From Rhodospirillales bacterium (GTDB taxonomy: Bacteria; Pseudomonadota; Alphaproteobacteria; Rhodospirillales; UBA2165): a stretch of 46,929 bases of DNA. The number at the start of each line of letters is the position of its first letter. The first letter of the stretch is position 1. A program made the position numbers and the translations under genes. Shown piece by piece: positions 1 to 46,929 of the stretch. The notes under the pieces were generated by a model. That model worked only from the letters and a program-made list of their open reading frames with translations. It was not told where the DNA came from and ran no database searches. The stretch covers positions 32,183-79,111 of the forward strand of contig JAPPFK010000177.1 in the NCBI GenBank assembly GCA_028823885.1, written 5' to 3'.

Positions 1-426
1 AAGCGGCTCGCCCTTTGCCCGCCCAAACCCATGGTGTGTGTATCACACAACGCGGCCGGTGACGGCGGCCTCGGCGGCCGCGGCAAACGCCGCGGCGACG
101 ACACCCCCCATTGAATGACCGACGGCCACCACATTCGGCAATTTTAGGAACGCTATCAAGGATTTAGCTGCCAAGACATAGTCCTCTGGGCGATCTCCAA
201 ATGAATCGGACTCACCGAAACTCGGCGCATCCCAGGCAACGATACGGAAGGATGAGGCCAACTCGTGAAAGGCATAAGACCAACTCAGACTACTGCCATT
301 CATGCCGTGCAAAAAAAGAAGGGCTGGGCCGGAACCCGCTTCCCGATAGGCTAGTCGGCCACCCTTGTGTGGCACAAACCGTAAGTTGGGCGCTTCTATC
401 ATTCGCGTAAGCCCCCTCCGAGCCAT
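1..426 (-). pseudogene. alpha/beta hydrolase fold protein, interrupted by an in-frame TGA at 43-45 and running off the window edge
   Basis: GPALLFLHGMNGSSLSW, nucleophile-elbow GHSMGG; same frame continues after TGA as YTHHGFGRAKGEPL, which looks like hydrolase sequence. Confidence 0.65.
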
Positions 427-515
427 CAGCTCGTCAACGGGGCGCTTTCCCGAAGATGGCCCCCCTGCCTCTCTAGCGGAACACAGGGGGTTACTTCAAA
501 AAATAATAAAAAATT

Positions 516-986
516 TTACATGTCTTGATCGGTCGGAAGCTCATTCAGCTCACGCATTGAAATCAAGGTTTGCGCAAGCCTCAAAGACTGCATGAACTTC
601 TCGTTGACCAGAAGCGCATTGCAGTAGTTGCGCCAGGCGTCCAGCATCGGTTCGGTCGGTCGAAAGTCGCGACGGCGGCGATCTCCCCCCTCCGGCATTT
701 CCTCCAGATAACCGAACTCCAGCGCCTCATGTACGGTGGATGTTACGGTTGGCCGGCTAAAATCAGATACTTGCACAAGATCCGTTATCGTGAAGGAGCC
801 TTTGGAGAAGTAAAAGTTCATCATGTACCGGCGGAGCTCGAATGCCGTGAAGCTGGTGTTGAAAAACCGGCGCACCTGGCCAGGGCCGTGCTCTCGTCGA
901 TAGATGTGGCGCGAGCTTTCGAACGAAGCCTGCACAAAGCAAAAGTGGTCGAAGAGTGTTTTCTCGTTCAGCAAGAGCGCCCCCAT
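516..986 (-). CDS. MarR-like/winged-helix transcriptional regulator
   Basis: 156-aa ORF with FTITDLVQVSDFSRPTVTSTVHEALEFGYLEEMPEGGDRRRRDFRPT (HTH plus wing pattern). Confidence 0.6.
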   Translation of the reverse strand: MGALLLNEKTLFDHFCFVQASFESSRHIYRREHGPGQVRRFFNTSFTAFELRRYMMNFYFSKGSFTITDLVQVSDFSRPTVTSTVHEALEFGYLEEMPEGGDRRRRDFRPTEPMLDAWRNYCNALLVNEKFMQSLRLAQTLISMRELNELPTDQDM

Positions 987-1697
987 TTATGCAAATATTT
1001 TCACCTAAATACTGCCACATTCGAGCAAACCTGCAACCAGATTCTCGCTCGTGCTCGACCGTTTAGAGTCCATAGATGCGGCGCAAATTCTCAAGATCGG
1101 CTTCGACTGCCTTGACATTTGCGGCGGTTGCTTTGCGCATTGAACTACCGTTGGGCAGCTACTGGGGCTGAGCTTTACGGAAATCTACCGATTTGCGGCA
1201 TGGAGTTCCTGGCTCATCAATCTGATGGTCGCGAAATGGTGGCTAAGAAGACGGTCATTAACCGCCGGTTCAATTTGAGCGTTTGGTCGTTAGCGTTGTG
1301 CGATGAGTGATCGAAGCCACAATTGCGCGATCGAGAACCTACTTATAGTTCACTCATAAATCGACCAAAGGCCGCTCCTGGGTGGAAGAAGACGCTAGAA
1401 AATCGCGGATTTATGCCCACTCTTCCCCCGTAAGCGGACTCAAAATTGACTATTGTGGGGGGACTGCCATTAGCCAAAAGCGGACTCTCGCTACAATTTA
1501 TGGGTGGTCGGTATCGGGCACATTGCGTAGCCGTTGGGCGGGAGTCGCCCACCTCATTAGAATCGGACTTTAGGGATTGAGCGGCAATTTCCGTGGATGG
1601 GACGAATTTATATATATTGACCGGACGAAGTGAGCAGAGGACGCCCCTGCTTGATACTGCAGCGAAATTCAGACCGGCGGAGAGGGGCGGTGCAAAG

Positions 1698-2762
1698 ATG
1701 AATATCCTGATTGTTGGCGCCGGGCCCACGGGTCTAACAGCCGGCTTGGAGTTGGCACGGCGTGGAATTACTCCAACGATTGTTGATAAACGGGAATCGG
1801 CATCGACCCTGAGCCGCGCCGTCGGCATCACATCGCGTAGCCTGGAAATATTGTCGCGTTCGGGGGCCGCCGAACGATTGATTGAGGAAGGCATCGCGAT
1901 GGAAGGACTGAAGGTTTATGTCGGTGACCGGTTGGTAATGGAGGTGCCGCTTTATTCGGATCGCACCTACTATCAGCATGTTCTGGGCTTAGCACAGGAT
2001 CGGACGGAGGCGATAATGGCGGACACGCTCACCTCTTTGGGCGTTGCCGTGCGTTATGGCGTGGCTGTGGTCGGTCTCACGGAGAACTCCGATCATGTGG
2101 TTGTCCGTTATTCTGACGATACCGAAGAGGCTTTCGAGCAAGTCATTGGCGCGGACGGAACCCGAAGCACGGTTCGAGAGCAGGCGGGTATCGGCTACCC
2201 TGGACACGATCTTCCCCAGATTTGGTCCATTGCCGATGTCGATTGTGACGATTGGCGTCACCCCGGCCGTGTAACCGTCGTCCGCGCGGCACCGGGCAAG
2301 ACCATCGTCGTCGGGCCGCTCGGCTCCACCCGATACCGTCTCGTCGCCAGCCATGAGGATGCAATAGAGGCATTGCCGTTGCCGATGAACATAAAAAATG
2401 TCCGCAGTGAGGGGAAGTTCACGATATCCGTACGTCAGGCGGAAACTTACTCGAAGGGACGGGTTCATCTAGCCGGCGACGCGGCCCATTGCCACGTGCC
2501 TATCGGTGGTCGTGGTATGAACCTGGGCATCGCCGATGCCGCGGAATTGACAAAACAGCTGATCGAAGGGGGCGACATGGATGAATATTCATCGATTCGA
2601 CACAGCTACGGTGCGGCGACGCTCAAGGTGACCGAGCGCGGCCGTAAAATGGCAGGGGGGATAAACCTACCCAGGCGTGCGGCATTTCGCCTGTTGACGA
2701 CCGTGGTCAATGCCATCGGTCCTGTAAAACGGCGGTTGGGCCGATTTTTGGTGGAGTTCTGA
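1698..2762 (+). CDS. FAD-dependent monooxygenase (PHBH-like)
   Basis: MNILIVGAGPTGLTAGLELARRG (Rossmann GxGxxG), VIGADGTRSTVREQAG (DG motif), GRVHLAGDAAHCHVPIGGRGMNLGIADA; ATG at 1698 preferred over upstream starts. Confidence 0.88.
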   Translation: MNILIVGAGPTGLTAGLELARRGITPTIVDKRESASTLSRAVGITSRSLEILSRSGAAERLIEEGIAMEGLKVYVGDRLVMEVPLYSDRTYYQHVLGLAQDRTEAIMADTLTSLGVAVRYGVAVVGLTENSDHVVVRYSDDTEEAFEQVIGADGTRSTVREQAGIGYPGHDLPQIWSIADVDCDDWRHPGRVTVVRAAPGKTIVVGPLGSTRYRLVASHEDAIEALPLPMNIKNVRSEGKFTISVRQAETYSKGRVHLAGDAAHCHVPIGGRGMNLGIADAAELTKQLIEGGDMDEYSSIRHSYGAATLKVTERGRKMAGGINLPRRAAFRLLTTVVNAIGPVKRRLGRFLVEF

Positions 2763-2962
2763 GTGCGATACTGATCCGACAACATTAGATTCTGCCGCGG
2801 AGCAAGCAGCCATGGATAGCCCAAGACGCGGCGGTTACCTCCGGGTCGCTGGCAGATTTTTAGCGATTTTCTCGGGAATGTCCGCTTCCAGTGGTAGAGC
2901 AGACGCTAGAGCCGATCTAGACTTCGGTGGCTGAAAGGTCCGCAATTAGCCACAAGCCGACA

Positions 2963-3232
2963 TTAGCCTTCTGGAACTCCGGCTTTACGGAGACCGTCGA
3001 TATAGAATTTCTGGTTCTTATCAGGACGTGTGGCTGCCTTCTCCGAGATCCATTGCAGAGTCACGTGGGGCCATTGTACCGCCATTCGTTCAATCTCGGC
3101 TGCTGCCACGTCCAACCGCCCTAGATGACCGAGCGCGGAAATTCGAGCGAGATGTGCGTAGACCATAGTGAGTTGAACTAACGATTTGTCCGCCCACTCT
3201 ATCAGCGCCGCAAACGTGCGTTTCATGTTCAT
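2963..3232 (-). pseudogene. C-terminal fragment of a TPR-type adenylate/guanylate-cyclase-like protein
   Basis: TPR-like YAHLARISALGHLGRLDVAAAEIERM and C-terminal YIDGLRKAGVPE; no cyclase domain upstream. Confidence 0.4.
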
Positions 3233-3289
3233 GTCACGAAAAAACCGGCTGATAAGGCCGGTCGACTTAAAGGGGCTTAACTTAACTCT

Positions 3290-4327
3290 CTAGCTGAGCT
3301 CCGCCCGGACGATTGCCGCGCCGGCGGCCATGGCTTTGATTTTGCCGAAGGCCACGTCCCGGGGCAGGTATTTGAGGCCGCAGTCGGGGGCGACGATGAT
3401 CCGTTCCGCGGCACAATGGGGCAGCGCCCGGCGGATGCAGGCGGCCACCTGATCCGGGGTTTCGACCTCGTGGGTGGAGAGGTCGAGCACGCCCAAAATG
3501 ATCTTTTTGTCCGGCAGGGTTTCCAATATTTCGCAATCGAGTTTCGACTGCGCCGTCTCAATGGAAATGCCGTGGACCGGGCAGTCCGCGAACTCAGGCA
3601 GGAAGGAGTACCCCTCCGGCCGATCATGCTGAAGGGCGGCGTAACCGAAACAAATGTGGACGGCGGTTTCGCCGGTGAGGCCGTCCAGGGCCTTGTTGAG
3701 GGCCGCCAAACCGAACTCCCGGGCGGGTTCGGGCCGGGCTTGCATGTAGGGTTCATCCAACTGGACGATATCGGCGCCGGCGGCGAACAGGTCTCGGGCT
3801 TCCTCATGTACGGCGGCGGCGTAATCCATGGCCATCTCCGCATCGCTCTCGTAATAGTCGTTCTGGGCCTGCTGGGACATAGTGAACGGGCCGGGGATGG
3901 TCATTTTGATCCGCCGGTCCGTGTGGGCGCGGAGGAACTCAACATCTTCCACTTCCACGGCATGCTTCCGCCGGATGGGCCCTGTGATCCGGGGCACCGG
4001 ATTGGGCGCGCCGGTCCGGTCCAGGGCCGTGCCGGGATTGTCCAGATCGATGCCCTCCAACGCGGTGGCAAAGCGGTTTGAGTAGCTCTCCCGGCGGATT
4101 TCACCGTCGGTGATGATATCGAGCCCGGCTTGTTCCTGTTCCCAAATGGCGATCAGGGTGGCGTCGTCCTGGGCTTGCTCAAGATGCTCCGGGTCCGGCT
4201 TCCACAGTTCCAATGCCCGCGTCCGGGGCGGCAACCGCGCGCCCAGCCGCTTCCGGTCAATCAGCCAGTCCGGCTGTGGATAAGAGCCGACCAGGGATGT
4301 CGGGAGAAGGGTTTGGCGGTTTGTCAT
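3290..4327 (-). CDS. cobalamin-independent methionine synthase MetE C-terminal domain-like protein
   Basis: LPTSLVGSYPQPDWL, TDGEIRRESY, IVQLDEPYMQARPE, HICFGY, IVAPDCGLKYLPRDVAFGKIKAM. Confidence 0.88.
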   Translation of the reverse strand: MTNRQTLLPTSLVGSYPQPDWLIDRKRLGARLPPRTRALELWKPDPEHLEQAQDDATLIAIWEQEQAGLDIITDGEIRRESYSNRFATALEGIDLDNPGTALDRTGAPNPVPRITGPIRRKHAVEVEDVEFLRAHTDRRIKMTIPGPFTMSQQAQNDYYESDAEMAMDYAAAVHEEARDLFAAGADIVQLDEPYMQARPEPAREFGLAALNKALDGLTGETAVHICFGYAALQHDRPEGYSFLPEFADCPVHGISIETAQSKLDCEILETLPDKKIILGVLDLSTHEVETPDQVAACIRRALPHCAAERIIVAPDCGLKYLPRDVAFGKIKAMAAGAAIVRAELS

Positions 4328-4511
4328 GGTGCTGCAACGGACCGGATTTCGTTGACGAAGACCCTACATCAATTTTTTGCACGTTTTACTTATATGTTCA
4401 GTTCAAATGACAAATAAGTTTATGAGACGGTTTGAAATCACGGAAGATGGCATCACCAATTGGGCGTCATTAAATTGTTTTCGAGACAGCTCTTCTGTCC
4501 TACGGATAAGT

Positions 4512-4541
4512 GGGCGGCGGTTATGCCGCCGCCCTTTTCTT
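4512..4541 (+). terminator. intrinsic terminator-like hairpin upstream of the arylsulfotransferase gene
   Basis: GGGCGGCGG-TTATG-CCGCCGCCC followed by TTTTCTT. Confidence 0.75.
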
Positions 4542-4569
4542 GTACAATTGCCTATCAGGGGACCCCTCT

Positions 4570-5793
4570 ATGCCACCTACCGTATTTCCAAAAGGCGTCA
4601 CGATCCACGAAACGGACAAGGCCTACGACTGCCACGTCATGTACGAAGGCAGAGGCGGCGAATCCTATCTCGTCAATATGGCCGGCGATATCGTCCGCCA
4701 ATGGCCGCATACCGGATTCCCGGCCGAAATGATCGATCCCGCTGTGAACGGCGGCAGGAAGGGGCATGTTCTGCTCCAGCGGGAACCGGACACTTTCTTT
4801 AACGAGACGATTCTTGAAATGGATTGGGATGCCAACATCGTCTGGGAGTGGGGAGACAAGGCGCCGGGAGGCAAGGCGCGTCAAAACCACGACCTCTGCC
4901 GCCTCGCCAACGGCAACACGATGATCATCAGCAAAAAGGAATATACGGTCCCGGATCTCCATCCCGAAGAGTTCACGGATCAGCCCCTCTACGAAGTCAC
5001 GCCCGACGGCGAAATCGTTTGGGAGTGGGCGCCCCACGAACATCTGGACGAACTCGGGATCGATGGGCGCCGTCAGGAGGTTCTCTTCAGCAAGACCGAC
5101 GTCCGGTCAAGGGCGTATATATTCGTGATCAACGACATGCAGCCCCTTGGGCCCAACAAATGGCATGACGGGGGAGACGGCCGTTTCCATCCCGACAATG
5201 TTATGATCGATTCCCGGGAGGCGAATTTCATCGCCATCGTCGAGAAATCAAGCGGCAAGGTAGTATGGCGGATCGGTCCCGATTACCCGGGCGCATACGA
5301 TTTTACCCAACGGGATTTCAACGGGCCGTGCCCCAAGCCGGTCGATTCGATCTCCGGTCAGCATGATGCCCATATGATACCTGCCGGACTGCCGGGCGAA
5401 GGCAACGTTCTGGTTTTCGATAATGACGGTCCGGCCGGTTTGCCTCAGGTCTATGCGAAGACGTTCCCGGGGTCACGGATATTGGAGATCGATCCGATCA
5501 CGGAGCAAATTGTCTGGCAGTATGACGGCTCCAGTTCCTCCATGCCGTTCTGGGCGTTTTACAGCTCGTTCATTTCCAGCGCCCGGCGGCTGCCCAACGG
5601 GAACACCCTCATCTGCGAAGGCATGCACGGGCGCATCTTTCAGGTGACCGCGGACGGTGAGATTGTCTGGGAATATGTCAATCCAATCTTCGGCGAATGG
5701 AGCCAGCACCAGATGAACCTGATCAACTTCGGGGGACGCAAGGCCAACTGGGTGTTCCGCGCACAGCCCGTACCGAACGACTGGCTGCCTTGA
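4570..5793 (+). CDS. arylsulfotransferase (ASST)-like protein
   Basis: repeated beta-propeller motifs (NIVWEWGDKAPGG, EIVWEWAPHEH, KVVWRIGPDYPG, QIVWQYDGSSSS, EIVWEYVNPIFG), RLANGNTMI, RLPNGNTLICEG. Confidence 0.82.
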   Translation: MPPTVFPKGVTIHETDKAYDCHVMYEGRGGESYLVNMAGDIVRQWPHTGFPAEMIDPAVNGGRKGHVLLQREPDTFFNETILEMDWDANIVWEWGDKAPGGKARQNHDLCRLANGNTMIISKKEYTVPDLHPEEFTDQPLYEVTPDGEIVWEWAPHEHLDELGIDGRRQEVLFSKTDVRSRAYIFVINDMQPLGPNKWHDGGDGRFHPDNVMIDSREANFIAIVEKSSGKVVWRIGPDYPGAYDFTQRDFNGPCPKPVDSISGQHDAHMIPAGLPGEGNVLVFDNDGPAGLPQVYAKTFPGSRILEIDPITEQIVWQYDGSSSSMPFWAFYSSFISSARRLPNGNTLICEGMHGRIFQVTADGEIVWEYVNPIFGEWSQHQMNLINFGGRKANWVFRAQPVPNDWLP

Positions 5794-6100
5794 ACCTAAG
5801 GACCGCAGGGGCACTGTCGGAAGAAACGGGGCTGTGAGCGTGTTTTTTCTTCCCACAATATATTGGGGTGAAAAATCACAATCCCTTTCGCTGTTTCAAG
5901 TGACGTGAGACATCGCTGGAAGCGAGTGAGGCAAACTCGTTCGCGTATTCTGAACTTGCCTGAACGGCCGCGCGCACCTGCCTCATCGCGAGGAACATGC
6001 GGGTCCGCGTTTCATCCGTCCTGGAAACGTCCCGCTCCGGCGAAAAGGCCATCGAGGCTGGATACCCGACGGAATCTGAGGTCCCCACGGCACTCACTAG

Positions 6101-7594
6101 CTATCGGTAGTTGACAAATACCGGGCTTGTCCACGCCATGTGGCCATTTTTCTGCTTCACCCGGAGATACACGTTCGACCTGATGTCCGAGGTCGGCAAA
6201 GTGCAACTGTCCTGCACCTCGGTCGCATTCGACGGCAGTATCCGGTGCCAGTGATAATTCTCCGACGGCCACGGCGCCAAATGATGCGGCTCGGAACCAC
6301 GAAACAGATTTACCACGCGTGACGTAGTCCTCTTGCTGATCGGCTTTGAGAGAACGACGTCTATGGATGCTTCGGTACTCCCCTCCAGTTCCAGCACGAG
6401 ACTTTGGTTGGGGTTCTCCCGAAACGCATCCTTCCGGGAGGTATAGGACTGGACGGAAAGCCCCGCTTCCCCGGTTCGGGTAAACCGGTGTCGACGATCT
6501 TCGTCAAATGGTCCCGACTGGAGGCAGGGGAAATACCGGAGAATCCGTCCATCTTTCACGGTGATCTCTATCGCCCAGTCCACGATCCTGGCTTCCGCCA
6601 TGGCCGACCATGGCCCCCAACCCCATTCGAGCCGAATCTGAAACGGTCGTCCGAAAGTTTCTTCCAGCCCGGCCGCCTCTTCGGCAAACGAGCGGTGGAC
6701 GACAACGCCATCCTGGATGACTTCCACCGCCTCTATCTCATCTCGGCCGCCAACGCTATATTCGATGGCGATTTCCTTGCCCGCCTCGATGTCAGCCCCC
6801 ATGACCTCTCCGTTCACATGGAAATCCACCTCGATCCTGTCGCCGGTAAGTGCGTAGGTCCGGCGCTTACGAATGGCGTCCAGGATTGCGGGGCGCGTGA
6901 GGTCTTCGACAAGTGCTGCCATGAGTCCCTCGCCATAGGCGCCGGGAAAGGCTGCGTGGTTGTCGCTGGAGGCCACAAATCCAAACTTTCTGCCTGCGGC
7001 CAGTGCGGCCTTGGCGGTGTTTACCGTATCCCGGCCGCCGGGCGATCCGATGAACATAGGGTATGGTCCCCGGTCATCCTCGGAGTTTCCGTGCCAGGAA
7101 TAGATTTCCACGACTGGCGTGCACTGATTGTCGAATTCGTCCCAGTTCACGCCTCGCCGGCCTCTCGGATAGGCAAGGTGATGGGGAATCATCAGAGCTG
7201 ATTTCGACAAACAGAATTGCCGAAGTTCGGTCAGCGAGTTTGCGTAGTGGATCGGTTGGTGATCGTCGGGAAACACCACGCACTGGTCACCAAAAAAATT
7301 TGAATGCCACTCGAAGCCCAGAAAGGAACAAAAGGAGCCGTCATCATTTGAATCAGCGATGACTTTTTGAACACGCGGCCAAGTCTCCGCCAATTGCTCG
7401 AATCCCTTGTTGAAGTATTCCTCACCGCCATTCTCGATTTCGCCCAGGTCATGCCAGCTTGAATGCCCCGTAAATGCAAAGAAATCGAGGTGTGTGCGTG
7501 CGACATCCACGCTCCGCTCAATCGAGCCAACGCCGTAACCATGAGCATTGTGGTTGTGAATGTCGCCGTAGACGACGGTGTAGTTGTCGGCCAT
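6101..7594 (-). CDS. PHP-domain / DUF3604-like protein
   Basis: VYGDIHNHNAHGYGVGSIERSVDVARTHLDFFAFTGHSSWHD, GFVASSDNHAAFPGAYGEGL, RKRRTYALTGDRIEVDFHVNGEVMG. Confidence 0.8.
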   Translation of the reverse strand: MADNYTVVYGDIHNHNAHGYGVGSIERSVDVARTHLDFFAFTGHSSWHDLGEIENGGEEYFNKGFEQLAETWPRVQKVIADSNDDGSFCSFLGFEWHSNFFGDQCVVFPDDHQPIHYANSLTELRQFCLSKSALMIPHHLAYPRGRRGVNWDEFDNQCTPVVEIYSWHGNSEDDRGPYPMFIGSPGGRDTVNTAKAALAAGRKFGFVASSDNHAAFPGAYGEGLMAALVEDLTRPAILDAIRKRRTYALTGDRIEVDFHVNGEVMGADIEAGKEIAIEYSVGGRDEIEAVEVIQDGVVVHRSFAEEAAGLEETFGRPFQIRLEWGWGPWSAMAEARIVDWAIEITVKDGRILRYFPCLQSGPFDEDRRHRFTRTGEAGLSVQSYTSRKDAFRENPNQSLVLELEGSTEASIDVVLSKPISKRTTSRVVNLFRGSEPHHLAPWPSENYHWHRILPSNATEVQDSCTLPTSDIRSNVYLRVKQKNGHMAWTSPVFVNYR

Positions 7595-7689
7595 GGGGCT
7601 CTCCTGACAGACGACGCGATGAACCCGCGAGATAGCTGACGCACCGCTACGGTCGTCTTCGTCGGCACCCGGACGGTCCGATACTTCGA

Positions 7690-7975
7690 CAGCCGTCTCT
7701 TTTTAGGCGTCTGAAATCGGACCCGGAACGGAGGTATCGATTTCACCGAAACCGACAATTGCCATCGCGCCGGCCAGCGCTCCCGGGTACCGAAAAATCG
7801 GGGCCGATTGTGCGGAAATAGCACGAAGGACGCCCCCGATCCAGCATGCCACGCCGTTCTCCCGGACTTCTTCCAGCATTTCTCGTTCGGCTTGCCCGAA
7901 CATGACGACCGCTCGACGCCAACCATAGCCTGGCCGAGGCCGCGAAACGCGTTCCCACGGGCGTCGGCATGGCCG
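7690..7975 (-). pseudogene. decayed IclR-family regulator effector domain (frameshifted)
   Basis: MPTPVGTRFAASA in one frame, EREMLEEVRENGVACWIGGVLRAISAQSAPIFRYPGALAGAMAIVGFGEID in another; IclR C-terminal pattern split over frames. Confidence 0.5.
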
Positions 7976-8088
7976 AAACGGCCGCAGTCTCCTCGACCCT
8001 GCGGGCGCTCGCCTTTAGGTTACGAGCCTAACGGGTGTCAAGCTCGTGACTGCCGCGTCTCATGACGGCTGAGGTGCGAATCAAATTG

Positions 8089-8107
8089 TTTGCCAATAGT
8101 TTGCCAA
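8089..8107. repeat. period-11 direct repeat TTTGCCAA-TAG-TTTGCCAA
   Basis: direct inspection; 66 bp before the tRNA-end scar at 8173. Confidence 0.8.
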
Positions 8108-8135
8108 ACGACCAAATCACCAATGACGGAATCCA

Positions 8136-8172
8136 AAAGCCCCCGACAGCATCATTGTTTTCGGGGGCTTTT
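8136..8172. terminator. terminator-like hairpin adjoining tRNA scar copy 1
   Basis: AAAAGCCCCCGA ... TCGGGGGCTTTTT, potentially bidirectional. Confidence 0.75.
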
Positions 8173-8243
8173 TGGTTGCGGGGGCAGGATTTGCCCAAGC
8201 ACCTACAATCAGTCGAACAGTGTGACGGTCAATCAGAGTGGTC
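8173..8243 (-). repeat. tRNA-3'-end-derived scar (att-like), copy 1
   Basis: reverse complement ends ...CAAATCCTGCCCCCGCAACCA (tRNA T-arm/acceptor/CCA); 71 bp matches 39232-39302 with 5 mismatches. Confidence 0.8.
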
Positions 8244-8299
8244 GCAGGAGCCGAATACCAACCTATCCTAATTTTGGGGATTAAATACTTGGCCTGCCA

Positions 8300-8377
8300 T
8301 TAGTAAATGAACCTGACGATGGCGGCAATTGTCGCCAGGACGAACACCGCTGCCAACACCACCTTCGTCGAGTTCAT
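8300..8377 (-). CDS. possible 25-aa single-TM small protein
   Basis: MNSTKVVLAAVFVLATIAAIVRFIY*, GGGA about 7 nt upstream. Confidence 0.25.
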   Translation of the reverse strand: MNSTKVVLAAVFVLATIAAIVRFIY

Positions 8378-8531
8378 TACGGTTCCCGTCAATCGTCGGG
8401 ATCATTTGCACGAGATCGGAAAAGCATGCCGCGACCGGAACACCGCGGGCGCTCTTCTTCAATCCCGATATCCCCGGTTCCGCAGCACGGTCATCCGAGG
8501 GCGTCCGTGGCATGTGTGTTCGCTTCGCGCT

Positions 8532-8760
8532 TCATGAAACGGTCGCCAGCACCCGCACCCAGGTCGCCAGCCAGCTTTTCCCGGTCATCGCGTTTCCCGA
8601 ACACCATTCCCGGCGGGCTTTCTGGACGTCTTCCGATTGCCACCAGTGATCGATCGCGCCGGTATGCTTCTCGACAAACTCAAGATCGGCGATGTCCGAC
8701 TCCGCGTCGACGTGCTGACGATACTTCAACTTCGAACGGGCAGACGGCGGCAGGAAATTT
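8532..8760 (-). pseudogene. C-terminal remnant of a second LIC12162-like transferase
   Basis: DHWWQSEDVQKARREWCSGNAMTGKSWLATWVRVL resembles EGWWRSEAVQSARRAWCHRYARTAMLWQWHWAKAL of the adjacent full-length gene. Confidence 0.55.
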
Positions 8761-10546
8761 ATGAACCGGATTTTGCGGAGCCGGGAATGGGGTCCGGAAT
8801 TGACGAAACGGTGCCCGGTCCGCGCGCAAGTTGCCAAAGAGCCTTGGCCCAATGCCATTGCCACAGCATCGCGGTGCGAGCGTACCGATGACACCAGGCC
8901 CGGCGCGCAGACTGAACCGCTTCACTTCGCCACCATCCCTCGATGTCGTCCCAAATCTCATTCACCTTGGCGGCAGCGGACGGGGCATCACGATGGATGA
9001 GGCCGCAATCGGCCAATGCATCAAGGTAGGGGGCGGCCTGACGGCTCATTGGCCAATCGTCCGGGTTCCAGTAGGCAATCGTCGGAACGTTCGCGGCGAG
9101 AGCTTCCAGGAATGAGGTGCCGGGGTAATCGATAACGGCCAGTTTGCAGCGCAGCATTTCCGGAACCAGCGGGCCTTCCAGGACCTTCAGGTCCGGAAAA
9201 GACCGCTGAAGGTAAGGGGCGTCCAACAGCGTTTTGATTTTTTCGTACGGACGATAGGCAAGCTGTTCCCTGATGGCGCCGTTCAGCCCTCCGACAAACT
9301 CTCTCTTCATCCGCCGGTAGACCAGCCACCGGGAGAGGCTTGGATCTGAGTGGAATCGGTGGCCATAAACCTCCATGCACGTGCCGATGAAAATCAGTTT
9401 TTGGTTTTGGCGTCCATGGGCATTTCTGATCCGGCTCAGATGGGGTGACGGAACAGGGACAAACTTCGCCGCCGCGTCCTCTTGTTCCTTCCAGCCCCAG
9501 GTCAGGAACGCATGCCCTGCATATTCGGAATGAGCAGGCACAGGCGTTGCGATGCTCGTGCCGTAGTGTCCCCCATGCTGCGCGCCGACGACCCGCTCTC
9601 CCCGCTCAAGGGCGATTGCCGTGAGGAAGTTGTTTTCCGTGAGTTGGCTGCCCAGATTGTCGACAAATAAGCGACCCGGCGCAAAACGCCGTCGTGATGC
9701 CCATGCATCCCAGCGGGAAAAATCGGCGCCGTAGCAGGCGGGCCGGGTGGCGCTCACCAACCGCCCGTAAAGCCGCAAAAACGCGTCGGGAAACCTGTCC
9801 TCTATATTTCGGTCGATGGTCTCGGTTTCCGTTTGGTCCGAGAGATGGGTGCTTCGCGGCAAGAGGCTCAACATGACGGAAAAGGGCAGTTTCCAAACAC
9901 GCACGCCATGAGCATGATTAAATGGAAGGTGCCCCAATAGTTGCCGTAGACGACTCCTGGTGACCGTCGGGCAGCCTGTTGGCAAGTCCGGCTCGGGCTT
10001 TTCGCGAATTTCGATCAATTGCCACGATGGGGGGCAAAGTTCGCGCACGATAATTGAAGATACCCAATGGTCGAACAGCCGGCTCCGGTTCATCCGTTGA
10101 TAGAATTCCTCGATTTCGAGGCTCGGCCACGCACGCCTGTCCGGGTGTACAAATACGCTGAACGGCTCGTTGCCGTGACGTTCAACCATGGCGGAAACGT
10201 ACAGGTAACGCCGCCATAACAGCTGAGCGCAGGTCATCAGCCAGACATAAAGCAACGATCGCCAGTAGCGGCTGCCATGGCTGCCGCCGGAACCGAGGTC
10301 GATATCCTGGCCAAGCCGCTCCGCGGTCAGCAATGCGAGTTGCTCGGTGTCATCGCACGCCGATTTCAGCTCCGCCGGCGAGCGGATCGGTTCTTCGAAA
10401 GGCAGCCTGTCCCAGCCGGGAAACCGGTCCTCGGCGCCGACGAAGCACCAAGGCCCAACAACCAAATCGCGATCAAAATCGAAATCCGGCGGAGGTTCAG
10501 TCAGAAAAATCCGGCGAGACGTCAATGCGAGGGGGTCGTCCGTCAT
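8759..10546 (-). CDS. LIC12162-family putative transferase (surface glycan cluster)
   Basis: long ORF with RIFLTEPPPDFDFDRDLVVGPWCF, ERVVGAQHGGHYGT, AVIDYPGTSFLEALAANVPTIAYWNPDDWPMS; the listed 10549 start is a TTG, ATG at 10546 preferred. Confidence 0.72.
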   Translation of the reverse strand: MTDDPLALTSRRIFLTEPPPDFDFDRDLVVGPWCFVGAEDRFPGWDRLPFEEPIRSPAELKSACDDTEQLALLTAERLGQDIDLGSGGSHGSRYWRSLLYVWLMTCAQLLWRRYLYVSAMVERHGNEPFSVFVHPDRRAWPSLEIEEFYQRMNRSRLFDHWVSSIIVRELCPPSWQLIEIREKPEPDLPTGCPTVTRSRLRQLLGHLPFNHAHGVRVWKLPFSVMLSLLPRSTHLSDQTETETIDRNIEDRFPDAFLRLYGRLVSATRPACYGADFSRWDAWASRRRFAPGRLFVDNLGSQLTENNFLTAIALERGERVVGAQHGGHYGTSIATPVPAHSEYAGHAFLTWGWKEQEDAAAKFVPVPSPHLSRIRNAHGRQNQKLIFIGTCMEVYGHRFHSDPSLSRWLVYRRMKREFVGGLNGAIREQLAYRPYEKIKTLLDAPYLQRSFPDLKVLEGPLVPEMLRCKLAVIDYPGTSFLEALAANVPTIAYWNPDDWPMSRQAAPYLDALADCGLIHRDAPSAAAKVNEIWDDIEGWWRSEAVQSARRAWCHRYARTAMLWQWHWAKALWQLARGPGTVSSIPDPIPGSAKSGS

Positions 10547-10689
10547 CAAAGCACTTGGCGCCGGGGATCTTCACAGGCCTGATCCATGTCCTCGAATTCT
10601 CCCGCACCGACATGAGGTGCAACAACTCCGCCGCATCCCAATATTTCATCGTCCGGATGCGCGGCGGCCACCGGAACCGAACTCGTCAT
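10546..10689 (-). pseudogene. 47-aa ORF equal to the N-terminal end of a PIG-L deacetylase
   Basis: MTSSVPVAAAHPDDEILGCGGVVAPHVGAGEFEDMDQACEDPRRQVL*; AHPDDEILGCGG is the PIG-L metal motif; ATGA overlap with wbqC stop and TGATG overlap with the next start. Confidence 0.7.
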
Positions 10690-11390
10690 ATGGTGTTCTC
10701 TCCATTGCGAAGAATGTCCAGGCTCTCAGGCCCGTGGTTGAAGAGAAGGTCGATTACCGACATGAACGGTTCAAAACCTGGAAACAACTGCGGGTACGTG
10801 GGATGCCGATAGTCATGAAACGACAGCTCGATATTCGCATTTTCGAACGCTGTTTGATCGAGATAGTCGCGGCCGAATGGCCCGGAGATATAGCGACTCG
10901 CGCCGGCTGCCTTACAGAGGTCGACGACAAGATCAGCCTTGACGCTTTCGACATTCATCTCCGCGCTGGACCGCGTCGGGACCGTAATGCCGAGTTGCTG
11001 AAAAAGTACGCCGTTCACCGCTTCGATTACTTCCAGAAGGTTTGTCCAGGGTCTGTCGTATATGGGCCATAGCGCCGATGCCACTAAATCGAAATATGGC
11101 GCGCGCCGGTAGCAGGCTTCGATAGAACGCCAGTGCTTGACTTGCCAACGCATCGTGTCCGCAACTTCGACTTGGTTGATCGGCTGGCGTATACCCTTCG
11201 AATGTCGAATTGGAACGGTAAGCCAGCACCAGCCTTGGGCCGTTCTTATACGATTGCGATTGACGAACTGGTTTCGATCACCCACGGAAATCGCGACATG
11301 ATCGAGTGTGATCAGCAAGTCACTCCGAAGAACGCGATCGAAATAGCCGAGCCACGGCAAGTAGGCCGGCTGCATGATGGAGACGATCAC
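10686..11390 (-). CDS. WbqC-like family protein
   Basis: MIVSIMQPAYLPWLGYFDRVLRSDLLITLDHVAISVGDRNQFVNRNRIRTAQGWCWLTVPI. Confidence 0.85.
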   Translation of the reverse strand: MIVSIMQPAYLPWLGYFDRVLRSDLLITLDHVAISVGDRNQFVNRNRIRTAQGWCWLTVPIRHSKGIRQPINQVEVADTMRWQVKHWRSIEACYRRAPYFDLVASALWPIYDRPWTNLLEVIEAVNGVLFQQLGITVPTRSSAEMNVESVKADLVVDLCKAAGASRYISGPFGRDYLDQTAFENANIELSFHDYRHPTYPQLFPGFEPFMSVIDLLFNHGPESLDILRNGENTI

Positions 11391-12043
11391 GCTCTCCGCG
11401 CTTCCCGCCGCAAGAACACCGTGAAGTCGCCCCGGTGATAGTCGTGACGCAGAGTCGCGAAAGGCGTTAGCGTGAAGCAGAAGCGCAGAACCGCCGCCGG
11501 GTCCTCCCGGTACTCTCCTTCGTCTTGACGCTCGGCGTGGGTGCTCAGGCAGTTAAAGGCGAGGCTCACCTCGGCGAACCGGTAGAGATGGGTCACGGCT
11601 GCCTGGAGATAGTCGAACGGAGCCGCTTGCCGGGTGGAGAAAATGCCGCTCGCAATTACATGGTGCGCACGGTACGAAGCGTCGAGATCAAACAGGTCTG
11701 CGACCTCGAAGCGCGCTTCCGGGAAACGCGCGCGCGCGATCGAAACCATCTCCGGCGTGAGGTCGACACCGCAATAGTCCACGCAATACCCGTTCTCGAG
11801 CAGCCAGGCGAAGAGGTCGCCCTGGCCGCAACCGATGTCGAGCAGGCTTGCCTCGGGATCGAACCCTCCGGACGCGAGCACTTCGAAGCGCGCGGTCTGG
11901 CTCCTCGAATCACGCCAGCCAAGTGCCTGAATGTCGACACCGAAGCGATCGACCAGATTCCGGAAATGATTGATGGTGTGGTGATCGTCCGCTGTCCAAG
12001 CCGCCTTGTGCGGCGGTGCGGTCGAGCCTTCCTTGTCAGTCAT
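11387..12043 (-). CDS. class I SAM-dependent methyltransferase
   Basis: SLLDIGCGQGDLFAWLLENG, GVDLTPEMVSIARARFP. Confidence 0.85.
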   Translation of the reverse strand: MTDKEGSTAPPHKAAWTADDHHTINHFRNLVDRFGVDIQALGWRDSRSQTARFEVLASGGFDPEASLLDIGCGQGDLFAWLLENGYCVDYCGVDLTPEMVSIARARFPEARFEVADLFDLDASYRAHHVIASGIFSTRQAAPFDYLQAAVTHLYRFAEVSLAFNCLSTHAERQDEGEYREDPAAVLRFCFTLTPFATLRHDYHRGDFTVFLRREARRA

Positions 12044-12088
12044 CGCGGCCGCTGTCCAACGTGTATGCGGTATGGTCGGGACGCAAGG

Positions 12089-12775
12089 TTACGCGCTCGC
12101 CTCCTTCTCCGCGACGATCCGCCACTCCGCATGGACCAGGTTATTCCCGTCGAGCAGGTCCGAACGTTCCATATGTTCGAGAATCCGAATGCGCCATGGC
12201 GCGGGCAATGCGCGTTCCACGTCGTCCCGCCCGTAAAAGGAGATGCCGCCGGCGCCGATCAAACTGCCTCGCGCGATGTTCTCGACAAGACCGTCGGCGC
12301 CGGGCGTGCCGGCGGCGGCGCTGCCGTGTCGTTCGCTGTAGGGATTGAAGAAGAAGAACCCGCCGGAACGGAGCACCCGCGCCACCTCCGCCACGGCTGT
12401 CCTGCCTGCCGCATGGCCGACACACGAGAGCGCGGCGCGATCCAGCGCAAGATCGAAGGAGTCATCATCGAAGGGTAAATCATCGAATGTGGCGACGCGG
12501 AAATCGCCGATGAGTCCGTCTCGGGCAAAACGCTCGCGGGCATACGCTATGGCGGATGGGCTTCCGTCGATACCGCAGACTGCGAAGCCTTCGCGTGCCG
12601 CGAACCAAAGATTGCTCCCTGTTCCGCAGCCCACTTCCAAGATGCGCACATTCTCGCGGGCACGCTCCTTGGGTGCGTAGCGAAACACGAAGGAAACCAC
12701 CGCATCCCACGGATAAAGCTGGCGGTGCCCGGCTGCGTAGCTCGTCTCCCACACCGGATCGACGCGCGCACTCAC
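12089..12775 (-). CDS. class I SAM-dependent methyltransferase
   Basis: VRILEVGCGTGSNLWFAAREGFAVCGIDGSPSAIAYARERF; GTG start at 12775 overlaps NeuB-like TGA (GTGA). Confidence 0.83.
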   Translation of the reverse strand: MSARVDPVWETSYAAGHRQLYPWDAVVSFVFRYAPKERARENVRILEVGCGTGSNLWFAAREGFAVCGIDGSPSAIAYARERFARDGLIGDFRVATFDDLPFDDDSFDLALDRAALSCVGHAAGRTAVAEVARVLRSGGFFFFNPYSERHGSAAAGTPGADGLVENIARGSLIGAGGISFYGRDDVERALPAPWRIRILEHMERSDLLDGNNLVHAEWRIVAEKEASA

Positions 12776-13830
12776 CGGACGAAGTCGCTCTCGTCGAATA
12801 CGTGCCCGCGCTCTACGGCGCATTTCAGCGCACGACCGATCAGGGTTGAGACGAGCGCGGGCCGGTAGCCCGTACCCGGCCGGCGAAAGGCCACATCCGC
12901 GCGCTCCAGCTGGTGGCCCGCGGAAAGCCCGCCGGCGGCGACACACGAGAGCCGATAGCTCATGCGCGCCTCCGCCTCTCCGTCGGCGGGTGCGATCGCG
13001 GCCGAGCCCAATCCTTCTTCCACCGCGCGCACGCCCTTGATCAGCGACTCGAGTTCTCGGGGATCCGCCGAGAAGGCATGGTCGGGCCCGGGAAGGTCGT
13101 GTCTGAGCGTGACATGTTTTTCGACCACGGCGGCACCGAGAGCAACGGCAATCAACGCCGCCATCTCGCCCCGCGAATGGTCGCTGAAGCCAATCACGCA
13201 GTCGAATGCCGCGGCGAGCGATTGCATGCGGCGCAGGTTCAACTGATCGACCGGCGTCGGGTAGGCGGAGACGCAATGAAGCAAGACAAGGTTTCGTCCG
13301 CCCGCGCCGCGATAGGCTCCGACTGCCTCGGCGACTTCTTCCTCCGTGGCCATGCCGGTCGACAGGATGGTGGGGCGGCCGCTGCGCGCCATCGCCACGA
13401 TCAGATCCAGATGCCCCAGATAGTCGGAGCCGTTTTTCAGTGCGGGCACGTCGAGCGCCAACAGCTCAGCGACGCCTTCCTCACTGGTCGGCGTGCTCAG
13501 AAACGATATGCCATGCCGATCGCAGGCATCGCGCAGAAAGACAAGATCGTCGCCGGTGATCTCGCACCGCTTGAACAGGTCGAATTGCGATTCGACCACG
13601 TTCTCGCCTTGAGAGAGATAGCTGTAGGTCATCGACCGGTCCGAGAGGAAATCCTCGGCGCGGTAGTTCTGAAACTTGACGGCGTCGGCGCCGGCGGCGG
13701 CGGCGGCGGCAATGGTTTGCTCGGCCAGCGCCCTCTCGCCATTGTGGTTGATGCCGATCTCCGCGATCACATAGCAGGGATGGCCAGGGCCAACAGCGCG
13801 TCCTCCGATTTCTATCGGGGCGATGCTCAC
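12772..13830 (-). CDS. pseI: NeuB-family nonulosonic acid synthase (pseudaminic/legionaminic synthase type) with C-terminal SAF domain
   Basis: CYVIAEIGINHNGERALAEQTIAAAAAAGADAVKFQNY, GFSDHSRG, VVEKHVTLRHDLPGPDHAFSADP; family certain, exact sugar inferred from neighbours. Confidence 0.85.
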   Translation of the reverse strand: MSIAPIEIGGRAVGPGHPCYVIAEIGINHNGERALAEQTIAAAAAAGADAVKFQNYRAEDFLSDRSMTYSYLSQGENVVESQFDLFKRCEITGDDLVFLRDACDRHGISFLSTPTSEEGVAELLALDVPALKNGSDYLGHLDLIVAMARSGRPTILSTGMATEEEVAEAVGAYRGAGGRNLVLLHCVSAYPTPVDQLNLRRMQSLAAAFDCVIGFSDHSRGEMAALIAVALGAAVVEKHVTLRHDLPGPDHAFSADPRELESLIKGVRAVEEGLGSAAIAPADGEAEARMSYRLSCVAAGGLSAGHQLERADVAFRRPGTGYRPALVSTLIGRALKCAVERGHVFDESDFVR

Positions 13831-14030
13831 GCCACACTCCGTTCGGGCGGCAAGGCACGCATGTGAATCGCCTGCGCTACCCGCATCGTGCCGCGTGACC
13901 GGGCGTACGGAAACCGCCGCATCTCCGCCGCATAAACCTCAAGCGCGCGCCGCACGAATTCTTCGGCGTTCCAACGCCTGACCGTGGCGACGAGGTAGGT
14001 CCCCTTTTCTCCTGCGTTCATCAGGAGCAT
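13827..14030 (-). CDS. 67-aa coupled ORF, apparent chimera of formyltransferase N-terminus and PIG-L C-terminus
   Basis: GTYLVATVRRWNAEEF (formyltransferase-like start) followed by ALEVYAAEMRRFPYARSRGTMR, resembling ALEVYENELGAPPHPRSRESIR of the intact PIG-L at 20564-21244; overlaps both neighbours. Confidence 0.45.
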   Translation of the reverse strand: MLLMNAGEKGTYLVATVRRWNAEEFVRRALEVYAAEMRRFPYARSRGTMRVAQAIHMRALPPERSVA

Positions 14031-14713
14031 TCGTCCTCATCCGAATTGGGGCGATCGTCGGGCCGCAAGACCAGCGTGAACCGTCTTCCCCGGTGATCGA
14101 AATAGGCCGGGTATCTCTCCGGGTCGGCGACGCGAAGGAGATCGAACTGCTCCGCGATGGTCCGATACGGATTCAGCCGACTGTCGCGAGGTGTCCGTCG
14201 CGGATGGAACGTGGGCTGGCCGCGCTGTTCGGTGCCCGCCGGCCGAGACTCTTCGTCGAGAAAGCGCCGGCAAAGCTCAAGCGCCTTCTCGCCCAGGAGG
14301 TGCCGCCACTCGGCGTATGTCTCGTTGCCGACGAGATTGATTGCGTCGCGATAGATGACAGGCCCTGCATCGACTTCGCCGACGGCCTCGAACAGACAGA
14401 ACGGAATCGTCGTTGCCCCCTCGAGAATCTGCCAAGTCACGGGAGAGAAGCCCCGCCCCTTCGGCAGGGCGCTCGCGTGCACCACAAGGTTGGAATGATT
14501 CCTCTCTAATACCTGACCGGGGACAACGCGGACGCATCCGAGCAGGAAGGCAACGTCACCTTCGGGCAAGTCTTCGGCGCGCCGGACCAGCCGGCCCTCG
14601 TCGCCGTCGGCCCCGATCTCGTCGACCAGGCGCTGGGCATACGGCAGTATCCAGCTGTCGTTGTCCACGAGCACCGATACCCGCCGGGGCTTCTTCCAGC
14701 CGCTATCTGTCAC
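14021..14713 (-). CDS. Fmt-like sugar N-formyltransferase
   Basis: NHSNLVVHASALPKGRGFSPVTWQILEG, GEVDAGPVIYRD (N..H..D formyltransferase arrangement); GTG start at 14713. Confidence 0.72.
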   Translation of the reverse strand: MTDSGWKKPRRVSVLVDNDSWILPYAQRLVDEIGADGDEGRLVRRAEDLPEGDVAFLLGCVRVVPGQVLERNHSNLVVHASALPKGRGFSPVTWQILEGATTIPFCLFEAVGEVDAGPVIYRDAINLVGNETYAEWRHLLGEKALELCRRFLDEESRPAGTEQRGQPTFHPRRTPRDSRLNPYRTIAEQFDLLRVADPERYPAYFDHRGRRFTLVLRPDDRPNSDEDECS

Positions 14714-14735
14714 GCGGGATTTCCGCCTGCATTCG

Positions 14736-15788
14736 TCACGCCGGCCTGCCTGACGGCGCGACGCACCGCTCGGGCGAGAGGGCGGGGGCACCGATCGCCT
14801 GCGCCACCCGTCTTGCGCCCAGCCCGTCGACAAGTCGCCGGGCCGCGGAACCGGCAGCCACCAGTGCGTTCCGGTTCGCCACAAATGCGGAAACCGTTTC
14901 ATACAGAATCGGGGAGGATCGAGCATCTTCCAATTCGAGGGGAACAACCGCGCCGGCGCTTGCCGCGATCTCCAGGCCCGGTCTCTGGTTGTCGTTCAGC
15001 GCGATCGTCAAGCTTGGTACGCCCAAGCGGCAGCGTTCCCACATCGAAAGGCCGGCGGCGCCGATCGCCATATCCATGCCGCTCAATAGGGCGGCCATGT
15101 TCGGAACGTTCTCGTGCACGATGACGCCTTCGAGCTGCCGGATTTGCCGACGTCGCGGGTTGGCATCGGTGACGACGACATGGACGTTCAAGGATGCACG
15201 GCAGCCGACTCCGTCAAGCGCCTCCAAAACAGGCATCGTCAGCCCCGAGCCATCCGCCGATCCGAAAAAAACCAGGATGTTTTTCTTCCGTGTTCGAGAC
15301 GCCCTGCGCCGCCTTGTACGGAACTCGCGCCTCAATATCGAATACCTGGGCCCCAAGAGCACGGCGCTTGCCGGCGGCAGGAGGTCTCGATACGCATCGC
15401 TTCCCGGTGCCCGCCCCGCATCGACGAGTATGTCGCAATCGTGACGCCGGTTTGCCAGATCGTCGATCACAAGAATTTTGCTTCCGGATTTCCTGATTTG
15501 CGTCTCCCAGCGGTCATCCAGGCCGTAGTGGTCCACCACCACCCAATCGGATGCTTGCGCCGCCTCACGCGTGGCCTTCGCGTCGCTTCGCCAATCATCG
15601 TTGCAGTCAAGGATGCGAAAAGGAATTTCCGCGCGTGTCAGCATCGAGGTGCCCAACCTGTCGTCTGTCCGGGTTGCGAATTCGACCAGATTGCCCCGAG
15701 CCCCAAGTTCCTGCGCCAGCGCGATGCAGCGTCCCATATGGCCGGCCCCGGTCTTTGCCGAGGCATCGGCCCGAAGCAGAATTTTCAT
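14736..15788 (-). CDS. pseG: PseG-like UDP-sugar hydrolase (nonulosonic acid pathway)
   Basis: MKILLRADASAKTGAGHMGRCIALAQELGARG, VVDHYGLDDRWE, LVIDDLANRRHDCDILVDAG, GLSMWERCRLGVPSLTIALNDNQ. Confidence 0.87.
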   Translation of the reverse strand: MKILLRADASAKTGAGHMGRCIALAQELGARGNLVEFATRTDDRLGTSMLTRAEIPFRILDCNDDWRSDAKATREAAQASDWVVVDHYGLDDRWETQIRKSGSKILVIDDLANRRHDCDILVDAGRAPGSDAYRDLLPPASAVLLGPRYSILRREFRTRRRRASRTRKKNILVFFGSADGSGLTMPVLEALDGVGCRASLNVHVVVTDANPRRRQIRQLEGVIVHENVPNMAALLSGMDMAIGAAGLSMWERCRLGVPSLTIALNDNQRPGLEIAASAGAVVPLELEDARSSPILYETVSAFVANRNALVAAGSAARRLVDGLGARRVAQAIGAPALSPERCVAPSGRPA

Positions 15789-15795
15789 TCCGGAA

Positions 15796-15840
15796 TCAAG
15801 CCGGTTGTCGTGCCTGAAACAACGGTTCCATCGGTGCGCC
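15796..15840 (-). pseudogene. C-terminal scar of a second class III aminotransferase
   Basis: GAPMEPLFQARQPA* versus GAPIEPLFRVR* at the end of the intact aminotransferase. Confidence 0.4.
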
Positions 15841-15924
15841 GGGCGGCGCTGAGTGCCGCCAACTCGGGCCTGGCGCCGGGAAGTTGCATGAGAACACTCG
15901 ACGGTTTGCGCACCCACACGGATT

Positions 15925-17283
15925 TCAGTCCGCGATTTGCCGCTCGACGCCGGTCAGGACCGCCTCGAGTATTTCTGGCTGCGAAAAGGTCGTCCCCGCG
16001 CCGCGGCCCGCCGCCACCAGGTTGGTCAGGCCATCGATCGCGTTCGGGGTTCGCGCCTGCGTCTGCTGGCCGGCAAGTCGCAGGGGGAAGGCATTGGCGA
16101 TCCATTCATGGCCCATGAACTCGCCGCTTCGGACGTCGTCGACGAGCCCCAGGTCGCCGAGTTCGCCCCTGACCCGCTCCGAGATCTCTTCGATGTCTTT
16201 CGGGTGCTCGCTCCAGAGCGTTTCGACCGTCACCCGCGATCCGTCGGAATCGTTGCCGGGGGCGATGTTGTCGTAGAGCGTCACTCGGTAAGAGACCGCG
16301 TCCTCGTCGTATATCGAGACCCAGTGCAGGTTCGGCGTCACGCCCTTGCTCTTGAACAAATAGTGCAGCAGGAGCACGTGACGAAACGCCGGCGCCGTTC
16401 CCGGAACGCCCGTGCCCAATGTGCGCGTCAGCAACGGCAGGGGAATGGTCCAGACCAAAAGGTCGCATGGCAGGCGTTGCCCATCGGAAAGCGTCACGCC
16501 CGTGATCCGCCCGCTGTCGGTATCAACGGCGTCAATGGTCGTTGCGGCGTGCATGCGGGCGCCGGCATCGGCGAGCCGCCCGGCGAGCATTTCCGGCCAC
16601 ACACCAATACCGCCATCGTGCGGATAGAACTTCTGTATGGGCGAAGGGCCTTCGCGCGTTTTTGTATAGGCGATGCGCTTGTCGTACTCGGGAAGCCTCT
16701 TGAGCCGCTTTGCCGCGCGGGAGGGCACGACGATCAATCTGGAAATGCCGAAACTTTCGTGCGCCGCGGGCGCGAGCTGTTCAAGCGCGCGACCGGCAAG
16801 CTTGCGCATGACCGGCCGGAAAATATGCTCGGTATATGTGGAACCGTATTCCGCCTCGAGCGCCTCGGCCAGATGCAATACATCGTCCTCCGCCTCCTGG
16901 CCGTCGAGTATCTCCACCAGGCCGCGGGCGTATAGATGGGGGTCAAGAACTCTCGCGTCGATGCAGTCGCTGCTACTGTTCAACCGGCCGCCGAATACGT
17001 TTCCCTTCGGAAGGCTGGTCTTGAAGACATGCCACTTGTCTTCGTTCATCCCCTGAAAGAGAACCGAGTCTATTTTCGGGTTTCCCGTCTCGACCGCATA
17101 GTGGATGCCGGTGTCATAGCTTAACCGGCTTCGATACCGGGTTGAGCGCAACAATCCCCCCAGCCGGGTATCTCTTTCGACCAGGTGGACAACGTGCCGA
17201 CCGGCTCGGGCGAGCAGGAGCCCGGCGAACAGGCCCGCAATACCCCCACCGACGACGACGGCATTGTTCGATTGATCGATCAT
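15925..17283 (-). CDS. NAD(P)/FAD-dependent oxidoreductase (amine-oxidase/mutase-like)
   Basis: NAVVVGGGIAGLFAGLLLARAGRHVVHLVERDTRLGGLLRS, C-terminal LVAAGRGAGTTFSQPEILEAVLTG. Confidence 0.82.
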   Translation of the reverse strand: MIDQSNNAVVVGGGIAGLFAGLLLARAGRHVVHLVERDTRLGGLLRSTRYRSRLSYDTGIHYAVETGNPKIDSVLFQGMNEDKWHVFKTSLPKGNVFGGRLNSSSDCIDARVLDPHLYARGLVEILDGQEAEDDVLHLAEALEAEYGSTYTEHIFRPVMRKLAGRALEQLAPAAHESFGISRLIVVPSRAAKRLKRLPEYDKRIAYTKTREGPSPIQKFYPHDGGIGVWPEMLAGRLADAGARMHAATTIDAVDTDSGRITGVTLSDGQRLPCDLLVWTIPLPLLTRTLGTGVPGTAPAFRHVLLLHYLFKSKGVTPNLHWVSIYDEDAVSYRVTLYDNIAPGNDSDGSRVTVETLWSEHPKDIEEISERVRGELGDLGLVDDVRSGEFMGHEWIANAFPLRLAGQQTQARTPNAIDGLTNLVAAGRGAGTTFSQPEILEAVLTGVERQIAD

Positions 17284-17284
17284 C

Positions 17285-19327
17285 TTATCGTACCCGAAAT
17301 AACGGTTCGATCGGCGCGCCGGACAATTTTTCGTCCATCGAATCGTTGAAAACGGCGTCCGCGATGGCCGGCAATACCTCGTCGTATGCATCCAACAGAA
17401 TGTCGGCTTCCGACGCGGTGTGCGCCAACGAGATATTGTGGCTGGACTGGATTAATATTCCCCGCCGCAGCATTTCCTGAATAAACAGGGTATATTTCTG
17501 CCATTGGGTGTGCCGTTCGGAGTCCTTGAACGTCAGCAGCGTCCACGGAGCAAGCCCGTTGAGCGAGACCCATTCTCCAAGGCCGTGCGCTTCCAGCCTC
17601 GGCCGGAGCCCGGCCTGCACACGGCCGCCTACGTCCCATAAATGTTCGACCACGTCGTGATCGCGAATTTTTCCGATCGTGGCGAGCGCGGCGGCGAGCC
17701 CAACCGTTTCGCCGCCGGCCGTGAATGAAAAGAAAATCTCTTCCATTAAATGCATGATGTCGGCGCGTCCGACGATCGCGGAAATGGCGTATCCGTTTCC
17801 CATACCCTTGCCGAGAGTGGCGAGATCGGGCGTAACTCCGAAATATTCCTGTGCGCCCCCCAGCGCGTAACGAAACCCCGTGATGATCTCGTCCAGGACG
17901 AACAGCGCGCCATGATCATGGGCAAGGTCACGCACACCTTCGAGATATCCCGGCGCGGGCTCCGTCGCATTCATGGCTTCCATGATGACGCAGGCGAATT
18001 CGCCGGGACGGGACGACAGCAACCGGTCCAGCGCCTCGAGATCGTTGTAGGGAAAGGGATGCGTAAGCTCGCTGACCGCCTTGGGCACGCCGCGGTTGCG
18101 CGAGGTCGATCCGATATACCAGTCCTGCCAGCCGTGATATCCGCATACTGCCACGCGGTCCCGATTCGTATAGGCCCGGGCAAGCCGTACCGCGCCGGCG
18201 GTAGCATCCGATCCGTTTTTCCCGAATCGCGCCATCTCCGCGCATGGAACCACCTCGGCAAGGAGTTCCGCCAGCTCCATCTCCAGCCGCGTGGCCAGTG
18301 ACAGGGTAACGCCCTTGCCGATCCGATCGATGACCGCGCCGTCCACGTCGGGATCGCTATAGCCGAGGATGACCGGCAACAGGCCGTTCACGAAATCGAT
18401 ATATTCGTTGCCGTCCACGTCGACGACCCGGCACCCGTCCCCGCCTTCCAGAAACAGGGGCGCGCATCCCGCCGGGTAGGCGAGGTGGCTTTTGGAGAAG
18501 GTTTGCGATGCCAGGGGGATGACCCTCTCGGCCCGTTCCAGCATGAGGTTCGATTGCTCGTAGCCGCGATGTCCATCCGGCCACTGCCTGCGCGTCTTCT
18601 CGGCTCCCTGGTTGCGCCGAATGCCCATGTTGATGTCGGCCGTATCCGGGGCATCCCGCAACAGCGCAAGAATCTCGAGGTGGGACGGGACTTCCGTACC
18701 GCCGAGGCGGTCCGCCACGTCCCGGGCGAACGCCAGATCCGCCGCTTCGTCTACCGTCCAGCGCAAGCGGTGCAGGCCGGGGATCGGACACCTCACATTG
18801 GCCATGCGAAACAGGTTGCGTCTGTTTCTGATGTAGGGAGTCACATGTTCGCGGTCAGCAGGCGCCCGGGCGTTCTTCGCTGCCGACTGCAAGGCGGACC
18901 GCGAAAACACCTCGCAATCCAGTCCATCCGGCCATGTCGGCGGGTCGATGTTGCTCGCATAGTCAACGCCTGATTCGTCGAATAGCCCTAGCACGAGCTC
19001 GCATATGTGCGGGTCGAGAAAGGGGCAGTCGGCAGTCAGCCGCATGATCACGTCCGCGTCTTCGGCAACCGCCACCCGATGAAAGCGTTCGAGCACGTCA
19101 TCCCGGGGGCCTCGATAGCAGGACGCATGGTTGGCTTCGCACCAGGTCGCAATCCCGTCGTCGGCCGTATTGTCCGATGTGGCGACGACGACGGTGTCGA
19201 GACCGCGAATGCGTCGCGCGGCGGATAGGGTCCAGGCGATCATGGGTCGGCCCCCCAGGTCGGCCATCACCTTTCCCGGCAGGCGCGTGGACTGCATTCT
19301 TGCCTGTATGATCGCGATCTTTTTCAT
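17285..19327 (-). CDS. fusion of SpsF/PseF-type cytidylyltransferase and GSA-like class III aminotransferase
   Basis: N-term IAIIQARMQSTRLPGKVMADLGGRPMIAWTL, RLTADCPFLDP; C-term VIPLASQTFSKSHLAYPAG, RFGKNGSDATAGAVRLARAYT, VLDEIITGFR, ATLGKGMGNG. Confidence 0.88.
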   Translation of the reverse strand: MKKIAIIQARMQSTRLPGKVMADLGGRPMIAWTLSAARRIRGLDTVVVATSDNTADDGIATWCEANHASCYRGPRDDVLERFHRVAVAEDADVIMRLTADCPFLDPHICELVLGLFDESGVDYASNIDPPTWPDGLDCEVFSRSALQSAAKNARAPADREHVTPYIRNRRNLFRMANVRCPIPGLHRLRWTVDEAADLAFARDVADRLGGTEVPSHLEILALLRDAPDTADINMGIRRNQGAEKTRRQWPDGHRGYEQSNLMLERAERVIPLASQTFSKSHLAYPAGCAPLFLEGGDGCRVVDVDGNEYIDFVNGLLPVILGYSDPDVDGAVIDRIGKGVTLSLATRLEMELAELLAEVVPCAEMARFGKNGSDATAGAVRLARAYTNRDRVAVCGYHGWQDWYIGSTSRNRGVPKAVSELTHPFPYNDLEALDRLLSSRPGEFACVIMEAMNATEPAPGYLEGVRDLAHDHGALFVLDEIITGFRYALGGAQEYFGVTPDLATLGKGMGNGYAISAIVGRADIMHLMEEIFFSFTAGGETVGLAAALATIGKIRDHDVVEHLWDVGGRVQAGLRPRLEAHGLGEWVSLNGLAPWTLLTFKDSERHTQWQKYTLFIQEMLRRGILIQSSHNISLAHTASEADILLDAYDEVLPAIADAVFNDSMDEKLSGAPIEPLFRVR

Positions 19328-19527
19328 GTCGTGACGAAGGGTGAGGCCAGCGGGTCATCTTCGCCGCCGTCGGGAAATGCGAGAACGATTTTCTCAAGCA
19401 TGCGGCAGTGCGACAGCTGATCCATCATGATCGCCAATATCGGCTGGCCGTCGATCTCCGCCAGTGACTTGCCGGGGAACCTGGTCGATCCCATACGCGC
19501 CTGGATGATTGCAATCGCCCCCGTCAT
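19324..19527 (-). pseudogene. 67-aa N-terminal piece of an SpsF-like cytidylyltransferase
   Basis: MTGAIAIIQARMGSTRFPGKSLAEIDGQPILAIMMDQLSHCRMLEKIVLAFPDGGEDDPLASPFVTT*; ATGA overlaps at both ends. Confidence 0.7.
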
Positions 19528-20543
19528 TGGGCCGCAACCGTTTTGAAATCCGGCCACAATGCAGGGTTCACTATTGCCGGGTCGGCCACGGAAAACGATT
19601 GCGGTGAGCGAATGCGCGCTCCCGCGCTTTCCCGAACCCCGTCCAGCACTTTCGCCAACTGGCTGGTTTTCGTTACGCCGATCAGAACCGTATCGATATC
19701 GTCCAGATCCAGCAGAAAGGTCAAAGCCGCCGTCGCAACGTCCAAACCGGCTTCGCCGGCACGGAACCTCAGTTCCGACAGCGTATTTCCGACCGGCCCG
19801 AAATGCGAAGGCAGCGCCGCGGGATCGGCAAAGATCAGGCCTTTCAGGAACGCCGACCGGGCATGGACTTCCACGCCGCGTTGTTTCAGCACCCGCAGAT
19901 GTCCGCTTTCAATCAGGCGCTGGTCCAGAATACTCACCGGCAGCTGGATCAGATCGATCGGAAAACGGTCCAGTATCAATTCGATCTGATCGGCCGAATA
20001 CACCGAGGCTCCGATTTTCCCGGCAACGCCGTCCGCGCGAAGAGTTTCCATCGCCTCGAACAGATGCCCGCCTCCCGCTCCCAGCAGGTTGTCCACCTTG
20101 TGAATCATCAGTCCGTATACAGACCGGACGCGAAGCGCGCTCAGCGAACGGTGGAATTGATCGATCAGCGCATCGGCATTCGCGGGCGTCATGCGATCGT
20201 CCGGAAACGCCGTTGTTTTGGTCACAATCCGAAACCGGTGTGTCGGCGGCAGCGTCCGGCCCAAAATCGTTTCGGCGTTCCCGTAGGCGGGCGCCGTATC
20301 CAGCACATCCATGCCCGATGCCGCGGCTGCCGCGAGAATTTCGGCTATCTGCGGTTCGTCAGGCCGGGTTTCGCGGCAATCGATGGCATAGTCGAGCCCG
20401 AACTGCGCGGTGCCGAGTCCGAGACGGCGCAAATCGCGGGATGGCGCCGCCGGGTTGTTTTCGTGGTACAAGGTCTTGTCGGGTCCGGCTCGGGTGTCGT
20501 CCCGGTTTCCGTGGGCGGCCGCCGCTTCGGTATCTCGAATCAT
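19524..20543 (-). CDS. aldo/keto reductase
   Basis: RRLGLGTAQFGLDYAID, MDVLDTAPAYGNAETILGRTL, LMIHKVDNLL, VLIGVTKTSQL. Confidence 0.87.
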   Translation of the reverse strand: MIRDTEAAAAHGNRDDTRAGPDKTLYHENNPAAPSRDLRRLGLGTAQFGLDYAIDCRETRPDEPQIAEILAAAAASGMDVLDTAPAYGNAETILGRTLPPTHRFRIVTKTTAFPDDRMTPANADALIDQFHRSLSALRVRSVYGLMIHKVDNLLGAGGGHLFEAMETLRADGVAGKIGASVYSADQIELILDRFPIDLIQLPVSILDQRLIESGHLRVLKQRGVEVHARSAFLKGLIFADPAALPSHFGPVGNTLSELRFRAGEAGLDVATAALTFLLDLDDIDTVLIGVTKTSQLAKVLDGVRESAGARIRSPQSFSVADPAIVNPALWPDFKTVAAQ

Positions 20544-20563
20544 CGTTGCGGTTGCGGTTATTT

Positions 20564-21244
20564 TCAGTTCCAGACGCTGCGCAGGGTCACGAATGCTTCG
20601 GCGGCCGATGCGCCGCATTCGGCGCCCCTTTTTGCCGCCAGCGCCCTGATGCTCTCGCGCGAGCGGGGATGAGGCGGGGCGCCCAGCTCGTTTTCGTAGA
20701 CCTCAAGCGCATTCATCTTGTCCTCCAGCACATCGTCGAGAACGACGAAGTGGTTGGGAAGGAAACTGAACGGCTCGGCGTTCGGCGCCTGGTCGGTGCT
20801 CGATGGCGTCTCGAACGCGAACACGCTGGGAGATTTGCCGCCGGCATGCATTGGGCGCAGCGCGACAAGAACGGCCTGGGCGGTGATCCGGTGATCATGG
20901 TTCAGGTCGCCCGGATGGTGGGTATAAACGACGTCCGCATCGAGGGCCGTCAGTTCACCGGTCAAAAGCGAGGCTATTTCGACCATTGGCACGGTATCGA
21001 AACGCTGATCCGGCAGATCGAATATTCTACGTATCGAACAACCCTCGCGATCCGCCCATTCGGCCGGTTTCGCGGTGCGCTCGGCGTCGCGCGGCGCGGC
21101 GGCGGTTTTCGCCGCTTCACCGTCGGACAAAATGATGATCTCGACCCGGTCGCCGGACCGGGCATGCCGGATCAAGGTCCCTCCGACGCCCAGAACTTCG
21201 TCGTCCGGATGGGCGGCCACGCATACGACGACCTTGCCCGTCAT
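20564..21244 (-). CDS. PIG-L family deacetylase
   Basis: VVCVAAHPDDEVLGVGGTLIRHARSGDRV, YTHHPGDLNHDHR. Confidence 0.88.
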   Translation of the reverse strand: MTGKVVVCVAAHPDDEVLGVGGTLIRHARSGDRVEIIILSDGEAAKTAAAPRDAERTAKPAEWADREGCSIRRIFDLPDQRFDTVPMVEIASLLTGELTALDADVVYTHHPGDLNHDHRITAQAVLVALRPMHAGGKSPSVFAFETPSSTDQAPNAEPFSFLPNHFVVLDDVLEDKMNALEVYENELGAPPHPRSRESIRALAAKRGAECGASAAEAFVTLRSVWN

Positions 21245-22434
21245 GCGCGGGGTCCGGAAAAAATTCGGCCCAGCGCGTCGATTACACGGTCCTGATCGGC
21301 ATCGGTCATCGCCGGGAAGAGCGGCAGGGTCAGCGTGTCTTGATAGTAGGCTTCCGCTTCCGGGAAATCACCCGGCTTGAAGCCGCGCGCCCGGTAAACC
21401 GGGTGCAGGTGCACCGGAATATAATGCACCTGACAGCGGATGCCGTGGGCGGCCAGCGCCTCGAACACGTCCCGCCTCGACAGCCCGGCCGGGTTTTCGC
21501 CGATGCGGACGGCATACAGGTGATAGCCGGAAACGGCATCGGGATGGACGGTGAGCGGCGTCACTGGAAGATCCGCAAGATGTGCGTCATAGCGCCGGGC
21601 AAGCGCGTTTCTTCGGTCCACGAAGGTTTGCAGGCGTCTCAACTGACTGACGCCCAAGGCCGCCTGAATGTCCGTCATGCGATAATTGTACCCGACGGCG
21701 ACTTGCCGATACGCCCAGGGGTCTTCCAACGCCTCGCCGATCACATCGGTATCGCGGGTGATGCCGTGAGTGCGGGCGAGGCGCAATCGGCCGGCCAGCC
21801 CGGCATCGTTGGTCGTCACGGCGCCGCCCTCCGCGGTCGTCACGATCTTGACCGGGTGAAAACTGAATGCCGCCATGTCGGAAAATCTACAGCTGCCCAC
21901 CGGCGATCCCGATCGGTCCCGCCCGCCGAGCGCGTGGCAGGCATCTTCGATGATCTTGAAGCCATACCTGTCCCGGAGGCGCGCGATGCGCTCCATGTCG
22001 CACGCTTGCCCGCCGAAATGTACGGGCACGACGACCTGCGGCAGCGCACCCTTCCTGTCGGCGTCTTCCAGCCGTTCGGCAAGGCGATCGGCGGACATGT
22101 TGCCGTCGCGTTGGTCGATGTCGACGAAATCTATTTCGGCGCCGCAGTACAGGCCGCAATTCGCCGAGGCGACAAAGGTGTTCGGCGTCGTCCAAAGCCG
22201 TCGGCCCGGTTCGAGGCCTGCCGCAATTGCCGCGACATGCAGGGCGGCGGTGCCGTTGCAGACCGCCACCGCGTAATCCGCCCCTGCATGTTCGGCGATT
22301 TCCCGTTCGAACTTTTCAACCGCCGGACCCTGGGTCAGCCAGTCCGACCGCAGTACCGCAACCACGGCCTCGATATCGGCCTCGTCGATCGATTGCCGGC
22401 CGTAGGGCAGTACATTTGACGCCTCCCCGCTCAT
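21241..22434 (-). CDS. pseC: PseC-like UDP-4-keto sugar aminotransferase
   Basis: LPYGRQSIDEADIEAVVAVLRSDWLTQGPAVEKFE, SFHPVKIVTTAEGGAVTTND, GYNYRMTDIQAALGVSQL. Confidence 0.9.
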   Translation of the reverse strand: MSGEASNVLPYGRQSIDEADIEAVVAVLRSDWLTQGPAVEKFEREIAEHAGADYAVAVCNGTAALHVAAIAAGLEPGRRLWTTPNTFVASANCGLYCGAEIDFVDIDQRDGNMSADRLAERLEDADRKGALPQVVVPVHFGGQACDMERIARLRDRYGFKIIEDACHALGGRDRSGSPVGSCRFSDMAAFSFHPVKIVTTAEGGAVTTNDAGLAGRLRLARTHGITRDTDVIGEALEDPWAYRQVAVGYNYRMTDIQAALGVSQLRRLQTFVDRRNALARRYDAHLADLPVTPLTVHPDAVSGYHLYAVRIGENPAGLSRRDVFEALAAHGIRCQVHYIPVHLHPVYRARGFKPGDFPEAEAYYQDTLTLPLFPAMTDADQDRVIDALGRIFSGPRA

Positions 22435-23435
22435 TCAGGGTGCGTCGCCAAATCGCCGAGCAGCCGTGCCATTACCGGCCCATCGATCCAATCGGGGTTC
22501 GTGTCGCTGGCATATCGAAAGCCTTCCGGGACCGGTACTCCCTCCGGGTGAGGTTTCCTTCCTTCCGACCACATATTGAACGGGGGTTCGATAATATAGC
22601 GGTCGCTCAGTTCCAGTGTGGTAAGGGAATCGTCCTCGGTGATCATTACCTCGTGAAGCTTTTCCCCAGGCCTGATTCCGACCTCCTCCCGGCACATATC
22701 CGGGGCCATGCATTCGGCAAGGTCGACAATTCGCATGCTTGGTATTTTCGGCACATAGATTTCGCCGCCCTGCATCATTTCCATGCTGGAGAGGACAAAA
22801 TCGACGGCCTGTTGAAGGGTAATCCAAAAACGGGTCATGCGCTTGTCGGTAATGGGCAGGGAACCGGCTTTTTCCGCTATCAGTTTATTGAAATAGGGTA
22901 TGACGCTTCCGCGGCTGCCGAGAACGTTGCCATAACGAACAACCGAAAAACGCGTCTCCGAACTGCCGCTCAAGTGATTGCCGGCGACAAAAATCTTGTC
23001 GGACGCGAGCTTCGTCGCGCCATACAGATTGACCGGATTGGCGGCCTTGTCCGTGCTCAGCGCAAGCACCCGTTTCACGTTGTTTCCGATGGCTGCGTTA
23101 ACGACGTTTTCGGCGCCATGTACGTTTGTCTGCACGCATTCGAACGGATTGTATTCCGCCGCGGTCACATGTTTCAGGGCGGCCGCGTGAACGACGTAAT
23201 CCACGTCGCGCATCGCCATGGTAAGTCGCTCGGCGTCACGAACGTCGCCAATGAAATACCGCATGCAAGCATACCGGCTTCCGGGAAATATCTGCTGCAT
23301 TTCGTATTGTTTCATTTCGTCCCGGCTGAAGACGATCAGTCGACGAGGCGAATACTGGTCGAGCACCGTCCGGACGAACCGATGTCCGAAAGAACCTGTC
23401 CCACCAGTGACCAGGATGGATGTTCCGTCAAACAT
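22431..23435 (-). CDS. pseB: PseB-like UDP-GlcNAc 4,6-dehydratase (inverting)
   Basis: ILVTGGTGSFGHRFVRTVLD, SRDEMKQYEMQQ, AAALKHVTAAEYNPFECVQTNVHGAENV, STDKAANPVNLYGATKL. Confidence 0.92.
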   Translation of the reverse strand: MFDGTSILVTGGTGSFGHRFVRTVLDQYSPRRLIVFSRDEMKQYEMQQIFPGSRYACMRYFIGDVRDAERLTMAMRDVDYVVHAAALKHVTAAEYNPFECVQTNVHGAENVVNAAIGNNVKRVLALSTDKAANPVNLYGATKLASDKIFVAGNHLSGSSETRFSVVRYGNVLGSRGSVIPYFNKLIAEKAGSLPITDKRMTRFWITLQQAVDFVLSSMEMMQGGEIYVPKIPSMRIVDLAECMAPDMCREEVGIRPGEKLHEVMITEDDSLTTLELSDRYIIEPPFNMWSEGRKPHPEGVPVPEGFRYASDTNPDWIDGPVMARLLGDLATHPE

Positions 23436-23556
23436 TTCTGACTCTAGATTTCATCGAAAGGCTGCTGACGAGGAATTTTCCCACGCTACCGCAGTCGGGG
23501 TGAATCACTTCCTCCCGATCTTCAGGCTTGCAAAACCGGATCTCGTCAAATAGCCG

Positions 23557-23770
23557 TCACGCGGGTGCGGCAATCGAATCCAGTCTTACTTTGGCTGTCA
23601 GCCTGTTCTTCTCTGCGAACCGTTGCGGCGTCAAATAGTAGGCATGGTGGCTTGCCGGGATTTGCTGCACTTTCACGAAACCTTTGCGAATGCACCGTTT
23701 CAGGTATGCATTGGTCAATCGGAGCGCGATGGCGTCGGCGTCCGCTTCACCGGTTTTGCTATGGTCAGGG
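23557..23770 (-). pseudogene. fragment of a wHTH regulator of the type often found with surface-polysaccharide clusters
   Basis: manual reverse translation: RLTNAYLKRCIRKGFVKVQQIPASHHAYYLTPQRFAEKNRLTAKVRLDSIAAPA*. Confidence 0.5.
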
Positions 23771-24145
23771 ATGCCCGAAATCCACCACTACTTTGCCGTT
23801 CATCTCGCGAACACTATCATGTTCATTGCCTGAACACCAAGGCAAATTTGCGTGGATTGCCCCCTGGAAGTGGCCCAGTTTTGTTGAGAGAGTTCGGCGT
23901 ATTCCGACGTATAGAAGGACTATGGAATAAGCCGTTGCGCCAGCATTCTCCATCTCCGGTACTGACCTGCGGTTATCCACGACAGCTAAATCTGCGTCCC
24001 TCCTTCTCTATCATCGCGCAGCAACAACCGCCAAACGATGTTAGGTGGTCAGGAACACTTCTTTGACCCTGCGACCCATCCCACGGTTCTGCGGACGGTC
24101 GCGAATCTGCGTCCGCGCATCGGGGTTGACCATGTATTGATCGCG

Positions 24146-24165
24146 CGAAACCGGCCCGAAATCGG
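24146..24165. repeat. period-11 imperfect direct repeat CGAAACCGG-CC-CGAAATCGG
   Basis: direct inspection; 45 bp before the tRNA scar at 24210. Confidence 0.6.
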
Positions 24166-24171
24166 AATTGA

Positions 24172-24209
24172 AAGGCCCCAGAAAACGATAATGTTTTCAG
24201 GGGCTTCTT
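24172..24209. terminator. terminator-like hairpin adjoining tRNA scar copy 2
   Basis: GCCCCAGAAAAC-GATAAT-GTTTTCAGGGGC then TTCTTT. Confidence 0.7.
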
Positions 24210-24263
24210 TGGTTTCGGGAGCAGGATTCGAGCCTGTGACCTTCAGGTTATGTGCCCTGAGCC
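24210..24263 (-). repeat. degenerate 3' half of a tRNA (initiator-Met-like), scar copy 2
   Basis: reverse complement GGCTCAGGGCACATAACCTGAAGGTCACAGGCTCGAATCCTGCTCCCGAAACCA: anticodon-arm, T-arm and CCA order, but expanded anticodon loop and no matching 5' acceptor strand. Confidence 0.7.
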
Positions 24264-24393
24264 TAGTTCGGCGCGGCGGGTGGTCCGATCAAGTATATAA
24301 TTCCCTTAACAAATGGGACCCCAGCCTCCCCCCTGAGCCTTCATCGGCAATCGAGACCATTGCGGCCAACATTACATTTTGTTTGATTTGATG

Positions 24394-24419
24394 AGACGGA
24401 CGGTCTAATTGCATAGACC
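24394..24419. promoter_or_regulatory. overlapping palindromes, candidate TetR (AcuR-like) operator
   Basis: AGAC-GGACG-GTCT (24394-24406) and GGTCTA-N6-TAGACC (24402-24419), abutting the regulator ATG at 24420. Confidence 0.6.
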
Positions 24420-25055
24420 ATGGTAATCGAAATGACCAAGCCCCGGCCCCGGGGCAGACCCCGCAAAGATCCCGCAGAAATAAAAGCAGTCCGAGACAGC
24501 TTGGTTCGGGCTGGTGTGGCATTCCTCACCGAAAAAGGCTTCGCAACGACCGGTCTGGATGAGATTTTGCAAAGCGTCAAAGTGCCCAAGGGTTCTTTTT
24601 ACCATTACTTCGAAAGTAAGGAGGCTTTCGGTGTAGAGCTAATCAAGAATTACGCGGTCTACTTCGCGGAGTTGCTTGATTCGAACTACTTGAACGAAAA
24701 TCTGCCTCCCCTCGAACGCATCGCAGCCTTCATGGAGGAAGCCAAAAACAACATGGCCCGGTATGAATTTCGGCGGGGGTGTTTGGTGGGTAACCTCGGC
24801 CAGGAAATGGCTGTCATACCCGATGCCTTTCGCCAGCTGCTGATCGAGACCCTCCATGATTGGCAGTCGCGAACGGCCGCGTGTCTCAAGCTGGCCCAGA
24901 AAGAAAAGCAGATATCTGCGGAGTTAGACTGCGACATGGTTGCAGCCAGTTTTTGGATTGGTTGGGAAGGCGCTGTCTTGCGCGCAAAGCTCGAAAGAAG
25001 TGGTGCTCCGATCGACATATATGCCACTCATTTTTTAAATGGTATTCACAAATAA
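24420..25055 (+). CDS. TetR family regulator, AcuR-like
   Basis: FATTGLDEILQSVKVPKGSFYHYFESKEAFGVELI, FRRGCLVGNLGQEM, FWIGWEGAVLRAKLE (AcuR-type effector region). Confidence 0.85.
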   Translation: MVIEMTKPRPRGRPRKDPAEIKAVRDSLVRAGVAFLTEKGFATTGLDEILQSVKVPKGSFYHYFESKEAFGVELIKNYAVYFAELLDSNYLNENLPPLERIAAFMEEAKNNMARYEFRRGCLVGNLGQEMAVIPDAFRQLLIETLHDWQSRTAACLKLAQKEKQISAELDCDMVAASFWIGWEGAVLRAKLERSGAPIDIYATHFLNGIHK

Positions 25056-25074
25056 AAAATTTTGCTATTTTTCT

Positions 25075-25087
25075 AGACGATCGGTCA
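25075..25087. promoter_or_regulatory. candidate second operator half-palindrome AGACGATCGGTCA
   Basis: 10/13 identity to 24394-24406 in the leader of the catabolic operon. Confidence 0.4.
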
Positions 25088-25122
25088 AAAAATAATTGGC
25101 TAGGCTGATCAAAAAAAGCCCA

Positions 25123-25140
25123 CCGACGAAATTTCGTCGG
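25123..25140. promoter_or_regulatory. perfect 18-bp palindrome CCGACGAAATTTCGTCGG just upstream of the ALDH start
   Basis: direct inspection; 19 bp between palindrome end and ATG at 25160. Confidence 0.6.
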
Positions 25141-25159
25141 CAGAAAAGAAGGACAGGGA

Positions 25160-26692
25160 ATGAATACCGCCAACGACGTCTCTGGCCTCAATCCAGAGAT
25201 AGAAACCATCGGCAACTACGTGAACGGTGTCCGCATTCCGGCCACCTCGGATGACGGGCTGAACGTCTACAACCCGGCAACGGGCGAAACGACGTCTCGT
25301 GTAGTTCGCTCTACGCCACAGGATGTAGACGCCGCGGTGCAGGCGGCGAAATCTGCATTTCCCGGATGGTCGGAGACTCCACCACTGAAGCGCGCGCGTT
25401 CAATGACCGCCTTTCTTGGTTTGCTCCAGGGCAACAAGGACCGGTTGGCAGAGGTCATTACGGCGGAACACGGCAAAGTATTCTCGGACGCGCGGGGAGA
25501 AGTGGACCGCGCTATCGAGTCGGTGGAGTTTGCTTGCGGGATTCCTCAGCTACTGAAAGGCGATTTCTCCGATCAGGCGTCTACTGGCATTGACAACTGG
25601 ACACTTCGCCAGCCACTCGGTGTGGTTGCCGGTGTCACGCCGTTCAATTTTCCGGTCATGGTGCCAGCGTGGATGTTCCCGGTGGCAATTGCTTGCGGCA
25701 ATTGCTTCATTCTCAAACCCAGTCCGACCGATCCGACGCCTTCGCTCATCGTTGCTGATCTGATGACCGAAGCGGGGTTCCCTCCTGGGGTGTTCAATGT
25801 CGTCCAGGGCGACAAGGTTGCTGTAAATGCACTTTTGGACCACCCGGACGTTGCAGCACTCTCGTTCGTAGGCTCCACACCGGTCGCGAACGCGATCTAT
25901 GAGCGTGGCGCCGCCAAAGGAAAACGGGTGCAGGCGCTCGGAGGCGCAAAAAATCATCTCGTTGTCATGCCTGATGCCGACCTCGACAAGGCCGTCGATG
26001 GGCTAATCGGTGCCGCCTATGGTTCCGCGGGAGAGCGCTGCATGGCGATCTCGGTTGCGGTGCTGGTGGGCGACGCGGCCGACAAGGTTATTCCTCAACT
26101 GGAGTCTCGCGCGCGCGGGCTCTGCATCGGCTCCGGGATGGATCCCCAAAGCGAAATGGGACCCATCGTCACCGAAAGCGCCCGACGACGGATCTCGGGC
26201 TGCATCGATGATGGTGTTGAAGAGGGGGCGGAACTACTCGTCGACGGCCGGGGATTCTCCCCTGACGACACCAATCGCGGATTTTTCCTTGGGGCCAGCC
26301 TGTTCGACCACGTGACCCCCGAGATGAGGATCTATCGGGAGGAAATATTCGGGCCGGTTCTCTCCTGCGTCCGGGTGGATACCCTCGACGACGCTATCGA
26401 ACTCATCAATGCCCATGAGTATGGCAACGGTGTCAGCTGTTACACGCGCAGCGGTGAAGTCGCCCGGACTTTTGGCCGCCAAATTCAGGTTGGGATGGTT
26501 GGGATCAACGTTCCGATACCTGTCCCGATGGCATGGCACGGATTCGGCGGTTGGAAGCGCAGCTTATTCGGCGACATGCATGCGTATGGTGAAGAGGGCG
26601 TCCGGTTCTACACAAAACAGAAGTCGATCATGCAGCGTTGGCCGGAGGACATGAAAGCAGGAGCCGAGTTCGTCATGCCGGTGGCCAGTTAA
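25160..26692 (+). CDS. mmsA: CoA-acylating (methyl)malonate-semialdehyde dehydrogenase (MmsA/DddC-like)
   Basis: [82 protein letters not shown]. Confidence 0.9.
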
Positions 26693-26703
26693 GAGAAGGT
26701 CTG

Positions 26704-28374
26704 ATGAGTCTGGAATTCGACTACATCATTGTCGGCGCGGGAACAGCAGGGTGTCTGCTGGCGAATAGGCTCAGCGCCGAGCCGAATAACCGGGTTTTGC
26801 TCTTGGAGGCCGGCTCAAAGGACAACTACCACTGGATTCATATTCCGGTCGGCTACCTCTACTGTATCGACAACCCCAGGACCGACTGGTGCTTCCGGAC
26901 GGAGAAGGAACCCGGTCTCAACGGTCGGTCTCTTCTTTACCCCCGCGGACGAACACTCGGCGGCTGTTCCAGCATCAACGGCATGATCTATATGCGTGGA
27001 CAAGCTAGGGATTATGATTTCTGGGCCAACGCAACAGGTGAGAATGAGTGGTCATGGACGGCCTGCCTGGAGGACTTCAAGGCCCATGAGGACAACTACC
27101 GGCTCGACGACGCGAACGGCCGGCAAAACGGCAAGCGCCAAAGCGAGGATGGCTTCCACGGGGGTGGCGGCGAATGGCGGATCGAGACCCAGCGGCTCAA
27201 TTGGGAAATTCTCGATGCGTTCTCGGAGGCGGCCAACCAAGCCGGCATCCCGTCGACCGACGATTTCAATAAAGGCGACAATACGGGCACCGGTTATTTC
27301 GAAGTCAACCAACGGAATGGTTGGCGATGGAACACGTCGAAGGCGTTTCTGCGCCAGGCGAAATCCCGATCAAATCTTGCTATTTGGACAAATGCGCAGG
27401 TCGAGAAGCTGGCGATCTCCACCCAGGACGATGGCAGAAAGCGATGCACTTCCGTATCGCTCGTAAAGGACGGCACATCCCAGACCGTTACTTGCAAAAA
27501 GGAGGTCGTTCTCGCCGCCGGTGCAATTGGCAGTCCACAAATCTTGCAGGTTTCCGGCGTCGGCGACGGTGAGCATCTCAATAAAACGGGGATCGAAGTA
27601 AAACACGATCTGCCGGGGGTTGGACGAAACCTTCAAGACCACCTGCAACTCAGGACGATCTACAAGGTAAAGAACGTCCCCACTCTCAATGTGCGGGCCT
27701 CAACCCTGTTGGGTAAAGCCGGAATTGGTCTGGAGTATCTGCTGAAACGAACCGGGCCAATGAGCATGGCGCCATCGCAACTTGGAATATTCACAAGAAG
27801 CGGCCCGTCCCGAGAGTTCTCAAACATTCAGTTTCATGTGCAGCCGTTGAGTCTCAATGCGTTTGGTGAGGATCTGCATTCATTCCCCGCGATTACAGCC
27901 AGCGTATGCAATTTGAACCCGACCAGCCGGGGAACCGTACTGGTGACGTCCCCGGACCCAAAGACGCCGGCCGCTATCGCACCGAACTACTTGGACACCC
28001 AGGAAGACAAAGACGTTGCCGTCGAAGCGATCAAAGTCGTTCGGAACATCATTAAGCAGCCCAGGCTTAAACAGTACGAACCGGAAGAATATTTGCCAGG
28101 TGCGGAATTGCAGTCCGACGAAGATCTCGTGAAGGCTGCCGGGGACATTGGCACCACAATATTTCACCCGGTCGGAACCGCGAAGATGGGGCGAGATGAC
28201 GATCCCGCCGCGGTCGTAGATAGCCGGCTGCGGGTGCGCGGGATCGACGGACTACGAGTCGTGGACGCGAGTGTGATGCCCACCATCACCAGCGGCAATA
28301 CAAACAGCCCAACCTTAATGATCGCTGAAAAAGCGTCTCGTTGGATCATCGAACACGAAATGGGAGGCAACTAG
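26704..28374 (+). CDS. GMC family oxidoreductase (choline-dehydrogenase-like; DddA-like)
   Basis: FDYIIVGAGTAGCLLANRLS, YPRGRTLGGCSSINGMIYMRGQ, GAIGSPQILQVSGVG, C-terminal HPVGTAKMG, SGNTNSPTLMIAEKAS. Confidence 0.9.
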   Translation: MSLEFDYIIVGAGTAGCLLANRLSAEPNNRVLLLEAGSKDNYHWIHIPVGYLYCIDNPRTDWCFRTEKEPGLNGRSLLYPRGRTLGGCSSINGMIYMRGQARDYDFWANATGENEWSWTACLEDFKAHEDNYRLDDANGRQNGKRQSEDGFHGGGGEWRIETQRLNWEILDAFSEAANQAGIPSTDDFNKGDNTGTGYFEVNQRNGWRWNTSKAFLRQAKSRSNLAIWTNAQVEKLAISTQDDGRKRCTSVSLVKDGTSQTVTCKKEVVLAAGAIGSPQILQVSGVGDGEHLNKTGIEVKHDLPGVGRNLQDHLQLRTIYKVKNVPTLNVRASTLLGKAGIGLEYLLKRTGPMSMAPSQLGIFTRSGPSREFSNIQFHVQPLSLNAFGEDLHSFPAITASVCNLNPTSRGTVLVTSPDPKTPAAIAPNYLDTQEDKDVAVEAIKVVRNIIKQPRLKQYEPEEYLPGAELQSDEDLVKAAGDIGTTIFHPVGTAKMGRDDDPAAVVDSRLRVRGIDGLRVVDASVMPTITSGNTNSPTLMIAEKASRWIIEHEMGGN

Positions 28375-29654
28375 TGGCAAGCTCGAACGAACTGGAACCG
28401 AAAAAGGGCCCGCTTGACGGAATAACGGTCCTTGATTTTTCCCGAGTGCTGGCCGGCCCTTATTGCACCATGGTGCTTGCCGACCTCGGCGCCCGGGTCA
28501 TCAAAGTCGAGAAAATTGGCACAGGCGACGACACCCGAGAATTCGGGCCGTTCATCGAAAAGGATTCCGCTTACTTCTGCTGCTTCAACCGGAGGAAGGA
28601 AAGCATTGTTCTCGATATCAAATCTCCCAGAGACCGGGAGCTTCTTGAACGGCTGCTGGACGAGTCCGATGTTCTCGTCGAAAACTTTCGGCCCGGGGTT
28701 ATGGACCGGCTGGGATATGGGCCGGAACGGCTCGCAAAAACCCATCCCCATTTGATCTACGCGTCAATTTCCGGATTCGGCCATTCCGGACCGTTTAGCG
28801 AGTTGCCCGGTTACGACATGGTCGTCCAGGCCATGGGCGGAATTATGAGCCTCACCGGATGGCCCGATGGCGAACCGGCGCGCGTCGGCACGAGCTTCGG
28901 TGACCTGGGCGCCGCCTTGTTTGCCGCTGTTGGCATCGTTGCTTCGCTCTATAGCCGAACGAAGGACGCTCAGGGCACCCGGGTCGACATTGGCATGCTC
29001 GATTGCCAGGCCGCGCTCATGGAAACAGCTTTGGCTCGGTACGATGTCGAGGGGATCGTGCCAAACCGAACCGGCGACAGTCATCCATCTCTAGCGCCCT
29101 TTGAAAGTTTCCGCGCCAAAGACGGAAAAATCGTTATCGCCGCCGGCAACGACACACTATTCATGTTGATGGCCGACGCGATCGGCGCGCCTGAACTGGC
29201 GTTGGATACTCGCTTTATGACCAACGACCTGCGGTGTCGGAACCGGCCGGAGTTGGTCGTCGAAACGGAGAAAATTCTGTCCAAGCAGAATGTCGCTTAT
29301 TGGATCGATGCGTTGAACGACGAGGGTGTTCCGTGCGCTCCCATCAACACGATCGATAAGCTTTTTGATCACCCGCAACTTAAGGCCCGCAACATGATTG
29401 TGCGGGTACAAGGGGAAGCGGCCAAACCGTTCAAGACCGCAGGCAATCCGATAAAAATGACCGGCCGCGTCGAAATCGACACCGAGACACCAATGAATGC
29501 GCCGGGTCTTGGTCAGCACCGTGAAGCCATCCTTGCGGAACTGATGTCTGACGATGGCTCGTATGACTTGCCGTCACAGGACAGCGGAAGTTCATCGACA
29601 ACCACACGATTAGGCACTCCGAAGGCGGCCAAGAGCACGTCGGAAGCGGCCTAA
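28374..29654 (+). CDS. class III (CaiB/BaiF) CoA-transferase (AcuN-like by context)
   Basis: LDGITVLDFSRVLAGPYCTMVLADLGARVIKVEK, VLVENFRPGVMDRLG, YDMVVQAMGGIMSLTG; GTG start overlapping the preceding TAG. Confidence 0.9.
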   Translation: MASSNELEPKKGPLDGITVLDFSRVLAGPYCTMVLADLGARVIKVEKIGTGDDTREFGPFIEKDSAYFCCFNRRKESIVLDIKSPRDRELLERLLDESDVLVENFRPGVMDRLGYGPERLAKTHPHLIYASISGFGHSGPFSELPGYDMVVQAMGGIMSLTGWPDGEPARVGTSFGDLGAALFAAVGIVASLYSRTKDAQGTRVDIGMLDCQAALMETALARYDVEGIVPNRTGDSHPSLAPFESFRAKDGKIVIAAGNDTLFMLMADAIGAPELALDTRFMTNDLRCRNRPELVVETEKILSKQNVAYWIDALNDEGVPCAPINTIDKLFDHPQLKARNMIVRVQGEAAKPFKTAGNPIKMTGRVEIDTETPMNAPGLGQHREAILAELMSDDGSYDLPSQDSGSSSTTTRLGTPKAAKSTSEAA

Positions 29655-29677
29655 ACACACTTTCAGGAGACCCGAAA

Positions 29678-30523
29678 ATGCCACAACGAGCAGCCGCGAA
29701 GAAGTCGAGAGCAAAGAAACCCACTCCGGTCGTTGTTGCGGAGACAAGTGATGATGCCGAGATGATCATCGTCGAGCGGCGGGAGGAGGTCGGCCTGATC
29801 ACCTTGAACCGGCCCAAGAGCCTAAATGCGCTGAACCGCCAGTTGGCCCAGGAAACACTGGCGGCTCTCAAATCATTCGACGCGGACCCCGACATTGGAG
29901 CGATCGTTATCGCTGGTAGCCCTCGAGCGTTTGCTGCGGGCGCCGACATAGAGGAAATGGCCGAGAAAACCTTCACAGAGTTTTATATGGATGACTTCCT
30001 GTCACCCTGGGACCAGGTTAATGACATATCGAAGCCGATAATTGCCGCCGTCAGCGGTTATGCCCTCGGGGGCGGGTGCGAACTGGCACTCCTCTGCGAT
30101 TTCATCATTGCTTCGGAAGATGCGCAGTTTGGTCAACCGGAGATCAAGCTCGGCATATTGCCGGGAATGGGCGGCTCTCAGCGGCTCGCCCGTTCGGTCG
30201 GAAAAGCCCTGGCAATGGACTTGATCCTGACGGGCAGAAACATCGGCGCCGAAGAAGCTAAACAAGCTGGCTTTGTGGCTCGGGTTGTTCCCAAAGAGGA
30301 GCTTCTACAGACAGCTCTCGAAGCTGCCCACACCATCGCCGGCTACAACTCGCCCGCGGTCAAGATGGCAAAGGCGGCAGTAAACAGAGCGTTTGAAACC
30401 CCGCTGTCAGAAGGACTGCGGCAAGAGCGTCTCCTATTTCAGGCGGCATTCGCCACGGATGGCCAGAAGGAAGGGATGAACGCGTTTGTCACTAAAAGGG
30501 CTCCGGTATTCCGGAATCGATAG
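29678..30523 (+). CDS. enoyl-CoA hydratase/isomerase (AcuK-like by context)
   Basis: GLITLNRPKSLNALNRQL, AFAAGADIEEM, GYALGGGCELALLCDFIIASEDAQFGQPEIKLGILPGMGGSQRLAR. Confidence 0.9.
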   Translation: MPQRAAAKKSRAKKPTPVVVAETSDDAEMIIVERREEVGLITLNRPKSLNALNRQLAQETLAALKSFDADPDIGAIVIAGSPRAFAAGADIEEMAEKTFTEFYMDDFLSPWDQVNDISKPIIAAVSGYALGGGCELALLCDFIIASEDAQFGQPEIKLGILPGMGGSQRLARSVGKALAMDLILTGRNIGAEEAKQAGFVARVVPKEELLQTALEAAHTIAGYNSPAVKMAKAAVNRAFETPLSEGLRQERLLFQAAFATDGQKEGMNAFVTKRAPVFRNR

Positions 30524-30589
30524 GCCCGAATCAAGAAAGACGAAGTCACTATCAATTTCAAGCACGATAACAGAGAGGTAGAAATCAAA

Positions 30590-31852
30590 ATGTCAAACTC
30601 ACCACTAAAAGCCTTAGCTCTAGTAGCGGCCACGGCGCTGGCGTTCGCAAGTTCCTCGGCGCTGGCGGAAACGACGATTAATATCGCCGGTTGGGGGGCG
30701 AAGTCGGGGCCCCTGCGGTCGTTCGGCGTAAACTCAGAGGCCGTAATGAAGGCCGCTGTCGCGCGTGTCAATGAGATGGGCGGCATCAAGTTGAAGAACG
30801 GCTCCAAGGCTAAGCTCGCCTTCGACTATCACGACAGTGCCTGCAACGCGGAACAGGCAATTGCGGTTGCCAGAAAGGTTGCTTCCGAATCAAACGCCCT
30901 CGTGGGTATTGGGCCAACGTGCTCCGGTGCAGCCGCCGCAATGTTTGGCGTGTTCCAAAAGAAAGTAGGTGATTCCGGTGACACGGGTCTCCAGTTTCCA
31001 ATCCTGACAGACACGGCCGTTCGGAACGGTCTGGCCAAGATTTCCCAATGGACGTTCCGGAACACGCCCAACGAGCCGGATATGTACGACAAACTCTGGG
31101 CTTGGGTCGCTAAGAATCACCCCAACTTGAAGACCATCTATGGCGGTACCGAGACTGACCAAGGCCACTCCAACGGTACGTACTCCAAGGTGATTGTCCA
31201 GGCCGCAACCCGTCACGGCTTCAAGTGGTCAAAAGGAAACATTGAAGGTCTGACTGGCAAGCTTGCATCAGGCTTCAAAAACGTACTGTCGTCCTCCTCC
31301 AATTGGCTACAGGCCGACACCAACTTCTCGGTTCAGGCGCGGGCGTTCAGGCGTTCGGGTGCAGATATCTTCATCATCTCTTCTCACCCGTTCACCACCT
31401 GCGGCATGTTGAAGGAACTTAAGCGCCAACGGGCAACGCCAAAACTGATTATCGGCCTGACGTCATCGTCCTCCGCGGAGGTCATGAAAGGCTGTGCCGC
31501 CGAAGCTGAGGGAATGATTATCCCAACCAGCTTCGCGCCGATTACGCCTGCGGCCCAGGAGGTTGCGGCCCTTGCAAACAAGAACGGCGGGGACGCTGAC
31601 CTTCATTCCGCAGCGGCGTGGGAAAACGTCATGATCATCAAGCAGGTCATGGAGACGGTCGGCGTTACCGGCGATCCGTCAATGGTTCAGAAAGAGCGTC
31701 GGATGATCCGTGATGGCCTGGAATCCCTGAAATCCACTAATGGTCTGATCGGCAAGGTCACCCGCGTTCAAGACGAAGGAGAAGCCCTCAAGCCCTATGT
31801 CTTCGTTCAGGCGAAGGCGGGCAACTGGGTGGTTGTTCACGACCCCCGGTAA
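30590..31852 (+). CDS. ABC transporter substrate-binding protein, branched-chain amino acid type
   Basis: signal peptide KALALVAATALAFASSSALAE then periplasmic-binding fold; followed by Liv-type permeases. Confidence 0.87.
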   Translation: MSNSPLKALALVAATALAFASSSALAETTINIAGWGAKSGPLRSFGVNSEAVMKAAVARVNEMGGIKLKNGSKAKLAFDYHDSACNAEQAIAVARKVASESNALVGIGPTCSGAAAAMFGVFQKKVGDSGDTGLQFPILTDTAVRNGLAKISQWTFRNTPNEPDMYDKLWAWVAKNHPNLKTIYGGTETDQGHSNGTYSKVIVQAATRHGFKWSKGNIEGLTGKLASGFKNVLSSSSNWLQADTNFSVQARAFRRSGADIFIISSHPFTTCGMLKELKRQRATPKLIIGLTSSSSAEVMKGCAAEAEGMIIPTSFAPITPAAQEVAALANKNGGDADLHSAAAWENVMIIKQVMETVGVTGDPSMVQKERRMIRDGLESLKSTNGLIGKVTRVQDEGEALKPYVFVQAKAGNWVVVHDPR

Positions 31853-31866
31853 AGTGCCCCGAGTTT

Positions 31867-31908
31867 GGCTGTCTGCGGTGGAACGCTAGTCCGCCATCGC
31901 AGACAGCC
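31867..31908. other. strong hairpin between binding-protein and permease genes
   Basis: GGCTGTCTGCGGTGG ... CCATCGCAGACAGCC, no U-tract. Confidence 0.7.
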
Positions 31909-31984
31909 ACTCCCGCGCATTCCGAAATATCGATCGTGAAACGGCATCGCGAAACGTACCGCCAACCAGCTACGGCACGGAATA

Positions 31985-32872
31985 ATGAATTTTGACCATA
32001 TTGATGTAGTCCAGTCGCTGATAGACGGGGTGCTTTTCGGCTCGGTCTACGCCCTTCTCGGCCTTGGCTTTACTCTCATTTTTGGCGCCATGCACAAGCT
32101 GAATATGGCTTATGCGGCATCCTCGATTGCGGGGGCGTACGTCGGTTTAGCCACGATCACAATTTTCGCCGTGCCGACCGTCCTCGCCTTTGTCGTTGGG
32201 CCACTGGCAGCCGGGGTGGTGGGTCTGCTCATCTATATTTCGTGTTTCCAGTTCATGCCGCGCAATAACCTGCTGGCGCCATTGATGGCATCGATCGGCG
32301 CGCTGTTCTTTATCGACGAGGTAATCATCGACCAGACCGCCGGCTCGCCAATAACGTTTCCAGTGCTGTTGCCGGATGCCTATTTTCCCGTTGGCGAGTA
32401 CGGCTTTCGTGGCGACCTGCTATTTATCGCGTTTGCCAGTTTCATTCTGATGGGCGTCATCGTCTTTATGCTTTATCGGACCAAAATGGGGCTCGCGACC
32501 CGGGCTGCGTCACAACAACCGGTGGCGTCATTGCTGTGCGGCATCCCGACACATCGGACAAATTCAACTGTCTTCATTCTCGCAGGTGTGCTCGGGGGAT
32601 TTGCCGGTTGTCTGGCCGCTGCGGCTGTCGGCGTCCTGTCACCGCTATTGACGCTGCCGTTGACGGTGAAAGGCCTCATTGTGACGGTCATTGGCGGGCT
32701 CGGCAGTATTCGCGGCGCCATCGTTGCTGGGTTTATGATCGGCGCGCTGGAGAATCTGTTTCTCCTGTTTCGCGGCGTAAACGAGCGCGACATTTACGTA
32801 TTCTTGGTTCTCTTTCTCTTTCTCGTGGTCCGTCCCAACGGCCTCTTCGGCACCTCCATAGATCGGGACTAG
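31985..32872 (+). CDS. LivH-type ABC permease (module 1)
   Basis: LIDGVLFGSVYALLGLGFTLIFGAMHKLNMAYAA, VIGGLGSIRGAIVAGFMIG. Confidence 0.9.
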   Translation: MNFDHIDVVQSLIDGVLFGSVYALLGLGFTLIFGAMHKLNMAYAASSIAGAYVGLATITIFAVPTVLAFVVGPLAAGVVGLLIYISCFQFMPRNNLLAPLMASIGALFFIDEVIIDQTAGSPITFPVLLPDAYFPVGEYGFRGDLLFIAFASFILMGVIVFMLYRTKMGLATRAASQQPVASLLCGIPTHRTNSTVFILAGVLGGFAGCLAAAAVGVLSPLLTLPLTVKGLIVTVIGGLGSIRGAIVAGFMIGALENLFLLFRGVNERDIYVFLVLFLFLVVRPNGLFGTSIDRD

Positions 32873-32876
32873 CTGC

Positions 32877-33794
32877 ATGGAATATTACCTCGGAATCTCA
32901 CAGACAATCGGCGTACATACGCTGCTCGGCTTGTCTGCCTATGTGTTGCTGCTAACAGGACAACTTAGCCTCGCCCAGGTCGGGTTCTTTGCCATTGGGT
33001 CGTACGTCTCAGGGATTTTGACGGTCATATTCGGCTGGCACGTATTGCCGGCACTTTTTGTCGGGGCGTTGGTCGCCGGTGTATTTGCGTTCCTCGTCGG
33101 CTTCCCGGCCCTTCGTGTAAAGGGATTGATGCTGGTGGTCGCGACCATCGCCTTTTCGGAAATTGTCCGCCTTGTTTTCTTTAACCTGAATTGGCGGGTC
33201 GAAGTAAACGGCCTCGAAGTTGGGCCAGACAGCACCCAAGGATTTAGAGAGATCCGATACTTTGCGGCCAACGGCTGGGAACAGGCCCATGTTGTGCTGC
33301 TGATCTGGCTCATCGTTATCCTGGTCATGGTCATGCTTTGGTGGCTGGACAAAGTTCGTGCAGGGGCTGTCTTGCGGGCAGTTGGTGAAGACGAGCTAGC
33401 GGCACAGAGTTCTGGCATCAATCTGACCATGGTCAAGGTGGCTGCCATGACTGGCGGCGGCGTCATCGCCGGAATTGCTGGAGGGCTGTACGCTCATTCG
33501 ACCACATACGTCGACCATCACACCTTCTCGATTCTGTTGGCGACGTTTGCGGTGTCCTACCCAATTCTGGGCGGTCTGAAGAACGTCCTCGGCACTCTCA
33601 TGGCGGTCATATTCATACAAGGGTTCATTATCGAGGGTCTCCGCTTCATGGGAGACTACCGGAACATTCTTTTTGGTCTGCTGATCATCGTCGCGATGAA
33701 TTTCCGGCCGCAGGGTCTTGTCGACGGAAACTTCACCTCCGATGTGAGAAAGCTGCTCCGAATGAAGCAGAATGGGGCTGGCGCCGATGCTTAG
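32877..33794 (+). CDS. LivM-type ABC permease (module 1)
   Basis: LLTGQLSLAQVGFFAIGSYVSGIL, GFPALRVKGLMLVVATIAFSEIVRL. Confidence 0.9.
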   Translation: MEYYLGISQTIGVHTLLGLSAYVLLLTGQLSLAQVGFFAIGSYVSGILTVIFGWHVLPALFVGALVAGVFAFLVGFPALRVKGLMLVVATIAFSEIVRLVFFNLNWRVEVNGLEVGPDSTQGFREIRYFAANGWEQAHVVLLIWLIVILVMVMLWWLDKVRAGAVLRAVGEDELAAQSSGINLTMVKVAAMTGGGVIAGIAGGLYAHSTTYVDHHTFSILLATFAVSYPILGGLKNVLGTLMAVIFIQGFIIEGLRFMGDYRNILFGLLIIVAMNFRPQGLVDGNFTSDVRKLLRMKQNGAGADA

Positions 33795-34548
33795 AATCAC
33801 CGGCCTCGCCAAGTACTTCGGTGGCGTCCGGGCCGTCGATGGGCTCGATATTCAAATAGATAAAGGAGAGATTTTTGGGCTAATCGGGCCCAACGGATCA
33901 GGGAAGAGTACCACGGTCAACTTGATCTGCGGTGTCTTCCCTCAAACATCCGGCACAATTGAACTAGACAATGTCGATCTGGGGAAAATGGCGCCCCATC
34001 AAAGAATTGAGTCCGGAGTCTCTAGAACGTTCCAAAACATCCGGCTCTTTGGAGAGCTCACTGTTTGGCAAAATCTATGGGTTGCTTGGCGTGATGCGCC
34101 TGGCCACGAGACCAACTGGTTGGTGAACTGGTTTGGCAGTCCCGCTGATCGGCAGCACGAAATTCAGAAGCTGCTTGAGTTTTCAGGGCTTGGAGATCAC
34201 TCCGATAAACCAGCTAACAGCCTGTCCTTCGGGGAGCAGCGGCAGCTCGAACTCGCCCGCGCCATGGCCTCGAAACCGAAGCTTATCCTGCTTGATGAGC
34301 CCGCCGCAGGGATGAACTCAGAAGAGGTGGCTGACCTCAAAGAGCGCATTTTGACGATGAAAGAACTCGGGATGACCGTGCTTCTGGTCGAACATGTGAT
34401 GGACTTGGTAATGAGTGTCACTGATCGGATCACCGTCTTGAACTTCGGCAAGCCTATCGCCGAGGGCACGCCAGTCGAAATCCAGAACAACGAGGCCGTA
34501 CAGGAAGCCTACTTCGGTTCCGCCAAGAACGTCGAGGCGGGGGCCTGA
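33787..34548 (+). CDS. LivG-type ABC ATPase (module 1)
   Basis: GPNGSGKSTTVN, SLSFGEQRQLELARAMASKPKLILLDEPAAGM. Confidence 0.9.
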   Translation: MLRITGLAKYFGGVRAVDGLDIQIDKGEIFGLIGPNGSGKSTTVNLICGVFPQTSGTIELDNVDLGKMAPHQRIESGVSRTFQNIRLFGELTVWQNLWVAWRDAPGHETNWLVNWFGSPADRQHEIQKLLEFSGLGDHSDKPANSLSFGEQRQLELARAMASKPKLILLDEPAAGMNSEEVADLKERILTMKELGMTVLLVEHVMDLVMSVTDRITVLNFGKPIAEGTPVEIQNNEAVQEAYFGSAKNVEAGA

Positions 34549-34549
34549 C

Positions 34550-35263
34550 ATGCTCGAAATCGAAAATCTTTCCACGTCCTATGGTTTGATCAAGGCGCTG
34601 AAGGGCGTGTCGCTAACGGCTGAAGACGGCAAGGTGACTTGTATCTTGGGCCCAAACGGCGCCGGCAAAACGACCCTCATGTTTACCGCAGCCGGAATAC
34701 TGAAACCTGATTCAGGATCGGTAAAATTTGGTGGGGCCGAATTGGCCGGCTTAGCTGCTCCCAAGATCTTGCAGCAGGGACTGGCCTTGGCTCCGGAGAA
34801 CCGCCTGGTCTTTCCGCAAATGTCCGTGAGGGACAATCTCCTAGCCGGTGCCTATATCCGGCATCGTTCAGAAGCGACACAGGTCGAGGAAGATCTAGAG
34901 AAAATATTCGAGCGCTTTCCGGTGCTGAAGGAGAGGACAGAGCAGACGGCGGGAACATTGTCGGGAGGTGAGCAACAGATGCTTTCTGTTGCCCGCGCGC
35001 TCATGTCACGTCCCAAGATGCTCTTGTTGGACGAACCGTCCGTCGGCTTGGCGCCGCTTATCGTCGACGAAATATTTTCCATCATCAGACAAATGAACAA
35101 AGACGGAATCTCGATCCTCTTGGTCGAGCAGAATGCCGTGAAGGCCCTTGAGGTCGCTGACCATTTCTACCTCCTTGATCAGGGTAAGGTTGCTTTCAGT
35201 GGAACACCCGGAGAGATGGCCAACGATGACGTGATCAGGCGAGCGTATTTAGGCGAACATTAG
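34550..35263 (+). CDS. LivF-type ABC ATPase (module 1)
   Basis: GPNGAGKTTLMFT, LSGGEQQMLSVARALMSRPKMLLLDEPSVGLAP. Confidence 0.9.
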   Translation: MLEIENLSTSYGLIKALKGVSLTAEDGKVTCILGPNGAGKTTLMFTAAGILKPDSGSVKFGGAELAGLAAPKILQQGLALAPENRLVFPQMSVRDNLLAGAYIRHRSEATQVEEDLEKIFERFPVLKERTEQTAGTLSGGEQQMLSVARALMSRPKMLLLDEPSVGLAPLIVDEIFSIIRQMNKDGISILLVEQNAVKALEVADHFYLLDQGKVAFSGTPGEMANDDVIRRAYLGEH

Positions 35264-35279
35264 CGCATCGGAAACCCGG

Positions 35280-36176
35280 ATGGATTTCCTTCAGACTTCA
35301 ATCGACGGACTGCTGTTTGGTTCAGCGTACGCACTATTGGCGCTCGGCTTTTCGCTGATCTTCGGGATCATGAAGCGCATCAATCTGGCCTATGGGTCAT
35401 CTCTCTTGTTCGGCGGTGCGCTTGCGGTTTGGTTGGAGCCATTCTTGGGTGGCGGGGCGCTAGGATTGCTTCTTGTTACCGTGTTTGGCGCGGCGGTTGC
35501 CGGAATTTATGTCGAGCGCCTCTGCTTCTCTCCCCACCTCGGGAAGACGGGGACCATGGCATCGATGATTGCGACTTTTGCAATTTGGATGCAGCTTGAT
35601 GAGATCTCATCTCAGCTGCTGCCCCAGCGCACACACGGTTTCGCGGGGATCGACATTGAAGCGATTTCGTTCGCAGGAATCATCCTGCGTAGTGATCACG
35701 TTCTGCATTTTTGGGTCGCTGTCCTTGCCATTGGAGCGCTCTATTGGACCCTATACCGGACCCGCTTCGGCCTTCTGCTGAGGGCGTCGGCGGATGACCC
35801 GGAGATCGCCTATTTGCTGGGCGGCCGAGTTGGATTGCTAGGAGTTGCGACGTTTGCGATCGCCGGTTTCCTCGGAGGAACCGCGGCATTCCTAATCCTA
35901 TCGAGCGACGGACAGATCACTCCCCATTTCGGTTTATGGAGCACCTTCAAAGGCCTGGTTGCAATGATGCTCGGAGGTGTTGGGTCGTTGCCGGGTGCGA
36001 TAGTCGGGGGATTGTTGCTGGGCTTCGCCGAAGCTCACGTCACCTTCTACCTGGGGGCTGAGTTTCGCGACATTCTGACCTTTGGTCTGCTGCTGCTCAT
36101 TTTGGTGCTGCGGCCGGGGGGACTAATGGGCGTCGATGTATATCGAACCGGACGCTTGGCGACCGAGAGGATTTAG
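35280..36176 (+). CDS. LivH-type ABC permease (module 2)
   Basis: FLQTSIDGLLFGSAYALLALGFSLIFGIMKRINLAYGS. Confidence 0.9.
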   Translation: MDFLQTSIDGLLFGSAYALLALGFSLIFGIMKRINLAYGSSLLFGGALAVWLEPFLGGGALGLLLVTVFGAAVAGIYVERLCFSPHLGKTGTMASMIATFAIWMQLDEISSQLLPQRTHGFAGIDIEAISFAGIILRSDHVLHFWVAVLAIGALYWTLYRTRFGLLLRASADDPEIAYLLGGRVGLLGVATFAIAGFLGGTAAFLILSSDGQITPHFGLWSTFKGLVAMMLGGVGSLPGAIVGGLLLGFAEAHVTFYLGAEFRDILTFGLLLLILVLRPGGLMGVDVYRTGRLATERI

Positions 36177-36178
36177 TG

Positions 36179-37078
36179 ATGAGCCTCTATGTCGCATCCA
36201 CCCTCACCAATGTTGCCCTTATTTCATTCTTGGCGTTGTCGGCCTACCTCGTCTTGGTGGTGGGAGAGGTTTCATTCGGCCAACAGGCCTTCTTTGGAAT
36301 TGGAGCGTATGTCACGGCGACGGTGACTGCTATTTTTGGCGGTCACGTCGTGGTGGCACTCCTCTTGAGCACGATCGCCGGCGGACTGGCGGCATTGCTT
36401 TTGGCGGCACTGGTGATCCGGCTGTCAGGACTATATTTTGCCATTGCCTCACTTTGTTTTGCCGAACTTCTGCGCCTGACGCTGCTCCGAATTCGAATTC
36501 CCCTCGAGATTGACGGAAGAACCACCGGTATGGACGGGCCGGAAGGTTTCTCGAATATCCGTTGGATATTCGAGAACAATTTTGAGGTCACCGATTTCTT
36601 GATACTGACCGTACTTTGCCTAGCGGCGCTCCTCGTATTGTTGTTTTTCTTTGAACGTACGACCATCATGTTGCGCGCTCGGCTGGTCGGTAAGGATGCA
36701 ATACTGGCCCAGTCGCTTGGCATTCGGCCGGCTCAATACCGTCTGGCCTTTATCGGCCTTTCCGGCATGGTAGCTGGTTTTGGCGGCGCGCTTTTCGCAT
36801 TGTTCAACACACATATCGAACCTCAGATGTTCGGGGTGATGCTGGGCGTTCACGCACTTGCTTATTCGATTATCGGGGGCCTTGGCGCACCTCTTGGTCC
36901 CCTGATTGGTGTCGGCATCGACATTGGCCTTTTGGAAAGTATTAGAGCGCTTTCCGAATATCGCATGATCGCCTTCGGCGGATTGGTGGCCGTGCTCCTG
37001 ATCCTATTCCCACAAGGATTATTGAGTCCACGCGTCGTAAATCAATTGCGAGCACGGATTTGGCGGCGCCGTGTTTGA
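36179..37078 (+). CDS. LivM-type ABC permease (module 2)
   Basis: YLVLVVGEVSFGQQAFFGIGAYVTATV, RLSGLYFAIASLCFAELLRL. Confidence 0.88.
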   Translation: MSLYVASTLTNVALISFLALSAYLVLVVGEVSFGQQAFFGIGAYVTATVTAIFGGHVVVALLLSTIAGGLAALLLAALVIRLSGLYFAIASLCFAELLRLTLLRIRIPLEIDGRTTGMDGPEGFSNIRWIFENNFEVTDFLILTVLCLAALLVLLFFFERTTIMLRARLVGKDAILAQSLGIRPAQYRLAFIGLSGMVAGFGGALFALFNTHIEPQMFGVMLGVHALAYSIIGGLGAPLGPLIGVGIDIGLLESIRALSEYRMIAFGGLVAVLLILFPQGLLSPRVVNQLRARIWRRRV

Positions 37079-37736
37079 GCTAAACCGCATAACAAAGTCG
37101 TTCGATGGGGTTCGCGTCCTGCAAGACGTCTCGCTGGTCCTGCGCCCGGGCGATAGGGTGGGCCTGACCGGTGGCAACGGGACCGGCAAATCAACTCTGA
37201 TCAATATTGCGACGGGATTCTTGGAACCGAGCTCCGGACAGATCACCCTTGATGGGCAACCGCTGAATGGCCTGCCGCCATGGAAATTTTCTCGGCTTGG
37301 TATCCGGCGTAGCTTTCAAACCGCACGGCTAATTCCCACGGCAACGGTCCGTGACCAATTTCGTATCGGAAACGCAGCCGGGAACCTTCATCGCAGACGC
37401 GCTCTAATTGAGAAATGCGGTCTGTCGGAGTTTCTCGACCTATTTCCCTTCGAAGTACCGCTGCCCGTGTTGCGGAAGGTCGAAGTTGTCCGGGCGCTCC
37501 TGGCGGATCCGGCGGTTATGTTCTTGGATGAACCATCCGCCGGGCTCTCGCCGACTGAACTGACGTCTTTCGCCCACTTCATATCCGAGAACCTGCACGA
37601 CAAGACCGCACTTATGATCGTTGAGCACCGCCGGGACCTGATGCGCCTCCTGGTGGAGAATATCGTGACGTTGGACCGAGATGAACCCGGCATCCGGGTT
37701 GGTTCTATGCCAATGAAGGTTGTTGGTAGTGCTTGA
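37071..37736 (+). CDS. LivG-type ABC ATPase (module 2) with degenerate signature motif
   Basis: GGNGTGKSTLIN Walker A, VMFLDEPSAGLSP Walker B, but LPVLRKVEVVRAL where LSxGxxRxxELARAL is expected. Confidence 0.85.
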   Translation: MFELNRITKSFDGVRVLQDVSLVLRPGDRVGLTGGNGTGKSTLINIATGFLEPSSGQITLDGQPLNGLPPWKFSRLGIRRSFQTARLIPTATVRDQFRIGNAAGNLHRRRALIEKCGLSEFLDLFPFEVPLPVLRKVEVVRALLADPAVMFLDEPSAGLSPTELTSFAHFISENLHDKTALMIVEHRRDLMRLLVENIVTLDRDEPGIRVGSMPMKVVGSA

Positions 37737-38385
37737 ACTGGAGGACATTTCCGTACGATACGGCTCGGTCCATGCGGTCAACCAGGCGAGTATTTCGGTT
37801 GAACCGGGCGGACTAGCAGTCCTCGACGGACATCACGGAGCTGGGAAATCCAGCCTGCTAAAAGCCATTGTGGGGGCTGTTCAGTCCGACGGGAAACTAA
37901 TCCTAGACGGGGTAATTGAGGATCGTCGAACGCCAGCAATGATGTTGCGACGGGGCGTCGTCTTGGTGCCGGAAGGACGACACCTATTCGCAAGCCTAAC
38001 AACGCGCGAGAATTTGGAGTTTGGCTCCGCGGTCTCTGGTGTCGCGGGACAGTTGGATCGTGTCATGGCGCTGTTCCCGGAGTTGGTCTCACTCCTGGAT
38101 TCTCCGGCATATTCGCTTAGCGGCGGTCAGACCCAGATGCTGGCATTCGGACGAGGCGTCATGGCTTCGCCAAGGTATCTACTTCTCGACGAACCCATTC
38201 TCGGCCTTTCAAGTGGTCCCAGTGAACGAGTTTGGGAAGGAATTGCCTCGCTAAGGCGGGAGGGCGTCGGTGTAATTGTGACCGGCCACCACAACGTTCC
38301 TGGCCACATCAACTCGGACCAGATTTTTTCAATGGTAAACGGTCAACTGAAAAGGGAGAGAAACAATAAAACGCTTCACAGCTAG
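37726..38385 (+). CDS. LivF-type ABC ATPase (module 2)
   Basis: GHHGAGKSSLLKAI, VLVPEGRHLFASLTTREN, LSGGQTQMLAFGRGVMASPRYLLLDEP. Confidence 0.83.
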   Translation, partial: VVLELEDISVRYGSVHAVNQASISVEPGGLAVLDGHHGAGKSSLLKAIVGAVQSDGKLILDGVIEDRRTPAMMLRRGVVLVPEGRHLFASLTTRENLEFGSAVSGVAGQLDRVMALFPELVSLLDSPAYSLSGGQTQMLAFGRGVMASPRYLLLDEPILGLSSGPSERVWEGIASLRREGVGVIVTGHHNVPGHINSDQIFSMVNGQLKRERNNKTLHS

Positions 38386-38791
38386 CTTCGCAATTGTATT
38401 GATCGCGAGTTCATTCATGTCGTCGCCTGTCCTTGCACAGGCGGTGAAGAGTAAGACTCAGTGCAAACCCACTGACGCAAAGCTCACCTACGAGTGTACG
38501 GTTATGTTGATGCTAGACGGCAAACCGGTGACCGGGGCCGACATCATGGTCAAAGCTGACATGCCCGCGATGCCTATGGCTCACAACGTCAAACCGGTGC
38601 CGGCTAAAGCAATGCATCATGCCGACGGCCAGTACAGTTTCCAGATTGAACTGGAAATGTTTGGAGAATGGAAATTCACATACGACCTGGCAAAGCCGTT
38701 CCGGGACCGGTTAGGCGAGAAGATCATGTTCTCCTCGGGCGATCCCAACGAAATGAAAAAGGAAAAGATGGGAACTCATAGACATAACTAG
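38366..38791 (+). CDS. secreted YtkA-like domain protein; apparent AUA start at 38366
   Basis: reading from ATA: (I/M)KRFTASFAIVLIASSFMSSPVLAQA signal peptide, then GKPVTGADIMVKADMPAMPMAHN...MHHADGQYSFQIELEMFGEWKFTYDL; ORF track start at 38399 (TTG) truncates the signal peptide. Confidence 0.6.
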   Translation: MKRFTASFAIVLIASSFMSSPVLAQAVKSKTQCKPTDAKLTYECTVMLMLDGKPVTGADIMVKADMPAMPMAHNVKPVPAKAMHHADGQYSFQIELEMFGEWKFTYDLAKPFRDRLGEKIMFSSGDPNEMKKEKMGTHRHN

Positions 38792-39144
38792 GCGCACTCC
38801 TTTTGACTGGCCAAATGATGCCGGATCGCCGCTTGGGAGCCGCTGTTTCGGCCCATTTCCTTCTTTCCTTTTCGACCGGAGCCTTTGCTGGCGCGTTTTC
38901 TTCTCCCTTTTGTCGAATTTCCTTTCGAATTTCGATACCTCATGCCCAAGCCACTCCCGTCCCCGGTTCTGGCTGCCGGCCTTGCAAGCGGAGCGCGCAG
39001 GCAGCTCGGGCACAAGGCGCAGCGACTGTGCAAGAGCGACCGAAGGTGATAGGGATCGCGGCGGTTTCGGAGCGAGCGCCCCGAGCACTCGCGACGCGAC
39101 GGTGTCACCTGGGGTCCCGGCGAGGCCACGCGGTGCATTAACTT

Positions 39145-39164
39145 CGCTTACGGTACGCTTACGG
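39145..39164. repeat. period-11 direct repeat CGCTTACGG-TA-CGCTTACGG
   Basis: direct inspection; 68 bp before the tRNA scar at 39232. Confidence 0.8.
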
Positions 39165-39199
39165 CATTGGAATGGATCGACACCACAGAAAAAGAAGAC

Positions 39200-39231
39200 G
39201 CCGCTATTCTATTGTAATAGCGGGGTTTTTT
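39200..39231. terminator. terminator-like hairpin adjoining tRNA scar copy 3
   Basis: CCGCTATT-CTATTGT-AATAGCGG then GGTTTTTTT. Confidence 0.75.
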
Positions 39232-39302
39232 TGGTTGCGGGGGCAGGATTTGCTCAAGCACCCACAATCAGTCGAGCAGTGTGACCGCCAATCAGAGTGG
39301 TC
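39232..39302 (-). repeat. tRNA-3'-end-derived scar (att-like), copy 3
   Basis: reverse complement ends CAAATCCTGCCCCCGCAACCA; 66/71 identity to copy 1. Confidence 0.8.
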
Positions 39303-39421
39303 ACCACAAGGTCCCCTCCGGTTATAGCCTGAACTATCTCATCGACACGGCGAACACCACAATCGTCGACGTGGAGGCGGCGATGCGGATCACCAATGAG
39401 CGGATACCACCGTCGAAACAC

Positions 39422-40570
39422 CTAATAGTACCGCCGTGGGATTCCGAACGCGGTTTTCCACTCCCTGGACGCGCCCTTGCCCATGATCATCTCTTCGTGG
39501 AAATCGCCGATGGGGTAGATGTCGGGCGCGTCGGCGTCGCTCCAGACGCCCTGCCGCTTCCGCTCCTCGCGCCGGTCGATCAGCCACTCGATGTAGCTGT
39601 CGCGGAAGTGGCCGGGCGCAACCATCAGCGCCGCCCGGACCCGGTCGTCGATCTCCCGGTAGGTGGCCGCCGCCGCCTCGCTGATCTCGATGGCGCCGTA
39701 ATCCAGCCCATAGCCCGCCTCGAGCTGCTCCCCGCCGGCCACGGCGGCGAAGATCTGCTGGTCCTTGACGCTCAGGAGTTCCTTGTAGACACCGACGAAC
39801 CTGTCGGTCACCGGCGTGCCAAGGGGCGCGTGGGCGATGCCGCCCGGGTTGCCGATGTTCCGGGAGCGGTTTTGGGCGATCTCGGATTTGTGGAACTCGA
39901 GCATGGCGGGCGAATAGTCCTCGCCGAGAAATTCGCAGACGCGTCGAAGCTCGGCCTCCGGTTCCCGCACCAGGGTCTCGTAGTTGAGGTCGAGCCACTG
40001 TTCGGCGCTCATTTTTTCGCGCCACGGTTTCGCCGCGTTGATGAACAGCTTCCAGCGCTCGGCGGAGCAGAACGCGTTGTACGAGCCGAAACGGGAATGG
40101 ATGGTTTCGGCGACGTTGTCCCGCCCGTCCCGGGTCAGGTAGATGAATTGCGCGTTGGGGAAGTCCTCGACGACCTGGCCGATGAAGAAGCCGTTGTTGG
40201 GCGACTTCTCGGCCCAGCGGGGCTTGCCGTTCTGCCAGGCGTGCCGTTCGAGCATGGCGCAGAAGATGCCGGCGAAGCTCCGCTCCCGGAGATCGCCCAG
40301 GATTTCATCGAGGATGGTCGCCGGGTTGGCCTTCATGCCCAGAAACGGGGGCACCAGGGTGAAAATCATCTCCTCGGCGAGAGTCCGGAAGTTCTCCTCC
40401 CGGCCCAAATCCCCGTAGGTGTGGAGATAGGGGCGGAACCGCTGGTAGTACCAGGCGACCTCGGGCACGGCGATGCGGGGATGACTGCCGATCATCAGCA
40501 TCAGCATGGTCGTGCCCGACCGGTGACAGCCGAGAACGAAGACCGGCTTTTCCTCCAACGTGATGCTCAT
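39422..40570 (-). CDS. sulfotransferase family protein
   Basis: [23 protein letters not shown] (5'-PSB motif), [21 protein letters not shown] (3'-PB motif). Confidence 0.85.
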
Positions 40571-41621
40571 GGGTTCAAGTTCTCCATTTGGCCCTCCGTT
40601 TCCGGCCGGGGTTCCGCCGCGTCCGCCGCACTTCCGTCGTGCAGGTGGCACGATACCCAGTGTCCGGGCTCCACCTCCTTGAGGCTCGGGGATTCCATCC
40701 GGCATCTTTCGGTCGCATAGGGACAGCGGGCATGGAAGTGACAGCCCTTGGGCGGGTCGATGGGGCTCGGCACGTCGCCGGTCAGGATGACCCGGTCCTC
40801 TCGGGTGACCCCGGGATCGGGGATCGGCACCGCCGACAGCAGCGCCTCGCTGTAGGGATGCAGCGGGTTCGAGAACAGCGTCCGCTTGTCGGTCAGCTCG
40901 ACGATGCGGCCCAGATACATGACGCCGATCCGCTGGCTGATATGCTCGACCACGGCGAGGTCGTGGGCGATGAACAGGTAGGAAAGCTCGTAATCCTCCT
41001 GCAGATCCATCAGCAGGTTGATGACCTGCGCCTGGATGGAGACGTCGAGGGCCGAGACCGGCTCGTCGCCGACGATGAGGCTGGGGCTGAGCGCCAAGGC
41101 GCGGGCGATGCCGATGCGCTGGCGCTGGCCGCCGGAGAACTGGTGGGGGTAGTTGTCCAGCTGTTCGGGGCGCAGGCCGACCCGCTCGAACAGCGCCGCC
41201 ACCCGCTCGCGCAAGGCGCCGCCGGAGGCGATGTCGTGAACCTTCAGCGGCTCCCCGACGATATCGGCGGCCTTCATGCGCGGATTGAGCGACGAGTACG
41301 GGTCCTGGTAGATGATCTGCATGCGCTGGCGGAGCCGGCGCATTTCCTCCCTGGGGATGCGGGTGATGTCGCGCCCCTCGAACTCGATGCTGCCCTCCGT
41401 CGGTTCGATCAGGCGGAGAACGGTCTTGCCGACGGTGGTCTTGCCGCAGCCGCTTTCGCCCACGAGGCCGAAGGTCTCGCCCCGCTCGATCTCGAAGGAA
41501 ACGCCGTCGACCGCGTAGACGTGCCCGGTGACGTGGGCCAGAACGCCCTTGCGGATGGGAAAGTGCGTCTTGAGGCCGCTGACCTTCAGGAGGGGCTCGC
41601 CGCCGCTGGTCGCAGCTTCGG

Positions 41622-41625
<4 letters not shown>
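40567..41625 (-). CDS. oligopeptide/dipeptide ABC ATPase (DppF/OppF-like)
   Basis: [60 protein letters not shown]-term [15 protein letters not shown]. Confidence 0.92.
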
Positions 41626-42673
<1,048 letters not shown>

Positions 42674-42674
<1 letters not shown>

Positions 42675-43567
42675 CACACCTCCTTGGCGAACCGGGGATC
42701 AAGGAGGTCGCGGAGACCGTCGCCGATCAGGTTGACCGAGAGCACCGTCGCCGCCAGGAACAGGCCGGGAAACAGGATGATCCATGTGGCGCTGCTGAGA
42801 TAGGAGCGCCCGTCCGCCATCATGGTGCCCCAGCTGGGAATCTCGGGCGGCGTTCCCGCGCCGAGGAAGCTCAGCGCGGCCTCCGACAACATGGCGGACG
42901 CGCAGACGAAGGTCGCCTGCACAATCAGCGGCGCGAAGGTGTTGGGCATGATGTGCTTGAAGATCACCCGCGCCGTCCCGGCGCCCGCGGCCACCGCCGC
43001 CTCGACGTAGGTGATCTCGCGGGTGACGACGACGACGCCCCTCACCAGCCGGGCGACCCGGGGAATCTCGGGTATGGTCAGGGCGATGATCACGGTCTCG
43101 ATGCCGGCCGGCAGCAGGGCGATGAAGCCGATGGCCAGCAGCAGTCCGGGGATGGCCATCAGGCCGTCCATGATCCGCATGAGCCAGGCGTCGATCTGGC
43201 GGACGTAGCCGCTCAACAGCCCGACCATCAGCCCGATGAACACCGCCAGCAGCGCGACGGTGATGCCGACGGTCAGGGAAATGCGGCCGCCGAATATGGC
43301 CCGCGCGAACACGTCCCGGCCGAACCTGTCGGAACCGAACCAGTACTCCGCCGAAGGCGGCTTGAGGCGGCCGGTGACCACATTCAGTTCGGCCGGGTCC
43401 TTGGCCGCGATCCAGGGCGCGAAGATGGCGACGAAAATGATCACCGACACCATGAGCAAACCCAGCGACAGGTTCGGATTGCGGCGGACGAACCCGGCGA
43501 TCCGCCGGTGCAGGGGCGGCGCCTCGGCGGCCTCGAACTCCATTTCATTGACGGCGGCTGTCGACAT
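42674..43567 (-). CDS. ABC permease (DppC-like)
   Basis: [38 protein letters not shown]. Confidence 0.9.
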
Positions 43568-43571
43568 GACC

Positions 43572-44513
43572 CTAGTGCCTCACCCGGGGATCGAAGAGCG
43601 AATAGCTTAAATCGACCACCAGATTGACCAGCACGTAGATGCCCGAGAAAACCAGGATGACGCCCTGGACGACCGGATAATCGCGATCGAGAACCGCCTC
43701 GATGGTGAGATTGCCCATCCCCGGGATGTTGAACACGGTTTCGATGACCACCACGCCGTTGATCAAGAGCGCGAACCCGATCCCGATGACCGTGACGATG
43801 GGGATGGAGGAATTCTGGAGGGCGTGCCGGAACAGCACCTTCATCGGCGGCAGCCCCTTTGCGTAGGCGGTGCGGATGTAGTCCTCCTTCAGGACCTCGA
43901 CCACCGTGGCGCGGGTAATCCGGGTGATCAGCGCCATGTAGGACGAGCCCAGCGTGATCGTCGGCAGGATCATATGGTGGAGGAAGGTGCCGAATCCCTC
44001 CCTGATGCTGACGAACCCCTGGGCCGGGACGATGGTCCAATCCACGGCGAATTTCGAGACGAACATGAAGCCGAGCCAGAATCCGGGCACGGAGAACCCC
44101 AGGACGGCGAAGATCATTATGGAGTGGTCCCACCACGTGCCCTGCTTCCAGGCCGCCATGACGCCAAGGGGAACCCCGAGAAAGACGGCGAACGTCAGCG
44201 TGGTGATGGCCAGGAAAATGGTCGGCTCGATGCGCTGGGCCATCAAGGTCGTGACCGGCTTGCTGACCAGCAGGGAGGTTCCGAGGTCGCCCGTCGCGAT
44301 GTTCCCGGACCAGATCAGGAACTGCGTGTGCAGCGGCTTGTCGAGCCCCAGCGACTCCCGGAGTTGCTGGATTTCCCCCGGGGTCGCATCTTCATCGGCG
44401 AGGATATCGGCGGGATCACCCGGCGTCAGGTGGATGAGGAGGAAAACGAACACGCCCACCACGATCATCACCGGGATAGCAGCGAAGCAACGACGGACGA
44501 TGTAGGTAAACAT
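43572..44513 (-). CDS. ABC permease (DppB-like)
   Basis: MFTYIVRRCFAAIPVMIVVGVFVFLLIHLTPGDPA, C-term VLVNLVVDLSYSLFDPRVRH. Confidence 0.9.
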   Translation of the reverse strand: MFTYIVRRCFAAIPVMIVVGVFVFLLIHLTPGDPADILADEDATPGEIQQLRESLGLDKPLHTQFLIWSGNIATGDLGTSLLVSKPVTTLMAQRIEPTIFLAITTLTFAVFLGVPLGVMAAWKQGTWWDHSIMIFAVLGFSVPGFWLGFMFVSKFAVDWTIVPAQGFVSIREGFGTFLHHMILPTITLGSSYMALITRITRATVVEVLKEDYIRTAYAKGLPPMKVLFRHALQNSSIPIVTVIGIGFALLINGVVVIETVFNIPGMGNLTIEAVLDRDYPVVQGVILVFSGIYVLVNLVVDLSYSLFDPRVRH

Positions 44514-44589
44514 GGCCGAATACTACCCCAAGGCCGGCAGCCCCGAAAAAATTTTTCCGGGGCCGCCATTGAACCTTGCCTATCTGAAA

Positions 44590-46191
44590 CTATTCCTTGC
44601 GGATATTCCAGTAGATGGGGGACGGCGCCCTGACGGCGCCCTTGACGTTGCTGCGGTACGCCGCTTCGTTGGAGTACAGGCCGGTCTGAATGTACGGCAC
44701 GGTGTCGTACACCACCTTCTGAAGCTCGGCGGCGATTTTCTTCCGCTCGTCTTCGGACTTGGCCTGGCCGAAGGCCACTTTGAGCTTTCCGATCCGCTCA
44801 TCGCAGGTCCATCCGTAGAAGCCCTTCTTGTTGCAGCCGTCACCTTGAAGGAGACCCATCAACGCCGGAATGGACGGCGTCACTTCCTGGGTGGCCTGAA
44901 CGTAGATATGCCATCCCTTCTTCGGATCCTTGTTGGGATCCACGGTGTTTTTCCGCCGTGCGATGGCCGCGCCGCGGTTCATGGCCTGGTGTTCCACCTT
45001 GACGCCGATTTTGCGGAGATTTGCGGCCAGAACCGTCGCATTGGAGAAGGTTGCGGTGCTGCCGGCCTGGAAAACCTGGATCGTCTGGCCATTATAGCCG
45101 CCCTCTTTCATGAGCTGTTTGGCCTTTTCCAGATCCTGCTTCATGATCGCCTCCGAAGCCACGTCCGTCGCGTACGGGCTGGCACAGGTCCAAACCGAAG
45201 GACAGGTCTGGTAGAGCGCCGGATCGCCGGTGATCGCCGTCAGGGTTTCTTCCTGGCTGATCGCCCACAGCAATGCCTGACGCGCCTTCTTGTTGTCGAA
45301 CGGCGGCGCAAGGTGATTGATGAAGATAAGGCCCTGGCGGCCGGTCCGCAGCGGCTTCAGGACCACGTTGGGATCGTTCAGTAGGTCGTTTCTGAGCGCA
45401 TGAGGGACTTCCTGGATCAGGTCGATCTCACCCGTCCTCAATGCCGCGACCCGCGTGGCATCGTCCTTCATGATTTTCCACTCGAGCTTCTTGACGTAGA
45501 CCTTCTTGCCTCCGGCGGTGAAGCTGGGCGGTTCCGAACGGGGCACGTAGTCCTCGAACTTCTTGAAGTGGAGCTGCTTGCCCGGGACATATTCGTCCGG
45601 CAGGAAAACATAGGGACCCGAGCCCGTGAAATCCTTGATCTGCTTATTTCGCGGCGTTTTGGCCAACCGCTCCGGAATGATCGCCGGGGGATAGCGGACC
45701 GAAGTAAAGACCTCCATGGCCATCCCGAACGGCTCTTTCAAGGTCCAGGTGATGGTCTTGTCATCCACCCTGTCGATGGACTTGGTGAACTGTTTGAAGA
45801 TCCGCGCGGTGCCGCGCCGTCCGTTGCTCCAGCGCTTCAGCGATGCAACCACGTCGGCGGCGCGCACCGGCTGGCCGTCGTGGAACTTGAGGCCGGGCCG
45901 CAAGGTGACGGTCAGCTTCGTCTTGTCCGCATTCCAGGTGAACTTCTCAGCCATTTGGGGCTGCACCACCATATTTTCATCGAATGCGAACAGGCTATCG
46001 TAGACCTTGTACTGAAAGAACTCCGTACTCCCGCCGCCGCCAAAGTGGGGATCGAGAACTTTCACGTTGAACCCCGCAAATCTGAGCGTGTCCTTAGGCG
46101 GCATTCGCTGCGCCAACGCACTGCCGGACGCAACCAGCACCGAAAAGCCCAATGCGAGGGCCATGGAGAAAACCAAGGAGCGTTTCGACAT
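44590..46191 (-). CDS. ABC substrate-binding protein, SBP_bac_5 (DppA-like)
   Basis: signal peptide MSKRSLVFSMALALGFSVLVASGSALAQ, MAEKFTWNADKTKLTVTLRPGLKFHDGQPVRAADV. Confidence 0.9.
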   Translation of the reverse strand: MSKRSLVFSMALALGFSVLVASGSALAQRMPPKDTLRFAGFNVKVLDPHFGGGGSTEFFQYKVYDSLFAFDENMVVQPQMAEKFTWNADKTKLTVTLRPGLKFHDGQPVRAADVVASLKRWSNGRRGTARIFKQFTKSIDRVDDKTITWTLKEPFGMAMEVFTSVRYPPAIIPERLAKTPRNKQIKDFTGSGPYVFLPDEYVPGKQLHFKKFEDYVPRSEPPSFTAGGKKVYVKKLEWKIMKDDATRVAALRTGEIDLIQEVPHALRNDLLNDPNVVLKPLRTGRQGLIFINHLAPPFDNKKARQALLWAISQEETLTAITGDPALYQTCPSVWTCASPYATDVASEAIMKQDLEKAKQLMKEGGYNGQTIQVFQAGSTATFSNATVLAANLRKIGVKVEHQAMNRGAAIARRKNTVDPNKDPKKGWHIYVQATQEVTPSIPALMGLLQGDGCNKKGFYGWTCDERIGKLKVAFGQAKSEDERKKIAAELQKVVYDTVPYIQTGLYSNEAAYRSNVKGAVRAPSPIYWNIRKE

Positions 46192-46383
46192 GATTAAGTC
46201 TCCCAAGAATGTTTGTTGTCAGGCGCCTAGCCTTTCAGCGCCCCTGTCGGCCGGCCCCCGGCACTCTTTCCGATCGAGGGTCTTTGTGCAGGCCAGCCTA
46301 CGAATGAAACTCTAGCCCTTGCCCGAAAACGAAATTGTATTGAAGGCGACATTCGTGAGATTTCCCGATTCGAGGCGAAAGGG

Positions 46384-46929
46384 TCAATCGGCGGAAGGCG
46401 GCTCGTGGTCAGGCTCCACCGGCTCGACGAACGGATAGCGCTGAAGCGCCTTGGCGTAGAAGCTGCTGGCGCGGCCCCGCACATAGCGCCGGGAATCGTC
46501 GCGCACCATCTGGACCGCCCAGTTGGAGTATTTTTCGGTGGTTTCGGTGAGGTCGCGCAGCAAAAGCCTCCTCTTTTGGCTTGTTCGAATGCGTTCACCC
46601 AGCGCGGCCGGATCCCAGTCCGAATACAGCCGCTCGTGCAAACCCTGCTCGACCTCCTTGACCTCGTCGCGGCCCGCGAGGTTCTCCAGTTCGTCCGGGT
46701 CGTTCTCCAAATCGAACAGCAGCGGCGGCAGCCCCTCGCTCACCCAATATTTGTAGTTGCCGCGCCGCACCATCCGGGACGGCGCCGGGTGACCCGTCGC
46801 CGACCACTCGGAGATCACCTCGTCCTTCCAGCCGTCGGACGAGCCGTGCATCAGGCCGACCAGGCTGTCGCCGTCGAGTTCGGTGACCGGCTCATCCTCT
46901 TTTCCCGCGAGTTCGAGGCAGGTCGGGAC
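46384..46929 (-). CDS. sulfatase family protein, C-terminal part (continues beyond window)
   Basis: TELDGDSLVGLMHGSS...VRRGNYKYWVSEGLPPLLFDLENDPDELENLAGRDE. Confidence 0.82.
   Translation of the reverse strand, partial: VPTCLELAGKEDEPVTELDGDSLVGLMHGSSDGWKDEVISEWSATGHPAPSRMVRRGNYKYWVSEGLPPLLFDLENDPDELENLAGRDEVKEVEQGLHERLYSDWDPAALGERIRTSQKRRLLLRDLTETTEKYSNWAVQMVRDDSRRYVRGRASSFYAKALQRYPFVEPVEPDHEPPSAD

Follow-up and report, generated by a model that had tools for sequence, protein, structure and literature searches.

What is a 47-codon open reading frame that begins like a deacetylase and fills the whole space between two intact genes of a surface-glycan cluster—a small gene, a leader, or a remnant? 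The window (the whole 46,929-nucleotide stretch of Rhodospirillales bacterium DNA that was analyzed) carries this frame on its minus strand at 10689..10546, with the translation MTSSVPVAAAHPDDEILGCGGVVAPHVGAGEFEDMDQACEDPRRQVL followed by a stop. At its start, the frame overlaps wbqC as ATGA (wbqC stop TGA 10688-10686, frame ATG 10689-10687): On the minus strand the wbqC 3′ end reads ..AACACCATATGA.., and the frame begins at that ATG (10689). At its end (..GTGCTTTGATGACG..), it overlaps the LIC12162 gene as TGATG, with the stop TGA (10548-10546) and the LIC12162 ATG (10546-10544) having one base in common. An initial annotation had described the frame and both overlaps in this way, and the sequence agrees. 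The features of the locus are as follows.

8532..8654, minus strand: C-terminal remnant left by a second LIC12162-type gene, immediately beyond the intact LIC12162 gene
8759..10546, minus strand: intact LIC12162 family transferase gene (TIGR04331, blastn)
10546..10689, minus strand: the 47-codon frame, a chimera of PIG-L stump and methyltransferase scrap
10552..10603, minus strand: methyltransferase scrap (class I SAM type), matching about codons 22-39 of the gene in genome G001 at 45/52 bases and in frame with the PIG-L stump
10603..10689, minus strand: codons 1-29/30 of a PIG-L-type deacetylase gene, a stump that contains the HPDDE metal motif and immediately follows wbqC
10686..11390, minus strand: intact wbqC (Pfam PF08889, E 7.7e-71)
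11387..13830, minus strand: rest of the conserved cassette, with neuB at 12772-13830 and methyltransferase genes at 12089-about 12775 and 11387-12043

The start of the frame resembles a PIG-L deacetylase beyond chance. The Pfam PIG-L profile matches the 47-codon frame with 22 bits (E 2.4e-4), short of the 28.2-bit gathering score since the frame covers profile positions 4-25 only. A second profile, built from wbqC-linked PIG-L proteins and run on the 1177 frames of the window, scores the frame at 32 bits (E about 5e-9, profile positions 2-31) and ranks it second, after the intact PIG-L gene at 20564-21244. Both searches bear out the original reading of a PIG-L N terminus with its metal motif in a short frame. 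With wbqC-linked PIG-L/LmbE-like deacetylases (Pfam PF02585), the frame shares the N-terminal ~30 residues, the HPDDE metal-binding motif, and the place directly after wbqC. The full-length domain of some 220 residues, with its later conserved Asp/His region, is nevertheless absent, with only profile positions 2-31 of about 227 represented; the frame is without the remaining ~195 residues and therefore cannot be an enzyme. Its PIG-L part is a remnant and presumably no functional member of the PIG-L deacetylases.

The cluster also holds an intact PIG-L deacetylase gene (20564-21244, minus strand), which follows a DegT-type aminotransferase gene with an ATGA overlap and is probably the cluster's working deacetylase. 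The short frame as a recent duplicate of this gene is ruled out, the two sharing just 53% identity over 32 aa.

Related operons place an intact PIG-L gene where the window has the stump. We gathered WbqC relatives from 297 related genomes and a species collection and examined 43 other wbqC loci, in 11 of which a full-length, co-oriented PIG-L gene lies directly after wbqC. This comparison, proposed with the initial annotation, thus returns operons of the kind sought and supports its suggestion that a second deacetylase gene once stood here. The order neuB–methyltransferase–methyltransferase upstream of wbqC is common to the window and related loci. The longer order neuB–methyltransferase–methyltransferase–wbqC–PIG-L recurs in Pelagibius (L055), Oleisolibacter (L056), and Tepidamorphaceae (L061), differing from the window in that the window's PIG-L is a fragment; neuB–methyltransferase (MTup)–wbqC–PIG-L is found in L057, L058, L062 (a gammaproteobacterium), and L063 (Kiritimatiellia). 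Since an intact PIG-L gene follows wbqC in a shared operon order, the first ~30 codons of the frame are the stump of a real PIG-L gene, and the site after wbqC is an old PIG-L position. A LIC12162 gene directly follows PIG-L in G029, with an apparent GTGA overlap, and directly follows wbqC in G058. We infer the parental arrangement because the complete order wbqC–PIG-L–methyltransferase–LIC12162 was found in no genome examined. Among the papers searched, none names WbqC together with PIG-L, and one genome comparison mentions LIC12162.

The tail of the frame comes from a different gene. Its codons 30-46 (GEFEDMDQACEDPRRQ) match codons 22-39 of a methyltransferase gene in G001, a genus-mate and the closest genome, at 45 of 52 bases (87%; L070:14661-14712), and BLAST of this scrap against the G001 genome gives E 7.9e-11. 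Where the initial annotation had the PIG-L frame "then diverge," the tail is methyltransferase sequence and not drifted PIG-L. The LIC12162 protein of G001 is 84% identical to the window's, and its gene is directly preceded by this methyltransferase (starting LKDPRSKPKRYQDFVIREGRLVGEFEDMYRACEDPWHQ), not by wbqC; scrap and LIC12162 gene keep the same order and strand in both genomes. Bases 8780-10543 of the window are 88.5% identical to G001 (blastn). Homology of the LIC12162 gene to G001 resumes at 10543, and about 670 G001 bases—most of the methyltransferase plus spacer—are missing from the window, with about 8 bases left unassigned; the 8-10 bases between the scrap and the LIC12162 start show no match to the methyltransferase 3′ end. 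No intact copy of the G001-type methyltransferase is present in G000. The scrap covers codons 22-39 only, and the SAM-binding motif (E-I-G-C-G), which lies at about residues 65-75, is absent from it. Because it comprises only 52 bases and is found weakly by a profile built without G001 (E 0.27), its identity as methyltransferase rests mainly on one genus-mate plus synteny.

Between the G001 methyltransferase and LIC12162 genes lies a C-rich, palindrome-like stretch (CCCCTCACCTTGCCCCTCTCCCCCTGAAAGGGGGACGAGGGG, L070 about 15300-15385) that resembles a dispersed repeat element and has no counterpart in the window.

A second relic marks the far side of the block. Homology to G001 stops at 8780, within the final codons of the LIC12162 gene, and the relic at 8654-8532 encodes the C-terminal ~40 residues of another such protein (tblastn 47% over 36 aa, E 1.7e-6); its best external match is a G028 protein (32% over residues 14-88, E 3.6e-7). 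The LIC12162 gene of the window itself scores 337 bits against TIGR04331 (cut-off 225 bits). The ~1.8-kb block 8780-10603 lies between the PIG-L stump and a LIC12162-type C terminus, and relics on both sides are the pattern expected of mosaic replacement.

We therefore hold it very likely that the 47-codon frame is a scar left by recombination and deletion in a surface-glycan cluster of the nonulosonic-acid type, with the stump of a PIG-L gene joined in frame to a methyltransferase scrap. As read from the alignments, the chimera runs from PIG-L codons 1-~30 through methyltransferase codons ~22-39 to the LIC12162 gene. The starting point would have been an ancestral cassette neuB–methyltransferase–methyltransferase–wbqC–PIG-L, in which PIG-L would have been cut to its first ~30 codons on fusion, at codon ~22, to an unrelated methyltransferase gene located before the LIC12162 gene. 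Illegitimate recombination at a short stretch of common bases (GGGAGA-like) is the probable mechanism. The join falls at GCGGGAGAATTC, where most PIG-L genes have ..GGN GAY.. and the methyltransferase has GTGGGAGAATTC. The few bases common to both may have guided the join, a step that we infer because the parental PIG-L gene is unavailable; no relic of an insertion sequence was seen there. A further deletion would have taken the rest of the methyltransferase up to the LIC12162 start, and the joined pieces, in frame by chance, would have left a 47-codon frame without enzymatic function separating wbqC from the LIC12162 gene. A reasonable history starts from a resident wbqC–PIG-L–LIC12162′ arrangement whose middle would have been exchanged for a methyltransferase–LIC12162 segment like that of G001, with the deletion in the methyltransferase following or accompanying this replacement.

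One alternative is a leader-like frame kept for coupling: Ribosomes from wbqC would enter via ATGA, terminate at TGATG, and reinitiate at the LIC12162 ATG, and the scar would have gained a regulatory or coupling role. Upstream ORFs coupled by a stop–start overlap act through termination–reinitiation, and the 47-codon frame has the same ATGA and TGATG overlaps and a downstream start without a Shine–Dalgarno sequence. Both overlaps are perfect and the frame is uninterrupted; no Shine–Dalgarno precedes the LIC12162 ATG (duplex −1.3 kcal/mol, no better than random), whereas one precedes the 47-codon frame (−6.4 kcal/mol), so ribosomes may well restart on the LIC12162 gene. Translational coupling as a by-product of the scar is possible on this layout. 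Unlike such upstream ORFs, however, the frame is not conserved between relatives, its origin is explained by the scar, and its coupling is putative. A short PIG-L frame at the site occurs in 0 of the 43 other wbqC loci, nor do these hold the conserved short ORF that would mark a conserved coupling leader, and the scar is known from one genome only. The ATGA overlap is already present in the intact wbqC–PIG-L pairs of several relatives (4 bases in L059, L061, and L016) and so is inherited, and degT, the intact PIG-L gene, and the cytidylyltransferase/aminotransferase ORF of the cluster likewise lack a Shine–Dalgarno. The leader proposed in the initial annotation is left without comparative support, and we judge it unlikely. 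The same low likelihood attaches to the stronger version, a two-gene scar turned working coupling leader, in which the LIC12162 transferase would require translation of the chimera and the upstream frame would set glycan-enzyme stoichiometry. The putative coupling follows from the operon layout, with its several overlapping genes without Shine–Dalgarno sequences, and does not in itself point to selection for a leader. We regard the 47-codon frame as an ordinary gene-shuffling scar rather than a conserved leader peptide.

A single precise internal deletion in one PIG-L gene, leaving its N and C terminus, had been offered as well and is very improbable: The PIG-L N terminus is present and a possible C-terminal relic exists elsewhere in the window (13827-14030), but the frame tail matches the methyltransferase (87% DNA identity) and not a PIG-L C terminus, and the possible relic lies 3.1 kb off, upstream of neuB. 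With a tail that is a piece of another gene, at least two junctions are required (PIG-L/methyltransferase and methyltransferase/LIC12162).

The small frame at 13827-14030 (minus strand) sits between a formyltransferase-like gene and neuB, with tight overlaps with both, and contains the PIG-L C-terminus-like stretch ALEVYAAEMRRFPYARSR. It scores 20 bits against the PIG-L profile (E 2.7e-5), is 57% identical over 23 aa to the intact PIG-L of G058, and has no Pfam match; it is possibly a second PIG-L relic.

The divergence of the scrap bears on its age and constraint. Its dS from G001 (0.24-0.28) is like that of the neighboring LIC12162 gene (0.31), which marks the scrap as old DNA rather than an assembly chimera. 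An assembly or sequencing artefact is hardly credible even for a draft genome of 208 contigs, since the two junctions lie within 60 bases and the inner 52 bases show as much divergence as the neighboring gene, which an assembly join could not give. In the motif GEFEDMYR..DPW, the scrap has changed the Y and the W, both kept in the homologues covering the motif. Its amino-acid changes exceed those of the LIC12162 gene, an excess without significance over 17 codons (as many occur in 21% of LIC12162 stretches of equal length), and its dN/dS points in the direction of relaxed constraint in a stretch too short for significance.

Comparable remnants are known from Salmonella O-antigen clusters, where wzy remnants lie between wbaV and wbaU in groups B1 and D1 and are ascribed to serial deletion and cluster recombination (PMC3715488). 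The window likewise has a truncated, non-functional glycan gene between intact genes of a surface-polysaccharide cluster; it differs in that scraps of two different genes are fused in frame and overlap both neighbors. The scar is of the same kind as known glycan-gene remnants, the in-frame fusion of two different scraps being a small twist. It illustrates module swapping in surface-sugar clusters, where relics flanking a 1.8-kb block mark cassette joins, and it shows that a small "coupled ORF" may carry a catalytic motif without being a gene. Should the scar indeed couple translation, it would offer a simple case of decay giving rise to a leader ORF.

Elsewhere in the cluster, a 680-aa ORF (17285-19327, minus strand) combines a cytidylyltransferase domain (CTP_transf_3) with a class III aminotransferase, an uncommon-looking fusion for a nonulosonic acid cluster.
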